This document shows positions 1-64,000 of a stretch of 64,000 nt of DNA, piece by piece. The notes under the pieces are model-generated. The model was not told where the DNA came from and made no database searches. It worked only from the letters and a program-made list of their open reading frames with translations. The position numbers and the translations under genes are program-made. The stretch's first letter is position 1. The number at the start of each line of letters is the position of its first letter. This DNA is from Pseudosulfitobacter pseudonitzschiae. Lineage in GTDB: Bacteria; Pseudomonadota; Alphaproteobacteria; Rhodobacterales; Rhodobacteraceae. The stretch covers positions 62,001-126,000 of the forward strand of contig NZ_CP022415.1 of assembly GCF_002222635.1 (NCBI RefSeq), read 5' to 3'.

Positions 1-331
1 GCAGCGCGCTGAAGCCCGCAGCCATTTCAGCGCAAAGCATCCGGGCGGTGGCGCGGGCGGCGGCATCTTTGGGCCACAGTCCCGCTTCAGGATGCCGTTC
101 AGCCAGAGTTTCGGCGATCGCCATGCTCTCACCGACGACCGTGCCGTCGGGCAGTTGCAGCGCCGGAACCAGACGCGCTGGTGCCAGATGGGCCATGTCA
201 GCGGCCATGGTGCCAGCGTAGAGACCGACAAGGTGGGTGCGATAGGGCAGGCCGAATTTCTCGAGCATCAGCCAGCCGCGCAAGGACCAGCTCGAAAACG
301 TGCGGTCAGCTATATATAGGTCATATGTCAT
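1..331 (-). CDS. Glutathione S-transferase family protein, N-terminal part (runs off the window)
   Basis: The first 110 residues are visible; the C-terminus lies outside the window. The protein begins MTYDLYIADRTFSSWSLRGW, a thioredoxin-fold start typical of soluble glutathione S-transferases in which the Ser/Trp stretch at residues 13-16 would carry the catalytic hydroxyl. Around residues 57-72 the motif V-P-A-L-Q-L-P-D-G followed by E-S-M-A-I is the standard glutathione-binding turn with the cis-proline and the Glu-Ser pair. The second (alpha-helical) domain has just begun. The family conjugates or reduces substrates with glutathione in the cytoplasm; the substrate cannot be told. The ATG at 331 is the only good start in frame. 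It is followed after about 60 bases by a gene on the same strand. Confidence 0.8.
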   Translation of the reverse strand, partial: MTYDLYIADRTFSSWSLRGWLMLEKFGLPYRTHLVGLYAGTMAADMAHLAPARLVPALQLPDGTVVGESMAIAETLAERHPEAGLWPKDAAARATARMLCAEMAAGFSAL

Positions 332-391
332 AGCGTGGATGTTAGACGTGGTAACCGGCTGCGGTAAAACGCTGTTTTGTGGGGGTATCCA

Positions 392-970
392 TCACACAAG
401 GTGATTGAGCAGCGGCACGGGTGAAGCGGCCAGCGGTCCGTCGATACGTGTCACCGACAGGTTGTCGATTTTGTGGGCAAGTGCCTGCTTTGGAGTCCAA
501 CCCATCGCCGCCTGCACCTGTGTCAGGATCACCCCGATGTGTGCAACGGCAATGATATGCTGTGCGGGATGCTGCGCGCTGATCCGGCGTACGGCGGTGG
601 CAACACGGGCGGCGGCCATGTTCCAGCTTTCACCCCCGGGCGGCAGGATGTCGCCCGGATATTCCCAATAGGCGCGGCTAAGGTCGGGGTAGGCATCGCT
701 GACGCGGGTGAAATGCCAGTTGTCCCATGCGCCCAAGTGGAATTCGCGCAGCATCGGGTCGGACCGCAAGCGGGTGCGCCCGCCTGCGATCGCATCAGCC
801 GTGTCGTGTGCGCGGATGAGGTCGGAGGAGATCACCAGAGCATCATCAGGTAGAAATGCCTGCACCCGTTCAATCCGGGCGGTGTCGGACAGATCGGCGG
901 GGACGTCGCGCCAGCCGACAAAGGTTTTTTGGTGGGTCGGGCCATGCCGCACCCAGTGCCATGTGGTCAT
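392..970 (-). CDS. Histidine phosphatase family protein (CobC-like alpha-ribazole phosphatase candidate)
   Basis: 192 residues. The N-terminus carries the phosphohistidine motif W-V-R-H-G-P-T (RHG at residues 8-10). The second catalytic elements are visible as L-R-E-F-H-L-G-A-W (acid Glu) and V-A-H-I-G-V-I near residue 143 (second His). This is a short, single-domain phosphoglycerate-mutase-like phosphatase without signal peptide, so it acts in the cytoplasm. Its ATG overlaps the stop of cobU by four bases (ATGA), so the two are co-translated. That linkage makes alpha-ribazole-5'-phosphate dephosphorylation (CobC/CobZ step of the cobalamin nucleotide loop) the likeliest role. The role is inferred from context; the family as a whole is broad and a generic sugar-phosphate phosphatase remains possible. 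Confidence 0.75.
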   Translation of the reverse strand: MTTWHWVRHGPTHQKTFVGWRDVPADLSDTARIERVQAFLPDDALVISSDLIRAHDTADAIAGGRTRLRSDPMLREFHLGAWDNWHFTRVSDAYPDLSRAYWEYPGDILPPGGESWNMAAARVATAVRRISAQHPAQHIIAVAHIGVILTQVQAAMGWTPKQALAHKIDNLSVTRIDGPLAASPVPLLNHLV

Positions 971-1485
971 AGTGCGCCTTTCAGGACGTTGGGCAGACCC
1001 GCAACCACCTGAATCGCGGTATCGGCATGTGCGGCCAGTGTGATGTTCAGCCTGCCTTGGGCCTCGCGGAACGCGCGGGTGTCGGCGTCAGCGGGTACAA
1101 TCCCTTGGCCAAGTTCGTTGGACACGATCACCACGGGCGCTGGGCAGCCTGCCAGCGCTTGCAGCAGTTCCGACTGCGCCTGTGCCAGATCGGTGCCGTC
1201 CATCACGTGGTTCGTCAGCCACATCGTCGCGCAGTCGATCAAGACGGCCTCGCCCTTGTGGCGATCCGACAGCACAGGTGCCAGATCATGCGTTGCCTCG
1301 AAGTTGGCCCAGACGGATGTGCGCCGGTTTTGGTGGACCTGTACCCGTTTTTTTATTTCGGCGTCCCAGACGCGCGCCGTGGCCAGATAGACAGGCGTTA
1401 ACGCACTGTTAATTATTATATTTTCAGCAAACACGGATTTTCCAGAGGCAGCCCCACCTAAAACGAATGTCATCGAAGGCAACAT
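967..1485 (-). CDS. cobU: Adenosylcobinamide kinase / adenosylcobinamide-phosphate guanylyltransferase
   Basis: 172 residues; CobU/CobP family. It phosphorylates adenosylcobinamide and then transfers GMP from GTP to give adenosylcobinamide-GDP in the late nucleotide-loop steps of B12 synthesis and salvage. The P-loop G-G-A-A-S-G-K-S is at residues 10-17, followed by the V-H-Q-N-R-R-T segment that holds the guanylylated His region, D-C-A-T-M-W-L-T-N, and S-N-E-L-G-Q-G-I-V-P, all in the family order. The start at 1485 (MLPSMTFVLGG) is chosen because AAAGGTGA lies just upstream; an in-frame extension to 1551 has no such site and would overrun the rpoH leader. It overlaps the downstream phosphatase by ATGA and is divergent from rpoH. 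No cobalamin riboswitch is visible in the short upstream region. Confidence 0.9.
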   Translation of the reverse strand: MLPSMTFVLGGAASGKSVFAENIIINSALTPVYLATARVWDAEIKKRVQVHQNRRTSVWANFEATHDLAPVLSDRHKGEAVLIDCATMWLTNHVMDGTDLAQAQSELLQALAGCPAPVVIVSNELGQGIVPADADTRAFREAQGRLNITLAAHADTAIQVVAGLPNVLKGAL

Positions 1486-1502
1486 ATTTTTCACCTTTGG
1501 AG

Positions 1503-1530
1503 TGAACCAAACCCTGTGCTGATGCGTAAT
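1503..1530 (+). promoter_or_regulatory. Candidate ECF (RpoE-type) promoter of rpoH
   Basis: TGAACC at 1503-1508 and CGTAAT at 1525-1530, separated by 16 bases. This resembles the ECF/RpoE class (TGATCC and CGTA-like boxes) that drives rpoHII in photosynthetic Rhodobacterales during singlet-oxygen stress. It sits 45 bases before the chosen rpoH start, a normal leader distance. The match is by eye and one base of the -35 box differs from the usual TGATCC. Confidence 0.4.
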
Positions 1531-1574
1531 TAAGTCAACACCGCATGACAAGCAGCGATCGGGGAGACGTCACT

Positions 1575-2453
1575 ATGGCACTGGACAACGTAAGGGAAGT
1601 TTCACTGTCCCGCATCGCGATGAAAGCTGAATTGCTGGACGCGGAAACTGAATTGAAACTGGCCTATGCTTGGCGGGACGAGCGTGACGAGGCTGCGTTG
1701 CACCGGCTGATTACGGCCTATATGCGCCTAGCGATTTCGATGGCGTCGAAGTTCAAGCGCTATGGTGCGCCGATGAACGACCTGATCCAAGAGGCAGGTC
1801 TGGGACTGATGAAAGCCGCGGACAAGTTTGACCCCGATCGCGGGGTGCGGTTTTCGACCTATGCGGTCTGGTGGATCAAAGCCTCGATTCAGGACTATGT
1901 CATGCGCAACTGGTCGATGGTACGCACCGGGTCTACGTCTTCGCAGAAGTCGCTGTTTTTCAACATGCGCCGCGTTCAGGCACGGTTGGAGCGCGAAAGC
2001 GCCTCGGCGGGTGAAACACTGGACCGGCATCAGCTGCGCCAGATGATCTCGACCGAGATTGGCGTGCCGCTGCGTGATGTTGAAATGATGGAAGGCAGGC
2101 TTGGCGGGGCTGACTATTCGCTGAACGCCACACAATCCTCTGAAGACGAAGGTCGCGAATGGATTGATGCGCTGGAAGATGATGGCGCACAGGCGGCGGA
2201 ACTGGTCGAGAATGAACATGATACAGCGCAATTGCGTGAATGGTTACTACTGGCGATGAATGCGCTGAACGAGCGTGAACGGTTCATCGTGCGCGAACGG
2301 AAGTTACGCGACGAAGTACGCACGCTGGAAAGTTTGGGGCAGGAATTGTCGCTGAGCAAAGAGCGTGTGCGCCAGCTTGAAGCTGCGGCCTTTGCCAAGA
2401 TGCGGAAATCTCTGGAAACCCAAAGCCGGGAGGTGCATCACTTTCTTGTATGA
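1575..2453 (+). CDS. rpoH: RNA polymerase sigma factor RpoH (RpoHII-like)
   Basis: 292 residues from ATG 1575, which is preceded by GGGGAG at a good distance; an upstream start at 1545 adds ten weak residues. Region 2 is seen as D-L-I-Q-E-A-G-L-G-L-M-K...F-D-P-D-R-G-V-R-F-S-T-Y-A-V-W-W-I-K, which binds core polymerase and the -10 element. The heat-shock-specific RpoH box is present as Q-K-S-L-F-F-N-M-R-R (about residues 124-133). Region 4 ends the protein with the helix-turn-helix L-G-Q-E-L-S-L-S-K-E-R-V-R-Q-L-E. The somewhat divergent box and the ECF-like promoter fit the second copy (RpoHII) that handles photo-oxidative stress in Rhodobacterales, rather than the main heat-shock RpoHI. The stop overlaps the start of the ChaN-like gene (ATGA). 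Confidence 0.88.
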   Translation: MALDNVREVSLSRIAMKAELLDAETELKLAYAWRDERDEAALHRLITAYMRLAISMASKFKRYGAPMNDLIQEAGLGLMKAADKFDPDRGVRFSTYAVWWIKASIQDYVMRNWSMVRTGSTSSQKSLFFNMRRVQARLERESASAGETLDRHQLRQMISTEIGVPLRDVEMMEGRLGGADYSLNATQSSEDEGREWIDALEDDGAQAAELVENEHDTAQLREWLLLAMNALNERERFIVRERKLRDEVRTLESLGQELSLSKERVRQLEAAAFAKMRKSLETQSREVHHFLV

Positions 2454-3241
2454 GATATATGATTCCCGCACTGCTTTCGTGGGCCGTCCTTTGCGGGGCG
2501 GCCTTTGCTTTTGACGCTGCTGATGTGCCACGCGCTGACATCATGATTGTGGGTGAGGTGCATGATAATCCGATCCATCACGCGGCGCAGGCTTTGGTCG
2601 TGGCGCAAGCGCAGCCCAAGGCGATTGTCTGGGAAATGCTGACACCCGTGCAAGCGGCGCTTGTTACGCCTGCGTTGGTGCAGGATGTCGGAAGAATGGC
2701 CGAAACGCTGGGCTGGGCCGAGGCGAGATGGCCTGATTTTGCCATGTATCACCCTGTTTTTGCGGCTGCCCCCCATGCCGCAACCTATGGCGCTGCTGTG
2801 CCGCGCGACGTAGTCTCTGGCGTGGTAAAGGGATCTTTGGAGGATGCTTTTGACGCCGCTGCCGCCTATGGGCTGGACCGCGATCTGAGCATCGCAGAAC
2901 AGCGCGCACGAGAGGCGCTGCAATTCGCCGCTCATTGCAATGCACTTCCCCAGGATCTCGTGCCCGGAATGGTCAAGGCCCAGCGGTTGCGCGATGCGGT
3001 GTTGGCACAGGCTGCGGTGCAGGCGTTGGCGGACACGGGCGGGCCGGTGGTTGTAATCACTGGCAATGGCCACGCGCGCAAGGATTGGGGCGTACCAAGC
3101 TATCTGGTGCGGGTTGCGCCTGATGCGATAGTTTGGGCCATTGGTCAGGGCGAGGACGGCAATGCGCCCGACGGTGGTTTTGACGTGATTTGGGATGCAC
3201 CCGCGCAGACGCGCCCCGACCCATGCACGGCGTTCAAATAA
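2450..3241 (+). CDS. ChaN family haem-binding / Tiki-fold exported protein
   Basis: 263 residues. A signal peptide is plain (hydrophobic 5-20, A-F-A at about 20), so the protein is exported; no lipobox cysteine follows, so it should be periplasmic rather than a lipoprotein. The motif G-E-V-H-D-N-P-I-H-H near residues 35-44 is the hallmark of the ChaN/cofactor-haem-binding family, and T-G-N-G-H-A-R-K-D-W-G-V-P near the C-terminus is its second conserved block. ChaN of Campylobacter binds stacked haems; the biochemical role of the alphaproteobacterial members is not settled. It is translationally coupled to rpoH by a four-base overlap, so it is probably co-expressed under oxidative stress. I infer a haem or metal-related protective role. 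Confidence 0.8.
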   Translation: MRYMIPALLSWAVLCGAAFAFDAADVPRADIMIVGEVHDNPIHHAAQALVVAQAQPKAIVWEMLTPVQAALVTPALVQDVGRMAETLGWAEARWPDFAMYHPVFAAAPHAATYGAAVPRDVVSGVVKGSLEDAFDAAAAYGLDRDLSIAEQRAREALQFAAHCNALPQDLVPGMVKAQRLRDAVLAQAAVQALADTGGPVVVITGNGHARKDWGVPSYLVRVAPDAIVWAIGQGEDGNAPDGGFDVIWDAPAQTRPDPCTAFK

Positions 3242-3317
3242 CGCGGTCCTTACGGGCTGGCAGAATGTGCAGACGCGGCCTATGGTTGGCTGAAATTTAC
3301 GGCAGCGGGGACGCAGG

Positions 3318-4511
3318 ATGCTGAACGGCAAACGAATTCTCTTGATTATCGGCGGCGGGATCGCGGCATTCAAATCGCTGGACTTGATCCGGCGTCTGCG
3401 CGAACGGGGCGCGGTGGTCACACCGGTGCTTACACAGGCGGGATCCGAATTTGTCACACCCTTGTCTGTCTCTGCGCTGGCAGGCGCAAAGGTGTATCGC
3501 GATCTGTTCGATCTGACGGACGAGGCCGAGATGGGCCATATCCAGCTGTCGCGCTCGGCGGATCTGGTGCTGGTGGCACCCGCCACTGCGGACTTGATGG
3601 CAAAGATGGCGCAGGGGCTGGCGAATGATCTTGCCTCGACATTGCTGTTGGCAACGGACACGCCGGTGATGGTTGCTCCTGCGATGAATGTGCGGATGTG
3701 GGATCATCCCGCAACCCGTCGCAATCTGGCAACGCTGCGCGGCGATGGCATTGCGGTGATCGGACCGAATGACGGTGATATGGCCTGTGGCGAATTCGGA
3801 CCGGGGCGGATGGCGGAACCGTTAGAAATTGTTGCAGCCCTTGAAGGCGCGCTGGGCGGCGGGCCGCTGGCGGGCAAACGGGTGTTGGTCACCTCAGGGC
3901 CGACGCACGAGCCGATTGATCCGGTGCGCTATATCGCCAACCGCTCGTCGGGTGCACAAGGCACGTCACTGGGGGTGGCTCTTGCAGCACTGGGGGCCGA
4001 GGTGGTCTTTGTCACCGGCCCCGCAGATGTGCCGCCGCCTGCGGGTGTGCAGGTGATCAAGGTTCAGACTGCGCAGCAGATGTTGGCGGCGGTGCAGACC
4101 GCCTTGCCCTGTGATGCGGCAATCTTTGCGGCGGCTGTGGCGGATTGGCGGGTGGCGACTGCTTCGGACCGGAAGCTGAAAAAGACCAAAGACGGGATGC
4201 CAGAGCTGGAGTTCGTGGAAAACCCCGACATTCTGGCGACCGTGTCGCAGATGACCACAGGGCGGCCTGGACTGGTAGTGGGCTTTGCCGCCGAGACCAA
4301 TGACGTGATCGAAAACGCCACCGCCAAACTTCAGCGCAAGGGATGCGACTGGATTGTGGCCAACGATGTGTCGCCCGAAACCGGTATCATGGGGGGCAGC
4401 GAGAATGCCGTTCATCTGATCTGGGATGGGGGCGTCGAGGATTGGCCACGCATGGGCAAGGATGCGGTCGCACAGCAACTGGCGGGGCGGATTGCCGCTG
4501 CCTTGAACTAA
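3318..4511 (+). CDS. coaBC: Bifunctional phosphopantothenoylcysteine decarboxylase / phosphopantothenate-cysteine ligase
   Basis: 397 residues, the full length for the fused enzyme. CoaB joins cysteine to 4'-phosphopantothenate using CTP; CoaC then decarboxylates it with FMN to 4'-phosphopantetheine for coenzyme A. The N-terminal flavoprotein half shows G-G-G-I-A-A-F-K-S, the G-H-I active His at about residue 75, P-A-M-N-V-R-M-W and the A-C-G-E-F-G-P-G-R-M loop with the catalytic Cys. The C-terminal half starts near residue 190 with V-T-S-G-P-T-H-E-P-I-D-P-V-R-Y-I and has the nucleotide-site K-L-K-K-T-K. dut follows after 36 bases and the ThiF-like gene after that, as one likely unit. Confidence 0.95.
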   Translation: MLNGKRILLIIGGGIAAFKSLDLIRRLRERGAVVTPVLTQAGSEFVTPLSVSALAGAKVYRDLFDLTDEAEMGHIQLSRSADLVLVAPATADLMAKMAQGLANDLASTLLLATDTPVMVAPAMNVRMWDHPATRRNLATLRGDGIAVIGPNDGDMACGEFGPGRMAEPLEIVAALEGALGGGPLAGKRVLVTSGPTHEPIDPVRYIANRSSGAQGTSLGVALAALGAEVVFVTGPADVPPPAGVQVIKVQTAQQMLAAVQTALPCDAAIFAAAVADWRVATASDRKLKKTKDGMPELEFVENPDILATVSQMTTGRPGLVVGFAAETNDVIENATAKLQRKGCDWIVANDVSPETGIMGGSENAVHLIWDGGVEDWPRMGKDAVAQQLAGRIAAALN

Positions 4512-4518
4512 TACCTTA

Positions 4519-4553
4519 ATGCCTCCGGCGGGAGTTTTTCTGGCAAGATGAAG
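4519..4553 (+). repeat. Dispersed Roseobacter-type intergenic element, copy 1
   Basis: Begins ATGCCTCCGGCGGGAG, runs into a T-stretch and ends GGCAAGATGAAG. It is similar to copies at 28489, 33878, 34033 (inverted) and 43670. The first half can fold (CTCC...GGAG). This copy fills the coaBC-dut gap and its last bases supply the dut start codon. Confidence 0.6.
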
Positions 4554-5015
4554 ACCAATTCAGTGACATTGCAATTTGTCTGGGACACGGGCGCGGATAT
4601 CGCTTTGGGCATGCCGTCTTACGAAACTTCTGGTGCGGCGGGCGCGGATCTGCGGGCGAATTTTGCGGATCGCGGGTCTGTTGTTTTGCCATCGGGCGCG
4701 CGGGCGCTGGTGCCGACAGGGCTTCGGCTGGCAATTCCCGACGGGTTCGAAGTGCAGGTGCGACCCCGTTCGGGATTGGCGCTGAAGCATGGCGTGACGC
4801 TGGTGAACACGCCCGGGACCATCGACAGCGATTATCGCGGGCCGTTAGGGGTGATTATGATCAATCTGGGCGATGCTGACTTTGTCGTCGAACACGGGAT
4901 GCGTATTGCGCAAATGGTGGTGGCCCCTGTGGTGCAGGCGCGATTTGATCTGGTCGAGGCACTGGACGACACTGTGCGCGGCGCGGGCGGCTTTGGCTCG
5001 ACTGGCGCGCAATGA
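4548..5015 (+). CDS. dut: Deoxyuridine 5'-triphosphate nucleotidohydrolase
   Basis: 155 residues, the normal size of a trimeric dUTPase, which hydrolyses dUTP to dUMP and pyrophosphate. This keeps uracil out of DNA and feeds thymidylate synthesis. All five family motifs are readable: A-G-A-D-L-R-A (motif 1), R-P-R-S-G-L-A (2), [12 protein letters not shown] (3), R-I-A-Q-M-V (4) and the flexible C-terminal G-A-G-G-F-G-S-T-G (5). The ATG used lies inside the repeat element that fills the gap after coaBC, and the nearest purine-rich stretch (GGCGGGAG) is about 20 bases upstream, so the exact start is less sure than the identity; GTG at 4563 is an alternative. Its last codons overlap the ThiF-like gene by four bases. 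Confidence 0.93.
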
Positions 5016-6055
5016 TACTGGTTCTGGGCCTTGCTTTGACGCTTTGGGCTGTGGGCGCAGTGATGGGTGCGCCGCGTTCGGTGCGGCTGAATATGATGGG
5101 GTTGCTTTATGTGGCTGTGCTGTCTTTGCATCTGGTGCTGCCCGACGGGCATCCGCTGCGCTTGGCGACAGGCGAAAGTGCCGCGCTTTGGTTGATCCTT
5201 GGCGGATTTGTGGTGCTGGTTCTGGCCTATCGCTGGGGCTTGCGGCGGTTACGGGCGCGGGCCGCGAAGGGGCAAGCCGACATACCGGTGCAAGCGCATC
5301 AGGGGCCGATGGGCGAGATCGAGCTGAACCGTTATTCCCGCCACATCGTGCTGCGAGAGATCGGTGGGCCGGGGCAGGTGGCGTTGAAGAATGCGCGGGT
5401 GCTGGTCGTTGGGGCCGGAGGGCTGGGTGCGCCTGCCCTGCAATATCTGGCGGCGGCGGGTGTGGGGACGCTTGGCGTGATTGACGCCGATGTAGTCGAA
5501 GGCAGCAATTTGCAGCGCCAGGTGATCCACACTGACGCACGTATCGGGATGCCTAAGGTGTTCTCGGCCCAAGCCGCGCTTGAGGCGTTGAACCCCTTTG
5601 TGACAGTGCGCCCGTATCAACGGCGCTTTGACGAAGAGATCGCCGCCGAACTGGTTGCAGAATATGATTTGGTGTTGGATGGCACCGATAATTTCGCCAC
5701 ACGCTATCTGGTCAACCGTGTGGCTTTCACCGCAGGTGTTCCGCTGGTTTCGGGTGCATTGAGCCAGTGGGAGGGGCAATTGAGCGTCTTTGATCCAGCA
5801 CGCGGCGCGCCCTGTTATCAGTGTGTTTTTCCACAAGCCCCCGCCCCCGGGCTGGCCCCTAGCTGTGCTGAGGCGGGCGTTTTGGGTCCATTGCCCGGTG
5901 TCGTGGGCGCGATGATGGCGGTCGAGGCGGTCAAGCTGCTGACCGGTGCAGGCACGCCGTTGCGGGGCGAGATGTTGATTTATGACGCGCTTTACGGCGA
6001 AAGCCGCAAGATAACTCTGGCGCGGCGCGGCGACTGTCCGGTTTGCGGCGATTGA
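5012..6055 (+). CDS. Membrane-anchored HesA/MoeB/ThiF family adenylyltransferase
   Basis: 347 residues. Residues 1-75 hold two or three hydrophobic helices (residues 1-18, about 28-46 and 55-73) followed by a basic [13 protein letters not shown] stretch, so the enzyme should be tethered to the inner membrane with its catalytic part in the cytoplasm. The E1-like part begins [17 protein letters not shown] and continues with the nucleotide motif [10 protein letters not shown], the N-L-Q-R-Q-V-I-H segment, [10 protein letters not shown] and the zinc pairs C-Y-Q-C and C-P-V-C. Relatives adenylate the C-terminal Gly-Gly of MoaD or ThiS for molybdopterin or thiamine synthesis. The anchor is unusual for MoeB. 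No MoaD/ThiS gene is adjacent, so the partner is unknown. Confidence 0.85.
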
Positions 6056-6138
6056 TCGGGACTTTCCGGGGCTTCGGTGGACGGATGCGATTGCAAGTGG
6101 CGGGGCAAGGCTTAGGTTGAGACCAAAGGAGACCCAAC

Positions 6139-8151
6139 ATGACCAACCCGTTGCTTGCCGACTGGGACACGCCGTTTCAGATCGCCCCGTTCGACGCCAT
6201 TTCCGACGATGATTTTACCCCCGCGCTGGATTGGGCGCTGGCGGCACATAATGTGGAAATTGACGCAATTGCGCAGGATGGCGATGCGCCGACCTTTGAC
6301 AATGTGATTGGCGCGCTGGAGGCGGCAGGGCGTGATCTGGACAAGGTTCTGGGCGTGTTTTTCACCGTTGCAGGGGCCGACAGCAATCCCGCCCGCGAGG
6401 CATTGCAGCGCGAATTCTCGCCCAAGCTGGCGGCGCATTTTTCCGAGATTTCGGCCAACACGGCGCTGTTTGCCCGCGTTGCCGCCGTGTGGGACCAGCG
6501 TGGCGCGCTGGAACTGACCGACGAGCAATCCCGCGTGCTGATGCTGACGCACCGTGGATTTGTTCGCGCCGGTGCTGCGCTGACGGGTGCCCAAGCCGAG
6601 CGGATGAAAGAAATCAAGGGCCGTCTGGCGGTTCTGGGCACCGAGTTCACCCAGAACCTGCTGGCGGATGAACGGGACTGGCACATGGATCTGCCCGAGA
6701 CCGATATGGCAGGTCTGCCCGAGTTCGTAATCCGCACCGCTCATACTGCGGGTGCAGAGGTCGGGGCGAATGGCGCCGTGATCACTCTGTCGCGGTCGCT
6801 GATCGTGCCATTCTTGCAGTTCTCCACACGGCGCGACCTGCGCGAGATTGCCTATAAGGCGTGGACCGCTCGGGGAGCCAACGGAGGCAAGACCGACAAC
6901 CGCGAGATTGCCGCCGAAATCCTGAAGTTGCGCGAAGAGCGGGCCAAGCTTTTGGGGTACAAGAACTTTGCCACCTACAAGCTGGAAACAGAAATGGCAG
7001 GCGATGCCGAGTCGGTCCGCGATCTGCTGATGCAGGTCTGGCAACCGGCAAAGGCGCAGGCCGAAGCGGACGCTTGGGTGCTGGCGCAGATGATGCAACA
7101 GGATGGCGTCAACGATGACTTGCAGGCGTGGGATTGGCGGTTTTATTCTGAGCGCCGCCGCCAGCAGTTGCACGATCTGGATGAAGCCGAGTTAAAGCCC
7201 TATTTTCAACTCGACCGGATGATTGAGGCTTCCTTTGACTGCGCGTCGCGGTTGTTCGGGCTGGCGTTCGAGCCGCTGGACGTGCCGCTTTATCACCCCG
7301 ATTGCCGTGCGTGGAACGTTACCCGTGGTGGCGAGCACATTGCGGTGTTTATCGGTGATTATTTCGCACGCGGATCGAAACGGTCGGGCGCGTGGTGTTC
7401 GGCGATGCGGTCGCAGGCGAAACATCCACAGGTACAAACACCGGTGGTGATCAATGTGTGCAACTTTGCCAAGGGCGATCCGGCGTTGTTGTCATATGAT
7501 GACGCGCGAACGCTGTTTCACGAATTTGGCCATGCGCTGCACCAGATGTTGTCGGATGTGACCTATGAAAGCGTGTCCGGTACGTCGGTGTCGCGTGATT
7601 TTGTCGAGCTGCCCAGCCAGCTTTACGAACACTGGTTGGGCGTGCCGGAGGTATTGAGCACCTTTGCCACCCATGCCGAGACGGGGCAGCCCATGCCGCA
7701 GGTTTTGCTGGAAAAAGTGCTGGCTGCTGCGACCTATGACATGGGGTTCCAGACGGTGGAATATGTGGCTTCGGCGCTGGTTGATCTTGAGTTTCACGAT
7801 GGCGCCGCACCCGCCGATCCGATGGCGCGACAGGCCGATATCCTTGAAGGGCTGGGCATACCGCAAGCCATCGGGATGCGCCACGCCACGCCGCATTTTG
7901 CGCATGTGTTCTCGGGCGACGGCTATTCGTCGGGTTATTACAGTTACATGTGGTCCGAGGTGATGGACGCCGACGCATTTGCAGCTTTCGAAGAGGCAGG
8001 CGGCGCGTTTGACGAAGACGTGGCCAAAGCGTTGGAAGAGAACATTCTGAGCACTGGCGGCAGCCGCGATGCGGCAGAACTGTATACGGCGTTCCGTGGG
8101 CGTTTGCCGGGCGTCGAGGCGTTGCTTAAGGGGCGTGGTCTGGTGGCATAA
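6139..8151 (+). CDS. M3 family oligopeptidase / peptidyl-dipeptidase (Dcp / oligopeptidase A type)
   Basis: 670 residues, the full M3 size. The zinc signature H-E-F-G-H is at residues 461-465, with Glu462 as catalytic base, followed by the conserved F-V-E-L-P-S-Q block. The C-terminal Y-S-S-G-Y-Y-S-Y-M-W-S-E loop shapes the substrate site in this family. There is no signal peptide, so it works in the cytoplasm, trimming oligopeptides. SD AAAGGAG precedes ATG 6139 directly. The length and the N-terminal opening with P-F-D-A-I fit the Dcp/PrlC branch; which of the two cannot be decided by eye. It stands alone, with 83 bases upstream and 190 bases of non-coding DNA downstream. Confidence 0.92.
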   Translation: MTNPLLADWDTPFQIAPFDAISDDDFTPALDWALAAHNVEIDAIAQDGDAPTFDNVIGALEAAGRDLDKVLGVFFTVAGADSNPAREALQREFSPKLAAHFSEISANTALFARVAAVWDQRGALELTDEQSRVLMLTHRGFVRAGAALTGAQAERMKEIKGRLAVLGTEFTQNLLADERDWHMDLPETDMAGLPEFVIRTAHTAGAEVGANGAVITLSRSLIVPFLQFSTRRDLREIAYKAWTARGANGGKTDNREIAAEILKLREERAKLLGYKNFATYKLETEMAGDAESVRDLLMQVWQPAKAQAEADAWVLAQMMQQDGVNDDLQAWDWRFYSERRRQQLHDLDEAELKPYFQLDRMIEASFDCASRLFGLAFEPLDVPLYHPDCRAWNVTRGGEHIAVFIGDYFARGSKRSGAWCSAMRSQAKHPQVQTPVVINVCNFAKGDPALLSYDDARTLFHEFGHALHQMLSDVTYESVSGTSVSRDFVELPSQLYEHWLGVPEVLSTFATHAETGQPMPQVLLEKVLAAATYDMGFQTVEYVASALVDLEFHDGAAPADPMARQADILEGLGIPQAIGMRHATPHFAHVFSGDGYSSGYYSYMWSEVMDADAFAAFEEAGGAFDEDVAKALEENILSTGGSRDAAELYTAFRGRLPGVEALLKGRGLVA

Positions 8152-8341
8152 GCGTTTCGGGGACACCCGTTTGGTGTGGTCCCGTGCCTCGCAAGGTCGG
8201 TTGCTTGGTTCTGTCAGTCCTGTTTTGATTGGTGTAGGTGTCGGGTGCTGTCCCTACGACCATATGCTAGAATTCGTCAGCGGCTGCCCTCGTCTTTGCG
8301 AGCGGTCGCCGACAGATTACTCGTCATAAGCGGAGCACTGA

Positions 8342-9280
8342 ATGATAAAAGATCCCTATGCCGCACTTGGCTTGACCAAAGACGCTACTGCGGACGAAAT
8401 CAAGAAGGCCTATCGCAAGATCGCGCGTACCGATCACCCCGACCTGAACCCCGATGATCCGCGGGCCGAAGCGCGGTTCAAGGATGCGGGGCGGGCCTAT
8501 GACCTGCTGAAAGATCCCGAACAGCGCCGCCGGTTCGACGCCGGAGAGATCGACGCATCGGGCGCAGAGCAGGCGCCGCGTGGCTATTACCGTGACGAGG
8601 CGCGCAGGCCGGAAAACCCCTATACACAAAGCCGGACGTCTTCGGGCGGCAACCCGTTCCAGGACGGTTTTGACGCGGATGATTTCTTTGCCAACTTTGC
8701 CCGCGGCCGTGGCGCGGGCTATGGTCGTGGCGCGCCCGGTGATATGCTTGGGCAGGACGTTCAATACCGCCTTGGCGTGCCGTTTCTGGATGCTGCGCTA
8801 GGCGCCAAGACGCGGATCACCCTGCCCGATGGCAGTGCGCTTGAGGTGACGATCCCCGAAGGGGCACGCGACGGGCAGACATTGCGATTGCGCGGCAAGG
8901 GCACGTCCGGCTTTGGTGCGGGCCAGCCTGGCGATGCCTTTATCACGCTGGATGTTACTCCAAGCCCCGACTTTGAGCGGGACGGGGATGATATTGTTGT
9001 CACCCTGCCCATCACCATCGACGAGGCGATTTTGGGCGGTAAGGTGCCCGTGCGCACCGTGTCGGGAACGGTGAATGTCAGCGTGCCGTCCGGTGCCAGT
9101 TCTGGTCAGGTTCTGCGGTTGAAGGGGCGCGGCCTTAAGGGGCGCAGTGGCAAGGGCGACCAGCGGATCACGTTGCGCATTGTTAGCCCGCCCAAGATCG
9201 ACGCCGCGTTAAAAACCTTCATGGAAGGCTGGCGGGCAGATCACGCCTACAACCCGCGCGCTGGAAAGGAGCGATCATGA
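8342..9280 (+). CDS. cbpA: DnaJ-class co-chaperone, CbpA-like
   Basis: 312 residues. A J domain occupies residues 4-70 with the H-P-D tripeptide at 32-34 that stimulates the DnaK ATPase. A Gly/Arg/Phe-rich linker follows (about 85-135). Two beta-sandwich substrate-binding domains come next (from L-G-V-P-F-L-D-A-A-L-G), ending near residue 300. The zinc-finger domain of true DnaJ is absent, which places it in the CbpA/DjlA-like type II group. SD-like GGAG lies just upstream of ATG 8342. Its stop overlaps the next gene by four bases (ATGA); that gene is a CbpM-like modulator, the same pairing seen in Enterobacteria. Confidence 0.88.
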   Translation: MIKDPYAALGLTKDATADEIKKAYRKIARTDHPDLNPDDPRAEARFKDAGRAYDLLKDPEQRRRFDAGEIDASGAEQAPRGYYRDEARRPENPYTQSRTSSGGNPFQDGFDADDFFANFARGRGAGYGRGAPGDMLGQDVQYRLGVPFLDAALGAKTRITLPDGSALEVTIPEGARDGQTLRLRGKGTSGFGAGQPGDAFITLDVTPSPDFERDGDDIVVTLPITIDEAILGGKVPVRTVSGTVNVSVPSGASSGQVLRLKGRGLKGRSGKGDQRITLRIVSPPKIDAALKTFMEGWRADHAYNPRAGKERS

Positions 9281-9618
9281 CTGATGCATATGCCCCCGAG
9301 CAGGTGATCGAAAGCGTCACCTCGTTGACCGCAGAACGCCTGAGCCATTTCGAGCGATTGCGCATTGTGACCCCTGTGAGCACATCAGAGGGGCCGCGCT
9401 ATCGCACGTTGGACGTCCGCCGAATTACGCTGCTTTGCGAACTGACGGATGATTTCGAAGTGAACGAGGATGCGCTTGTGATCATTATGTCGCTGCTGGA
9501 TCAGTTGCACGGTGCCCACAGCCGACTTGAACAGGTGATGCAGGCGATCGGGGCCGAACCGTCCGAGATCAAGTTGCGGTTGTCGCAACGCTTGGCTGAG
9601 GGCGGGATCGACGATTGA
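9277..9618 (+). CDS. cbpM: CbpM-like chaperone modulator
   Basis: 113 residues, the size of CbpM. The visible pattern is a winged-helix-like N-terminal half (L-S-H-F-E-R-L-R-I-V-T-P, then R-Y-R-T-L-D-V-R-R-I-T-L-L-C-E-L) and a helical C-terminal half, as in MerR-type proteins and in CbpM, which binds the J domain of CbpA and inhibits it. The gene starts inside the stop codon of cbpA (ATGA overlap), so the two products are made together. Sequence identity to enterobacterial CbpM is low by eye, so the assignment leans on the coupling. A MerR-type DNA-binding regulator is the alternative. Confidence 0.7.
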   Translation: MTDAYAPEQVIESVTSLTAERLSHFERLRIVTPVSTSEGPRYRTLDVRRITLLCELTDDFEVNEDALVIIMSLLDQLHGAHSRLEQVMQAIGAEPSEIKLRLSQRLAEGGIDD

Positions 9619-9631
9619 GCCCGTATCGGTG

Positions 9632-10486
9632 TCAGTCGGCCTGTTCCAGTGCCTGACGCAAGGCAGCCTCATCCAGCGGCGTGCCTGAAAACAATGCCCA
9701 CGCATGCACGCCTTGGTGAAAGAACAGCTCCCACCCCGAAATGATCCGCAGCCCCTCGGCGGCGGCATCGGTCAGAAAATGCGTGTCCTTCGGCGTATAT
9801 ACGGCGTCAAAGGCCCACTCTGCCCCGCTCATGGCGGTTCGGGGCAGCGGCGTGCCATCATAGCCGACCATGCCCACCGGCGTGCAATTGATCACACCGG
9901 ATACGCCTTTGGCGGCTTGTTCGGCATCGGTACTGACGCTGATCGTGGCGTCGGGTGCGCTTGAGCGCAGGGTTGCGGCCAATGCTTTGGCCTTGGCAAA
10001 GTCGCGGTCCACCAGACGCAGTTCCGACACGCCAAGACTTGCCAATCCGAAGGCCACAGCACGGCCCACGCCACCCGTGCCAATCATCAGAACCGTACCC
10101 GGGGCCTGCGTGCCCCGCGCCGATTGATAGGCGGTCATGAAACCGGAATAATCGGTGTTGAAGCCCTGCGGCGTGTCACCCTCAAAGATCACCGTGTTGA
10201 TCGCACCGATGGCACGCACCAACGGGTCAACGATTTGCGTGCGGGCGACTGCGCGTTCTTTGTAGGGATAGGTGACGTTTATGCCGCGAAATCCCGCTGC
10301 CGCGCAGTGGTCAAAGACCCGATCAAAGCTTTCGCCCCGATCCGGTGGCACCAGACGGTCGTATTGCACAGCGATGCCATTTTGCGCTCCCGCCAGTCGG
10401 TGCAGCAAGGGCGCGCGCGATTGCGCGATGTTGTCACCGATCAGGCCCAATTGCAGGCCCGATTTAACGGGTGTGATTTGCGACAT
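9632..10486 (-). CDS. Shikimate dehydrogenase family protein (AroE/YdiB-like)
   Basis: 284 residues. The substrate domain has G-I-N-V-T-Y-P-Y-K-E with the catalytic Lys, and G-F-N-T-D-Y-S-G-F with the catalytic Asp; the NADP domain has M-I-G-T-G-G-V-G-R-A-V. The reaction would be reversible reduction of 3-dehydroshikimate, or of quinate-type compounds. At the N-terminus the usual S-x-S-P pair that holds the shikimate carboxylate reads Q-S-R-A-P, so the second serine is missing. The gene lies ten bases after ghrA on the same strand rather than in an aromatic-synthesis cluster. Both points suggest a paralogue with altered substrate rather than the housekeeping AroE. The ATG at 10486 opens MSQITPVKSG. 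Confidence 0.8.
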   Translation of the reverse strand: MSQITPVKSGLQLGLIGDNIAQSRAPLLHRLAGAQNGIAVQYDRLVPPDRGESFDRVFDHCAAAGFRGINVTYPYKERAVARTQIVDPLVRAIGAINTVIFEGDTPQGFNTDYSGFMTAYQSARGTQAPGTVLMIGTGGVGRAVAFGLASLGVSELRLVDRDFAKAKALAATLRSSAPDATISVSTDAEQAAKGVSGVINCTPVGMVGYDGTPLPRTAMSGAEWAFDAVYTPKDTHFLTDAAAEGLRIISGWELFFHQGVHAWALFSGTPLDEAALRQALEQAD

Positions 10487-10496
10487 CGCCTATGCC

Positions 10497-11426
10497 TCAG
10501 TATCCGGCAGACCGGTCTACCAGATGCAGGAACGGCTCGCCCGCCTCACCCCGCCGGATGTTTTCGGCGACGGTCAGGGCAGAATATTTCGCCCGCGTCT
10601 CGGCGGCCACATGCGGGGTGACGGTGACGCGCGGGTGGTGCCAAAAGGGGTGCTTTTCAGGCAGCGGCTCAATGCGGAAAACGTCCAGCGTCGCATGTCC
10701 GATTTGGCCTGAGTCCAGTGCCGCCAGCAACGCGTCGTCGTCGATCAGCGGGCCACGTCCGGGGTTAATGATGCACGCCCCTTTGGCAAGCAGGGCGAGC
10801 GTTTTTGCGTTTAACGTATTTTCGGTGGCTGGCGTGTCGGGCAGCAGCAGCACGACGATCTCTGCCCCCGACAGTGCCTCGGTCAGGCCTGCGTCACCGG
10901 ACAGGCAGCGGATGCCGTCGACATCCTTGGCGCTGCGGGACCAGCCGGTCACATCAAAGCCCACCTGTGACAGCATTTTCGCGCAGGCGGTGCCCAATTC
11001 GCCCAGTCCCAGCACGGTTACCTTGCGGTCCCATGCCAGTGGGGGTGCGACGTTGATCCACACGCCGGGGGCGCAGTTGATGTGCGCGTCCATACCCAGA
11101 TGGTGGCGCAGGGTGTGGCCGGTGACCCATTCAGACATGCCCTGACTCAGCCCGCTGTCGACCATCCGCGTCAGCGGAATTTTTAGTGTCGGGTTGCCAA
11201 CGATCTTTTCCACACCGGCCCACAGGTTCAGCACCGCTTTGGCCCGCGTGTAGGGCGTAAAGTCCTGCAGGGGCGAACTCGGCGCATAGATGATGTAATC
11301 GACATCGGCGGGCGGGATATCTGTGGCCAGAAATGCCTCGACGCCCGCATTGGCGATTGCCTCTTTCAGAGGGGTTTCATAGCTGTCCCAACCGTCGGGC
11401 TGGGCGGCGAAAAGTACGTTGATCAT
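10497..11426 (-). CDS. ghrA: Glyoxylate/hydroxypyruvate reductase A family (D-2-hydroxyacid dehydrogenase)
   Basis: 309 residues, matching GhrA length. The NAD(P)-binding Rossmann motif is V-L-G-L-G-E-L-G-T-A-C near residue 137. The catalytic Arg is in L-L-L-P-D-T-P-A-T-E-N...I-N-P-G-R-G-P-L-I-D, and the catalytic His in P-F-W-H-H-P-R-V-T-V-T-P-H-V-A-A-E-T. The enzyme reduces glyoxylate or hydroxypyruvate with NADPH in the cytoplasm. It starts only three bases after the rodA stop, at the tail of the cell-elongation operon, so it is probably co-transcribed with it. I see no functional reason for that link. The AroE-like gene follows after ten bases. Confidence 0.88.
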   Translation of the reverse strand: MINVLFAAQPDGWDSYETPLKEAIANAGVEAFLATDIPPADVDYIIYAPSSPLQDFTPYTRAKAVLNLWAGVEKIVGNPTLKIPLTRMVDSGLSQGMSEWVTGHTLRHHLGMDAHINCAPGVWINVAPPLAWDRKVTVLGLGELGTACAKMLSQVGFDVTGWSRSAKDVDGIRCLSGDAGLTEALSGAEIVVLLLPDTPATENTLNAKTLALLAKGACIINPGRGPLIDDDALLAALDSGQIGHATLDVFRIEPLPEKHPFWHHPRVTVTPHVAAETRAKYSALTVAENIRRGEAGEPFLHLVDRSAGY

Positions 11427-11429
11427 ATA

Positions 11430-12569
11430 TTACCTTGGTCGGTGGATGTGGGCGCTTTGAACAAAGCCGAATGCGAGCATGAGAACAAGCATCGCCGAGC
11501 CACCATAACTGACCAGCGGCAAAGGCACACCCACAACAGGGGCCAGTCCCATGACCATCGACATATTCACAGAGAAAAAGAGGAAAAAGTTCAGCGTCAG
11601 CCCGAGGATCAGCAGCGACGAAAAGCGGTCGCGGTTGTTCATGGCGGAGACCACGCAGAAAAATATGATCAGCGCATAAAGCACCAACAAGGAGACCCCG
11701 CCGACAAAGCCGAACTCTTCTGCCAGCGTGGTAAAGATAAAGTCGGTGTGTTTTTCGGGCAGGAAATTCAGCCGCGATTGCGTGCCTTGCATGAACCCGC
11801 GCCCTGTCCAGCCGCCGGACCCCAGTGCGATTTTCGACTGTGTAATGTGATAGCCCGCGCCCAAGGGGTCGGACGACGGGTCAAGGAACGTATCAATGCG
11901 GCGGTACTGGTAATCCTTGATCAACTGCCACGAGGTGCCGCGCGACTGGAAAACGGCGGTAATCAACCCGATACCGGCTGCCAGAACGGCTGCAAAATAG
12001 GACCAATGCACACCGGCCAGAAACATCAGCCCGCCGCCAGCGGCCAGCAACAGGATCGCTGTGCCAAGGTCGGGCTGGCGCAGCACCAGTGCCGTGGGTG
12101 CCAGAATGAACAGCACCGGCAAAAGCACCCAGAAGGGGCGTGACTTCTTGGCCGGTGGCAGCCAGTCATAGTAGGCCGCCAGAAACATCACCAGTGTGAC
12201 CTTCATCAACTCGGAAGGTTGCAGGCGCATAAACCCCAAATCAATCCACCGCTGCGCCCCCATCCCGATCGAACCAAAAAACTCGACCCCGATCAGCAAG
12301 ATTACTGAAATGCCATAGGCGACAGAAGACACGGATCGCCAGAACCAGATTGGCACCAGCCCGACCAGAACCATCAGCACCAGACCCACGCCAAAACGTT
12401 TCATTTGTGGCTCGGCCCAAGGCGAGTATGATCCGCCTGCCACAGAGTACAGCATCAAAAACCCGACCCCGGCCACGGATGTCAGCAGGATCATCAGCGG
12501 CCAGTTCAGGAACAGGATCTTGCGAAATCCGGAAGGGACGGATTTGACCGTATATTCGAGATAGCTCAT
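11430..12569 (-). CDS. rodA: Rod shape-determining peptidoglycan polymerase RodA
   Basis: 379 residues from ATG 12569 (MSYLEYTVK). A longer in-frame extension to 12833 is out-of-frame mrdA sequence and is rejected. About ten membrane helices are visible from residue 20 on. The SEDS signatures are present: the W-x-G-x-G-x-x-x-G-T-Q-S segment (G-G-W-T-G-R-G-F-M-Q-G-T-Q-S) before F-L-P-E-K-H-T-D-F-I-F-T, and G-V-P-L-P-L-V-S-Y-G-G-S-A near the C-terminus. RodA is the glycosyltransferase of the elongasome and works with PBP2. The start overlaps the mrdA stop by four bases. Confidence 0.95.
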   Translation of the reverse strand: MSYLEYTVKSVPSGFRKILFLNWPLMILLTSVAGVGFLMLYSVAGGSYSPWAEPQMKRFGVGLVLMVLVGLVPIWFWRSVSSVAYGISVILLIGVEFFGSIGMGAQRWIDLGFMRLQPSELMKVTLVMFLAAYYDWLPPAKKSRPFWVLLPVLFILAPTALVLRQPDLGTAILLLAAGGGLMFLAGVHWSYFAAVLAAGIGLITAVFQSRGTSWQLIKDYQYRRIDTFLDPSSDPLGAGYHITQSKIALGSGGWTGRGFMQGTQSRLNFLPEKHTDFIFTTLAEEFGFVGGVSLLVLYALIIFFCVVSAMNNRDRFSSLLILGLTLNFFLFFSVNMSMVMGLAPVVGVPLPLVSYGGSAMLVLMLAFGFVQSAHIHRPR

Positions 12570-14509
12570 GCCTGATCCGATCCGCCCAGATCGGCCAATG
12601 GACGCACCGCGCGCAGTTCTTCCTGTTGGGTCTTGATGCGGCCACGGTCCTTGGACGGGTAGGCGTCCAGTGGCGGTTCGCCGCCATAGAGTGCTTGCAG
12701 CGTGATGTCGCGGGCGATGGGCGCGGCTGTCGATGATCCGCCGCCGCCATGTTCCACTACGATAGAAACAGCATATTTGGGGTTTTCGAATGGCGCGAAG
12801 TTCACGAACAGGGCATGGTCGCGCCGCTCCCACGGCAAATCGCGGTTGTTGATGACGCCGCGCGCGCGTTCAGCTGCGGTAATATTGCGGACCTGACTGG
12901 TACCGGTCTTGCCCGCCATGCGCATGCCTTCGGCGATGATCCGGCTGCCATAGGCCGTCCCGCGCCGGTCGTTCACCACATCATACATCGCGCGGCGCAG
13001 CTTGCGCAGGTTGTTTTCGTTCAGGCCCATGCTTTCGCCCGCAAGCGAGGGCTCTTCAACTCCGTCCACGGATTTCACCAGACGTGGCGACACATCGCGC
13101 CCCGTGGCGATACGCGCGGCCATCACTGCCAGTTGCAGCGGCGACGCCAGCATATAACCCTGACCGATCGAGGCATTGACCGTGTCACCAATCACCCAGT
13201 CCTGCCCATGCACGCGGCGTTTCCAGTCCTTGGTCGGGGTCAGACCTTGGGAAATGGCCGACATCGGCACGTCATGACGTACCCCAAGACCAAAGCGTTT
13301 CGCCATTGCCGAGATTTTCTCGATGCCTACCTTTAGTGCAAGATCGTAGTAGTAGACGTCGCAAGACTGTTTCAGGCTGTTTTGCAGATCGACATAGCCA
13401 TGCCCGCCGCGTTTCCAGCAGTGAAAGCGGCGGTCGGCCACCTCAAGGTAACCGGGGCAATAGACCGTCTCTTCGGGTTGGGCCATGCCCTCTTCCAATG
13501 CGGCCAGTGCTGTCATCATCTTGAATGTCGATCCGGGGGGATAGGCCCCCTGCACCGATTTGGACGCCAACGGGCGGAACGTGTTTTCGGTCAGTTCCCT
13601 GTAGTTGGCCACCGAAATGCCGCGCACGAACAGGTTGGGATCAAAGGACGGAGAGGAGGCAATCGCCACCAGATCGCCGGTTTCGCAATCCATCACCACC
13701 GCACTCGCGCTTTCCTCGCCCAGTCGCGCCTGCACATAGTTTTGCAAAGCTGCGTCTATGGTCAACTGAACGTCCGAACCCTGACGCCCTTCGCGGCGAT
13801 CCAGTTCGCGCATCACGCGGCCTGTGGCGTTTACCTCTTCGCGTTTCACACCGGCCTTGCCGCGCAAGCGGTCCTCTTGCTTGGCTTCGATGCCGACCTT
13901 GCCGATCTGAAAGCGTGGAATCAGCAACAACTGGTCCGGCGCTTCGATCTGTTGCAGGTCATAGTCGCTGACCGGCCCGACATAACCCAGAACATGGGCG
14001 AAATCGGACCCAAGCGGGTAAATACGGCTTAAACCGACCTCGGGTGTCACACCGGGCAGGGCGGGGGCATTGACGCTGACGCGGCTGATGTCCTCCCACG
14101 ACACGTTTTCCGCGATGGTGATCGGATGGAACGGGGCCGAACGCTTCATTTCCAGCATCGCGCGTTCCAGCTCGGCAGGGTCCAGTTTGACCACGCGGCT
14201 CAACCGTTCCAGCGCTTCATCGACATCGCCGATATCCTCGCGTTTTACGACGATACGGTAGGACGGGATGTTTTTGGCCAGTTGCACGCCGTTTCGGTCA
14301 AAAATCTCGCCGCGCACGGGTGGAATCAGACTGTCTTTGATCCGGTTATCTTCAGCCAGCAGGCGGAACTGGTCGGCCTGATCGACCTGCAAAAAGTTCA
14401 TCCGCGCTGCCAACCCCGCTACAAAGGCCAGCTGCACGCCGCCCAGAACGGCAGCGCGGCGTGAAATCTTGCGGTGGCTGGCTTCGGTATCGACGCGGGT
14501 GCGTTTCAT
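12566..14509 (-). CDS. mrdA: Penicillin-binding protein 2 (elongation transpeptidase)
   Basis: 647 residues. One N-terminal transmembrane helix (about residues 19-37) precedes the pedestal domain and a transpeptidase domain with S327-T-F-K in P-P-G-S-T-F-K-M-M and K534-T-G-T-S. The cross-linking enzyme of the Rod complex acts in the periplasm. The C-terminal tail after about residue 600 is polar and extends beyond the catalytic fold. It is coupled by four-base overlaps to mreD upstream and rodA downstream, giving the conserved order mreB, mreC, mreD, mrdA, rodA. Confidence 0.95.
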   Translation of the reverse strand: MKRTRVDTEASHRKISRRAAVLGGVQLAFVAGLAARMNFLQVDQADQFRLLAEDNRIKDSLIPPVRGEIFDRNGVQLAKNIPSYRIVVKREDIGDVDEALERLSRVVKLDPAELERAMLEMKRSAPFHPITIAENVSWEDISRVSVNAPALPGVTPEVGLSRIYPLGSDFAHVLGYVGPVSDYDLQQIEAPDQLLLIPRFQIGKVGIEAKQEDRLRGKAGVKREEVNATGRVMRELDRREGRQGSDVQLTIDAALQNYVQARLGEESASAVVMDCETGDLVAIASSPSFDPNLFVRGISVANYRELTENTFRPLASKSVQGAYPPGSTFKMMTALAALEEGMAQPEETVYCPGYLEVADRRFHCWKRGGHGYVDLQNSLKQSCDVYYYDLALKVGIEKISAMAKRFGLGVRHDVPMSAISQGLTPTKDWKRRVHGQDWVIGDTVNASIGQGYMLASPLQLAVMAARIATGRDVSPRLVKSVDGVEEPSLAGESMGLNENNLRKLRRAMYDVVNDRRGTAYGSRIIAEGMRMAGKTGTSQVRNITAAERARGVINNRDLPWERRDHALFVNFAPFENPKYAVSIVVEHGGGGSSTAAPIARDITLQALYGGEPPLDAYPSKDRGRIKTQQEELRAVRPLADLGGSDQA

Positions 14510-15045
14510 ATGCGGCCTCCTGCCGTCTCAAGATCGCCCGGTCCGGTTTTACGGACGCGCATGATGCCGTGCGTGACAAGCACCACAATAGGATAGCTGA
14601 GTATCGTCAACCCTAGTTGCAGCAGCGACAGGCCCATCGGGGCAGTATCAATCAACATCAGTTTCAGCACCAGCCGGTAGGCGATAGCCACCCCGATCAT
14701 TAGCATGGCCGCTGTCAGCAACTCGGCTACTAGTGTCGAGGCGCGCAGCGCCCGCGCCCGTCCCTTGAGGTTTTCACAGGCAAGCAGCACCAGCGCCGCA
14801 TATAATCCCGGCGGGCGTTGCAGCAGCAGGTCGGCCAGCAACAACAATGCTGCCAGCATCAGGGGTGGCACAAACTCGGGCCGTCGCACCGACCATGCAA
14901 AGGCAAAGCCGATCAGCAGATCGGGCGGTGCCCATTGGCCGGGTTGGGTTTGCAGGGGCAGAAGCTGAAAGAACAGAATCATCAGCACCAGCACGCAAAA
15001 TGCGGCACGCATCAGCCACAGGTGAATTTGCGACGGCTTGTTCAT
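14506..15045 (-). CDS. mreD: Rod shape-determining protein MreD
   Basis: 179 residues, almost entirely hydrophobic, with five or six predicted membrane helices beginning at about residue 8. The P-D-L-L-I-G-F-A-F-A-W-S-V-R-R-P-E segment after the first helix is typical of MreD. It is an inner-membrane scaffold of the elongasome linking MreC and the RodA-PBP2 pair. It overlaps mreC and mrdA by four bases each. Sequence conservation in MreD is low, so the identification rests on position and topology. Confidence 0.9.
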   Translation of the reverse strand: MNKPSQIHLWLMRAAFCVLVLMILFFQLLPLQTQPGQWAPPDLLIGFAFAWSVRRPEFVPPLMLAALLLLADLLLQRPPGLYAALVLLACENLKGRARALRASTLVAELLTAAMLMIGVAIAYRLVLKLMLIDTAPMGLSLLQLGLTILSYPIVVLVTHGIMRVRKTGPGDLETAGGRI

Positions 15046-15926
15046 TCGCCCACCTCTGCCGGTGGTGAGTGGGGGGCGATGATCTGGGCGGTGTCGCTTA
15101 CCGGCTCGTTTCCATAGTGGCGCAACACCCGCAGAAATTCGAGCCGCTCGTAATCGGCAGCCAAACGCACACGCAAGCGCCCGCCGGGGTCTTTGGCAAT
15201 CTCGCCGATCAGCAGGCCTGCGGGAAATACGCCGCCATCACCCGAACTGAACACACGGTCACCGGGGCGGACCAGATCTGGGCTTTCCAGAAAATCGACC
15301 GGCGGTGTGGCGCTGTTGTCACCTGCCACGATGGCGCGCTGGCCTGATGGCTGGATGGTCGCAGGAATACGGCTGGATGCGTCCGTCAGCAGGATCACTC
15401 GGGCGGTGTTCTCTGCCACCCCGGAAATCCGCCCCACAAGGCCGATACCGTCCATCGTGGCCCAGCCATCCACCAGCCCGTCACGCGCGCCTACGTTCAG
15501 CAGCACCGATTGCCGAAAGGGTGAGCCGCTGTCGGCCAGCACCATGCCCGAGATCACGGTCAAACGCGGGTCCAGCCGCACATTGTTCAGGTCCAGCAGC
15601 CGTGCGTTTTCCTGCTCCAATTGAACGGCGGCCTCTTTCCATGCCTGCATCTTGCGCAATTCGCGGCGCAGTTCGGCGTTTTGTTCGGCGATACGTTGAT
15701 AGCTGCGGAAATTGCGCACCAGATTGATGGTGCCGGTGACGGGGGCCATTGCCCAGTCGAAATTCGGCACGATCCGGTCTGTGACCTGCGCACGGAACCG
15801 TTCGACGCGCGGGCTGTCGATGCGCCAGACGATAAAGGTGGCGATCAGCGCCAAGACCAGCACAGCCGTCAACAACCGCCGGATCGGGGCGACAAAGTCA
15901 GAGGATGAAGAGCGGTCTTTTGCCAA
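15042..15926 (-). CDS. mreC: Rod shape-determining protein MreC
   Basis: 294 residues. A transmembrane helix at about 17-34 anchors the protein. A coiled-coil of Q-N-A-E-L-R-R-E-L-R-K-type repeats spans roughly 80-115, and two beta domains follow (G-M-V-L-A-D-S-G-S-P-F-R-Q-S-V-L-L-N-V-G is the standard first block, then D-R-V-F-S-S-G-D-G-G-V-F-P-A-G-L). It is periplasmic, activates PBP2 and bridges it to MreB. It lies 90 bases after mreB, with a hairpin between, and overlaps mreD. Confidence 0.94.
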   Translation of the reverse strand: MAKDRSSSSDFVAPIRRLLTAVLVLALIATFIVWRIDSPRVERFRAQVTDRIVPNFDWAMAPVTGTINLVRNFRSYQRIAEQNAELRRELRKMQAWKEAAVQLEQENARLLDLNNVRLDPRLTVISGMVLADSGSPFRQSVLLNVGARDGLVDGWATMDGIGLVGRISGVAENTARVILLTDASSRIPATIQPSGQRAIVAGDNSATPPVDFLESPDLVRPGDRVFSSGDGGVFPAGLLIGEIAKDPGGRLRVRLAADYERLEFLRVLRHYGNEPVSDTAQIIAPHSPPAEVGE

Positions 15927-15988
15927 TGTGAAGTCTCACCTGCGGTTTGATCGGCGCGGCGGGATCGTGCATTAACTGTGCCGCAAGT

Positions 15989-16010
15989 GGCCCCTTTTTG
16001 CAAAGGGGCC
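15989..16010 (-). terminator. Intercistronic hairpin between mreB and mreC
   Basis: GGCCCCTTT pairs perfectly with AAAGGGGCC around a four-base loop, beginning seven bases after the mreB stop. No U-tract follows, so it is more likely an attenuator or an mRNA-stability element than a full terminator. It would explain more MreB than MreC/D from one operon. Confidence 0.6.
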
Positions 16011-16016
16011 TTAGGC

Positions 16017-17099
<1,083 letters not shown>

Positions 17100-17302
17100 T
17101 CATGATTGCTGCGGGCGCTCGAGTTATAGGGATGTGTAGAAGCAGACGAAAGAGCCGATTGATTGTTGGTTACGCGGGTTCCCGCGCAGTTGAAGTTATG
17201 TGTAATTTGCAGCCGGAGGCGCAAAAGCGTGCAGCTTTGCTTGGGGATGTGGCGGGCGTGGCTCTGTGTGCTAGGATTCAGGCAACGTAGGGGAGATTTA
17301 TC

Positions 17303-17884
17303 ATGCGCAAACTTCAGGTTCTGGGCGTTCATCACATTACTTTGACCGGCGCCGACCGCCAGACCACGATTGATTTCTGGGAAGGGGTTTTGGGGATGCC
17401 TTTCATCTTTGACCAACCCAATCTGGATGATCCCGAACAGGGCCATCTGTATTTCGATCCCGGTGACGGGCGGCTGATCACCGTCTTTACCGATGACAAT
17501 CGCAAGGCTGACAACCGCCGCACTCCGATGGATGTGGGCTGTGTTCACCATCTTGCCTTCGAGGTGGACCGCGCCACATTCGCCCAGGTCCCCGAGCGGT
17601 TGAAGGCGCGCAGTATCGGCAATTCAGGCGTGAAAGACCGCGGGTTCATGGATTCGATCTATTTCAAAGACCCCTGCGGGTTGTTGATCGAACTGGCGTG
17701 CTACAAATTCATCCCGCCGCGCGGATCCAGTCATGCCGCCGTGCTGATGGAGGCGCACAAGATTCGCGTGGCCGCAGGGGATGATCACATCGCCGAAGTG
17801 CATCTGGCCGATGCCGTCGAGCGCATTGTCGCGCGGTCGCAAGCGTCGCTGAGCGAAAATAGAGAGGCGAAGAACCCCTATTAG
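17303..17884 (+). CDS. VOC superfamily (glyoxalase/dioxygenase fold) protein
   Basis: 193 residues. Two beta-alpha-beta-beta-beta modules are visible: the first starts L-G-V-H-H-I-T-L-T-G-A-D, the second D-V-G-C-V-H-H-L-A-F-E-V-D, and the metal-ligand Glu lies in D-P-C-G-L-L-I-E-L-A. The two His and the Glu form the usual vicinal-oxygen-chelate metal site, so this is a metal-dependent lyase, isomerase or ring-cleaving dioxygenase of unknown substrate. About 50 residues after the fold are helical and charged, which is longer than a plain glyoxalase I. GGGGAG precedes the ATG. It is divergent from mreB and is followed by a gene remnant. Confidence 0.85.
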   Translation: MRKLQVLGVHHITLTGADRQTTIDFWEGVLGMPFIFDQPNLDDPEQGHLYFDPGDGRLITVFTDDNRKADNRRTPMDVGCVHHLAFEVDRATFAQVPERLKARSIGNSGVKDRGFMDSIYFKDPCGLLIELACYKFIPPRGSSHAAVLMEAHKIRVAAGDDHIAEVHLADAVERIVARSQASLSENREAKNPY

Positions 17885-17976
17885 GAGTCCCTCCACCTAA
17901 GACATTGTTAATTAATATTAATGCGGGAAGTGTTAATAGAGAGTAGGGTAGTTTGTGGCAGCGACGTCACGAATGA

Positions 17977-18633
17977 ACTTACATAGGCAAGGTATTCATC
18001 AAGCAGCACCGTTTGGACGTGGACGGTGCGGACGCGCTGGATCTGACCGTTTCGGGCGGTGGGATCGAGTATACAGCCAACGCATGGACGTTTTTGGGTG
18101 AACTGGCACATTGCGACATGGGCGCCTATACACTGGGTGCCGCTATTGGTCATTTTTCGGAGTTGAACAACACGGTTTATACCCTGTGCGGTTCGTGGGA
18201 CGTGTCTCCGGTGGGCACCGTTGGCATGGACATCATTCGCATCGAAGGCGAGACCTTTTTTGCAGCCTTTGCCGACTATAATCTAGACACATACCAAGTG
18301 CAGGCCGACTTGCTTTCGACCGACGGTCTGGATCTGGCAGCCGTCGCTGGCGGCTACAGCTTTGGCAATGGCTTCTCGGCCATCGGTTCGCTGTCCTACT
18401 TTGATTTGGCCGGTCTTGACGGCACATCGGTGACCATCGGTGGTCAGTACGAGTTCACCGAAGGTGCAAACGTTGAACTGTCTGTTGGTCGTATCTCGAC
18501 AGATTTCGTCGACATCGATCACGTCAGCTTTGGTCTGAACTACGAACTGGGTGGTCGCACATCCGGACGTCGCACACTGGGTAACGTCATCAGCGGCGCA
18601 ACAGGCAGCTTTGCGAACCTTACCAACTTCTGA
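17977..18633 (+). pseudogene. Outer-membrane beta-barrel (porin-like) gene lacking its 5' end
   Basis: The frame is open from just after a TGA at 17974 to the stop at 18633, giving about 218 residues with no ATG or GTG near its beginning; the first usable codon is TTG at 18013 without a ribosome site. The sequence alternates short amphipathic strands and turns (for example G-G-Q-Y-E-F-T-E-G-A-N-V-E-L-S-V-G-R and D-H-V-S-F-G-L-N-Y-E-L-G) and ends in Phe, as outer-membrane barrels do. A signal peptide and the first strands are missing. The upstream 90 bases are A+T-rich and hold no matching frame. I read it as a 5'-truncated porin-like gene; a functional non-canonical start cannot be excluded. 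Confidence 0.6.
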
Positions 18634-18663
18634 TCTGCCTGACAGATTATCAAACGATGAAGC

Positions 18664-18693
18664 GGCCGGATGGAAACATCCGGCCCTTTTTTT
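18664..18693 (+). terminator. Rho-independent terminator after the barrel remnant
   Basis: GGCCGGAT pairs with ATCCGGCC around a six-base loop (18664-18685), then C and seven T. It is a textbook terminator, still intact behind the truncated gene. Confidence 0.9.
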
Positions 18694-18718
18694 ATGTTCC
18701 CGCGGCGTTGGCCGACAA

Positions 18719-18751
18719 AAAAGGGGCAAAGGTTACACCTCTGCCCCTTTT
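18719..18751 (-). terminator. Terminator of leuA
   Basis: On the minus strand AAAAGGGGCA pairs with TGCCCCTTTT around a 13-base loop and the transcript continues into T. It lies 26 bases after the leuA stop and converges with the plus-strand terminator at 18664. Confidence 0.85.
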
Positions 18752-18776
18752 GACTTATCTGTCTGCTGCGTCTGGC

Positions 18777-20339
<1,563 letters not shown>

Positions 20340-20384
20340 GTGTGATCTCTTTTTTGTCCTAAAGCCTGTGGCGCGCGGCACTCC

Positions 20385-20420
20385 CCTCTGAGCGGGCGCG
20401 CCAGATGGCACGCTCAGAGG
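20385..20420 (-). promoter_or_regulatory. Leader hairpin between the leucine leader peptide and leuA
   Basis: CCTCTGAGCG (minus strand, containing the leader stop codon) pairs exactly with CGCTCAGAGG, loop of 16 bases. An alternative pairing uses GGCGCG from the loop with CGCGCC about 20 bases further down. A ribosome finishing the leader would cover the first arm; one stalled on the Leu codons would leave it free. No U-tract follows, so the readout may not be classical termination. Confidence 0.65.
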
Positions 20421-20494
20421 CGAATTAGGATCAGTAGGTCGCGCAGGATCGCACGCGATGCGCGGGCGGAAGGGATATGTGCGACTTGTGTCAT
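20414..20494 (-). CDS. Leucine-rich leader peptide of leuA
   Basis: 26 codons, too short for ordinary gene calling. It begins MTQVAHIPSARASR and ends ILRDLLILIRL, so five of the last ten residues are Leu and three more are Ile, Val or Leu-like. The stop codon is inside the first arm of the leader hairpin, and the leuA ATG is 75 bases downstream. This is the arrangement of attenuation leader peptides of leucine and branched-chain operons in proteobacteria. The peptide probably has no function except to report leucyl-tRNA supply. No strong ribosome site is visible upstream, though the ATG sits 25 bases after an A+T-rich stretch that could be the promoter. Confidence 0.7.
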   Translation of the reverse strand: MTQVAHIPSARASRAILRDLLILIRL

Positions 20495-20642
20495 GAACAA
20501 AGCTTATACCGGCCTTTGATTGAATGAAAAGGGGGCAGACTTATTATTTGCGCCGCGCTGGTGCGGGTCACGGTTTCTTTGGCGGGAAATTTTCGTGCTT
20601 CAGAAGATGGACGGGGGTGCGCGGGGCGCTAATTCGGGTGTC

Positions 20643-21299
20643 ATGGCAAATGTATTGGTATTGGGCGCCTCGGGCGGGATCGGGTCGGCATTGCAGGCCG
20701 CACATGCGGGGCGCGGCGATGCTGTGACGGCCCTGTCGCGATCGGGCGATGGGTTTGACGTAACAGACCCTGCGTCGGTGGATGGTGCGCTGGCGGGGCT
20801 GGGGCCCTTTGATCGGGTGATTGTGGCGACGGGTGCGTTGGAGATTGCAGGCGCAGAGCCGGAAAAGACGATTCGCGCAGTAACGGCCAAGGCGATGGCC
20901 GACCAGTATGCGGTGAACGCCATTGGTCCTGCGCTGGTGCTGGCTCATGCGCATGACCTGCTGAAGCCGGACGGGGTGTTTGCCGTGCTGTCTGCCCGTG
21001 TAGGGTCGATTGGCGACAACCGGATTGGCGGATGGATCAGCTATCGCAGCGCCAAGGCTGCGGTGAACCAGATTGTGCATACGGCGGCGATTGAACTGGC
21101 GCGGACACACAGGCACGCGGCGGTTGTGGTATTGCATCCCGGTACGGTGGCCACGCCATTTACCGAAAAGTATCTTGGTCGGCACCCATCGGTCCCACCC
21201 GAGAAGGCTGCGATCAACCTGCTGATGGTGATGGACGGGATGACCCGCGATCACACAGGCCGCTTTTTCGATTGGGCGGGAAAAGAGGTTCCTTGGTGA
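20643..21299 (+). CDS. Short-chain dehydrogenase/reductase family protein
   Basis: 218 residues from ATG 20643 (MANVLVLGASGGIGSA), chosen because the nucleotide motif G-A-S-G-G-I-G then falls at residues 8-14 as in the family; longer in-frame starts at 20607 and 20520 add unrelated sequence. The catalytic pattern S-Y-R-S-A-K is present at about residue 136 with the Ser upstream in L-S-A-R-V-G-S. It uses NAD(P) in the cytoplasm; the substrate is unknown. The C-terminus overlaps the photolyase GTG start, so the two are co-translated. The same SDR-photolyase pairing suggests a light-response unit, but the chemistry of the SDR within it is not known. Confidence 0.85.
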   Translation: MANVLVLGASGGIGSALQAAHAGRGDAVTALSRSGDGFDVTDPASVDGALAGLGPFDRVIVATGALEIAGAEPEKTIRAVTAKAMADQYAVNAIGPALVLAHAHDLLKPDGVFAVLSARVGSIGDNRIGGWISYRSAKAAVNQIVHTAAIELARTHRHAAVVVLHPGTVATPFTEKYLGRHPSVPPEKAAINLLMVMDGMTRDHTGRFFDWAGKEVPW

Positions 21300-22822
21300 G
21301 CCGTCTGGTACTGGTTTTGGGCGACCAGCTGAGCATGGATGTCGCAGCGCTGCGCGCCGCAGATAAAACGCAAGATGTCGTGGTTATGGCCGAGGTGCGC
21401 GAAGAGGGCACCTATGTGCGCCACCACCCCAAAAAGATTGCGCTGGTGCTGACATCAATGCGCAAGTTTGCCAGTGACCTGCGCGATGCGGGTTGGACAG
21501 TGGATTATACCACGCTGGACGACCCTGAAAACGCGGGCAGTGTCGTGGGTGAATTGTTGCGTCGTGCCGAACAACGCGGCGCATCCGAGGTGATCGCCAC
21601 CGAGCCCGGCGAATGGCGGTTGGTCGACAAACTACGCTTTGCGCCACTGAAAATCGCATTGCACGACGACGACCGGTTTATCGCCAGCCACGCGATGTTC
21701 GAAGAGTGGGCCAAGGGGCGCAAGACCCTGCGGATGGAGTATTTCTATCGCGAGATGCGGCGCAAGACAGGGTTGCTGATGGATGGCGATGCCCCCGCTG
21801 GCGGGCAGTGGAATTTCGACCATGACAATCGCAAGCCTGCACCCGGGGATATACAGATACAAGGGCCGCTAACGTTCGAACCGGATGACATTACGCGCAA
21901 CGTGCTGGAACTGGTGGCACGGGAATTCGGTGACCATTTTGGCGATCTTGAGCCGTTTGAATTTGCCACCGACCGCGATGGTGCGCTGGGCGCGCTGGCG
22001 CATTTCGTCGAACACGCGCTGCCGCGTTTCGGTGATTATCAGGATGCGATGCTGGACGGGCAGGCCTATCTGTATCACGCGGTGCTGTCGCCTTATATGA
22101 ACATCGGCCTGCTGACCCCGCTTGAGGTGTGCGACGCGGTGCAAAAGGCATTTGACGCAGGCGATGTGCCGGTCAACGCGGCCGAGGGCTTTATCCGCCA
22201 GATCATCGGATGGCGCGAATATGTGCGCGGCATCTACTTTCTGGAAGGGCGCGAATACACACAGCGCAATGTGCTGGCCCACAGCCGCGACCTGCCTGCG
22301 TTCTACTGGGGCGCGGAGACACGGATGCGGTGTGTCCGGCAGGTTGTCGGACAGACCAAAGCCAACGCCTATGCGCACCATATCCAGCGGCTTATGGTGA
22401 CGGGCAATTTTGCCTTGCTGGCAGGTGCCGATCCGGCACAGGTGCATGACTGGTATCTGTCGGTCTATGCGGATGCGTTCGAATGGGTCGAGGCGCCAAA
22501 TACAATCGGCATGAGCCAGTTTGCCGATGGCGGTGTGATCGCGTCGAAACCCTATGTATCGTCCGGAGCATACATCAACCGCATGTCCGACCACTGCAAG
22601 AAATGCAGCTATAAGGTCAGCAAGAAAACAGGCGAAGGGGCGTGCCCGTTTAATCTGTTGTATTGGGATTTTCTGAACCGCCACCGCGACCGGTTTGAAA
22701 ACAATGCGCGCATGGGAAATATGTACCGCACATGGGACCGGATGCGTCAGGACCACCGCGATGCGGTTCTGTCTGACGCGGCGCGGTTTCTTAAACGGCT
22801 GGACGCGGGCGAGGTGGTTTAA
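21296..22822 (+). CDS. phrB: Iron-sulfur bacterial cryptochrome/photolyase (CryB/PhrB family, (6-4) photolyase type)
   Basis: 508 residues from GTG 21296, which has AAGAGG at a good distance and overlaps the SDR stop. An N-terminal alpha/beta antenna domain begins L-V-L-V-L-G-D-Q-L-S. The FAD domain follows. Four cysteines fall at 346, 434, 437 and 450 (in M-R-C-V-R-Q, H-C-K-K-C-S-Y and G-A-C-P-F-N); these are the [4Fe-4S] ligands that define the FeS-BCP subclass. Known members repair (6-4) photoproducts or act as blue-light receptors, with FAD and a lumazine antenna. Stop codons of this gene and the convergent MORN gene overlap. It is likely induced by light stress, in keeping with rpoH and its ECF-type promoter earlier in the window. 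Confidence 0.93.
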   Translation: MSRLVLVLGDQLSMDVAALRAADKTQDVVVMAEVREEGTYVRHHPKKIALVLTSMRKFASDLRDAGWTVDYTTLDDPENAGSVVGELLRRAEQRGASEVIATEPGEWRLVDKLRFAPLKIALHDDDRFIASHAMFEEWAKGRKTLRMEYFYREMRRKTGLLMDGDAPAGGQWNFDHDNRKPAPGDIQIQGPLTFEPDDITRNVLELVAREFGDHFGDLEPFEFATDRDGALGALAHFVEHALPRFGDYQDAMLDGQAYLYHAVLSPYMNIGLLTPLEVCDAVQKAFDAGDVPVNAAEGFIRQIIGWREYVRGIYFLEGREYTQRNVLAHSRDLPAFYWGAETRMRCVRQVVGQTKANAYAHHIQRLMVTGNFALLAGADPAQVHDWYLSVYADAFEWVEAPNTIGMSQFADGGVIASKPYVSSGAYINRMSDHCKKCSYKVSKKTGEGACPFNLLYWDFLNRHRDRFENNARMGNMYRTWDRMRQDHRDAVLSDAARFLKRLDAGEVV

Positions 22823-24207
22823 CCTTCCGGTTTCAACGCGCCGTTGTCCCAAGCGCCCGAGGCTTCTTCGCCCGTTGCATACCGCATGGTGCCGTCACCC
22901 TGACGTTTGCCCGCGCGAAAGGTGCCCTCGTAGACATCGCCGTTAACATAGGTGGCCGTGCCGGTGCCGCTGATTTCACCACGGACCCATTCACCCTCAT
23001 AGGTAAATCCGTCGGACATCACGATCTTGCCGGTGCCGTGGCGCTGGCCATCTTCAAAGTTGCCCTCGTAGACCGTGCCATCGGGATAGGTCGCCTTGCC
23101 GGTGCCGTGGCGTTGGCCGTCTTGCCAACTGCCTTCATAGCGGTAGCCATCGGCATAGGTCATCACGCCCTGACCGTCGTTCTTGGCGTTTTTGAAGCCT
23201 CCCTCGTAGACGACGCCGTTGGGATAGACGGCTTTGCCCTGTCCTTCGATCACGCCAGCGGTCCAGCCGCCTTCATATGTGGCACCATCCGAATAGGTTA
23301 TCTTGCCGGTGCCGTCGGCCAGATCATCGCGGAAATCACCTTCGTAGACCGATCCGTCAGGATAGGTCACGCGACCCTTCCCTTCGATCTGACCGGCGAC
23401 CCAGTTGCCGATATAGGTATAGCCGTCATTGCCGATAAAAGTGCCCGTGCCGTCGCGGCGGTCGTCTTTGAATTCGCCCTCGTAGACATCGCCATTGGCA
23501 TAGGTCACGCGGCCTTTGCCCTCGCGGCGACCAGCGACAAGATCGCCTTCATAGATATCGCCGTTGGGCTGGGTCAGCTTGCCGGTGCCGTCGATCTGCC
23601 CATTGACCCATTTGCCCTCATAGACCAGACCGTCAGGCATGGTCAGCGTTCCGGTGCCGTCGCGTTCGCCGTTTGCAATTTCGCCGTCATAGACCGCGCC
23701 ATCGGGGTAAGTGATCGTGCCGACACCCTGTTTGACACCGTCGACCCAGTCGCCTTTGTATTCATAGCCGCCGGGGCTTTGCATGACGCCCTTGCCGTGG
23801 TGTTTGGCGTTACGGAATGATCCCTCATAGCGCACGCCGTTTGCATAGAGTGCCACGCCCTGACCTACGATCGCGCCGGCCTTCCAGTCGCCCTCGTAGG
23901 TGCCGCCGTCGGCAAAGGTGATCTTGCCAAAACCGTCCGGTTTGCCCTTTTCAAAATTTCCCTCATAGACCGAACCATTGGGAAAACGCGCGACGCCTTC
24001 GCCCTTGATTTCGCCGTCGATCCACGCGCCGGTGTATTCATAGCCGTTGGGCAACCTGTAGGTGCCGGTGCCATTCTGAAGGCCGTTTTTGAATGTGCCC
24101 TCGTAAATGCCGCCGTCGTCATATTGCTTGGTCAGCACCTGGCCGTCCTGCGCATGGGCAATGGCAGGAAGCAGGGCGAGGCAAAAGATCAGACTGCGTG
24201 TGGTCAT
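22819..24207 (-). CDS. Exported MORN-repeat protein with 18 tandem repeats
   Basis: 462 residues from ATG 24207. A signal peptide (hydrophobic 5-16, A-H-A at 17-19) sends it to the periplasm. Residues 32-445 are exactly 18 repeats of 23 residues with the MORN core Y-E-G-x-x-x-x-G-x-x-x-G-x-G, and a degenerate 17-residue nineteenth closes the protein. Repeats 1-9 (32-238) and 10-18 (239-445) align one to one: repeats 5 and 14 share F-x-N-A-K, 4 and 13 share A-G-x-I-x-G-Q-G. So a nine-repeat block was duplicated whole. MORN sheets bind lipids or proteins in other organisms; the function here is unknown. An in-frame upstream extension to 26154 is antisense to nadE and false. Confidence 0.9.
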   Translation of the reverse strand: MTTRSLIFCLALLPAIAHAQDGQVLTKQYDDGGIYEGTFKNGLQNGTGTYRLPNGYEYTGAWIDGEIKGEGVARFPNGSVYEGNFEKGKPDGFGKITFADGGTYEGDWKAGAIVGQGVALYANGVRYEGSFRNAKHHGKGVMQSPGGYEYKGDWVDGVKQGVGTITYPDGAVYDGEIANGERDGTGTLTMPDGLVYEGKWVNGQIDGTGKLTQPNGDIYEGDLVAGRREGKGRVTYANGDVYEGEFKDDRRDGTGTFIGNDGYTYIGNWVAGQIEGKGRVTYPDGSVYEGDFRDDLADGTGKITYSDGATYEGGWTAGVIEGQGKAVYPNGVVYEGGFKNAKNDGQGVMTYADGYRYEGSWQDGQRHGTGKATYPDGTVYEGNFEDGQRHGTGKIVMSDGFTYEGEWVRGEISGTGTATYVNGDVYEGTFRAGKRQGDGTMRYATGEEASGAWDNGALKPEG

Positions 24208-24402
24208 TTGGCACCTATGGCGATGAAGGGGCAGGCCCCGTGGATCGTGCCCGAAGGGTAAAGAAACCGTGAGGGGGTCGCAATGGCTTTGCACCCTTTG
24301 GTGACAACACAAGCGCGTGGGCACGGGGAATTGCCTGCTGGGGTCTTTTACGTGATGCTGCCAGACCGTATAGGGGCACGAGGATATTTTCGGAGCGCAA
24401 AC

Positions 24403-26061
24403 ATGGCCGACACTTTTCGCATCACGCTGGGGCAGATGAACCCCACTGTCGGTGACATCGACGGCAATGCCGCCAAGGCCCGTGCCGCATGGGAAGCCGG
24501 ACGCGAGGCCGGAGCCGATATGGTGGCCCTGCCCGAGATGTTCATCATCGGCTATAACGTGCAGGATCTGGTGATGAAGCCCGCGTTTCACACCGCAGCC
24601 ATTCAGGCGGTCAAGGATCTGGCGCGCGATTGCGCCGATGGTCCGACACTGGCCATCGGCAGCCCGTGGGTCGAGGGAACCGAGCTGTTCAACGCTTATC
24701 TGATCTGTCGTGGCGGGCGTATCGTCAGCCGCGTGCTCAAACATCACCTGCCGAACGAGACCGTCTTTGATGAGGTCCGTGTTTTTGATGCAGGCCCTCT
24801 GGGTGGTCCGTACAGCGTGGGCAATGCCCGCGTGGGCAGCCCGATCTGTGAAGATGCGTGGCACGAGGATGTGGCCGAAACCCTGCAAGAGACAGGGGCC
24901 GAGTTCTTGTTGGTGCCTAACGGATCGCCCTACTACCGCGGCAAAATGGAAACGCGGCTGAACCATATGGTCGCCCGCGTGGTCGAAACCGGCTTGCCGC
25001 TGATCTATCTGAATATGGTGGGCGGTCAGGATGATCAGGTCTTTGACGGCGCTTCCTTTGCGCTGAATCCCGGTGGCAAACTGGCGATGCGGATGCCGGT
25101 GATGGCCGAGGCTATTACCCACGTGGATCTGTTGCGTGGCCCCGAAGGCTGGCGCGTGGTCGAGGGCGAGATTGCCCCGCAGCCGGATGACTGGGAGCAG
25201 GACTATCACGTGATGGTCATGGCGTTGCGCGACTACATGGCCAAGACAGGCTTTAAAAAGGCGCTGTTGGGAATGTCGGGCGGCGTCGACAGTGCGCTGG
25301 TCGCGACCATTGCCGCCGATGCCATCGGCCCCGAGAATGTGCGCTGTGTGATGCTGCCGTCGGAATACACCAGCCCCGACAGTCTGGAAGATGCCGAAAG
25401 CTGTGCCAGGGCGCTGGGCTGTCACTATGACTATGTCCCCATCGCCGAAGGGCGCGCGGCGATCACCAACACGCTGGCGCCGCTGTTCGAAGGGATGGAG
25501 CCCGACTTGACCGAAGAAAACATCCAGTCGCGCCTGCGCGGTCTGTTGTTGATGGCGATGAGCAACAAGTTCGGGGAAATGCTGCTGACCACCGGCAACA
25601 AATCCGAAGTCGCGGTGGGCTATGCCACGATCTATGGCGACATGGCAGGTGGGTACAATCCGATCAAGGATATGTACAAGACTCGGGTTTTCACCACCTG
25701 CGAATGGCGCAACGCCAATCACCGCGACTGGATGATGGGCAATGCAGGTGAAGTGATCCCGCAGCGGATCATCACCAAACCTCCCAGCGCCGAGCTGCGC
25801 GACGATCAAAAAGACAGCGACAGCCTGCCCGATTACCCTGAGCTGGATGCGATTCTGGAAATTCTGGTGGATCAGGACGGCAGCATCGTCGATTGCGTTG
25901 CCGCCGGATTTGACCGCGAGACCGCGCAAAAGATCGAGCGGTTGCTGTTTCTGAGTGAATATAAGCGGTTCCAGTCGGCCCCGGGTGCACGGTTGACCAA
26001 ACATGCCTTCTGGTTGGACCGGCGCTATCCCATCGTGAACCGCTGGCGCGACAAAAGCTGA
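24403..26061 (+). CDS. nadE: Glutamine-dependent NAD+ synthetase
   Basis: 552 residues from ATG 24403, with GGAG seven bases upstream; an extension to 24283 has no ribosome site. The N-terminal nitrilase-fold glutaminase has the triad Glu45 (L-P-E-M-F), Lys113 (V-L-K-H-H-L-P-N) and Cys149 (S-P-I-C-E-D-A-W). The C-terminal ATP-pyrophosphatase has S-G-G-V-D-S at 292-297 and T-G-N-K-S-E. It converts nicotinate adenine dinucleotide to NAD using ATP and glutamine-derived ammonia. nadD of the same pathway is at 54136, unlinked. A weak hairpin (CGGGA/TCCCG) with a T-rich tail follows at 26073-26098. Confidence 0.96.
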   Translation: MADTFRITLGQMNPTVGDIDGNAAKARAAWEAGREAGADMVALPEMFIIGYNVQDLVMKPAFHTAAIQAVKDLARDCADGPTLAIGSPWVEGTELFNAYLICRGGRIVSRVLKHHLPNETVFDEVRVFDAGPLGGPYSVGNARVGSPICEDAWHEDVAETLQETGAEFLLVPNGSPYYRGKMETRLNHMVARVVETGLPLIYLNMVGGQDDQVFDGASFALNPGGKLAMRMPVMAEAITHVDLLRGPEGWRVVEGEIAPQPDDWEQDYHVMVMALRDYMAKTGFKKALLGMSGGVDSALVATIAADAIGPENVRCVMLPSEYTSPDSLEDAESCARALGCHYDYVPIAEGRAAITNTLAPLFEGMEPDLTEENIQSRLRGLLLMAMSNKFGEMLLTTGNKSEVAVGYATIYGDMAGGYNPIKDMYKTRVFTTCEWRNANHRDWMMGNAGEVIPQRIITKPPSAELRDDQKDSDSLPDYPELDAILEILVDQDGSIVDCVAAGFDRETAQKIERLLFLSEYKRFQSAPGARLTKHAFWLDRRYPIVNRWRDKS

Positions 26062-26295
26062 CGAAAACCCGACGGGATGATCCGGTTCCCGCTCTTTTAG
26101 AGGCAGGACAGTTTTTGCCGATAGTTTTCGGTGCGTTGGCGGGAGTTTGCGCAAATGGTGTAATTGTGACCGCTGTCCGCCAATGCTGCAAATTCTGTCC
26201 GGAACTCGTGCCGCTCTGCGCCGTTGTGCCCTCAGTCAAGCAATGGGAAACAGGTGGCACCCAGAACGGGGCCCGACCGTTGCGGAGGAATTAAG

Positions 26296-26985
26296 ATGAA
26301 CTTTTCGACACTCGGTAAAATAGGCATGGCATCCGTCATTGCCCTGACAGCAGCGGTCCCGGCTTTTGCACAGACCGGCGAAGCGATTGCCGCAACTGAT
26401 TTGAACATTCGCAGCGGCCCCGGCCCGAAATATGAAGTGGTCGGCGTTATTCCCGGCGGTCAGGCCGCCGCGCTTGAAGGCTGCCTGAGCGAAGCATCGT
26501 GGTGCAAGATCAACTTTGAAGGCAAAACCGGTTGGTCTTCTTCCGACTATCTGGCTGTTTCGGTTGAGGAACAGGCCGTTGCGCTCAGCACGCGTCCGGC
26601 AACTGTTGAAGTCAACAGCGTGACCTACGAAGACGCCGCCCAAACGCAATCTGACCAAAACGCCGGGGCCGCTGCTGGTGCGACGATCGGTGCACTGGCC
26701 GCCTACGCGGTGGGTGGCCCGATCGGTGGCATCATCGCAGGGGGAATTGTCGGTGGTGCGGCAGGATCGGCTGCAGTTGAGCCGACGACCGAAACCGTTA
26801 CATATGTCACGACCAATCCGGTCGAGACTGTCTATCTGGACGGCGAAGTTGTGGTGGGCGCGACCGTGCCAGACAACGTGACAACCTACGAAGTGCCGCA
26901 AGAGGGCCTGCGTTATGTGACAATCAACGGCCAGACCGTTGTGGTTGGCGCACAGACCAACGCCATCGTGCAAGTCATTCGCTAA
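26296..26985 (+). CDS. Exported SH3b domain protein with glycine zipper and DUF1236-like C-terminus
   Basis: 229 residues from ATG 26296, preceded by GGAGGAA. The signal peptide ends at A-F-A-Q (about 26). Residues 30-85 are a bacterial SH3 domain (A-T-D-L-N-I-R-S-G-P-G-P-K-Y...G-W-S-S-S-D-Y-L-A-V). Residues 120-155 form a glycine zipper (G-A-T-I-G-A-L-A-A-Y...G-G-I-I-A-G-G-I-V-G-G-A-A-G), likely membrane inserted. The C-terminal V-P-D-N-V-T-T-Y-E-V-P...Y-V-T-I-N-G-Q-T-V-V-V resembles DUF1236. A cell-envelope role is inferred; the exact function is unknown. It is a single gene closed by a strong terminator. Confidence 0.8.
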   Translation: MNFSTLGKIGMASVIALTAAVPAFAQTGEAIAATDLNIRSGPGPKYEVVGVIPGGQAAALEGCLSEASWCKINFEGKTGWSSSDYLAVSVEEQAVALSTRPATVEVNSVTYEDAAQTQSDQNAGAAAGATIGALAAYAVGGPIGGIIAGGIVGGAAGSAAVEPTTETVTYVTTNPVETVYLDGEVVVGATVPDNVTTYEVPQEGLRYVTINGQTVVVGAQTNAIVQVIR

Positions 26986-27008
26986 GCGGATAAGGGCGAG
27001 ACACGCGC

Positions 27009-27036
27009 AAGGCCCGGACAGAGGTTCGGGCCTTTT
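27009..27036 (+). terminator. Terminator after the SH3/DUF1236 gene
   Basis: AAGGCCCG pairs with CGGGCCTT around ten bases, followed by TTTT. It lies 23 bases after the stop. Confidence 0.85.
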
Positions 27037-27134
27037 GCGTTTCGGTGGCGGTGTGCGCGCTTGTGCCGGTGCGCTGGCTGATCTGGACAAATCCCGCGCC
27101 CTGTGACACTTCGGCGCCTAACAGGAGAGCGCCC

Positions 27135-28469
27135 ATGTCCAATCAGATCACCACCCGTTTCGCCCCGTCGCCCACGGGATACATCCACGTTGGCAACCTG
27201 CGCACGGCGCTGATGAATTTCATGATCGCGCGACAGTCGGGCGGCAGCTTTATCCTGCGCATCGACGACACCGATCCCGAGCGTTCAAAAGAGGAATATG
27301 TGGACGCCATCAAGCAAGACCTTGAATGGTTGGGGCTGCATTGGGACCGCGTCGAGCGTCAGTCCGATCGGCTGGACCGCTACGAGGAAGCCGCGGACAA
27401 ACTGCGGGCGGCGGGTCGGTTTTATGAAGCCTTCGAGACGCCCACCGAACTGGATCTAAAGCGCAAGAAACAACTGAACATGGGCAAACCGCCAGTCTAT
27501 GACCGCGCTGCACTGGCGTTGAGCGATGCCGAACGTGACGCCTTGCGTACGGAACGCGGCGATGGCGTGTGGCGGTTCAAGCTGGACCGCGAACGGATCG
27601 AATGGACTGACGGTATTCTGGGTGACATCTCGATTGATGCAGCCAGCGTCTCGGACCCGGTGCTGATCCGCGGTGATGGCCAGATGCTGTATACGCTGGC
27701 CTCGGTGGTGGATGACGTTGAAATGGGCGTGACCCATGTGGTGCGCGGGTCGGACCATGTGACCAACACTGCGACACAGATCCAGATCATCAAGGCGCTG
27801 GGTGGCACGCCCCCTGCCTTTGCCCACCATTCGCTGCTGACCGGCCCGAAGGGCGAGGCTCTGTCGAAACGTCTGGGCACGCTGTCGCTGCGCGATCTGC
27901 GTTCGGCCGGGGTTCAACCGATGGCGCTGCTGTCGCTGATGGCGCGTCTGGGGTCGTCCGATCCGGTCGAATTGCGTACCGATTTGAGCGCGCTGATCGA
28001 CGGCTTTGACGTGAACCGCTTTGGCTCGGCCCCGACCAAGTTCGACGAGGCGGACCTGTATCCGCTGACCGGACGCTATTTGCAGACGCTGCCGCTGGAG
28101 GAAGTTCGCGCGGAGATCGAAGCCTTGGGCGTACCTGCGGAACTGGCACCTGCGTTCTGGGCGGTGACCCGCGAAAACATCAACACGCTGAAAGATATGG
28201 ACGCTTGGTGGGTGATGTTCCGCGATGGCGCAGACCCCGAGATTGACGCCGAGGACGCGGATTTTGTTGCCCAAGCGATGACCCTGCTGCCGGAAGGTCC
28301 GTTCGACGAAAGCACTTGGGGAACATGGACTGCCACCGTCAAAGAGGCCACGGGCCGCAAGGGCCGCGGGCTGTTCATGCCGCTGCGCAAGGCGCTGACA
28401 GGGCAGAGCCACGGGCCGGACATGTCAGCGGTGATGCCGCTGTTGCAGGTTGTGAAAGCACGCGGCTGA
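27135..28469 (+). CDS. gltX: Glutamate-tRNA ligase
   Basis: 444 residues from ATG 27135, which has AGGAG upstream; the in-frame extension to 27045 crosses the preceding terminator tail and is rejected. The class I signature 1 reads Y-I-H-V-G-N-L-R (residues 17-24), the second motif A-L-S-K-R-L-G replaces KMSKS, and T-R-F-A-P-S-P-T-G opens the catalytic domain. It charges tRNA-Glu, and in organisms lacking GlnRS also tRNA-Gln. It is shorter than the usual 470 residues. Alphaproteobacteria often carry two GltX copies, so this may be one of a pair; that cannot be judged from this window. Confidence 0.95.
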   Translation: MSNQITTRFAPSPTGYIHVGNLRTALMNFMIARQSGGSFILRIDDTDPERSKEEYVDAIKQDLEWLGLHWDRVERQSDRLDRYEEAADKLRAAGRFYEAFETPTELDLKRKKQLNMGKPPVYDRAALALSDAERDALRTERGDGVWRFKLDRERIEWTDGILGDISIDAASVSDPVLIRGDGQMLYTLASVVDDVEMGVTHVVRGSDHVTNTATQIQIIKALGGTPPAFAHHSLLTGPKGEALSKRLGTLSLRDLRSAGVQPMALLSLMARLGSSDPVELRTDLSALIDGFDVNRFGSAPTKFDEADLYPLTGRYLQTLPLEEVRAEIEALGVPAELAPAFWAVTRENINTLKDMDAWWVMFRDGADPEIDAEDADFVAQAMTLLPEGPFDESTWGTWTATVKEATGRKGRGLFMPLRKALTGQSHGPDMSAVMPLLQVVKARG

Positions 28470-28488
28470 GGCGCATGGCGCAAGCCGA

Positions 28489-28520
28489 CCCTCCGGGTGG
28501 AGTTTTCGGGCAAGATGAAG
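28489..28520 (+). repeat. Dispersed Roseobacter-type intergenic element, copy 2
   Basis: CCTCCGGGTGGAGTTTTC then GGGCAAGATGAAG. It is very close to the copy at 4519, with the same order of palindromic C/G half, T-run and purine-rich tail. It sits directly after gltX and before its terminator. Confidence 0.6.
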
Positions 28521-28524
28521 TCAC

Positions 28525-28552
28525 AGGGCCGCGCGTTTGCGTGGCCCTTTTG
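28525..28552 (+). terminator. Terminator between gltX and the convergent cyclotransferase-like gene
   Basis: AGGGCCGCGC pairs with GCGTGGCCCT (one G-U) around a four-base loop, followed by TTTT. On the minus strand the pairing is symmetric, and its stop is three bases away, so it may serve both genes. Confidence 0.8.
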
Positions 28553-28554
28553 CT

Positions 28555-29112
28555 TTAAAGGCCAACCCTGGCGCGGGCGAGGTGATGGTCGACCAGCGCG
28601 GTTTCGAATGTGGTCAGCACTTGGGCGCGGGGATAGAGCGGTTTGGCACGATCATTCAGCACGGGCGTGTCCCAGCCCGAGGTGGTGGCGAAGAACTCGG
28701 CCACGCCCTCTTCTCCAAATTCGTTCAGGAACCCCTGAACGACCACATCAAGATAGCTTTGCAGAATGTGGTGCTGACCCTCGCGTCGCATGTCGCGCGG
28801 GTCGATAGCGTAGACGGCGATTGACTCGGCTTGCGTTGCAACATGGGTGACCGCATCTGTTGCATCGCGGCGACGGTATCCGGTTTCACGGGTATCCAGC
28901 GCCACCCAATCAGCGTTTGGCACCGCTGCGATCAATCCGGAGATTCGCGCTGCCGGATCGGGAACCGCTGTCAAAAAGACCAGATCGTCGCGTTCACGGG
29001 CGCGCACCCATGCACGACGCCATCCTGACAGGGTGGCGGTTTGCGCTTCGGGGTATGCGTGCGTGGCGCGGTTGACGAGGCTTCCGTAACCAAAGAAGTA
29101 TGGTGCTTTCAT
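28555..29112 (-). CDS. Gamma-glutamylcyclotransferase-fold protein
   Basis: 185 residues from ATG 29112 (MKAPYFFGYGSLVNRATHAY); a longer in-frame start at 29211 would run into the glycine riboswitch leader. The Y-F-F-G-Y-G-S-L-V-N motif near the N-terminus is the phosphate/substrate loop of the gamma-glutamylcyclotransferase (BtrG/ChaC-like) fold. Related enzymes release 5-oxoproline from gamma-glutamyl compounds. An acidic catalytic residue should be near the middle and I cannot point to it with certainty. There is no signal peptide. The gene is divergent from the gcv operon, starting about 90 bases from its riboswitch. Confidence 0.7.
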   Translation of the reverse strand: MKAPYFFGYGSLVNRATHAYPEAQTATLSGWRRAWVRARERDDLVFLTAVPDPAARISGLIAAVPNADWVALDTRETGYRRRDATDAVTHVATQAESIAVYAIDPRDMRREGQHHILQSYLDVVVQGFLNEFGEEGVAEFFATTSGWDTPVLNDRAKPLYPRAQVLTTFETALVDHHLARARVGL

Positions 29113-29165
29113 GAGCGCTTGTGTCAGTTGCCGGGCGCGCAGTGTCAAGATGCAGCTATCGGCTA

Positions 29166-29195
29166 TTGACTGTAACCGACGCTCTTGGCTACTTA
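29166..29195 (+). promoter_or_regulatory. Candidate sigma-70 promoter of the gcv operon
   Basis: TTGACT at 29166-29171 and TACTTA at 29190-29195, spacer 18. Predicted transcription would start near 29202, just before the first glycine aptamer. Confidence 0.5.
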
Positions 29196-29204
29196 TCCGA
29201 CCAT

Positions 29205-29360
29205 CCGTCATGGGAGAACCGGCCTAAGGTGCCGGTGCCGAAGGAGCAACCGCCCCGGAAACTCTCAGGCAACAGGACCGTGACAGGATATGAGGACTCT
29301 GGAGAGTGGTGCCAAGCACCCGCCGAAGGGATAACGATCTCAGGCGACAGGACAGAGGGG
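29205..29360 (+). ncRNA. Tandem glycine riboswitch
   Basis: Two glycine aptamers in series. The first (about 29211-29283) has GGGAGAACCGG, GCCGAAGGAGCAA and AACTCTCAGGC followed by ACAGGACCG. The second (about 29296-29358) has TCTGGAGAG, CGCCGAAGGGATAACG and ATCTCAGGCGACAGGAC. The conserved CCGAAG and CTCAGGC cores occur in both. Glycine binding turns on the downstream gcvT-H-P genes in known examples. The first ribosome site (AAGGAGAG) is about 70 bases after the second aptamer, and no obvious terminator lies between, so the expression platform probably acts on translation; this last point is inference. Confidence 0.95.
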
Positions 29361-29439
29361 GCATCGCAGGCGCAGCCATTTTGGCGCGTCGTATGATGCC
29401 GGCCTGTTGTTCCAACGGACCCGGTCAAAGGAGAGACCG

Positions 29440-30552
29440 ATGTCTGACGATCTGCACACGCCGCTTTATGATCTGCACGTGGAACTGGGCGCCAAGATGG
29501 TGCCCTTTGCGGGTTACGCCATGCCAGTGCAATATCCGATGGGCGTGATGGGCGAACACAACCACACACGCAGTGCTGCGGGCCTGTTCGATGTCAGCCA
29601 CATGGGGCAGGTGACCCTGTCGGGCGCGTCGTGGGAGGCGGTCGCACAGGCGTTCGAGACCTTGGTGCCGCAGGACGTGCTGGGACTGGGCGACGGGCGG
29701 CAACGTTACGGGTTTTTCACCAATGACGCAGGCGGGATCGAGGATGATCTGATGTTCGCGCGGCGGGGCGACGATCTGCTGGTGGTGGTCAATGCCGCTT
29801 GCAAGGGCGCGGATATTGCGCGGATGCGGGCGGCGCTGGAGCCTGCGGTGACGGTGACCGAACTGGACGACCGTGCGTTGATCGCGGTGCAGGGGCCGGG
29901 GGCCGAGGCGGCTGTGGCCGGTCTGGATACACGGGCCGCAAGGATGCGGTTTATGGATGTGGCCGATCTGGAGTTGGACGGCGTCGCTGTCTGGGCGTCG
30001 CGCTCGGGCTATACCGGCGAGGACGGATACGAGATTTCGGTGGCAGCAACCGAGGCCGAGGCGCTGGTGCGCAGGCTTCTGGCACAAGACGGCGTAGCCC
30101 CCATTGGGCTGGGCGCGCGGGATTCGCTGCGGCTCGAGGCGGGGCTGTGCCTTTATGGACATGATATCGACACCACCACCACACCCGCCGAAGGTGGCTT
30201 GATGTGGGCGGTGCAAAAGGTGCGCCGCGCCGGTGGTGATCGCGCTGGCGGGTTTCCCGGCGCTGGCACAGCGCTGGTAACCCCCGCACGCAAACGCGTT
30301 GGTCTGCTGCCCGAAGGTCGCGCGCCGATGCGCGAAGGTGTGGCCATCTACGCGGATGAAACGGCGACCGATCCGGTTGGCCATGTGACCAGCGGCGGTT
30401 TTGGTCCCACTGTCGGTGGACCTGTTGCAATGGGTTATGTCAGTGTCGATCAGGCCAGCGTCGGCACTGCCCTGTGGGGCGAGGTGCGTGGCAAACGGAT
30501 GCCGGTACAGGTGGCAGCTTTGCCTTTTGTGCCTGCCAATTTCAAAAGATAA
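29440..30552 (+). CDS. gcvT: Glycine cleavage system T protein (aminomethyltransferase)
   Basis: 370 residues from ATG 29440 (MSDDLHTPLYDLHVELGAK), with AAGGAGAG just upstream. The folate-binding opening F-A-G-Y-A-M-P-V-Q-Y and the conserved D-V-S-H-M-G-Q-V segment are present; the second half carries G-Y-T-G-E-D-G-Y-E and the C-terminal M-G-Y-V barrel. It transfers the methylene group from the H-protein lipoyl arm to tetrahydrofolate and releases ammonia. It is first of three genes behind the glycine riboswitch. The intergenic distance to gcvH is only 19 bases. Confidence 0.95.
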   Translation: MSDDLHTPLYDLHVELGAKMVPFAGYAMPVQYPMGVMGEHNHTRSAAGLFDVSHMGQVTLSGASWEAVAQAFETLVPQDVLGLGDGRQRYGFFTNDAGGIEDDLMFARRGDDLLVVVNAACKGADIARMRAALEPAVTVTELDDRALIAVQGPGAEAAVAGLDTRAARMRFMDVADLELDGVAVWASRSGYTGEDGYEISVAATEAEALVRRLLAQDGVAPIGLGARDSLRLEAGLCLYGHDIDTTTTPAEGGLMWAVQKVRRAGGDRAGGFPGAGTALVTPARKRVGLLPEGRAPMREGVAIYADETATDPVGHVTSGGFGPTVGGPVAMGYVSVDQASVGTALWGEVRGKRMPVQVAALPFVPANFKR

Positions 30553-30571
30553 ACCATCAGGAGACCAACCA

Positions 30572-30931
30572 ATGAAATTCACAGAAGAACACGAATGGCT
30601 GCGCGATGAAGACGGCGAAATGGTTGTGGGCATTACCGTTCACGCGGCAGAGCAACTGGGCGATGTGGTGTTCGTGGAACTGCCAGAAGTCGGCACAGTG
30701 GTTAGCAAGGACGACGAGATTGTCGTGATCGAATCCGTTAAGGCGGCGTCGGACATTCTGGCCCCCGTCGACGGCGAGATCACGGAAGTGAACGAGATGC
30801 TGGTCGATAACCCCGGCAAGGTCAACGACGACCCGCAGGGCGAAGCATGGTTCTTCAAGATGACCGTCAGCGACCCGTCGCAGCTTGAAGAGTTGATGGA
30901 CGAGGCCGCCTATCAGAAGTTCATCGCCTGA
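30572..30931 (+). CDS. gcvH: Glycine cleavage system H protein
   Basis: 119 residues from ATG 30572, with AGGAG at 12 bases. The lipoylated lysine is Lys57 in [11 protein letters not shown], in the expected beta-turn of the lipoyl domain. H protein carries the aminomethyl intermediate between the P, T and L proteins. It lies between gcvT and gcvP; gcvL (dihydrolipoyl dehydrogenase) is not in the window. Confidence 0.96.
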
Positions 30932-30999
30932 GACCAACTATGCCGCCCTTCGAAAAGGGGCGGCCCCGTTACCGTAACACCAATGCAGGGGATGTTCGC

Positions 31000-33848
<2,849 letters not shown>

Positions 33849-33849
<1 letters not shown>

Positions 33850-33877
33850 GGGGCTTTGCCCCCGGCCCTGTCGGGCC
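33849..33877 (+). terminator. Double hairpin at the gcv operon end
   Basis: GGGGGC-ttt-GCCCCC starts on the last base of the gcvP stop and GGCCC-tgtc-GGGCC follows at once. No long T-run is adjacent, but the repeat element right after it contains ATATTTTCC. Confidence 0.6.
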
Positions 33878-33906
33878 TCCCCCAGGATATTTTCCAGCCA
33901 AAAGAA
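33878..33906 (+). repeat. Dispersed Roseobacter-type intergenic element, copy 3
   Basis: TCCCCCAGGATATTTTCC then AGCCAAAAGAA. Its last 22 bases (33885-33906) are repeated exactly but inverted at 34033-34054, near the 3' end of the convergent permease gene. Confidence 0.75.
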
Positions 33907-34032
33907 TGACGGGAGGCGTTGGTGACAGCGCCCCCCGCCCGAAACGGTAAGTCGTTTCTTCTGGCACGGTCATCGGCGTCCCCGCCTGTACCGTCACATC
34001 AGTTCATCGCAAATTGGTTAATATTTCGTGTC

Positions 34033-34066
34033 TTCTTTTGGCTGGAAAATATCCCCGCCGGAGGCA
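34033..34066 (-). repeat. Dispersed Roseobacter-type intergenic element, copy 4 (inverted)
   Basis: Read on the minus strand it begins TGCCTCCGGCGGGGATATTT and ends GCCAAAAGAA. It lies just after the stop of the permease gene in the same strand sense, as copy 3 does after gcvP. Together they form a perfect 22-base inverted repeat about 126 bases apart. Confidence 0.75.
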
Positions 34067-34074
34067 TAAAAGTT

Positions 34075-36603
34075 TCATTCCCGCGCCCGAAGCACGTGGG
34101 CCGGTCGGGCCGAGAGCGGGCCCCATGCAAAGGCAAGCCCTGCCATCAGAGTGGCGAGAACGCCACCCGCGATGATCGCCAGAGCCGAGGGCCAGATCAC
34201 CTGATAGCCGGTTTCCATCACAAAGCGCGACACGGCCCAGCCGCCTGCGATGCCCGCACCCAAAGCGACCAGTCCTGCGGCTAGGCCCAGCAGGGCGGCA
34301 CGAATGGCAAAGCTGATCAGGATACGTCTACGCGACGCGCCGAGGGTTTTCAGAACGGCGGCCTCATAGGTGCGCGATTGGGTGCCCGCCGAGGCGGCCC
34401 CGATCAGCACCAGAAATCCGGTGAGCAGAGTCGCCGCAGCACCATAGGAACTGGCGGCTGCAACGCCTGCCAGCACCTCGGCGACGCGATCAATCGCGTC
34501 ACGCACGCGGATAGCGGTGATGTTGGGATAGGCGGTGCCCAGATCGCGCAATATGGCGGCTTCTGCTTCAGGTTCTGCGTAGACCGTCGAGATATAGCTG
34601 TGCGGCGCGCCGGACAGGGCGGCGGGGTTCATTGTCATGACAAAGCCGATGCCAGCATTGGAGAAATCGACCTCGCGGAACGAGGTGATGGTGCCGGTGA
34701 TCTCGCGGCCCAAGACGTTGATCGTCATTGTGTCGCCAAGGCGCAGGCCCATTTCGTCAGCTTCTTCGGTGGCAAAGCTGATCAGGGGCGGGCCTGTGTA
34801 GTCGGGTGCCCACCATTCGCCTGCGGTGATCTTCGTGCGCTCGGGCAAGTTGGTGGCATAGGTCACGCCACGGTCGCCACGCGTGACCCAATGGTCACCG
34901 GCGACCTCTCTGGCGGGTTTGTCGTTGATGCGGGTGATGACGCCGCGCAGCATCGGGGCGCTGTCGACGCGGCGCACGTCGGGGTCGTAGGCCAGCCGTG
35001 CATTAAAGCCGTCCATCTGGTCTTTCTGGATGTCGACGAAGAAGTAGGACGGGGCGACGTCGGGCAGGTTGCCCGCGATGGCGGTGCGCAGGTTGCCGTC
35101 AATCTGGCCCACCGCAGCCAGCACCGATAGGCCGAGGCCCAGTGACAACACTGTGGATGTCGCACCTTCGCGCGGGCCGGAGATGGCCGCCAGCGCCCAT
35201 CGCAGAGCCGGGTGCCCTTGTGCCATGCGCGCGCCACGCCGCGAGGTCCAGCGGATGACCCACGCCGCCAACGCCAGCAACACCAGTGCGCCAGTGATGC
35301 CGCCCGCCATCCATAGTGTCAGTCGCCATGTGCCAGAGAACAGCCCCGCCAGTCCGACCAGCAGCGCCAGCCCGACACCGGCAGCGATGACATAGCGGGC
35401 CTTGGGCAGCAGTCGCGTGCTGCCCAAGGCGTCGCGGAACAGGGTGGCGGCGCGCACATCTTCGGCACGGGCCAGCGGCCATAGGGTGAAGATGAACGCG
35501 GTTAGCACGCCGTAAATCGCGGCCTCGACCAGCGGGCGGGGGTAGACGGCGATTTTCGCCGGTATCGGCAGGCGAGCTTCGATCATAGGGGCCAGCAGCA
35601 GGGGCGCGACAGCGCCCAGAACAAGGCCAATAAAAATACCTAGCAGTGACAGTGCGCCGATCTGGATAAAGTAGGTCTGGAAGATCGTCGCGCGCTCGGC
35701 CCCCAAAGTGCGCAGGGTTGCGATGACGCTGGTTTTCTCGGCCAGATAGGCACGCACTGCTGCCGATACGCCAACGCCGCCCACGGCCAGACCAGACAGA
35801 CCGACCAGTACCAGAAATGCCCCCAGCCGCTCGACGAACCGTGCAACACCCGGCGCGCCGTTGCGGGAGTCGCGCCAGCGCATGCCCGCGTCTCCGAACT
35901 TGCTCTCGGCGGTCTGTTCCAACGTGTCCAGATCTGATTGTGGCGGCAGGATCAGGCGGTATTTCGTGTTGAACAGCGTTCCGGTTGCCAGCAACCCCGA
36001 TGCCTCCAGCGCCTGTGTACGCACAATGGTGCGCGGGCCAAGGCCAAAGCCCGCGCCAGCCCTGTCAGGTTCGCGGGTCAGCAGGGCACTGAGGTGGAAG
36101 TCTTGTGTGCCCAGCCGCAGGGTGTCGCCTGCCGTCAGGCCCAGACGGTCGGCCAGCACCTGTTCCATGATCGCACCGGGCAGGCCGTTTTGATCGCCAA
36201 GCGCTTGCGCCAGCGGGATGTCGGGGGTCAAACCAACGCTACCGATCAGCGGATATGCGTCATCAACGGCCTTGACCTGCGTCAGCCCGCGCTCGGAGGA
36301 GCCATCACGGTCCACGACGGCCATCGAGCGGAAATCAACGATCTGAGAGATTTCGTCGGCCACTTCGCCCATCCACGCGCGTTCGGCATCGGTGGCAAAG
36401 CGATAGGTAAAGTCCATCTCGGCCTGACCACCCAGCAAGGCGGCACCCTCGCGGGCCAGACCCGCTTCGATCGCGGACCGTACCGACCCGATAGCGGCAA
36501 TGGCAGCGACACCAAGCGCAAGGCACGCAAGGAAAATGCGAAACCCGTGCAAGCCGCCGCGCAGCTCGCGACGGGCCAGACGTGCGGCGATACGCAGGCT
36601 CAT
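34075..36603 (-). CDS. ABC transporter permease, YbbP/FtsX-like with large periplasmic domains
   Basis: 842 residues. The first helix is at about 20-40 (F-L-A-C-L-A-L-G-V-A-A-I-A-A-I-G), followed by an extracytoplasmic MacB-like domain. Three helices lie around 265-400, more in the middle, and a second FtsX core at about 720-830 ends the protein. This is the ten-helix duplicated FtsX architecture of YbbP. With YbbA-like ATPases it forms a lipid- or small-molecule-handling exporter of the MacB superfamily. The gene overlaps its ATPase by four bases. In E. coli ybbA-ybbP are divergent from tesA, exactly the arrangement seen here. Substrate unknown. Confidence 0.87.
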   Translation of the reverse strand: MSLRIAARLARRELRGGLHGFRIFLACLALGVAAIAAIGSVRSAIEAGLAREGAALLGGQAEMDFTYRFATDAERAWMGEVADEISQIVDFRSMAVVDRDGSSERGLTQVKAVDDAYPLIGSVGLTPDIPLAQALGDQNGLPGAIMEQVLADRLGLTAGDTLRLGTQDFHLSALLTREPDRAGAGFGLGPRTIVRTQALEASGLLATGTLFNTKYRLILPPQSDLDTLEQTAESKFGDAGMRWRDSRNGAPGVARFVERLGAFLVLVGLSGLAVGGVGVSAAVRAYLAEKTSVIATLRTLGAERATIFQTYFIQIGALSLLGIFIGLVLGAVAPLLLAPMIEARLPIPAKIAVYPRPLVEAAIYGVLTAFIFTLWPLARAEDVRAATLFRDALGSTRLLPKARYVIAAGVGLALLVGLAGLFSGTWRLTLWMAGGITGALVLLALAAWVIRWTSRRGARMAQGHPALRWALAAISGPREGATSTVLSLGLGLSVLAAVGQIDGNLRTAIAGNLPDVAPSYFFVDIQKDQMDGFNARLAYDPDVRRVDSAPMLRGVITRINDKPAREVAGDHWVTRGDRGVTYATNLPERTKITAGEWWAPDYTGPPLISFATEEADEMGLRLGDTMTINVLGREITGTITSFREVDFSNAGIGFVMTMNPAALSGAPHSYISTVYAEPEAEAAILRDLGTAYPNITAIRVRDAIDRVAEVLAGVAAASSYGAAATLLTGFLVLIGAASAGTQSRTYEAAVLKTLGASRRRILISFAIRAALLGLAAGLVALGAGIAGGWAVSRFVMETGYQVIWPSALAIIAGGVLATLMAGLAFAWGPLSARPAHVLRARE

Positions 36604-37280
36604 GCGCCCGCCTGCGCGATGCGGCCATCGACCAGACGCACAACGCGGTCGCAGCGTTCGGCCAGAGCGTTGGAATGTGTCACCAGAACCAGCGTCGCGC
36701 CGTGCCGGTCGCGCAGATCAAAGAGCATGTCCATGATCGCATCACCGTTGGCCAGATCCAGATTGCCCGTAGGTTCGTCCGCCAGCAGGATGCGTGGCCG
36801 TGTGACTGATGCGCGCGCCAGCGCCACGCGTTGCTGTTCGCCGCCCGACATCTGCGAAGGATAGTGCCCGATGCGATGGGCAAGGCCCACGGTGGCCAGC
36901 TCTGCCTCGGCCCGCGCAAAGGCGTCACTGACCCCGGCCAGTTCCAGCGGTGTGGCCACGTTTTCGAGCGCGGTCATGGTCGGGATCAGGTGAAACGACT
37001 GGAACACCACGCCCATGTTGTCGCGGCGAAAGCGGGCCAGTGCGTCCTCGCTCATTTGTGTCAGGTCATTGCCCAGCGCCATGACCGTGCCGCCGGTTAC
37101 GCGTTCCAGCCCGCCCATAAGCATCAGCAGCGACGATTTGCCCGATCCCGACGGCCCAACCAGCCCGACCGTCTCGCCGGCCTCTACCTGCAAGCTGATT
37201 CCATGTAAAATTTCGATCCGTCCGGCATTGCCATCCAGCGCTAACATCGCATTTTCAAGGGTCAGGACTGGATTGGACAT
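36600..37280 (-). CDS. ABC transporter ATP-binding protein, YbbA-like
   Basis: 226 residues, a single nucleotide-binding domain: Walker A G-P-S-G-S-G-K-S-S, signature S-G-G-E-Q-Q-R-V-A-L-A-R-A and Walker B I-L-L-A-D-E-P-T-G-N-L-D, the N-L-D being typical of the MacB/LolD family. It powers the FtsX-type permease encoded directly downstream (four-base overlap). Divergent from tesA with 50 bases between the two start codons. Confidence 0.92.
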   Translation of the reverse strand: MSNPVLTLENAMLALDGNAGRIEILHGISLQVEAGETVGLVGPSGSGKSSLLMLMGGLERVTGGTVMALGNDLTQMSEDALARFRRDNMGVVFQSFHLIPTMTALENVATPLELAGVSDAFARAEAELATVGLAHRIGHYPSQMSGGEQQRVALARASVTRPRILLADEPTGNLDLANGDAIMDMLFDLRDRHGATLVLVTHSNALAERCDRVVRLVDGRIAQAGA

Positions 37281-37330
37281 GAATGCGTACCTTTATATGG
37301 GGTACGCTTGGATATGGAGGCTGGATCACG

Positions 37331-37969
37331 ATGCGCAAGGCGATAGTCGGCATTCTTGCTGTTTTGTCAGGACCGGCGATGGCCGAACCGCTGGTAATCG
37401 CAGCTATGGGCGACAGCCTGACCCAAGGGTACGGGCTGCCACAAGAGGATGGATTTGTCCCGCAGCTGGAAAGCTGGTTGCGCGATCACGGTGCCGATGT
37501 GCAGGTGTTGAACGCGGGTGTGTCGGGCGACACCACTGCGGGCGGTCTATCGCGGGCAGCGTGGACGCTGACGCCGGATGTGGATGCGATGATTGTCGCG
37601 TTAGGCGGTAACGATCTGTTGCGTGGCATTGATCCGGCGGTCAGCCGTGTCAATCTGGACGGGATTTTGCAGGCTGCGGCTCAGGCCGGTGTGCAGGTTT
37701 TGTTGGTGGGTATGCAGGCGCCGGGTAACTACGGGCCCGAGTATAAGGCAGCCTTTGATGCGATGTATCCCGAGTTGGCGACGCAATACGGCACGCTTTT
37801 TGCCCCCAGCTTTTTTGAGGGAATGGGTGAGATCGGCACTGATCCTGCATCCGTGCGTGGGCTGATGCAACCGGATGGCATTCATCCCAATGCAGACGGG
37901 GTGGTGCAAATCGTGGAAGGATTGGGTCCAGAGGTGCTGGAACTGATTGCGCAGGTGCCTTCGGGTTGA
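37331..37969 (+). CDS. tesA: Arylesterase / acyl-CoA thioesterase I (GDSL hydrolase)
   Basis: 212 residues from ATG 37331. A signal peptide ends at A-M-A (about 18), so it works in the periplasm. The SGNH blocks are present: nucleophile Ser29 in M-G-D-S-L-T, Gly in N-A-G-V-S-G-D-T-T, Asn in G-G-N-D-L-L-R-G and the Asp-His pair in P-D-G-I-H-P-N. It hydrolyses short and long acyl thioesters and esters. It is divergent from the YbbA/YbbP-type transporter, a conserved pairing that suggests a common lipid substrate. Confidence 0.93.
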   Translation: MRKAIVGILAVLSGPAMAEPLVIAAMGDSLTQGYGLPQEDGFVPQLESWLRDHGADVQVLNAGVSGDTTAGGLSRAAWTLTPDVDAMIVALGGNDLLRGIDPAVSRVNLDGILQAAAQAGVQVLLVGMQAPGNYGPEYKAAFDAMYPELATQYGTLFAPSFFEGMGEIGTDPASVRGLMQPDGIHPNADGVVQIVEGLGPEVLELIAQVPSG

Positions 37970-38011
37970 CGGCCGCCGCCGGTCAGAGCGAATCGCCTGA
38001 TGCACAAACAA

Positions 38012-38035
38012 AAACGGACGCCGAAGCGCCCGTTT
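38012..38035 (-). terminator. Terminator of cspA, shared with tesA
   Basis: AAACGGACGC and GCGCCCGTTT pair around a CGAA tetraloop (one G-U). On the minus strand it is followed by TTTTT, 24 bases after the cspA stop. It also sits 42 bases after tesA on the plus strand. Confidence 0.8.
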
Positions 38036-38059
38036 CATCTATCATATCAACAAAAAGGC

Positions 38060-38266
38060 TTATGCCAGTGCGATGTTGATCGCGCTTTCGCGGTTGTCGC
38101 GGCCATTTTCGATGTCGAAAGTGACTTTTTGGTTGTCGGCCAGACCGGTCAGGCCCGAACGCTCAACAGCAGAAATGTGCACGAACACATCTTTGCTGCC
38201 GCCATCGGGTGCGATAAAGCCGTAGCCTTTTGTTGTGTTAAACCATTTGACGGTGCCAGTAGCCAT
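38060..38266 (-). CDS. cspA: Cold-shock domain protein
   Basis: 68 residues, a single OB-fold. The RNA-binding motifs K-G-Y-G-F-I (RNP1) and V-F-V-H-I (RNP2) are complete. It binds single-stranded RNA as a chaperone and antiterminator. AAAGGAG precedes the ATG. The long untranslated leader (about 110 bases if the candidate promoter at 38385 is right) is typical of cold-shock mRNAs. Confidence 0.95.
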
Positions 38267-38384
38267 CGTCGTTCTCCTTTAGTTAACTGCCCACGGAATG
38301 CGGCAGGTCGGCAAAGTCTAGACAGATCGAGAGACTGGGCCGGTAAAGGAGCAGTGTGGTCGATAGGCGTAACGTCGCAGTTTT

Positions 38385-38413
38385 CATATGCGCATTATTG
38401 GCATTGAAATCAA
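38385..38413 (-). promoter_or_regulatory. Candidate promoter of cspA
   Basis: TTGATT and CATATG (minus strand) spaced by 17 bases. The -35 box is good, the -10 box weak. The rest of 38267-38601 carries no gene; it also holds the RutR-like site at 38524. Confidence 0.35.
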
Positions 38414-38523
38414 GTAAAATCCGACTCTGGCCCGTTATGAGCAAGACCGCGCCGATGGTCTGCATTGCCCTGTTTTTAAGCGTTGGAGGCGGAAAGTACA
38501 CTCATTTTCCGGCAGTTTTATTT

Positions 38524-38539
38524 TTTACCAGTTGATAAA
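38524..38539 (+). promoter_or_regulatory. Possible second RutR site upstream of preT
   Basis: TTTACCA-GT-TGATAAA, an almost perfect dyad with the RutR 7-2-7 architecture (consensus TTGACCA-NN-TGGTCAA). Three of 14 specified bases differ. It lies 63 bases before the preT start, where a promoter would be. Confidence 0.4.
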
Positions 38540-38601
38540 AAAATAATTCCGTGTGACCGTTTTTACAAAGATGACAGCAAAAAAGTCTTGGGAGTACGAA
38601 G

Positions 38602-39924
38602 ATGGCTGATGATGTGTTCACACCGGGGATCAGGGCAGGGCGGCTGGAACAGGGTGCCTATGCCGCGCAGTTTTCAGATCTTCATCCGCCGCTGGATGGG
38701 CACGAGGCGCTGGTCGCCGCCGATCGCTGCTATTTCTGCCACGATGCGCCGTGCATTGCGGCCTGTCCCACTGACATTGATATTCCGCTGTTCATTCGCC
38801 AGATCGCCACGGGCACGCCCGATGCGGCAGCCAAGACGATCCTCAGCCAGAACATCATGGGCGGCATGTGCGCCCGCGTCTGTCCGACCGAGCAGCTGTG
38901 CGAACAGGCCTGCGTGCGTGAAATCGCCGAGGGCAAGCCGGTGCTGATCGGCCAGTTGCAGCGCTATGCGACCGACCATCTGCAGCAGCAGGGCATTCAT
39001 CCCTTTGTGCGGGCCGAGGCGACGGGCAAGACTGTCGCCGTCGTCGGCGCCGGGCCTGCGGGTCTGTCCTGCGCGCACCGGCTGGCGATGCTGGGGCATG
39101 ACGTCGTGGTCTATGACGCGCGGCCCAAACCCGGCGGGCTGAACGAATTCGGCATCGCCGCCTACAAGACACCCAACGGTTATGCGCAGGCCGAGGTCGA
39201 TTGGCTGCTGCAAATCGGCGGCATCCGCATCGAGACCGGCAAGGCATTGGGCGCGGGCCTCACGCTGGATCAGCTGAAGGCGGATCATGACGCGGTGTTC
39301 CTGGGCATGGGCCTTGGCGGCGTGAACGCGCTGGGGGCCGTGGGCGAGGACAAGAGCGGCGTGTCGGACGCGGTCGATTTCATCTCGGAACTGCGCCAGT
39401 CGACCGACCTTACGGCGCTGCCCATCGGGCGCGACGTGGTTGTGATTGGTGGCGGCATGACAGCGGTGGACGCTGCCGTGCAGGCCAAACTGCTAGGCGC
39501 GCTGAACGTCACGCTGGTCTACCGTCGTGGCCGTAACCGGATGAACGCCAGCCCGTTCGAGCAGGATCTGGCCGCCAGCAAGGGCGTGCGGATCGTGAAC
39601 CATGCGGTGCCTGTTGCCGTGCATGGCAACGGCACGGTGTGCGAGATCGAGTTTGAATATGTTGATGAAGCGATGAAAGGCACCGGCGAAATGCTGCGCT
39701 TACCTGCGGATCAGGTGTTCAAGGCCATTGGTCAGACGTTGCAAGGCGATGGGCTACCCGATCTTGAGGGACGCAAGATCGCTGTGACCGGCGCAGGGCG
39801 CACCAGCGTCGATGGCGTTTGGGCAGGGGGCGACTGTGCCTCGGGCGGGGACGACCTGACGGTGACAGCCGTTGCCGAAGGCCGCGATGCGGCGATGGAC
39901 ATTCATTCGGCTTTGATGGGCTGA
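38602..39924 (+). CDS. preT: Dihydropyrimidine dehydrogenase (NAD+) subunit PreT
   Basis: 440 residues, homologous to the small subunit of glutamate synthase. Two iron-sulfur cysteine groups are at 43/46/51/55 (C-Y-F-C-H-D-A-P-C-I-A-A-C) and 90/94/100/104 (C-A-R-V-C-P-T-E-Q-L-C-E-Q-A-C). The FAD motif V-A-V-V-G-A-G-P-A-G-L is near 133-143 and a second NAD motif V-V-V-I-G-G-G-M-T-A-V near 280. It passes electrons from NADH to PreA for reduction of uracil and thymine to dihydropyrimidines. GGGAG precedes the ATG. preA follows after 35 bases. Confidence 0.94.
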   Translation: MADDVFTPGIRAGRLEQGAYAAQFSDLHPPLDGHEALVAADRCYFCHDAPCIAACPTDIDIPLFIRQIATGTPDAAAKTILSQNIMGGMCARVCPTEQLCEQACVREIAEGKPVLIGQLQRYATDHLQQQGIHPFVRAEATGKTVAVVGAGPAGLSCAHRLAMLGHDVVVYDARPKPGGLNEFGIAAYKTPNGYAQAEVDWLLQIGGIRIETGKALGAGLTLDQLKADHDAVFLGMGLGGVNALGAVGEDKSGVSDAVDFISELRQSTDLTALPIGRDVVVIGGGMTAVDAAVQAKLLGALNVTLVYRRGRNRMNASPFEQDLAASKGVRIVNHAVPVAVHGNGTVCEIEFEYVDEAMKGTGEMLRLPADQVFKAIGQTLQGDGLPDLEGRKIAVTGAGRTSVDGVWAGGDCASGGDDLTVTAVAEGRDAAMDIHSALMG

Positions 39925-39959
39925 GGTCGGGCTGCGGCCCACTTTGAGGAGATATAGTA

Positions 39960-41264
39960 ATGGCAAATCTGCAAAGCGACTTCGTTGGTATCAAAAGCCC
40001 GAATCCCTTCTGGCTGGCCTCGGCCCCGCCTACGGACAAGGAATACAACGTCCGCCGTGCCTTTGACGCTGGCTGGGGCGGGGTGGTCTGGAAGACCCTG
40101 GGCATGGAAGGGCTGCCGGTCGTCAACGTCAACGGCCCGCGCTATGGCGCGATTTGGGGGGCGGACCGGCGTCTGCTGGGGCTGAACAACATCGAGTTGA
40201 TCACCGACCGCCCGCTGGAGGTGAACCTGCGCGAGATGAAGGCGGTGAAACGCGACTATCCCGACCGCGCCCTGATCGCGTCGATCATGGTCCCCTGCGA
40301 GGAAGAGGCGTGGAAGGCGATTCTGCCCCATGTCGAGGACACCGGTGCAGACGGGATCGAGCTGAATTTTGGTTGTCCGCACGGCATGGCCGAACGTGGC
40401 ATGGGCAGCGCGGTGGGGCAGGTGCCCGAATACATCGAAATGGTCACCCGCTGGTGCAAGATGTACACGCGGATGCCGGTGATCGTGAAGCTGACGCCGA
40501 ACATCACCAACGTGCTGTATCCCGCCGAAGCGGCCAAGCGCGGCGGGGCGGATGCGGTGTCGCTGATCAACACGATCAACTCGATCACCTCGGTCAATCT
40601 GGACAGCTTTGCGCCCGAACCGATGATCGACGGCAAGGGCACGCACGGCGGCTATTGCGGCCCTGCGGTGAAACCCATCGCCCTGAACATGGTAGCCGAA
40701 ATTGCCCGCAACCCCGCCACCGCCGACATGCCGATCAGCGGTATCGGCGGCGTCACCACATGGCGCGATGCGGCAGAGTTTCTGGCGCTTGGCGCTGGCA
40801 ACGTGCAGGTCTGCACGGCGGTAATGACCTATGGCTTTAAAATCGTTCAGGAAATGATCTCGGGCCTGTCGGAGTATATGGACAGCAAGGGCATGACTTC
40901 GGTTGACCAGTTGGTGCGCAAGGCGGTGCCGAATGTGACTGATTGGAACCAGCTGAACCTGAACTATGTCGCCAAGGCCAAGATTGATCAGGATGCCTGC
41001 ATTTCCTGCGGTCGTTGCTTTGCCGCCTGCGAGGATACTTCGCACCAAGCCATCGCGATGTCCGAAGATCGCACGTTCACCGTGATCGACGAGGAATGCG
41101 TCGCTTGCAACCTGTGCGTCAACGTCTGCCCTGTCGAGGATTGCATAAGCATGGTTCCGATGGACGCAGGCGCCACCGATCCGCGCACCGGCAAGGTGGT
41201 CGATCCGTCCTATGCCAACTGGACGACGCACCCCAACAACCCGTCCGCGACGGCGGCCGAGTAA
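39960..41264 (+). CDS. preA: Dihydropyrimidine dehydrogenase subunit PreA
   Basis: 434 residues. The N-terminal TIM barrel binds FMN and the pyrimidine and has the active-site loop N-F-G-C-P-H-G-M-A-E-R-G-M-G (catalytic Cys). The last 90 residues are a two-cluster ferredoxin with C-I-S-C-G-R-C-F-A-A-C and C-V-A-C-N-L-C-V-N-V-C. It reduces uracil/thymine at C5-C6 in the first step of the reductive pathway. GAGGAG precedes the ATG. The rutR-like gene converges on its end. Confidence 0.96.
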   Translation: MANLQSDFVGIKSPNPFWLASAPPTDKEYNVRRAFDAGWGGVVWKTLGMEGLPVVNVNGPRYGAIWGADRRLLGLNNIELITDRPLEVNLREMKAVKRDYPDRALIASIMVPCEEEAWKAILPHVEDTGADGIELNFGCPHGMAERGMGSAVGQVPEYIEMVTRWCKMYTRMPVIVKLTPNITNVLYPAEAAKRGGADAVSLINTINSITSVNLDSFAPEPMIDGKGTHGGYCGPAVKPIALNMVAEIARNPATADMPISGIGGVTTWRDAAEFLALGAGNVQVCTAVMTYGFKIVQEMISGLSEYMDSKGMTSVDQLVRKAVPNVTDWNQLNLNYVAKAKIDQDACISCGRCFAACEDTSHQAIAMSEDRTFTVIDEECVACNLCVNVCPVEDCISMVPMDAGATDPRTGKVVDPSYANWTTHPNNPSATAAE

Positions 41265-41273
41265 GCGATGCTT

Positions 41274-41909
41274 TTACGTCGGGGTGATCGTCTGCCCCGG
41301 CGTTAGCACATTGCGAAACATGGTCTGCAAAAACTGCGATGCCGCGTCGGTGGGCTCTTGTCCCTCCAGCAGCACTTCGATCTGTGCCTGAAAGTCGGCA
41401 TAGTGCTGTGTCGTGGCCCAGATCGAGAAAATCAGGTGCCGCGGATCGACCTGTGCCAGCTGACCCGCATCCATCCACGCCTGAATCACACCACAGCGGT
41501 CGTCGAACAGCGGCTTGAGATCAGAGCGCAAATGCGGGTCCATGCGCGGCGCGCCTTGCAGGATTTCATTGGCGAACAAACGGCTTTCGCGGGGCAGGTC
41601 ACGGGACATGTCCAGCTTGCGTTGAACATAGGCCAAAAGCTCGGTCAGCGGGTCGCCTTCTGGGTCCAGTTCAATCAACGGATCCAACCATGTTTCCATT
41701 AGCTGGCTCAGCAGGGTGACGTGAATTTCCTCTTTTCCATCAAAGTAATAAAGGATGTTCGGTTTGCTCAGGCCCGCCTGTTCGGCGATCTGGTCCAACG
41801 TCGCGCCGCGAAAGCCGTGGGCCGAGAAAACATCAAGTGCTGCATCTAGAATCCGACGTCTGTTGCGCTGCTGAATACGGCTGGGTTTCTTCTGGATCTG
41901 ATCTGCCAA
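41274..41909 (-). CDS. rutR: TetR family repressor, RutR-like
   Basis: 211 residues from TTG 41909, with AAGGCG at a suitable distance; the frame is open to TTG 41990 and no ATG exists before residue 100. A TetR helix-turn-helix is at R-R-I-L-D-A-A-L-D-V-F-S-A-H-G-F-R-G-A-T-L-D-Q-I-A, with the recognition helix S-K-P-N-I-L-Y-Y-F. The C-terminal part (W-A-T-T-Q-H-Y-A-D-F) fits the RutR ligand domain that binds uracil or thymine. It should repress the pyrimidine genes through the dyad at 42014. Sited between preTA and the hydrolase operon and divergent from the latter. Confidence 0.85.
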   Translation of the reverse strand: MADQIQKKPSRIQQRNRRRILDAALDVFSAHGFRGATLDQIAEQAGLSKPNILYYFDGKEEIHVTLLSQLMETWLDPLIELDPEGDPLTELLAYVQRKLDMSRDLPRESRLFANEILQGAPRMDPHLRSDLKPLFDDRCGVIQAWMDAGQLAQVDPRHLIFSIWATTQHYADFQAQIEVLLEGQEPTDAASQFLQTMFRNVLTPGQTITPT

Positions 41910-42013
41910 AATGCTCGCCTTTTTGGTTGCTGCTATTTCGGGCAAATGCGCAAGGGATACGCATTGCGGCTCAGTCAGTTCTTGACTCAAAAGGTGCAGA
42001 GCGCAATCGTGTA

Positions 42014-42029
42014 TTTACCAAATGGTCAA
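42014..42029 (+). promoter_or_regulatory. RutR operator between rutR and the amidohydrolase gene
   Basis: TTTACCA-AA-TGGTCAA: 13 of 14 specified bases of the RutR consensus TTGACCA-NN-TGGTCAA. It lies 34 bases before the amidohydrolase ATG and just outside the rutR start, so it could control both. Confidence 0.8.
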
Positions 42030-42062
42030 AAACACGCGCCGAAGAGCGCGAGGGGGAGAGAC

Positions 42063-43313
42063 ATGGCAGCACCTGGGGAAAACCTGCGGATTGATGGACA
42101 GCGGCTGTGGGACAGCCTGATGGACATGGCCAAAATCGGGCCCGGCGTGGCAGGCGGCAACAACCGCCAGACGCTGACAGACGAAGACGCCGAAGGCCGC
42201 GCGCTGTTCCAGTCATGGTGCGAGGCTGCGGGCTGCACGATAGGGCTGGACCAGATGGGCAATATGTTCGCACAGCGCGAGGGGACGGACCCTGACGCGC
42301 TTCCGGTTTATGTCGGCTCGCATCTGGACACGCAGCCCACGGGCGGAAAATACGACGGTGTTCTGGGAGTGCTTGGCGGGCTGGAGATTTTGCGCACACT
42401 GAACGATCTGGATGTGAAAACCAAACATCCCATCGTGGTGACCAACTTTACCAACGAAGAAGGCACACGCTTTGCGCCCGCGATGCTGTCGTCGGGTGTG
42501 TTCGCGGGCATTCACACGCAGGACTGGGCCTATGCCAAGACCGACGCGGCCGGAAAGACTTTTGGTGACGAGCTGAAGCGTATCGGCTGGCGGGGAGACG
42601 AGGAGGTGGGCGCGCGCAAGATGCATGCGTTCTTTGAATTACACATTGAACAGGGTCCGATCCTCGAAGCGGAAGGCAAGGCCATTGGCGTTGTCACGCA
42701 CGGTCAGGGCCTGTCGTGGACCCAAGTCACTGTGATGGGCAAGGATTCCCACACCGGATCGACACCGATGCCGATGCGCAAGAACGCAGGTCTGGGTATG
42801 GCGCGGATATTGGAAAAGGTGGACGAGATCGCGTGGAGCCACGCGCCCCATGCCGTGGGCGCTGCGGGCCATATCGACGTCTATCCCAATTCGCGCAACG
42901 TGATTCCCGGCAAGGTGGTCTTTACCGTCGACTTCCGTTCGCCGGACCTGTCGGTGATCGAGGATATGGAGGCGCGGCTGAAGGTCGAGGCGCAGAAGAT
43001 TTGCGATGACATGGGGCTTGAGATTGCCTTTGAGAAGGTCGGCGGGTTTGATCCGGTGGCTTTTGATGAGGGCTGTGTGAATGCTGTGCGCAATGCCGCC
43101 GAGCGGTTGGGCTATTCGCATATGGATTTGATTTCGGGTGCAGGGCACGATGCCTGCTGGGTCAACCGCGTGGCGCCCACTGCGATGGTGATGTGCCCTT
43201 GCGTCGATGGTCTGAGCCACAATGAGGCCGAGGAAATCTCGAAGGAGTGGGCCACAGCGTCTGCGGATGTGCTGTTGCACGCGGTGGTCGAGACGGCACA
43301 GATTGTCGGATAG
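42063..43313 (+). CDS. hyuC: Zn-dependent amidohydrolase, N-carbamoyl-beta-alanine/ureidopropionase type (M20 fold)
   Basis: 416 residues from ATG 42063, with GGGGGAGAG upstream; the extension to 41946 lies across the operator. The di-metal site motifs are readable: G-S-H-L-D-T-Q-P (first His and bridging Asp), T-N-E-E-G-T-R-F-A-P (Glu pair) and the dimerisation insert starting S-H-T-G-S-T-P-M. The C-terminal A-G-H-D-A binds the metal. Members hydrolyse N-carbamoyl-beta-amino acids, N-carbamoyl-L-amino acids or allantoate. The dihydropyrimidinase gene in the same operon makes the beta-ureidopropionase role, giving beta-alanine, ammonia and CO2, by far the likeliest. Confidence 0.9.
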   Translation: MAAPGENLRIDGQRLWDSLMDMAKIGPGVAGGNNRQTLTDEDAEGRALFQSWCEAAGCTIGLDQMGNMFAQREGTDPDALPVYVGSHLDTQPTGGKYDGVLGVLGGLEILRTLNDLDVKTKHPIVVTNFTNEEGTRFAPAMLSSGVFAGIHTQDWAYAKTDAAGKTFGDELKRIGWRGDEEVGARKMHAFFELHIEQGPILEAEGKAIGVVTHGQGLSWTQVTVMGKDSHTGSTPMPMRKNAGLGMARILEKVDEIAWSHAPHAVGAAGHIDVYPNSRNVIPGKVVFTVDFRSPDLSVIEDMEARLKVEAQKICDDMGLEIAFEKVGGFDPVAFDEGCVNAVRNAAERLGYSHMDLISGAGHDACWVNRVAPTAMVMCPCVDGLSHNEAEEISKEWATASADVLLHAVVETAQIVG

Positions 43314-43326
43314 GGATTGGTCTGCC

Positions 43327-43647
43327 ATGATCGACCCTGATCTGAGCATTGCAGACCGCATCGGCCTGTTGATTCAGGCCGAGGTGGATGAAGCGCCGGT
43401 AGAGACACCGAAAGACCGCGCCTATCTGACGGCCTTTCGCGCGGCACTGGTCAGGCCCTTTGCCACTACAGTGAACTTTTCCGGCGGGCTGACCCAGATC
43501 TGCTGGACCGTGACGCGCACGGATGGCGACTACAGGGTGATTTACATGCCGCGCGCGGGGTATTTTGCGTTGTGTGTCGAGAGCGATTTCGGGCCGTTGG
43601 ATATTGGTGTCCACGGGCCGGCGATGGGGTGCTATGCCAGCGTGTAA
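43327..43647 (+). CDS. Conserved-looking 106-residue protein of unknown function in the pyrimidine operon
   Basis: 106 residues from ATG 43327, 13 bases after the amidohydrolase stop. I do not recognise the family. It has an acidic, helical first half (residues 5-35, I-A-D-R-I-G-L-L-I-Q-A-E-V-D-E) and a second half of alternating strands and turns (F-A-T-T-V-N-F-S-G-G-L-T-Q-I-C-W-T-V-T-R, then D-Y-R-V-I-Y-M-P-R-A-G-Y-F-A-L-C-V-E-S). There is no signal peptide or membrane helix. The codon usage and position inside the operon argue that it is real. It may be a regulator or accessory subunit of pyrimidine breakdown; that is a guess. Confidence 0.65.
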   Translation: MIDPDLSIADRIGLLIQAEVDEAPVETPKDRAYLTAFRAALVRPFATTVNFSGGLTQICWTVTRTDGDYRVIYMPRAGYFALCVESDFGPLDIGVHGPAMGCYASV

Positions 43648-43650
43648 GAC

Positions 43651-43692
43651 GGGGCGCTGCCCCGGACCCGGGATGTTTAAGGCCAAAAGAAG
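43651..43692 (+). repeat. Hairpin plus dispersed Roseobacter-type element, copy 5, inside the operon
   Basis: GGGGC-gct-GCCCC at 43651-43663 and GGGATGTTTAAGGCC then AAAAGAAG at 43670-43692. It is the most divergent copy. It falls between the 106-residue gene and the dihydropyrimidinase, so it may attenuate transcription within the operon. Confidence 0.6.
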
Positions 43693-43726
43693 CGGGCCAC
43701 ACAAAAGAGACGACAGGAGAGACGAG

Positions 43727-45187
43727 ATGAGCAAGGTGATCAAAGGCGGAATGGTCTGCACGGCGGACCGGACGTGGAAAGCGGACGTTCTGATCGAGGG
43801 CGAGAAGATCGTGCGCATCGGCGAGGATCTGGTGGGCGACGAGTACATTGACGCCGAAGGCGCCTATGTGATCCCCGGTGGCATCGACCCGCACACGCAT
43901 CTGGAAATGCCGTTCATGGGCACCATCGCCGCCGAGACCTTCGAGACCGGCACATGGGCCGCTGCTGTGGGCGGGACCACGATGATCGTGGATTTCTGCC
44001 TGCCGGGTGCGGATGGCAGCATCAAGAACGCGATCAACGAATGGCACCGCAAGTCGGCACCGCAGATCTGTTCGGACGTCGGCTATCACATGGCCATCAC
44101 CGGCTGGAACGAGAACGTCTTTGACGAGATGAAAGACGCGGTTGATATGGGGGTGAATTCGTTCAAGCACTTCATGGCCTACAAGGGCGCGTTGATGATC
44201 GAGGACGACGAGATGTTCGCGAGCTTCAAGCGCTGTGCCGAACTGGGCGCGCTGCCGATGGTCCATGCCGAGAACGGCGATCTGGTGGCCGAGTTGCAGC
44301 AGAAGTATTTCGATCAGGGGATCACCGGCCCCGAGGGGCATGCCTATTCGCGTCCGCCCGAACTGGAAGGCGAGGCCGCCAACCGTGCGATTACCATTGC
44401 CGACACCGCCGGTGTGCCGCTGTATATCGTGCATGTGTCGTGCGAGCAGACGCACGAGGCGATCCGTCGGGCGCGTCAAAAGGGAATGCGGGTGTACGGC
44501 GAGCCGTTGATCCAGTTCCTGACGTTGGACGAGGGCGAGTATTTCAACAAGGATTGGGACCATGCCGCACGGCGCGTCATGTCGCCGCCGTTCCGCAGCA
44601 AGGACCATCAGGACAGTTTGTGGGCCGGTTTGCAGGCTGGATCGTTGCAGGTGGTTGCTACCGACCACGCCGCATTCTCGACCGCGCAGAAGCGTGCGGG
44701 GCGTGATGATTTCCGGATCATTCCCAACGGGTCGAACGGTTTGGAGGAGCGTCTGGCCGTGTTGTGGACCGAAGGAGTCGAAACGGGCCGTCTGACGCCG
44801 AACGAGTTCGTGGCGGCGACGTCTACCAACGTGGCCAAAATCCTGAACATCTATCCACAGAAGGGGGCCATCGTCGAAGGTGCGGACGCGGACATTGTGG
44901 TGTGGGATCCGAAGATTACCAAGACGATCAGCCCTGCGAACCACCATTCGATTCTGGATTACAACGTCTTCGAGGGTTTCGAGGTGACGGCGCAGAGCCG
45001 GTATACGCTGAGCCGCGGCGAGGTGATCTGGGCATGGGGACAGAACAGCCAGCCTCAACCGGGACGGGGCAAATTTGTACCGCGCCCAGCTTTTGCCGCG
45101 CCAAACGTGGCGCTGTCAAAGTGGAAAGAGCTGACCAGCCCCAAGATGATCAAGCGCGATCCGATGAACATTCCGGCGGGGATCTGA
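43727..45187 (+). CDS. hydA: Dihydropyrimidinase (D-hydantoinase)
   Basis: 486 residues from ATG 43727, with AGGAGAG upstream; the extension to 43565 passes through the repeat element and is rejected. The binuclear zinc ligands include His56 and His58 (D-P-H-T-H-L-E) and the carbamylated Lys153 in F-M-A-Y-K-G-A. Further His and Asp ligands are in V-H-V-S-C-E and T-D-H-A-A-F. It hydrolyses dihydrouracil and dihydrothymine to N-carbamoyl-beta-amino acids, the second step of the pathway, supplied by preTA and followed by the amidohydrolase. Three bases separate it from the ABC ATPase gene. Confidence 0.95.
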   Translation: MSKVIKGGMVCTADRTWKADVLIEGEKIVRIGEDLVGDEYIDAEGAYVIPGGIDPHTHLEMPFMGTIAAETFETGTWAAAVGGTTMIVDFCLPGADGSIKNAINEWHRKSAPQICSDVGYHMAITGWNENVFDEMKDAVDMGVNSFKHFMAYKGALMIEDDEMFASFKRCAELGALPMVHAENGDLVAELQQKYFDQGITGPEGHAYSRPPELEGEAANRAITIADTAGVPLYIVHVSCEQTHEAIRRARQKGMRVYGEPLIQFLTLDEGEYFNKDWDHAARRVMSPPFRSKDHQDSLWAGLQAGSLQVVATDHAAFSTAQKRAGRDDFRIIPNGSNGLEERLAVLWTEGVETGRLTPNEFVAATSTNVAKILNIYPQKGAIVEGADADIVVWDPKITKTISPANHHSILDYNVFEGFEVTAQSRYTLSRGEVIWAWGQNSQPQPGRGKFVPRPAFAAPNVALSKWKELTSPKMIKRDPMNIPAGI

Positions 45188-45190
45188 TTC

Positions 45191-46024
45191 GTGGCAATGA
45201 CTGAACTGAAAGACGCGGGCAATCTGGCCAAGCACTCTGAAGTGCGCGGCGGGGCCGTTATCTCGGCCAAAGATCTCGACCTGACGTTTCAGACCAACGA
45301 CGGCCCCGTGCATGCGCTGAAAGGCGTGTCGCTGGACATTGAAAAGGGCGATTTTGTCAGCTTTATTGGCCCATCGGGCTGTGGCAAGACGACGTTCCTG
45401 CGCTGTATGGCCGATCTTGAGCAGCCCACGGGTGGCAGCATCACCGTCAACGGTGTCAGCGCGGCAGACGCGCGGGCGGCGCGGGCCTATGGATATGTGT
45501 TTCAGGCGGCGGGGCTGTATCCGTGGCGCACCATCGGAGGCAACATCAGCCTGCCCTTGGAGATTATGGGATACACCAAGGAGGATCAGCGTGCGCGTGT
45601 GGCACGCGTGCTGGAACTGGTCGAGCTTGCAGGGTTCGAGAAAAAGTTCCCGTGGCAGCTGTCGGGCGGGATGCAACAGCGGGCGTCGATTGCCCGTGCG
45701 CTGGCCTTTGATGCGGACATTCTGCTGATGGACGAACCCTTTGGCGCGCTGGACGAGATTGTGCGCGACCATTTGAACGAGCAGTTGTTGAAGCTGTGGG
45801 CACGTACGGAAAAGACGATTGCCTTTGTCACCCATTCGATCCCCGAGGCGGTGTATCTCAGCACAAAAATCGTGGTGATGAGCCCGCGTCCGGGCCGGAT
45901 CACCGATGTGATTGACAGCCCCCTGCCAAAAGACCGCCCACTGGATATTCGCGAGACGCCTGAGTTTCTGGGGGTTGCACATCGTGTGCGTGAAGGGTTG
46001 CGGGCGGGGCATGATGATGCGTGA
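45191..46024 (+). CDS. ABC transporter ATP-binding protein of the pyrimidine operon
   Basis: 277 residues from GTG 45191 (ATG 45197 also fits). The nucleotide-binding domain has Walker A G-P-S-G-C-G-K-T-T, signature L-S-G-G-M-Q-Q-R-A-S-I-A-R-A and Walker B I-L-L-M-D-E-P-F-G-A-L-D. It belongs to the SsuB/TauB/ThiZ group, which pairs with one-domain permeases. It is the energy unit of the importer formed with the two permeases and the binding protein after it. It follows the dihydropyrimidinase closely, so the imported compound is probably a pyrimidine or dihydropyrimidine; this is inferred. Confidence 0.92.
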   Translation: MAMTELKDAGNLAKHSEVRGGAVISAKDLDLTFQTNDGPVHALKGVSLDIEKGDFVSFIGPSGCGKTTFLRCMADLEQPTGGSITVNGVSAADARAARAYGYVFQAAGLYPWRTIGGNISLPLEIMGYTKEDQRARVARVLELVELAGFEKKFPWQLSGGMQQRASIARALAFDADILLMDEPFGALDEIVRDHLNEQLLKLWARTEKTIAFVTHSIPEAVYLSTKIVVMSPRPGRITDVIDSPLPKDRPLDIRETPEFLGVAHRVREGLRAGHDDA

Positions 46025-46054
46025 TGCCGTCTATGCAGTCGGGGGCCGGATCTG

Positions 46055-46918
46055 ATGCGTTCTGTTGTTCCCGTCCTGACCGTGATCTCCGCCATCATGG
46101 CGCTTTGGTATATCGCGGCCGTGCCGATGAATGCGCCGTGGGCCTATGACAAGGCCAAGCGCGCTGGTGTCGAGCTGTCGCTCAACGACCTTGTCGCTGA
46201 TACCTGGAGCCAGGAAAAACCCAAGCTCCCCGCACCGCATCAGGTAGGGATTGAGATTTGGGAAACCACGGTTCAAAAAAACATTACCTCGAAACGTTCG
46301 CTGATCTATCATTCGTGGATCACGCTGAGTGCGACTTTGCTGGGCTTTGGCCTTGGGACGGTGCTGGGGATCATGTTGGCGGTGGGTATCGTTTATAACC
46401 GCGTGATGGATATGAGCGTGATGCCGTGGGTGATTGCATCGCAAACCATTCCCATTCTGGCGCTGGCACCGATGATTATCGTGGTGCTGAACGCAATTGG
46501 CATATCAGGTCTGTTGCCCAAGGCGATTATCAGCATGTACCTGTCGTTTTTTCCCGTTGTCGTCGGCATGGTCAAAGGGCTGCGCAGCCCCGAGGTGATG
46601 CAACTGGACCAGATGCACACTTGGCACGCGAGCCCCTCGCAGACATTCTGGAAGCTGCGCTTGCCTGCGTCGATGCCCTATCTGTTTACCTCGCTTAAGG
46701 TGGCGATGGCCGCATCGTTGGTGGGTGCCATCGTGGGTGAACTGCCGACCGGTGCGATTGCCGGTCTGGGTGCGCGTCTGCTGGCGGGCAGCTATTATGG
46801 CCAAACGATCCAGATCTGGAGCGCGCTGATTATGGCCGCAGCACTGGCGGCTGTCATGGTTGCGTTGATCGGGCTGATCCAGCGGATTGTGCTAAAGCGT
46901 ATGGGGATGGCGATATGA
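46055..46918 (+). CDS. ABC transporter permease 1 of the pyrimidine operon
   Basis: 287 residues. A first helix at 3-22 is followed by a periplasmic loop (25-80), then five or six helices from about 85 to 280. The coupling-helix EAA loop reads A-S-P-S-Q-T-F-W-K-L-R-L-P-A-S-M-P-Y. The extra N-terminal helix with a loop is longer than in SsuC/TauC permeases. It overlaps the second permease gene by four bases. A heterodimeric pore of the two permeases is expected. Confidence 0.9.
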   Translation: MRSVVPVLTVISAIMALWYIAAVPMNAPWAYDKAKRAGVELSLNDLVADTWSQEKPKLPAPHQVGIEIWETTVQKNITSKRSLIYHSWITLSATLLGFGLGTVLGIMLAVGIVYNRVMDMSVMPWVIASQTIPILALAPMIIVVLNAIGISGLLPKAIISMYLSFFPVVVGMVKGLRSPEVMQLDQMHTWHASPSQTFWKLRLPASMPYLFTSLKVAMAASLVGAIVGELPTGAIAGLGARLLAGSYYGQTIQIWSALIMAAALAAVMVALIGLIQRIVLKRMGMAI

Positions 46919-47844
46919 GTGCTGTTGTGACGACCAAACGGCCCGCGTGGATGGGCTGGGCGCTGGTGGCGCTGGCCTTTGCGATGGCGGCGGCGGTTGA
47001 TCTGCGGCTGGTGTTGGTGCTGGCGATCTGGGTTGGCGGCTGGATCGTCAACGGGCTGATTGCACAGCGCAGCGCGTGGAACTGGGGCGGCTATGTCATC
47101 CCACTGATCTTTGGCATTACCCTGCTTGCGATGTGGGAGGTTGGCGAACGGATGTTCGAGATTTCAGACGTGCTGTTGCCCGCCCCGTCAGAGATTGCCG
47201 CGCGGTTCTGGCTGTCGCGGGATATCTTGTGGGTGGACTTTGTGCAGACCGTTCTGAAAGGCGCGTTGTCAGGTTTCGTGCTGGGCTGCGGGTCCGCCTT
47301 TGTGCTGGCGGTGGTCATCGACCGCTTTCCGTTCCTGCAACTGGGGTTGCTACCGGTGGGGAACTTTGTCGCTGCTTTGCCAATTGTTGGCATGGCACCC
47401 ATTCTGGTGATGTGGTTCGGGTTTGACTGGCAATCCAAGGCTGCTGTCGTGGTGGTCATGGTGTTCTTTCCGATGCTGGTGAACACGGTGCAGGGGCTGC
47501 AATCGACCGACGCGATGCAGCGTGATCTGATGCGCACCTATGCGTCCAGCTATTGGCAAACCTTGCTGAAGCTGCGTTTGCCTGCGGCGATGCCGTTCAT
47601 CTTTAACGGGCTCAAGATCGCGTCGACGCTGGCGCTGATCGGGGCGATTGTGGCCGAATTCTTCGGCTCGCCCATTCGTGGCATGGGTTTTCGAATTTCG
47701 ACCTCGGTGGGGCAGTTGGCGCTGGACCTTGTCTGGGCCGAGATCGTCGTGGCCGCCATCGCAGGTTCTGCCTTTTATGGTGGCATCGCGCTGTTGGAAC
47801 GCGTCGTAACATTCTGGCACCCTTCACAGCGTGGCCGGACATGA
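46915..47844 (+). CDS. ABC transporter permease 2 of the pyrimidine operon
   Basis: 309 residues with six or more helices. The EAA loop reads A-S-S-Y-W-Q-T-L-L-K-L-R-L-P-A-A-M-P-F and the following segment I-V-A-E-F-F-G-S-P resembles SsuC-type permeases. Two extra hydrophobic helices lie at the N-terminus (about 10-45) before the usual core. It pairs with permease 1. The binding-protein gene follows after 36 bases with AAGGAG. Confidence 0.9.
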   Translation: MSAVVTTKRPAWMGWALVALAFAMAAAVDLRLVLVLAIWVGGWIVNGLIAQRSAWNWGGYVIPLIFGITLLAMWEVGERMFEISDVLLPAPSEIAARFWLSRDILWVDFVQTVLKGALSGFVLGCGSAFVLAVVIDRFPFLQLGLLPVGNFVAALPIVGMAPILVMWFGFDWQSKAAVVVVMVFFPMLVNTVQGLQSTDAMQRDLMRTYASSYWQTLLKLRLPAAMPFIFNGLKIASTLALIGAIVAEFFGSPIRGMGFRISTSVGQLALDLVWAEIVVAAIAGSAFYGGIALLERVVTFWHPSQRGRT

Positions 47845-47880
47845 GAATAATAAACCAAGAAGACCAACAAGGAGTATAAA

Positions 47881-48870
47881 ATGAAGACTTTTACCTATGC
47901 AGCGGCAACCGCCGCAATGGGACTGTGGGGCACGGGGGCGATGGCCGCCGATGATGTCACACTGCAATTGAAATGGGTCACCCAAGCCCAGTTCGCGGGC
48001 TACTACGTGGCGCTCGACAAAGGGTTTTACGAAGAGGAAGACCTGAACGTCACGATCAAACCCGGCGGTCCCGACATCGCGCCGACGCAGGTTCTGGCGG
48101 GTGGCGGTGCTGACGTGACTGTGGACTGGATGCCCGCCGCATTGGCCGCCCGTGAAAAAGGTTTGCCGATGGTGAACATTGCACAGCCTTTCAAATCCTC
48201 GGGCATGATGCTGACCTGCCGCAAGGATGCAGGCGTTACCTCTGTCGAGGATTTCCCCGGCAAGACGCTGGGCGTCTGGTTTTTTGGCAACGAATTCCCA
48301 TTCCTGAGCTGGATGAGCCAGCTTGGCCTGTCCACCGATGGTGGAGAGGGGGGCGTGACCGTGCTTAAGCAGGGCTTTAACGTGGACCCGCTGTTGCAAA
48401 ATCAGGCGGCCTGCGTGTCGACCATGACCTACAACGAATATTGGCAGGTGATCGACGCGGGCCTGACACCCGAAGACCTGCAGGTGTTCAAATATGAAGA
48501 CCAAGGCGTCGCCACGTTGGAAGACGGTTTGTACGTGCTGGAAGAGAACCTGAACGACCCGACCTTTGAGGACAAAATGGTTCGCTTTGTGCGGGCGTCG
48601 ATGAAGGGTTGGAAATACGCGGAAGAGAACCCAGACGAGGCCGCTGACATCGTTCTGGAAAACGATGCCTCGGGCGCACAAACCGAAAAGCACCAGCAAC
48701 GCATGATGCGTGAAGTGGCCAAGCTGACCGCAGGCAGCAACGGCGCGCTGGACGAGGCAGACTATGACCGCACGGTTAAATCGTTGCTGTCAGGTGGTTC
48801 GGATCCTGTCATCTCGAAAGAGCCTGAAGGTGCATGGACCCACGTCATCACGGACAAAGCGCTGAACTAA
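47881..48870 (+). CDS. ABC substrate-binding protein, NMT1/THI5-like, probable pyrimidine binder
   Basis: 329 residues. A signal peptide ends at A-M-A-A (about 22). The mature part opens D-D-V-T-L-Q-L-K-W-V-T-Q-A-Q-F-A-G-Y-Y-V-A-L-D-K-G-F-Y, the NMT1/ThiY hallmark (aromatic-rich ligand cleft for planar rings), then D-I-A-P-T-Q-V-L-A-G-G-G-A-D-V and F-W-F-F-G-N-E-F-P. It captures the substrate in the periplasm for the two permeases. Relatives bind thiamine-pyrimidine precursors, riboflavin or sulfonates; operon position favours a pyrimidine. A strong terminator closes the operon here. Confidence 0.9.
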   Translation: MKTFTYAAATAAMGLWGTGAMAADDVTLQLKWVTQAQFAGYYVALDKGFYEEEDLNVTIKPGGPDIAPTQVLAGGGADVTVDWMPAALAAREKGLPMVNIAQPFKSSGMMLTCRKDAGVTSVEDFPGKTLGVWFFGNEFPFLSWMSQLGLSTDGGEGGVTVLKQGFNVDPLLQNQAACVSTMTYNEYWQVIDAGLTPEDLQVFKYEDQGVATLEDGLYVLEENLNDPTFEDKMVRFVRASMKGWKYAEENPDEAADIVLENDASGAQTEKHQQRMMREVAKLTAGSNGALDEADYDRTVKSLLSGGSDPVISKEPEGAWTHVITDKALN

Positions 48871-48896
48871 GCCAACCAACAGCCGTGAAGCAATTC

Positions 48897-48924
48897 GGGC
48901 CAGCGCAATGCGCTGGCCCTTTTT
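48897..48924 (+). terminator. Terminator of the pyrimidine catabolism/transport operon
   Basis: GGGCCAGCGC and GCGCTGGCCC pair perfectly around AAT, followed by five T. It lies 27 bases after the binding-protein stop. Confidence 0.92.
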
Positions 48925-49005
48925 CGTCTGATGAAAGCGGAAATCTAGGCCCCGAACTGGGGTGAGGTGGGGCCGGCCGCGCACCCGCGCGTGATGCGCG
49001 GCAAA

Positions 49006-49041
49006 GAGGACACCATTGCGTCGAGGGTCGATGGTGTCCTC
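49006..49041 (-). terminator. Hairpin after luxI
   Basis: GAGGACACCAT pairs with ATGGTGTCCTC around a 14-base loop, eight bases beyond the luxI stop (minus strand). The tail is TTTG only, so it is a weak terminator or a stabilising 3' stem. Confidence 0.6.
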
Positions 49042-49048
49042 GCCTCTG

Positions 49049-49894
49049 TCATCCGTGAGTGTCAGACGAAATCCTTTGTTCGATCATACCCGCACCGACC
49101 AACAAGCTTTCGAGGTGTCTGGCCGCTGTCAGTTCCTCTACGGTATGGGCATCGGTGATCTGGTCGATGCAGTATTCTTCCAGCAACTGGCGCATATGCA
49201 CATTGGGCGTCACCGGTTCGGCTTTGAGTGGTTGCACAGACGGTGTGTGATCGTCCGACAATTCAAAGGCGCGTTGATCAGAGACGAAGATGTTGCCCTC
49301 GATCCCCGCAAAGTCGCGAATTTTACCAATACGCTCGTCCGAGCAGTCCAAAAGGGCCGCCATTGCAGATACTTTACCCATCGGCTTGGTCGAGCCGACA
49401 TAGCCATAGGGCGCGCAATCCGACCGTTTGAGAACGCGGTTCATCACGGGATCAATCACCGTGACGATGTCGGAAATACCAGAAGCCTTGGCATATTCCA
49501 GCGACGCTGCCATCAACTCGCAGGTCGCATAGCTTACCGAATTGCGCGACTTGCCGCGATCCAGCACGTCGGTGTCGACGCAAAATCGCGTCGATTCCCA
49601 CAAGGTCGCACTGCGCAGGGGCGGTTCACCGTCCAGAATGTCGTGGAACACATCTGACAGCATGTGCGGGCCCGTGGTCTGCAGGGCACGCACGCAGGAC
49701 ACAACGCGCCCTTCGTCGTTCACGCCAATAACATAGGCCGGATCAAGTGCATCGAACTGGTCGATTTCCTTGCCGTCAGTAATGTCTACTTCCCACCCCA
49801 GACGCTGACCGAACACCCGTGCACGCAATGCGTACATTTCGTCGAGGAGTCGGCTGTAGCGATGCCGGTTGAGGCCGTCGATTACGATGATCAT
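49049..49894 (-). CDS. luxI: Acyl-homoserine-lactone synthase (LuxI family) with C-terminal extension
   Basis: 281 residues from ATG 49894, with GGAG upstream; the frame is open to 49948 but without a ribosome site. The LuxI residues are present: R-x-x-V-F in A-L-R-A-R-V-F-G, the G-W and D-x-F-D in G-W-E-V-D...Q-F-D, C-V-R-A-L and the catalytic W-E-S-T-R-F. It makes an acyl-homoserine-lactone from S-adenosylmethionine and acyl-ACP. The core ends near residue 205; about 75 further residues (acidic, helical) form an extension that is not part of a normal 215-residue LuxI. luxR lies 84 bases upstream on the same strand. Confidence 0.94.
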   Translation of the reverse strand: MIIVIDGLNRHRYSRLLDEMYALRARVFGQRLGWEVDITDGKEIDQFDALDPAYVIGVNDEGRVVSCVRALQTTGPHMLSDVFHDILDGEPPLRSATLWESTRFCVDTDVLDRGKSRNSVSYATCELMAASLEYAKASGISDIVTVIDPVMNRVLKRSDCAPYGYVGSTKPMGKVSAMAALLDCSDERIGKIRDFAGIEGNIFVSDQRAFELSDDHTPSVQPLKAEPVTPNVHMRQLLEEYCIDQITDAHTVEELTAARHLESLLVGAGMIEQRISSDTHG

Positions 49895-49953
49895 GGTTTT
49901 CTCCGCTACCAATTCGCTGAGGACATCATCATGTGTTTGGGGTTGCACTGCTA

Positions 49954-49969
49954 TACGGGGAATCCCGTA
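49954..49969. promoter_or_regulatory. Dyad upstream of luxI, candidate LuxR operator
   Basis: TACGGG-GAAT-CCCGTA, a perfect six-base inverted repeat with a four-base centre, ending 60 bases before the luxI start and 10 bases after the luxR stop. Its length and place fit a lux-type box for autoinduction. The sequence is not the classical ACCTG-type box, so the match is by symmetry and position only. Confidence 0.55.
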
Positions 49970-49978
49970 GTGATGGTT

Positions 49979-50680
49979 TTAGCTGGGGTGCACCAAGCCA
50001 AGACCGATTGCGCGGCCCACAGCCTGCGGCGTGGTCAACGCACCCAGCTTTGAGCGTCCGGACCGCAAGTGTACTTCTACAGTGCGGTTCGAGATCGACA
50101 GAATATCTGCCACATCCTGTTGGGTTTTGCCAGCAGCGATCCATTGCAGTATTTCCAGTTCGCGCGCTGAAAGGCTGGGGTGTGTCAGCTTGCGGGTCAG
50201 CGAGTGCGATTGGATCACGTTGTCATGCAGGTGCACGGCAGCAGTCTGCAACCCGCCCAGGATCTTGTCCTTGAGCATGGCCCATTCGCGATCAGAGCAA
50301 TTGCGGGTGACGCTGAACAGGCCGACATCGCCATAGGGGCCGCGCACGGGCACGGTCAGTCCCTGTTCGGAAATACCATGATCGCTGGCGGCACGGAAAA
50401 TGTCGCGGAATGTTTGCTCGCCGCGCAGGCGTTGCCAGTCGACGGGCGCGATGCTGCGGCTGGCCATCAGCAGGGCGGGGTCGCGGTGCTGGAACCCTTC
50501 GTTGACGTATCGAGTTTGCCATTCGTCGGGATAGTTCACAAAGCCATGCACAGTCTGGGCGATAGGATCCATGCCTGCATAGGCCGCGAAATCCAGCTCG
50601 TTCTCTTCGCAGACAGAGTCCAGAAACGATCTCAGGTTGTTCCCCGGAAACGGCAGATTGCTCAAGTCAATGACAGACAA
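49979..50680 (-). CDS. luxR: LuxR family acyl-homoserine-lactone-responsive regulator
   Basis: 233 residues. The N-terminal autoinducer domain has the conserved W-x-x-x-Y (W-Q-T-R-Y), D-P (H-R-D-P-A) and W (V-D-W-Q-R-L) that line the ligand pocket. The C-terminal helix-turn-helix is L-S-A-R-E-L-E-I-L-Q-W-I-A-A-G-K-T-Q-Q-D-V-A-D-I-L-S-I-S-N. It would bind the lactone made by the LuxI encoded 84 bases downstream and regulate its own target set. The neighbouring dyads at 49954 and 50816 are candidate sites. Confidence 0.94.
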   Translation of the reverse strand: MSVIDLSNLPFPGNNLRSFLDSVCEENELDFAAYAGMDPIAQTVHGFVNYPDEWQTRYVNEGFQHRDPALLMASRSIAPVDWQRLRGEQTFRDIFRAASDHGISEQGLTVPVRGPYGDVGLFSVTRNCSDREWAMLKDKILGGLQTAAVHLHDNVIQSHSLTRKLTHPSLSARELEILQWIAAGKTQQDVADILSISNRTVEVHLRSGRSKLGALTTPQAVGRAIGLGLVHPS

Positions 50681-50978
50681 AAACGACCCTTTCTGGGTTT
50701 CGACCTGTGAATTTTACACGAAGCTGTGGCGTCAAGTGTTATCTCGGGAACTCGTTAACGCAACTGTAAGCATACTAGCGTATCTGCGATTGTCATGAAA
50801 GGGCGCATTGACTTTACGGTGCGTGCACCGTGCGAGGACATGGTCGCGCACTGCGTTCTCGCATCCGACGTGGCGCGCTAACCCGGATTTTTCAATCAGG
50901 GACAGATGCTTGCACCAGTGCGCTTGCAAATACTTACGGAACAGGGGCTGCGGCGGAAACGCGGCTTTCGAAGGGGCG
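50681..50978. other. Non-coding region upstream of luxR, holding a perfect 16-base dyad
   Basis: No gene is supported in these 298 bases; the open frames here lack ribosome sites. At 50816-50831 lies ACGGTGC-GT-GCACCGT, a perfect seven-base dyad with a two-base centre. It is 136 bases upstream of the luxR ATG. The tight centre suits a dimeric DNA-binding protein rather than an RNA hairpin. Confidence 0.6.
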
Positions 50979-51539
50979 TTAGAGGACGGTGACAACCGTT
51001 CCGATAGGCACCCGCCCATAAAGGTCGATGACGTGTTCGTTCAACATCCGGATGCAGCCGTTGCTGACGGATCTGCCGATACTTTCGGGCGCGGTGGTGC
51101 CATGTATGCGGAAATAGGTATCCTTGCCGTTCTGGAACAAATACAGCGCCCGAGCGCCCAAAGGGTTCGACGGGCCACCGGGCTGGATATAGTCATTGTC
51201 CTTGAAGCGCCCGTATGTCTCAGGGCTGCGTTCGATCATCTCTTCGGTTGGGCGCCAAGTGGGCCACTCCTTCTTGACGTCAATGGTCGCTGTGCCGGTA
51301 AACTCCAGACCTGCGCGCCCCACGCCAACGCCATAGCGGATGGCGGTGCGCGGTTCGGTCACCCAATACAGGTAATAGCTGCGCGGCAGGATCAGCAATT
51401 GACCGGGCAGGAATTCTTTCTTGATGTTGACGATCTGCGGTGTCGGATCAAAGACGACCTGTTGTGCAAGGGCCGGTGCCGCAAGTTGGGCTGCCACTGG
51501 GGCAGCGAGGGCTGAGGCAATAAACGTACGGCGGTGCAT
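50979..51539 (-). CDS. L,D-transpeptidase (YkuD domain), Tat-exported
   Basis: 186 residues. The N-terminus M-H-R-R-T-F-I-A-S-A-L-A-A-P has a twin-arginine-like signal ending at A-L-A-Q. The YkuD motif H-G-T-T-A-P-E-S-I-G-R-S-V-S-N-G-C-I-R-M is intact with catalytic Cys162, so the enzyme makes 3-3 peptidoglycan cross-links or attaches proteins to the wall in the periplasm. It is on the same strand as ettA but 150 bases away. Next to a quorum-sensing pair it may be regulated by it, though nothing in the sequence shows this. Confidence 0.92.
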   Translation of the reverse strand: MHRRTFIASALAAPVAAQLAAPALAQQVVFDPTPQIVNIKKEFLPGQLLILPRSYYLYWVTEPRTAIRYGVGVGRAGLEFTGTATIDVKKEWPTWRPTEEMIERSPETYGRFKDNDYIQPGGPSNPLGARALYLFQNGKDTYFRIHGTTAPESIGRSVSNGCIRMLNEHVIDLYGRVPIGTVVTVL

Positions 51540-51653
51540 GGCAGGCTCCTGACCAACAAATAAAATCGCTATGCAATTACTTTTGTCGGTTTTTGTACAG
51601 ATTTCAAGAGGTCAGAGGGGGGGCGCCTGACCAGCCGGGCACAGCGGTTTGGG

Positions 51654-51679
51654 ACGGGGCGCGCTTGCGCGCACCCCGT
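51654..51679 (-). terminator. Hairpin after ettA
   Basis: ACGGGGTGCGC and GCGCGCCCCGT (minus strand) pair with one G-U around GCAA, nine bases past the ettA stop. No T-run follows, so it may be an mRNA end-stabilising stem or a Rho-assisted stop. Confidence 0.6.
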
Positions 51680-51688
51680 TGGTTTGGC

Positions 51689-53344
51689 TTAGCGCATGAA
51701 CTTCTTATGCTTGAGACGCTTTGGCTCAAGCGCGTCGGCCCCAAGACGGCGTTTCTTGTCTTCTTCGTAGTCTTCGAAGTTGCCCTCGAACCACTCCACA
51801 TGCGCCTCGCCTTCGAAGGCAAGGATGTGCGTGCAAATCCGGTCAAGGAAGAAACGGTCGTGGCTGATGACAACAGCACAACCGGCAAAGTCCACCAGCG
51901 CGTCTTCAAGGGCGCGCAGGGTTTCCACGTCCAAGTCGTTGGTTGGCTCATCAAGCAGTAGGACGTTGCCGCCCTCTTTCAGCAGGCGCGCCATGTGGAC
52001 ACGGTTGCGTTCACCGCCCGACAACAGGCCAACTTTCTTCTGCTGGTCGCCACCCTTGAAGTTGAACGACGAGCAATAGGCGCGGCTGTTCACTTCGGCG
52101 TTCCCCAGCGAGATCAGTTCGGCCCCGCCTGTGATTGCCTGCCAGACGTTGTCGTCGGCCTTCAGGTCGTCGCGTGACTGGTCGACATAGGACAACTCAA
52201 CTGTGTCCCCGAATTCGATCTCACCCGCATCGGGTTTTTCCTGACCTGTAAGCATCTTGAACAGCGTTGATTTGCCCGCGCCGTTGGGACCGATTACGCC
52301 GACGATGCCGCCAGGGGGCAGCGAGAAATCCAATCCGTCGATCAATTGCTTGTTGCCCATGTGTTTCTTCAGGCCGCTGACTTCAATCACCTTGTTGCCC
52401 AGACGCGGGCCGTTGGGGATGACAATCTGCGCATAGGCCAGCTTTTCGCGTTCGGATGTTTCCAGCAGGTCATTATAGGAGTTGATCCGCGCTTTGGACT
52501 TGGCTTGGCGCGCTTTGGCGCCCTGCCGCATCCACTGAAGTTCGCGTTCCAGTGTTTTCTGCTTGGATTTGTCTTCGCGTGTTTCCTGTTCAAGCCGTTT
52601 GGCTTTCTGCTCCAGCCACGCGGAATAGTTGCCCTCGTAGGGGACGCCGCGACCACGGTCGAGTTCCAGAATCCAGCTGGTGATGTCGTCCAGAAAGTAA
52701 CGGTCGTGGGTGACGATCAGAATGGTGCCTTTGTAGTCGATCAGGTGCTGTTGCAGCCACGCGATGGTTTCCGCATCAAGGTGGTTGGTTGGTTCGTCCA
52801 ACAGCAGCATGTCGGGCGCTTCCAACAGCAGTTTGCACAGGGCCACACGACGGGCTTCACCTCCAGACAGGTCCTGAATACGTGCGTCGTCAGGAGGGCA
52901 GCGCAGCGCCTCCATCGATACGTCGATCTGGCTGTCGAGATCCCACAGGTTTTCGGCGTCGATCTGGTCTTGCAGCGCGGCCATCTCGTCGGCGGTCTCG
53001 TCCGAGTAGTTCATCGCCAGTTCGTTGTAACGGTCAAGCTTGGCCTTTTTGCCAGCCACGCCCAGCATCACGTTTTCACGCACGCTTAGGCTTTCGTCCA
53101 GCTTTGGCTCTTGCGGAAGATAGCCCACGCGTGCGCCTTCGGCAGCCCATGCCTCGCCGGTGAAATCCTTGTCCATGCCTGCCATGATCTTCAGTAGGGT
53201 GGATTTACCCGCACCGTTGACACCGACGACGCCGATCTTGACGCCCGGAAGAAAGTTCAGGTGGATGTTTTCAAATGTCTTCTTGCCGCCCGGATAGGTC
53301 TTGGAGACTCCGGACATGTGATAAACGTACTGATAGGCCGCCAT
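51689..53344 (-). CDS. ettA: Energy-dependent translational throttle protein EttA (ABC-F)
   Basis: 551 residues from ATG 53344 (MAAYQYVYHMSGVSKTYPGGKK), with AAGGAGGG upstream. Two ABC domains without membrane segments: Walker A G-V-N-G-A-G-K-S-T and G-P-N-G-A-G-K-S-T, signatures L-S-G-G-E-A-R-R-V-A and L-S-G-G-E-R-N-R-V-H, and the interdomain linker with the basic coiled-coil (about 240-310) that contacts tRNA and ribosome. EttA gates the first peptide-bond step according to ATP/ADP. The C-terminal part ends L-K-H-K-K-F-M-R. Confidence 0.95.
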   Translation of the reverse strand: MAAYQYVYHMSGVSKTYPGGKKTFENIHLNFLPGVKIGVVGVNGAGKSTLLKIMAGMDKDFTGEAWAAEGARVGYLPQEPKLDESLSVRENVMLGVAGKKAKLDRYNELAMNYSDETADEMAALQDQIDAENLWDLDSQIDVSMEALRCPPDDARIQDLSGGEARRVALCKLLLEAPDMLLLDEPTNHLDAETIAWLQQHLIDYKGTILIVTHDRYFLDDITSWILELDRGRGVPYEGNYSAWLEQKAKRLEQETREDKSKQKTLERELQWMRQGAKARQAKSKARINSYNDLLETSEREKLAYAQIVIPNGPRLGNKVIEVSGLKKHMGNKQLIDGLDFSLPPGGIVGVIGPNGAGKSTLFKMLTGQEKPDAGEIEFGDTVELSYVDQSRDDLKADDNVWQAITGGAELISLGNAEVNSRAYCSSFNFKGGDQQKKVGLLSGGERNRVHMARLLKEGGNVLLLDEPTNDLDVETLRALEDALVDFAGCAVVISHDRFFLDRICTHILAFEGEAHVEWFEGNFEDYEEDKKRRLGADALEPKRLKHKKFMR

Positions 53345-53640
53345 TGGACCCTCCTTGCCTATGCGTGGATTTGTCTGGTGTCTTAGGCTGCGGCGCACGA
53401 CTTGGCAAACAGGTTTGATGCGCAGGGCCGCTGCGAAATAGCGTTCTTAAGAAGTCATCGGCGAGGCCGCCCAATCTTGGCATGATCGATATAGTGCCGC
53501 AGCGATTGATCTTGAGGCGGGATTGCACGAATTCTATCTGGGGCATGGTTAATCCTCTTAGGCAAATACGTGGATACTGAGGCATGCAAACTAAACAGGA
53601 GACTTTGATAGGGTCTTGCGCAGCACAAAGGGGCGTGGCC

Positions 53641-54111
53641 ATGCTTTTGATGGCGGATTTGCTGGCGCATCATGCCCGAAACGGTCGGGTGGACTGGATC
53701 GGGTTGCGCCCCGGGCGGCGCGCAGAGGTGGTGGCGGAGACGCAGGTTCAAGTGGCCTTTTCGGGGCTGGAGGGCGACCGTGCGCGTGCGGGCAAACGGG
53801 CGGTGACGTTGATACAGGCGGAACATTTGCCAGTTATTGCGGGACTGCTGGGCGTGGATAGGGTGACGCCCGAAACGCTGCGGCGCAATCTGGTGATCTC
53901 GGGCATTAATCTGGGTGCGCTTAAAGGGCGCGAGATCGCCATTGGCGCGGCAGTTCTGCGGGTGTCGGTGATCTGCGCGCCATGCAGCCGGATGGAAGAG
54001 GTTTTTGGTCACGGCGGCTATAACGCTGTGCGCGGGCATGGCGGGTGGTGTGCCGAAGTGGTCACGCCGGGCCTTGTCGCAACAGGAGACATGGTGCGTG
54101 TGGTTGATTGA
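53641..54111 (+). CDS. MOSC domain protein
   Basis: 157 residues from ATG 53641, which has AAGGGG eight bases upstream; the frame extends to 53584 but without a ribosome site. The core opens W-I-G-L-R-P-G-R-R-A-E-V and carries the conserved R-R-N-L-V-I-S-G and the Cys in V-I-C-A-P-C-S-R-M. MOSC domains bind the molybdenum cofactor or related sulfur carriers; stand-alone members help form amidoxime-reducing or YiiM-like enzymes. nadD follows after 24 bases. The specific role is unknown. Confidence 0.85.
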   Translation: MLLMADLLAHHARNGRVDWIGLRPGRRAEVVAETQVQVAFSGLEGDRARAGKRAVTLIQAEHLPVIAGLLGVDRVTPETLRRNLVISGINLGALKGREIAIGAAVLRVSVICAPCSRMEEVFGHGGYNAVRGHGGWCAEVVTPGLVATGDMVRVVD

Positions 54112-54135
54112 ACCTGCGCAGTCGGGCAACAAACG

Positions 54136-54744
54136 ATGATGAACAGCGCACGCCCTTTTGCAAGACCTGGCCAAATCATAGGCCTTTTGGGCGGATCATT
54201 CGATCCGGCCCACGCAGGACACGCGCATATCACGCGCGAGGCATTGAAGCGGTTTGATCTGGACGCTGTGTGGTGGCTGGTCAGCCCCGGTAATCCACTC
54301 AAGACGCAAGGGCCCGCGCCACTGGACAAGCGCATGGCGCAGGCGCGGCAGGTGATGCAGCACCCGCGTGTGACGGTCACGGACATCGAAGCGCAGCTTG
54401 GCACCCGCTATACTGCGCAGACACTTAAAGTATTGCAGGCGCAGTTTCGGGGTGTGCGGTTTGTGTGGCTGATGGGCGCGGACAATCTGGCACAGCTTCA
54501 TATGTGGCAAGACTGGAAGTGGATCATGACCCATGTGCCAGTCGGTGTGCTGGCCCGTCCGGGCGACCGGATTTCGGCACGGATGAGCCCTGCGGCGCGG
54601 CTGTTTTCTCCCTACCGGATTGCGGGGCGCCATTCGCAGATGTTGGGGCATGCCCGCCCGCCCGCGTGGTGTTTTGTCAATGTGCCAATGGTGGCGCAAT
54701 CCTCTAGCGCGATCCGCGCGGCGGGTGAATGGTCAGTGACGTAA
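54136..54744 (+). CDS. nadD: Nicotinate-nucleotide adenylyltransferase
   Basis: 202 residues. The nucleotidyl-transferase motif [11 protein letters not shown] is near residues 19-29 (H-x-G-H at 26-29) and the second motif S-S-S-A-I-R near 190. It joins nicotinate mononucleotide to AMP from ATP, the step before nadE (24403). The start is ATG 54136 or the next ATG; both lie in a weak ribosome-site context. The 3' end overlaps the convergent DMT gene by 12 bases. Confidence 0.94.
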
Positions 54745-55560
54745 CCGCGCCGAGGCCACACCCGCCCCCACGATCAGTGCCAGACCAAGCCACGTCAGTG
54801 CGTCGGGCAAAGCGCCAAAAATCGCCCAGCCCAAGCCGACAGCAGCAAGCAACTGGAAATAGACCAGCGGAGCCAGTTGGGTGGCCGGTGCTATGCGGTT
54901 GGCATAGAGCAACAGAAGATTGCCCAGAAGTGACCCCGCTGCGCTGACCAGCGTAAGACCTGCCACGGTTACTGTCGCCGACGGCAGATTGGCCAGCCCG
55001 AAAGGCAACAGTGCCAGCGCGGCAATCGCAAATTGGGTAAAGGCAAGCGCAACCGGAGAGCCAAGCCCTGCCAGCCACCGCGATGCGGTCAGAAATACAC
55101 CGTAGCAAGTGCCCGCTACTACGGCCCAGATCAGCCCGGTCCCCCCGCCAAAGCCTGGTCGGACCACAATCAGCACGCCTGCAAACCCCAGCGCAATCAG
55201 AGTCACGCGCAGACCCGTGACCGGTTCACGCAACACCAACGCGCCCAAGGCAAAGCTGATCAGCGGTCCGATAAAGAAGGCGGCGAAAACGTCCGCAACG
55301 TCTTCGGTGCGCAGCGCCATCTGAATACAGGTGATGCCACCTGCCAGGATCAGTGCCCGCAGCCAGATCCGCCAGTTGCGCAGCAACGCAAAGGCACTGC
55401 GGGGCACGAAGGGTGCGATCATCGTAGCGGCTAGAAAAAAACGCGAGGACGCCACCCACAGGGGCGACACGCCATAGACCGAAGTCAACAGTTTACCCGC
55501 GCTGTCACCCAACGGGATCAACGACATGGCGACAAACATGATCAGGGCGGCGCGTTGCAT
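54733..55560 (-). CDS. EamA/DMT superfamily transporter
   Basis: 275 residues from ATG 55560 ([23 protein letters not shown]); a longer frame to 55644 has no ribosome site. Two copies of the EamA five-helix unit are visible, about ten hydrophobic helices in all. The family exports amino acids, nucleobases or drugs across the inner membrane; the substrate is unknown. It is convergent with nadD and divergent from dacB. Confidence 0.88.
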
Positions 55561-55672
55561 GGGCAGGCTGCTAGCATGCGGACAAGATATTGGGAATGGA
55601 CCACGTTTGTGTGACTGAAAACGGTCTGATTGCGGCTTGTCCATCTCTTCGCGGCAAGGTTATTCTGCGCCC

Positions 55673-57163
55673 ATGTCATATCCGGTTTCCAGACGTTTCT
55701 TTTTGTCCGCAAGTGCGGCGACCCTTGCCTCGGGTGCCTTTGCCGGAGCGCCAGACGGCTCACTGCGCCCGCGTCTGCGCGGCGAAGGTTTTGCCAAAAA
55801 GGCGATTGCGGGCCCCGAAGTTATCGTGGCCGACGCCAAGCTGGGCGGGCAGGTGTGCTATTCTGTGGCTGATGCGAAAACCGGCCTGCGGCTTGAGGGG
55901 ATGAACCCGCAAACCGCCATCCTGCCCGCAAGCACGGCCAAGGCGATCACGGCGCTATATGCTTTGGACGTTCTGGGTGGCGATCACCGGTTCGAAACGC
56001 AGGTGGTGGTCACGGGCACAGTGATCGACGGAGTTGTGTCGGGTGATCTGGTGCTGCTTGGCGGCGGGGATCCCAGTCTGGACACCAATGCGCTGGCAAC
56101 GCTGGCGGCGAACGTCAAAGCGGCGGGCATTCGCGAGGTCCGCGGCGATTTGGTGGTTTATGATGGTGGTTTGGCACAGGTGCGCACGATCGACCCTGAT
56201 CAACCGGCGCATGTCGGCTATAGCCCTGCCGTTTCGGGCATCGCGCTGAACTACAACCGTGTCCACTTTGAATGGAAGCGTTCGGGCGGAAACTACGCCG
56301 TGACAATGGACGCGCGCTCGAACAAGTACCGGCCCGATGTGGCGATGGCACAGATGCGCATCGAAGATCGGTCAACACCTGTTTATACCTACGCCGACGC
56401 CAACGGGCGTGACGACTGGACCGTGGCCAAGGGCGCGCTGGGCACAGGCGGTGCGCGGTGGTTGCCGGTGCGCAAGCCGGCAATTTACGCGGGCGATGTG
56501 TTTCGCACAATGCTGCGGTCACAGGGGATCAAGCTGCCTGCGGCCAAAGTCACGGCAACGCGGCCCTCAGGGCAGGTTGTGGCGCGTCATTTCAGCGATG
56601 AGTTACAGCTGCTGCTTAAGGATATGCTGTTGTATTCCACCAACCTGACCGCCGAGATGGTCGGATTGGCCACCACTGTCAAACGCGGGGGCGCACCGCA
56701 TACATTGAAAGACTCTGCCGCCGCCATGAACGACTGGGCACAGGAGGTTCTGGGTGTCCAAGGCATCGCGCTGGTGGATCATTCGGGGTTGAGCGAGGAC
56801 AGCCGCGTGACAGCGGATGGCATGGTTGCGGCCTTGGTCAAAGTGTATGGCAACAATGTGCTGCAACCGCTGTTGAAGGACATTCCCCTGCGCGACGCCA
56901 AAGGGCGACCGATGCAAGCGTCACCGATCACGGTAATCGCCAAAACCGGCACGCTGAATTTCGTGTCGGGGTTGGCAGGTTATGTAACGGCCAATGACGG
57001 CACGGTTATGGCCTTTGCCATCTTCGCCGCTGATGAAGACCGCCGCGCCAAGCTGACAAAAGCCCAGCGCGAACGCCCCGAAGGCGCGCGTTGGTACAAC
57101 GGACGAGCCAAAAACATGCAGCAAGAGCTGATCGAGCGGTGGGGCGCGCTTTATGGTGCCTGA
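55673..57163 (+). CDS. dacB: D-alanyl-D-alanine carboxypeptidase/endopeptidase (PBP4)
   Basis: 496 residues from ATG 55673 (MSYPVSRRFFLSASAATLASG). The R-R-F-F-L-S signal has a twin-arginine look. The penicillin-binding motifs are S87-x-x-K (S-T-A-K), S322-T-N and K424-T-G-T; the large insert between the first two is typical of class C PBP4 enzymes. It trims or cleaves cross-links in the periplasm. The 3' end is eight bases from the convergent TerB-like gene. Confidence 0.93.
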   Translation: MSYPVSRRFFLSASAATLASGAFAGAPDGSLRPRLRGEGFAKKAIAGPEVIVADAKLGGQVCYSVADAKTGLRLEGMNPQTAILPASTAKAITALYALDVLGGDHRFETQVVVTGTVIDGVVSGDLVLLGGGDPSLDTNALATLAANVKAAGIREVRGDLVVYDGGLAQVRTIDPDQPAHVGYSPAVSGIALNYNRVHFEWKRSGGNYAVTMDARSNKYRPDVAMAQMRIEDRSTPVYTYADANGRDDWTVAKGALGTGGARWLPVRKPAIYAGDVFRTMLRSQGIKLPAAKVTATRPSGQVVARHFSDELQLLLKDMLLYSTNLTAEMVGLATTVKRGGAPHTLKDSAAAMNDWAQEVLGVQGIALVDHSGLSEDSRVTADGMVAALVKVYGNNVLQPLLKDIPLRDAKGRPMQASPITVIAKTGTLNFVSGLAGYVTANDGTVMAFAIFAADEDRRAKLTKAQRERPEGARWYNGRAKNMQQELIERWGALYGA

Positions 57164-57171
57164 TTTGCGAC

Positions 57172-57603
57172 TTACAGCGTGACGTGGCGGGCGCGGGCGC
57201 CGCGTTCGATCGCGGCGGCGTGCAGGCGGTCAAGGTTCAGTTCGTAGCGGATTTCTTCTAGCAGACGCAGCTCGCTTTCGTTCAGATGCGCATTCGACGC
57301 GGCCACGTCGCAGGCCAGCGCGTAGGCGGTTTCGAACAGACGTTCGGGCAGTGCCTCGCGGACCAGTCCGAACAGCGCATCCAGCCCGTCCTCTTGATCG
57401 AACAGATCAAAGACCACCTGACTGATGGTCGACAAACGGTCAACATCATAACCCGCGAAGACCGGCAGCGTGTTTATGGCCGTGTTGATTTTGAGCAGCT
57501 CGGTGGTTTCCATATCGGAATCCGAAGCGGAAACCGCGATCATGACGGCGACCAGCGCGTCTTGTTCGGTCATGGAGTGTTGGGTGTCTTGGGGCACGGG
57601 CAC
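57172..57603 (-). CDS. TerB-fold (tellurite-resistance-like) protein
   Basis: 143 residues. An all-helical protein with a TerB-like pattern: V-A-V-M-I-A-V-S-A-S-D-S-D-M-E-T-T-E-L-L-K-I near the start (acidic, metal-binding D/E cluster) and A-C-D-V-A-A-S-N-A-H-L-N-E-S-E-L-R-L-L. TerB domains bind metal and occur in stress and phage-defence contexts; here it stands alone. No ter operon is present. ATG 57603 is used; 57573 is possible. Confidence 0.75.
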   Translation of the reverse strand: MPVPQDTQHSMTEQDALVAVMIAVSASDSDMETTELLKINTAINTLPVFAGYDVDRLSTISQVVFDLFDQEDGLDALFGLVREALPERLFETAYALACDVAASNAHLNESELRLLEEIRYELNLDRLHAAAIERGARARHVTL

Positions 57604-57713
57604 CGTCCTTTGGTCTGCGTGTTGCAGGTGCAGAATATTGACGCGCTACCCTTTGCACAATAGGTAGCGGCGGACTGCGCGGTTATGCGCGTCCGATGTT
57701 AAGGATATGTGAC

Positions 57714-59291
57714 ATGGCGAAAATGACGGAAGCTGGCATGACCAGCAAAGCGTGGCCTTTTGAAGAAGCACGCCGCATCCTCAAACGCTATGAAAAGGCA
57801 CCGCCCGAAAAGGGCTATGTGCTGTTCGAAACCGGCTATGGCCCCAGCGGCCTGCCGCATATAGGCACCTTTGGCGAGGTGGCGCGAACCACGATGATCC
57901 GCCGCGCGTTTCAGGAAATTAGCGACATCCCGACGCGGCTGATCTGTTTCTCGGACGATCTGGACGGAATGCGCAAGGTTCCGGGTAACGTGCCAAACCC
58001 CGACGCATTGCAAGAATATCTGCAAAAGCCGCTGACATCGGTGCCGGACCCGTTCGAGAAATTCGAAAGCTTCGGCCACCACAATAACGCGATGCTGCGC
58101 CGGTTCCTGGATACCTTTGGCTTTGAATACGAGTTCATCTCGGCCACCGAATTCTATGCTTCGGGCAAATTCGACGAAATCCTGCTGCGGGCCGCCGAAA
58201 AATACGACGAGATCATGGCCGTCATGCTGAAAAGCTTGCGCGAAGAGCGTCGCCAGACCTACTCGATCTTTCTGCCGATCCACCCTGAAACCGGTCGGGT
58301 TCTGTATGTGCCAATGAAGGAAGTGAACGCCGCCGAGGGCACGATTACCTTTGATGACGCGGACGGCACCGAAATGACGCTGCCGCTGACCGGCGGCAAT
58401 GTGAAGCTACAGTGGAAACCCGACTTTGGCGCGCGCTGGGCGGCGCTGGAGGTGGATTTCGAGATGTATGGCAAGGACCACAGCACCAACACACCGATTT
58501 ATGACAGCATCTGCCGTATCCTTGGTTGGAAAGCGCCGGAACATTTCACTTATGAACTGTTTCTGGACGAGAACGGGCAGAAGATTTCAAAATCTTCGGG
58601 CAACGGTGTCAGCATTGACGAATGGCTGACCTACGCTAGCGCCGAAAGCCTGTCGTATTTCATGTATCAAAAGCCCAAAACCGCCAAACGGATGCATTTT
58701 GATGTGATCCCGAAGGCGGTGGACGAATATCACCAGCAATTGCGGGCCTATGTCGATCAGGACGACAAGGCGCGGCTGAACAATCCGGTGTGGCACATTC
58801 ACGGTGGTGATGTTCCGACATCTAAAATGCTGGTGCCGTTCTCGATGCTGTTGAACCTTGCGTCCGTCTCTCAGGCCGAAGACAAGGACCAGCTTTGGGG
58901 CTTTATCCAGCGCTATGCGCCCGATGCGACACCGCAGAGTAATCCCGATATGGATCAGGCCGCAGGCTTTGCCGTGCGGTATTTCAATGACTTTGTTAAG
59001 CCCAAGCGCACTTTCCGTCTGGCAACAGACCTTGAACGCGAGGCACTGGAAGCGTTGCGTGACGCGCTTAAGGCCTATGACGGTGAGTTGGATGACGAGG
59101 CATTGCAATCCATCGTCTACGCCGTGGGGCGTGACCGTTTCGACCCGCTGCGCGCATGGTTCACAGCGCTGTACGAAGTGCTGCTGGGCGCAAGTCAGGG
59201 CCCGCGCTTTGGCGGCTTTATTGCACTTTACGGTGTCGATGAAACCGTGGCGCTGATTGAACAGGCTTTGGCGGGTGAACTGGTCGCCTGA
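57714..59291 (+). CDS. lysK: Lysine-tRNA ligase, class I
   Basis: 525 residues from ATG 57714, with AAGGAT upstream; ATG 57696 has none. Class I motifs are [11 protein letters not shown] (HIGH) and K-I-S-K-S-S-G-N-G (KMSKS). This archaeal-type LysRS replaces the class II enzyme in most alphaproteobacteria. It charges tRNA-Lys with lysine. A terminator follows 17 bases after the stop. Confidence 0.95.
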
Positions 59292-59307
59292 GGACATATC
59301 GAACAGA

Positions 59308-59337
59308 TGTGAACGGGGACGTGCCCGTTCACATTTT
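59308..59337 (+). terminator. Terminator of lysK
   Basis: TGTGAACGGG pairs with CCCGTTCACA around six bases, then TTTT. Confidence 0.88.
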
Positions 59338-59389
59338 GCCGTTTGAAGAATTTACGCTAGGTTGCCCGTTGTTCATAACGAGGTATGCC

Positions 59390-59791
59390 ATGTTGAGATT
59401 TTTTCTGTCTGCCCTGATCGCCGTGACGTTGTCTTTGTCCGCTCAGGCCCAAGAGGCGGGGATCGAAGATACGATCAGCCGTCAGATCCAAGCGTTTCAG
59501 GCCGATGACTTCGATCAGGCTTTTGGTTTTGCTAGTCCGTCACTGCAAAGCATGTTCCGCACGCCCGATAACTTTCGCCGAATGGTCACCCAAGGTTATC
59601 CTATGGTCTGGCGACCCGCACAGGTGGACTACCTCGAGCAGCGCACAGAAGACGGGACGATCTGGCAAAAGGTCATGATCACCGACCAAAAGGGCGGGGT
59701 GCATGTGCTGGACTACCGGATGTTGCAGACCCAAGAGGGGTGGAAAATCAACGGTGTGGCCCTTCTGGACAGCAGCGCGGTTGCCGTCTGA
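59390..59791 (+). CDS. DUF4864 exported protein
   Basis: 133 residues from ATG 59390, with GAGG seven bases upstream; the frame to 59309 overlaps the terminator and is rejected. A signal peptide ends at A-Q-A-Q (about 20). The mature part has I-S-R-Q-I-Q-A-F-Q-A-D-D-F-D-Q-A-F-G-F-A-S-P and F-R-R-M-V-T-Q-G-Y-P-M-V, the DUF4864 pattern, with a nuclear-transport-factor-like fold inferred. Function unknown; periplasmic. Confidence 0.8.
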   Translation: MLRFFLSALIAVTLSLSAQAQEAGIEDTISRQIQAFQADDFDQAFGFASPSLQSMFRTPDNFRRMVTQGYPMVWRPAQVDYLEQRTEDGTIWQKVMITDQKGGVHVLDYRMLQTQEGWKINGVALLDSSAVAV

Positions 59792-59949
59792 CACGCTGAC
59801 TGTCCACCGTGACGGTGCTGTGAGGCACTGTTAATCCCGTATTGGTACATCCGGACGCCTTAACGGGTGGCGTCGCCCCTGTCAGGTCAACACCGGCGTA
59901 GGCAGGGGCCATTCGGCCCTTTGCCACGCTGCGGGAAAGGGTGATATTT

Positions 59950-62235
59950 ATGAACAAGGCAATTACCGATGGCGTGCTGCTGATGCCGCCGCCGTTCGCA
60001 AATGGTCTGGATGTGTATTCCAGCGGTGACGGCACACCGGGATCAGACACCTATGCAAGCGCCGCCAACGCGGCCTTTGTTCCCGCCGATCAGGATTTTG
60101 GCGGCTGTCTTGAACTTCAGAAGAACGCATCGACCACCAAGCTGCGGTACATGGGCGAAACGCCCCTGCTGCCGGGGTGCTATCTGCGCGTAACGGTGCG
60201 GGTTAAAGCGATCAGTGGCAATCTGCCGTCGGTGCGCGTGGCAGGCTATGCAGCGGCTGCGGGTGGCGGCAACGTTTCGGGGGTGGCCCAGATTGGCGAC
60301 AGCGTGCCCCTGACCACCTATGGCAAGATCGTCGAGGTGAGTGCGATCATCGGTACCGGTAATCGCAATGGCGTTGATCTGGTGTGGGGGCGTCAGGCAC
60401 TCTATGGCCATTTCGGGCTGGACCTGACCGGATCGAACGGTGGCGTGGTGCGCATAGATGACATCGTGATCGAAGACGTAACTGCAGTTTTTCTGCGCGA
60501 TATGCTGGCGCAGGTGGATGTTCGTGACTTTGGCGCGGTTGGCGATGGCACCACAGACGACAGTGCGGCCTTTGATGCCGCCAATGCAGTGGCGAACGGG
60601 CGGCATGTACTGGTGCCTGCGGGTGTGTACCGACTGAACAACGATGTCACCTTTGACACCCACGTAAGGTTCGAGGGCACGGTGAGTATGCCGGCAGAGG
60701 CTGTTCTACTGCTGCGCCGCGATTTTCATCTGCCTGCCTACATCGACGCCTTCGAGAACGAAGAAGAGGCCTTCAAAAAGGCGTTTCAGGCGCTGCTGAA
60801 CAACGCCGACCATGAATCGCTGGATATGGGCGGCCGCAAGATCAGCGTGACGGCTCCGATTGACATGATCGCAACCGTCCCCAGCAAGACCAGCTATGCC
60901 ACCCGCCGCATCATCCGCAACGGCCAGTTTGAGGCATCGGGCGCGGCGGCCTGGACCACCTATACCACCACATCGCAGGCAACTTATGACCCGGGTAACA
61001 CCACACGGCTGGACAATGTGGTGAACGTCGCCAACATTGAGGTCGGCAGCCTTGTCGAAGGCAACGGGGTTGGCCGCGAGGTCTATGTGCGCTCGAAGAA
61101 CGTGGCGCAGCAGCACATTACCTTGTCAGCCCCGCTGTTTGATGCGGAGGGCACGCAGAATTTTACGTTCAAGCGGTTCAAATATCTGCTGGATTTCAGT
61201 GGCTTTTCCAACCTTGCCAAGTTCGGCCTCGACGGGATTGAATTCCCGTGCAACAACGTGTGCTCGGGCATATTGCTGGCGGAATCCGGCCTGACGTTTA
61301 CGGTGCAGGACTGTTTTATCTCACGGCCAAAAGACCGTGGCATCACCTCGCATGGGGGCGGCTGTCAGGGCATGATCATCGACCGCTGCCAGTTCCTGTC
61401 GTCCGAAGACGGTGCGAACGTGTCCGACCGCGTTTCGGTCGGTTTCAACACCAACGCCAACGACGTCAAGATCCGCAACAACCGTGCGACCAAGTTCCGT
61501 CATTGGGCGGTGATTGGGGGCGGGTCGTCAATCATTATCGGCAACCATTTTTTTCAGGGTGACACGGTCGATGGCGGTATCCGCAGCGCAGGCATCGTCA
61601 TGGCCAAGCCGCACAGTTCGGGAGTGATTTCGGGCAATTACATCGACAACTGCTTTATCGAATGGACCAACGAACACGATCAGGCCCCGGAGTTCAGCTC
61701 GGAATTTTCGTTCAGCGCGTTGTCGATCACCGGCAACACGTTCCTGTCCGGTGGCGTCGCACCGTGGTTCAGCTATATCGTGGTCAAGCCGCACGGGGCG
61801 GGGCACTTTTTGGCCGGTCTGTCGATCACGGGCAACAAGTTCCGCTCGATCAGCGGCAACATAGACAGGGTTGAACGTGTGGACACCTCCTTTGCCGATC
61901 TGGATCGCGGGCGCTTCAAGGATGTCGAATTTCACGGCAATTCGTTCCATGGGATCAACACGCCCGTGTCCAACCCGTTGCGCTTGCGCCACGGCGAGGC
62001 CGGCACAGCGCAAACGTGGGTAATCGACACCAAAGGTGAGTTGCCCTTTGAAGGCTGGGCCAGTCAGGTTGTCAGCGTCACGGCGCATGGCCGGTTGCGC
62101 AATGAAAACAACGTGACCCGTTTCGACATGCCCTATACCGATCCTGAAGAAGGGCCAAACCGCGATCAGGTTCATCTGGGGTGGGACCAGCCCATGAAGG
62201 GAACGGTCAACTTGGTTGTTCGCATGGATAACTAG
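59950..62235 (+). CDS. Large right-handed beta-helix protein, pectate-lyase/GH28-related, no signal peptide
   Basis: 761 residues from ATG 59950 (MNKAITDGVLLMPPPFANG), with AAGGGTG upstream. After an N-terminal beta-sandwich-like part (about 1-190), the D-V-R-D-F-G-A-V-G-D-G-T-T-D-D-S-A-A-F segment at about 195 is the opening of pectate-lyase-3/GH28-type beta-helices, as in phage tailspikes and capsule enzymes. From about 400 on, repeated short strands with N-N and S-I-x-G-N-x-F turns build a helix. No signal peptide is visible. A conserved group of such proteins exists in roseobacters near exopolysaccharide genes. It could be a secreted enzyme using a non-Sec route, or a structural protein. 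A stem-loop (GCCCCTG/CAGGGGC, 59875-59909) lies in its leader. Confidence 0.8.
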   Translation: MNKAITDGVLLMPPPFANGLDVYSSGDGTPGSDTYASAANAAFVPADQDFGGCLELQKNASTTKLRYMGETPLLPGCYLRVTVRVKAISGNLPSVRVAGYAAAAGGGNVSGVAQIGDSVPLTTYGKIVEVSAIIGTGNRNGVDLVWGRQALYGHFGLDLTGSNGGVVRIDDIVIEDVTAVFLRDMLAQVDVRDFGAVGDGTTDDSAAFDAANAVANGRHVLVPAGVYRLNNDVTFDTHVRFEGTVSMPAEAVLLLRRDFHLPAYIDAFENEEEAFKKAFQALLNNADHESLDMGGRKISVTAPIDMIATVPSKTSYATRRIIRNGQFEASGAAAWTTYTTTSQATYDPGNTTRLDNVVNVANIEVGSLVEGNGVGREVYVRSKNVAQQHITLSAPLFDAEGTQNFTFKRFKYLLDFSGFSNLAKFGLDGIEFPCNNVCSGILLAESGLTFTVQDCFISRPKDRGITSHGGGCQGMIIDRCQFLSSEDGANVSDRVSVGFNTNANDVKIRNNRATKFRHWAVIGGGSSIIIGNHFFQGDTVDGGIRSAGIVMAKPHSSGVISGNYIDNCFIEWTNEHDQAPEFSSEFSFSALSITGNTFLSGGVAPWFSYIVVKPHGAGHFLAGLSITGNKFRSISGNIDRVERVDTSFADLDRGRFKDVEFHGNSFHGINTPVSNPLRLRHGEAGTAQTWVIDTKGELPFEGWASQVVSVTAHGRLRNENNVTRFDMPYTDPEEGPNRDQVHLGWDQPMKGTVNLVVRMDN

Positions 62236-62257
62236 GCAATTTACGTGTGCTGCCGTT

Positions 62258-62288
62258 CAAGACCCGCGCCCCTTGGGTGCGGGTCTTG
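62258..62288. terminator. Bidirectional hairpin between two convergent genes
   Basis: CAAGACCCGC pairs exactly with GCGGGTCTTG around 11 bases. It ends the beta-helix gene (plus) and the beta-barrel gene (minus); T-runs are lacking on both sides. Confidence 0.7.
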
Positions 62289-62301
62289 TGCCATCCGGTG
62301 A

Positions 62302-62970
62302 TTAGAAATCGCGCCAAAGACCCGCTTTGATCCCATAGCTGGCGGCAGTGCTTTGGGTGGACTCGACTGCAATTAAATAGCTGAACTTGCCACGCTTCGG
62401 GGTGTAGATATAGGATGGGGACAGGGTGGTGCTGGTACCGCCCAGGCTGTCGGCGGTCCAGAAAATCTGCATCATCACCTTGCTGCGTGCGCCCAACGTC
62501 AACCCGGCAGTGGTGTCGATTTTCAACGCGCGCACGGATGTGCCAAAGTTCCAGTGCGCGGAGGTGTCCACGGCCAGCCAACCATCATATTTGCCCAGCT
62601 TGATGCTACGCCCATAGCTCAGGCCAAGCTGGGCCAGCGGGGCAAATGCGACCCCCTCGAACGCCATGCCAAGACCCACCTGATAGGCCCAGACCGTCTT
62701 GGCGCTGCCAAGGGGCAGGGCGCGACGGGCAAAAATCTGACCCGCCCCCGTCTGGCCCAATCCGGTCAGGGTCATGTCGATGTCGACGCCGATGGTTGTT
62801 TTTGCGGTCAGACCGAATTCAAGATAAAAACTGCTTTTGGTGTGCAACTGATCTGTCAACGTGTTGGACGTTGATACGAACCCGCCGCCTTTTTTACGCA
62901 GCCACCCCCCAGCGTCCGCTGCCGGTGCGGCAAGACATGCACCGCAAAATATAGCAAGCCACAGACGCAC
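62302..62970 (-). CDS. Outer-membrane beta-barrel-like exported protein
   Basis: 222 residues. A signal peptide ends at A-D-A-G (about 21). The mature part is a run of alternating-strand patterns with aromatic ends (S-F-Y-L-E-F-G-L, T-T-I-G-V-D-I-D-M-T-L, L-A-V-D-T-S-A-H-W-N-F) and ends W-R-D-F with a terminal Phe, the mark of outer-membrane barrels. Family not recognised. It faces the beta-helix gene, so a link with surface polysaccharide is possible but unproven. Confidence 0.7.
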   Translation of the reverse strand: MRLWLAIFCGACLAAPAADAGGWLRKKGGGFVSTSNTLTDQLHTKSSFYLEFGLTAKTTIGVDIDMTLTGLGQTGAGQIFARRALPLGSAKTVWAYQVGLGMAFEGVAFAPLAQLGLSYGRSIKLGKYDGWLAVDTSAHWNFGTSVRALKIDTTAGLTLGARSKVMMQIFWTADSLGGTSTTLSPSYIYTPKRGKFSYLIAVESTQSTAASYGIKAGLWRDF

Positions 62971-63058
62971 GACGTTCCCTCTGATTGAACCGGCATCTTG
63001 GGGCGAACGTGGTTAACAACGGGTTACGACGGGTAGACCTCTTTCCGATACGTCAAAG

Positions 63059-63087
63059 GCCGGACAGCCGTTGTCGGGCTGTCCGGC
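63059..63087 (-). terminator. Hairpin after the PLDc_N peptide gene
   Basis: GCCGGACAGCC pairs exactly with GGCTGTCCGGC, loop of seven bases. On the minus strand it is followed by CTTTG, 24 bases after the stop of the 61-residue gene. Confidence 0.8.
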
Positions 63088-63111
63088 TTGGGGTGTCTTG
63101 CCAGTGTCGTC

Positions 63112-63297
63112 TCAGACTTTGACGGTGCTGCCGCGCGGGCCTGCAACCAGCCACGCGATAAAGCCCAGAACAGGCAGGAACAGAATGACCAGCGTCCAGA
63201 TGACCTTGGCGCCGGTCGAGGCTGAAGACGTCAGTGTTTGGTAGATCGCATAGATATCAGCGATCAGAACCAACAGTCCGAATAATGAATAACCCAT
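63112..63297 (-). CDS. Small membrane protein with PLDc_N domain
   Basis: 61 residues with two membrane helices (about 4-21 and 32-51). The arrangement of the second helix, W-T-L-V-I-L-F-L-P-V-L-G-F-I-A-W-L-V-A-G-P-R-G, is the PLDc_N signature found at the start of cardiolipin synthases. Here it stands alone without the phospholipase D part. A membrane-stress or cell-envelope role is inferred. GAAGGGAA precedes the ATG. Confidence 0.85.
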   Translation of the reverse strand: MGYSLFGLLVLIADIYAIYQTLTSSASTGAKVIWTLVILFLPVLGFIAWLVAGPRGSTVKV

Positions 63298-63637
63298 GAT
63301 GACTTCCCTTCATTGCGTTTCTGCATATCTGGCTTCTCAACCTCGAACTGTGGTTGATGGTTCCGCAGATGGTGAAAACTACTTCCGGCAACCAAACGCA
63401 CCGCATGGCGGCGGTTGGCCGCAAGGGCATGAATTCAATGGAAAATCAAAGGGAGCTGCCACGAAGGTTGCAGCCACTATCACCGTCGCCGTTTTGCATT
63501 GCGGCTCGCCCGTCCAGGGACGACCCTCAATCCATTTCGAACTGAAGGCAGTCTGACGGGGCCAGGTTGCATCTGTGCAGAGCCGCAGTGCAATGGCGCA
63601 CGTTGAGCGCCCCAAAGCCCTGTGATAGGCGCATGGC
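63298..63637. other. Region without a supported gene
   Basis: About 340 bases between the divergent PLDc_N and hemerythrin-like genes. Short open frames exist on both strands but none has a good ribosome site or recognisable sequence. It must hold both promoters; I could not single them out. Confidence 0.5.
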
Positions 63638-64000
63638 ATGAAAAAACCTGTAAACCCTCTGGCGCTGGATCAGCGCGATGGCCTTCCCGACAGCTTGCGT
63701 GTCTTGGCCGATGCCTATCCGCGCGGACAGTGGGAGCAGCACGAAAACTTCAACCAGATGATCCAGTTCTGGATGCAGCGGCATATGATGTTCCGCCAGC
63801 TGATCGGGTTGCTGAACCAAGACGCCGAACAGCTTATGGATCGTAACATCGGGTTCAAGGATTACGCCCCGCGTCTGTCACATTATGCAGGGTCGCTGCT
63901 GAATGAACTGCACGGCCACCACCATATCGAAGACGCCCATTATTTTCCGCAACTGGTCCAGTTGGACGGTCGGATCGAGCGGGCCTTTGATCTGTTGGAA
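63638..64000 (+). CDS. Hemerythrin-like domain protein, 5' part (runs off the window)
   Basis: 121 residues are visible from ATG 63638 (MKKPVNPLALDQRDGLPDSL). The protein is all helical; the iron-ligand motif appears as E-L-H-G-H-H-H-I-E-D-A-H-Y-F near residue 100, and H-E-N-F at about 37-40 fits the first ligand helix. Hemerythrins bind a non-haem di-iron centre and serve as oxygen or nitrosative-stress sensors. The C-terminal part and further ligands are outside the window. Confidence 0.8.
   Translation, partial: MKKPVNPLALDQRDGLPDSLRVLADAYPRGQWEQHENFNQMIQFWMQRHMMFRQLIGLLNQDAEQLMDRNIGFKDYAPRLSHYAGSLLNELHGHHHIEDAHYFPQLVQLDGRIERAFDLLE

Follow-up and report, generated by a model that had tools for sequence, protein, structure and literature searches.

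A candidate leucine-sensing leader without a terminator upstream of leuA in Rhodobacterales

In Pseudosulfitobacter pseudonitzschiae, the leuA gene follows a short leucine-rich open reading frame whose stop codon lies within a hairpin. Our comparison with related sequences suggests that this region is, on balance, probably a terminator-free leader that senses leucine and controls leuA translation through leucyl-tRNA-dependent ribosome stalling. The comparison lends sequence-level support to the leader itself, its leucine codons, two helices that we call H1 and H3, less firmly a third helix (H2), and the absence of a terminator. That the leader senses leucine through being translated appears very likely. 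A sequence-only reading of this locus had proposed ribosome-mediated control by leucyl-tRNA with an outcome other than classical attenuation, and the proposal gains support from the leader, Leu codons, and stop codon that are kept among relatives and from compensatory changes in the hairpin.

All coordinates below refer to the window, the 64-kb stretch of NZ_CP022415.1 that was analysed, and all parts of the element lie on its minus strand. The leuA gene (18777-20339) encodes a 2-isopropylmalate synthase of 520 amino acids, an assignment based on the earlier reading and on similarity to annotated 2-isopropylmalate synthases. The leader open reading frame (20414-20494) has 26 codons, running from an ATG at 20494 to a TGA at 20416-20414, 74 nt from the leuA ATG at 20339. 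The encoded peptide, MTQVAHIPSARASRAILRDLLILIRL, ends in LLILIRL and has five Leu codons (CTG CTA CTG CTA CTC) among its final 11. The stop codon falls within the 5' arm of H1 (CCTCTGAGCG, 20411-20420), which forms 10 perfect pairs with the 3' arm (CGCTCAGAGG, 20385-20394) across a 16-nt loop (20420-20411 with 20394-20385). H2 connects the H1 loop with sequence 3' of H1 through 8 bp (20403-20396 with 20376-20369, pairs checked); its 5' arm, TGGCGCGC (20396-20403), is inside the loop, and its 3' arm, GCGCGCCA (20369-20376), could together with H1 complete an H-type pseudoknot. H3 joins the leucine-codon stretch with the stretch just upstream of leuA. Its 5' arm (20425-20433) is paired at 20433-20432 and 20430-20425, as examined by duplex energy, covariation, and a check of the pairs, and its 3' arm, TTTAGGAC A (20355-20362), lies in the upstream half of the leuA ribosome-binding region. 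The sequence AAGAGA (20346-20351), 6 nt before the ATG, is what we infer to be the likely leuA Shine-Dalgarno stretch; similar purine runs are visible before leuA in many relatives. A promoter-like site (20503-20530) precedes the leader and consists of TTTTCA (20530-20525), a 16-nt spacer, and TATAAG (20508-20503). The leucine-rich frame and the placement of its stop codon inside a perfect 10-bp hairpin (20385-20420) had both been described in the sequence-only reading and hold up in the sequence, the frame also recurring in 76 of 80 genomes; H3 and the position of the promoter had not been noticed and are first recognized here. When folded freely, positions 20340-20500 give a z score of -2.1, with 7 of 200 shuffles equally stable, which is unimpressive alone. 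The case for a leader element is therefore built on the comparison among relatives and not on the fold energy of the window.

We searched for leaders with a fixed rule, which called for a short open reading frame with at least four Leu in its final 10 codons and an end approximately 30 to 150 nt upstream of leuA. The second of our two samples comprised 80 upstream regions from Rhodobacterales genomes, chosen from among the leuA matches listed and covering 66 different genera plus 14 closer relatives. The leader was found in 76 of these 80 leuA-selected genomes, and in 74 of them a hairpin of 9 bp or more contains the stop codon; no leader was seen in L096, L112, L148, and L149. Under the same rule, a leader was called in none of the 80 reverse complements, in 3 of 400 shuffles, and in 1 of the 80 stretches lying further upstream, and none of these shuffled or further-upstream cases had the hairpin. 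The leader is present far beyond chance in this leuA-selected sample. In the first sample, assembled by leuA similarity (L001-L052 and L067), a Leu-rich leader end was seen in 47 of the 53 loci classed by record title and rank as Rhodobacterales-like, and these 47 were used. Four loci had no leader (L004, L025, L036, and L048), and two were left unjudged because L001 has only a short stretch upstream and L051 has no upstream sequence at all. By eye, a different reading frame seems to end shortly upstream of leuA in L004, L025, and L036, as if leuA had shifted into an operon and the control had been lost. The leuA gene itself was present in all 292 genomes searched. Adding the window to the 76 leaders of the second sample and the 47 of the first gives 124 leaders, of which 123 are different. 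L093 and L005 do not differ over 120 nt, L103 and L013 are 92.5% alike, and the main tests were repeated without L093 and L103 (74 leaders). The leuA starts of L027 and L032 are set inside the gene, and the starts assigned to L024, L034, and L040 are possibly incorrect; all five were kept in the sets of 48 and 124.

The three helices were examined with an exchange test, in which the duplex energy of each species' own two strands is compared with that of strands swapped between species. In the first set (n=48), z scores were -12.5 for H1, -5.8 for H2, and -7.1 for H3, against 0.9 and 0.4 for controls. The second set (n=76) gave -13.1, -5.9, and -10.5, respectively, with 0 of 5000 permutations as good in each case, and three control strand pairs gave 0.8, 0.1, and -0.01. 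Leaving out the two lookalikes of first-set sequences (n=74) changed these values little (H1, -12.8; H2, -6.0; H3, -10.5; controls, 1.0, -0.02, and 0.45). Because kinship can inflate exchange tests, we also compared 24 disjoint pairs of near relatives, paired by leuA. Own strands were better in all 15 differing pairs for H1 and in 19 of 23 differing pairs for H3 (sign test, p = 0.0026). For H2 they were better in 15 of 24 (sign test, p = 0.31; Wilcoxon, p = 0.07), and the controls came to 12 of 23 and 11 of 22. On alignment A2 (48 rows), 98.3% of H1 cells are paired, 3 of the 10 pairs show two-sided changes (as many in 5 of 500 shuffles), and the covariation score was matched by 0 of 500 shuffles. 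Based on the exchange tests and the near-relative pairs, we regard H1 and H3 as well supported by sequence comparison, and H2, which is conserved and fits, as less firmly supported, its covariation being weaker. The sequence-only reading had looked to co-variation in the leuA upstream regions of other Rhodobacterales as a check; the leader and its stop-codon hairpin are indeed conserved there, with compensatory changes. The H3 strands themselves take many forms, among them CTTAGC/GCTAAG, CCTAA/TTAGG, TTACGC/GCGTAA, and CTGCTG/CAGCAG. The median distance from the end of the H3 3' arm to the leuA AUG is 14 nt (quartiles 7 and 17), which places the arm in the ribosome-binding region and, in many leaders including that of the window, off the Shine-Dalgarno stretch itself. 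In the window, H3 (20433-20425 with 20362-20355) is close to AAGAGA on its upstream side; it is weak alone (-3.7 kcal/mol) and adds 4.0 kcal/mol to H1.

These elements can be arranged into a mechanism in which transcription would start at the leader ATG and a ribosome would translate the leader as a leaderless message. With ample leucyl-tRNA, the ribosome would reach the stop codon and leave, and the RNA would then fold H1, with H2 as a pseudoknot, and close with H3. The Leu codons held in H3 would cover the leuA ribosome-binding region, resulting in poor leuA translation. When leucyl-tRNA is short, the ribosome would halt at Leu codons -7 to -4; occupying the Leu-codon strand, it would keep H3 from forming, and leuA would be translated. 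H1 and H2 would serve to keep the two strands of H3 together, and the direction and size of the leucine effect are likewise what we infer.

We assessed the predicted accessibility of the leuA ribosome site in the 113 of 124 leaders with at most 100 nt between the stop codon and leuA, leaving the pseudoknot out of the folds. Opening the region from -30 to -1 costs a mean of 9.5 kcal/mol in the free leader versus 5.5 kcal/mol with the Leu codons covered (n=113), being easier when they are covered in 95 leaders and harder in 9. A foreign Leu stretch in place of the leader's own gives 7.5 kcal/mol, the cost with the own stretch being higher in 79 leaders and lower in 16. In the core region from -15 to +8, a small gain is predicted (up in 61 of 113 leaders, down in 18), and own and foreign Leu stretches differ little (33 up, 31 down), and from -5 to +12 there is no gain among the 113 leaders (36 up, 32 down). 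In the window, the cost of opening -20 to -1 drops from 4.4 to 2.1 kcal/mol with a stalled ribosome, whereas that of -15 to +8 changes in the wrong direction, from 1.5 kcal/mol free to 2.2 kcal/mol stalled. The predicted masking lies nearer the AUG in some relatives, such as L026 (12.9 to 3.7 kcal/mol), and not in the window. Given these weak or missing differences, we rejected -15 to +8 and -5 to +12 as the regulated site. From the differences by region, H3 is predicted to mask the upstream half of the leuA landing site, which in the window is the part upstream of AAGAGA.

The same arrangement could also act through Rho, which would end transcription before or within leuA once the ribosome leaves at the stop codon and the RNA is untranslated; ribosome stalling, or an accessible leuA start, would prevent termination. 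Poor translation invites polarity, and low leuA translation via H3 would itself do so; in addition, there is no U-tract, and the 74 nt from the stop codon to leuA could take part of a loading site. However, the conserved items in this region are the helices H1, H2, and H3, and H3 points to the leuA ribosome site. We therefore consider a Rho-dependent outcome unlikely and favor translational control of leuA.

Leu is found at codon -4 in 124 of 124 leaders, at -6 in 121, at -5 in 111, and at -7 in 105. Every one of the 124 leaders has CT in the first two positions of codon -4, with T in 66, A in 55, C in 2, and G in 1 at the third. Since CT is constant while the third base varies, it is the amino acid Leu that is kept at this position. 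The codon CTA makes up 15.7% of 674 Leu codons in the leader tails versus 1.1% of 1799 in 48 leuA genes; in the window, it accounts for none of the 38 Leu codons of leuA versus 2 of 5 in the leader tail. In the Salmonella leu leader, replacement of CUA codons made attenuation less sensitive, as related in a passage of a later paper (PMC1183508). Together, the kept Leu, the enrichment of CTA, and the Salmonella result indicate that the amino acid is under selection and that the codon choice suits sensing. Some of this codon choice may also serve H3. The identity of codon -4 is associated with the H3 arm (32:1 against 2:21; Fisher p = 4e-12, with kinship ignored), and paired switches of the two number 4 independent pairs on the best tree and 1 on well-supported branches. 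With so few independent switches, we did not take this association as proof.

These codon data bear on the view that a regulatory protein binds this RNA and that the peptide frame is incidental, as Seliverstov et al. favored for the actinobacterial LEU element in passages of their 2005 report (PMC1262725). A compact pseudoknot with a base stem would suit such a site, and the phylogenetic argument given in those passages speaks for one as well, yet a protein site would have no need of the coding constraint seen in the invariant Leu at -4, its varying third base, and the enrichment of CTA. We find a protein site improbable.

The region between H1 and leuA has no T run longer than 4 in any of the 124 leaders, which bears out the earlier reading in its statement that a U-tract is missing. 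Within the 14 nt 3' of H2, no T run exceeds 4, and the longest is 0-2 in 108 of 124. Intrinsic termination at the leuA leader was rejected on this ground. The same genome builds a textbook attenuator at ilvI, in which the leader MSQNALERTQDMLDVVVIVGSTHMGR (...DVVVIVG...) is followed by a CCCCCG-loop-CGGGGG hairpin and seven T (locus L184, minus strand, upstream of the best acetolactate synthase match, 1282323-1284005 of G000:C1). The absence of a terminator is therefore a property of the leuA leader. Rfam searches detected no leader family in the whole window at the gathering threshold, in 20200-20700 at E values up to 10, or in four loci at the gathering threshold. The window does contain tandem glycine riboswitch aptamers, a known family, at 29201-29365 on the plus strand (62.8 and 39.7 bits).

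We considered whether H1 and H2 form a pseudoknot or ALTERNATIVES, and the sequences make the pseudoknot the simpler reading. The alternative pairing described in the sequence-only reading does exist, as the 8 bp of H2, but it has no base in common with H1, so both can coexist. Mutually exclusive hairpins of the trp kind may occur but are not the default, since the H1 and H2 arms do not overlap. By limits set in this analysis, 115 of 124 leaders have spacings compatible with an H-type pseudoknot, and the window has the geometry S1 10 bp, L1 7, S2 8 bp, L2 1, and L3 8. The third loop is merely 4-5 nt in 24 of 124, which is short for a 10-bp stem unless outer pairs open. Classical transcription attenuation would make H2 the terminator and H1 the antiterminator, with the position of the ribosome choosing between them. 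The order of elements does resemble that of textbook attenuators, H2 is GC-rich, and a ribosome on the stop codon would block H1. Nevertheless, H1 and H2 share no bases and are separated by 0-3 nt (H2 5' arm to H1 3' arm) in 123 of 124 leaders, and the T-poor sequence following H2 contrasts with the U-tract terminator of ilvI; we judge this scheme quite improbable. Translational control of leuA, with H1 and H2 present together, remains the reading we prefer.

The position of the promoter points to a leaderless message. With the leader start picked blind to the promoter (2 of 124 leaders were without a usable ATG), 102 of 122 leaders have their best -10 match ending 6-8 nt upstream of the ATG; in the window, the distance from the end of TATAAG to the ATG is 8 nt. 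The leader is thus probably leaderless, its transcript being predicted to begin at its own ATG near 20494. The promoter is conserved and unusual: at about -35, TTGACA is replaced by a pyrimidine-rich, CTTTTCATT-like block that is position-locked to the TATA sequence and the leader ATG (122 leaders; window, 20530-20503). Leaderless transcripts are common in this class, with 375 leaderless messages in Caulobacter (passages of PMC4117421) and 171 start sites in Sinorhizobium meliloti (passages of PMC3616915). Near the leader start, at about residues 3-10, 87 of 122 leaders have His followed by I/M/T/S/N; the window has CAT ATC (His-Ile) at codons 6-7 (20479-20474), a motif that recurs in relatives. 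The His codon is CAT in 82 and CAC in 5, which suggests a motif at the nucleotide level early in the transcript, and we rejected the motif as a sign of a trans-acting peptide. A trans-acting role of the peptide, or of a small RNA derived from the leader, as reported for the leaderless trp leader of Sinorhizobium, finds support in this N-terminal motif and in the likely leaderless start shared with rnTrpL (as described in part of PMC10117765), but we hold it very improbable given that the motif looks nucleotide-level and that there is no U-tract terminator to free a small RNA, although a side role in trans is possible.

Among known systems, the anatomy of the leuA leader agrees closely with that of the LEU element, a comparison made with the printed description of that element in passages of one report. 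According to those passages (Seliverstov et al. 2005, PMC1262725), the LEU element lies upstream of leuA in most Actinobacteria and comprises a leader with a Leu run, a pseudoknot, and a base stem formed by the Leu codons and the leuA Shine-Dalgarno box. The first of these features has a counterpart here, and the other two have candidate counterparts. A leader with a Leu run precedes leuA in 76 of 80 Rhodobacterales genomes. A possible pseudoknot in the leader fits the spacings in 115 of 124, with H2 covarying overall (z -5.9) and favored in 15 of 24 near-relative pairs, and the Leu codons are predicted to form a covarying stem, H3, with the leuA ribosome-binding region. The differences are the phylum and the position of the H3 arm, which here is often just upstream of the Shine-Dalgarno stretch and not on it. 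In the same passages, the mechanism of the LEU element is left open with a leaning toward a protein, and codon changes in Streptomyces leuA are said to have had some effect, inconsistent with classical attenuation (PMC1262725). By analogy, the codon-change result in those passages also counts against the ribosome-stalling mechanism proposed here. The Streptomyces lividans leuA leader, MRFGLLLLSCRGEGL, is described in part of another report as leaderless and without a typical terminator (PMC8079986). Passages of further reports mention a leuA leader in Corynebacterium glutamicum (PMC4046766) and a ribosome-protected open reading frame upstream of leuA in Mycobacterium abscessus (PMC4974804). 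The one plasmid copy of leuA from Streptomyces that we examined has no visible leader.

Other leader systems share single features with this one. In the ermC and cat systems of translational attenuation, a ribosome stalled on the leader frees the ribosome site of the next gene. A stalled ribosome would do the same upstream of leuA; the signal here, however, would be a lack of charged tRNA and not a drug, and a stop-codon pseudoknot would be possible in addition. The leu operon of enterobacteria has the leuL leader upstream of leuA. As in that attenuator, to judge from parts of two reports (PMC6123439, PMC1183508), the leader is short, has clustered Leu codons including CUA, and would sense leucyl-tRNA; it differs in having no U-tract terminator, an outcome that is most likely translational, and a probably leaderless start. 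The S. meliloti trpL/rnTrpL leader is likewise an alphaproteobacterial amino-acid leader, and its transcript begins at the leader AUG (passages of PMC10117765), as is predicted for the leuA leader. The trp leader is described there as a transcription attenuator yielding a small RNA (PMC10117765), whereas no small RNA is expected from the leuA leader.

To follow the element beyond Rhodobacterales, we used a covariance model, R1, made from H1 plus sequence. R1 has one match in the genome of the window, at the leuA leader, and matches in 31 of 385 genomes of the class, five of them from the window's family, under strict filters that lose weak matches. We fetched 20 of the other 26 R1-match loci, and a leuA reading frame follows in every one. 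Outside Rhodobacterales, a loose rule identifies 41 loci (40 different, as L178 looks the same as L069) in which the end of the leader contains Leu and its stop codon falls within a hairpin. These are 21 of 27 non-Rhodobacterales similarity loci plus the 20 R1 loci; left out were L055, L059, L063, L078, L079, and L080, among which L059 has a Leu-rich leader and L078 and L079 have no clear leader. H2 is not supported by the exchange test in these 41 loci (z -0.42), most of which have an H1 loop able to fold into a small hairpin by itself. For H3, the 20 class-level loci give a z score of only -2.0, with 148 of 5000 permutations as good, in a set where at least two leader ends are mis-set (L165 and L176) and some leuA starts look wrong (L166 and L171). 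Several of the leuA leaders in L164-L183 end in Leu-Arg-Leu, with CGA between CTT codons (CTTCGACTT), and in some of them the CTTCGACTT stretch pairs with the leuA ribosome site. Seen by eye, a leader of the same kind also precedes leuA on the 1.5-Mb replicon pPAN3 of Paracoccus pantotrophus (L190), classed as conjugative by PLSDB.

Leader-peptide control of leucine genes is a textbook theme, and its textbook form needs a terminator. The work of Vitreschak et al. (2004) on Proteobacteria attenuators reportedly treated ilvIH in Alphaproteobacteria, and that study or later papers of the same group may contain part of the present finding. In the open literature, as covered by titles, abstract beginnings, and some passages, we found no description of a leuA leader in Alphaproteobacteria.

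We suggest tentatively, with the balance of belief just short of even, that the LEU element is not restricted to Actinobacteria: most Rhodobacterales may use a leaderless, terminator-free leuA leader in which the Leu codons serve as both sensor and masking strand and a stop-codon pseudoknot serves as the hinge, and other Alphaproteobacteria may use a simpler form of it. An alignment and a covariance model now exist for this RNA, which has no match in Rfam 15. If this suggestion is true, the open mechanism of the LEU element would be settled toward ribosome stalling and translational control, and the actinobacterial element would be linked to tractable organisms in which its mechanism can be tested. 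Most of the Rhodobacterales would then set their entry enzyme of leucine synthesis by a translational switch whose sensor codons are themselves the masking strand.
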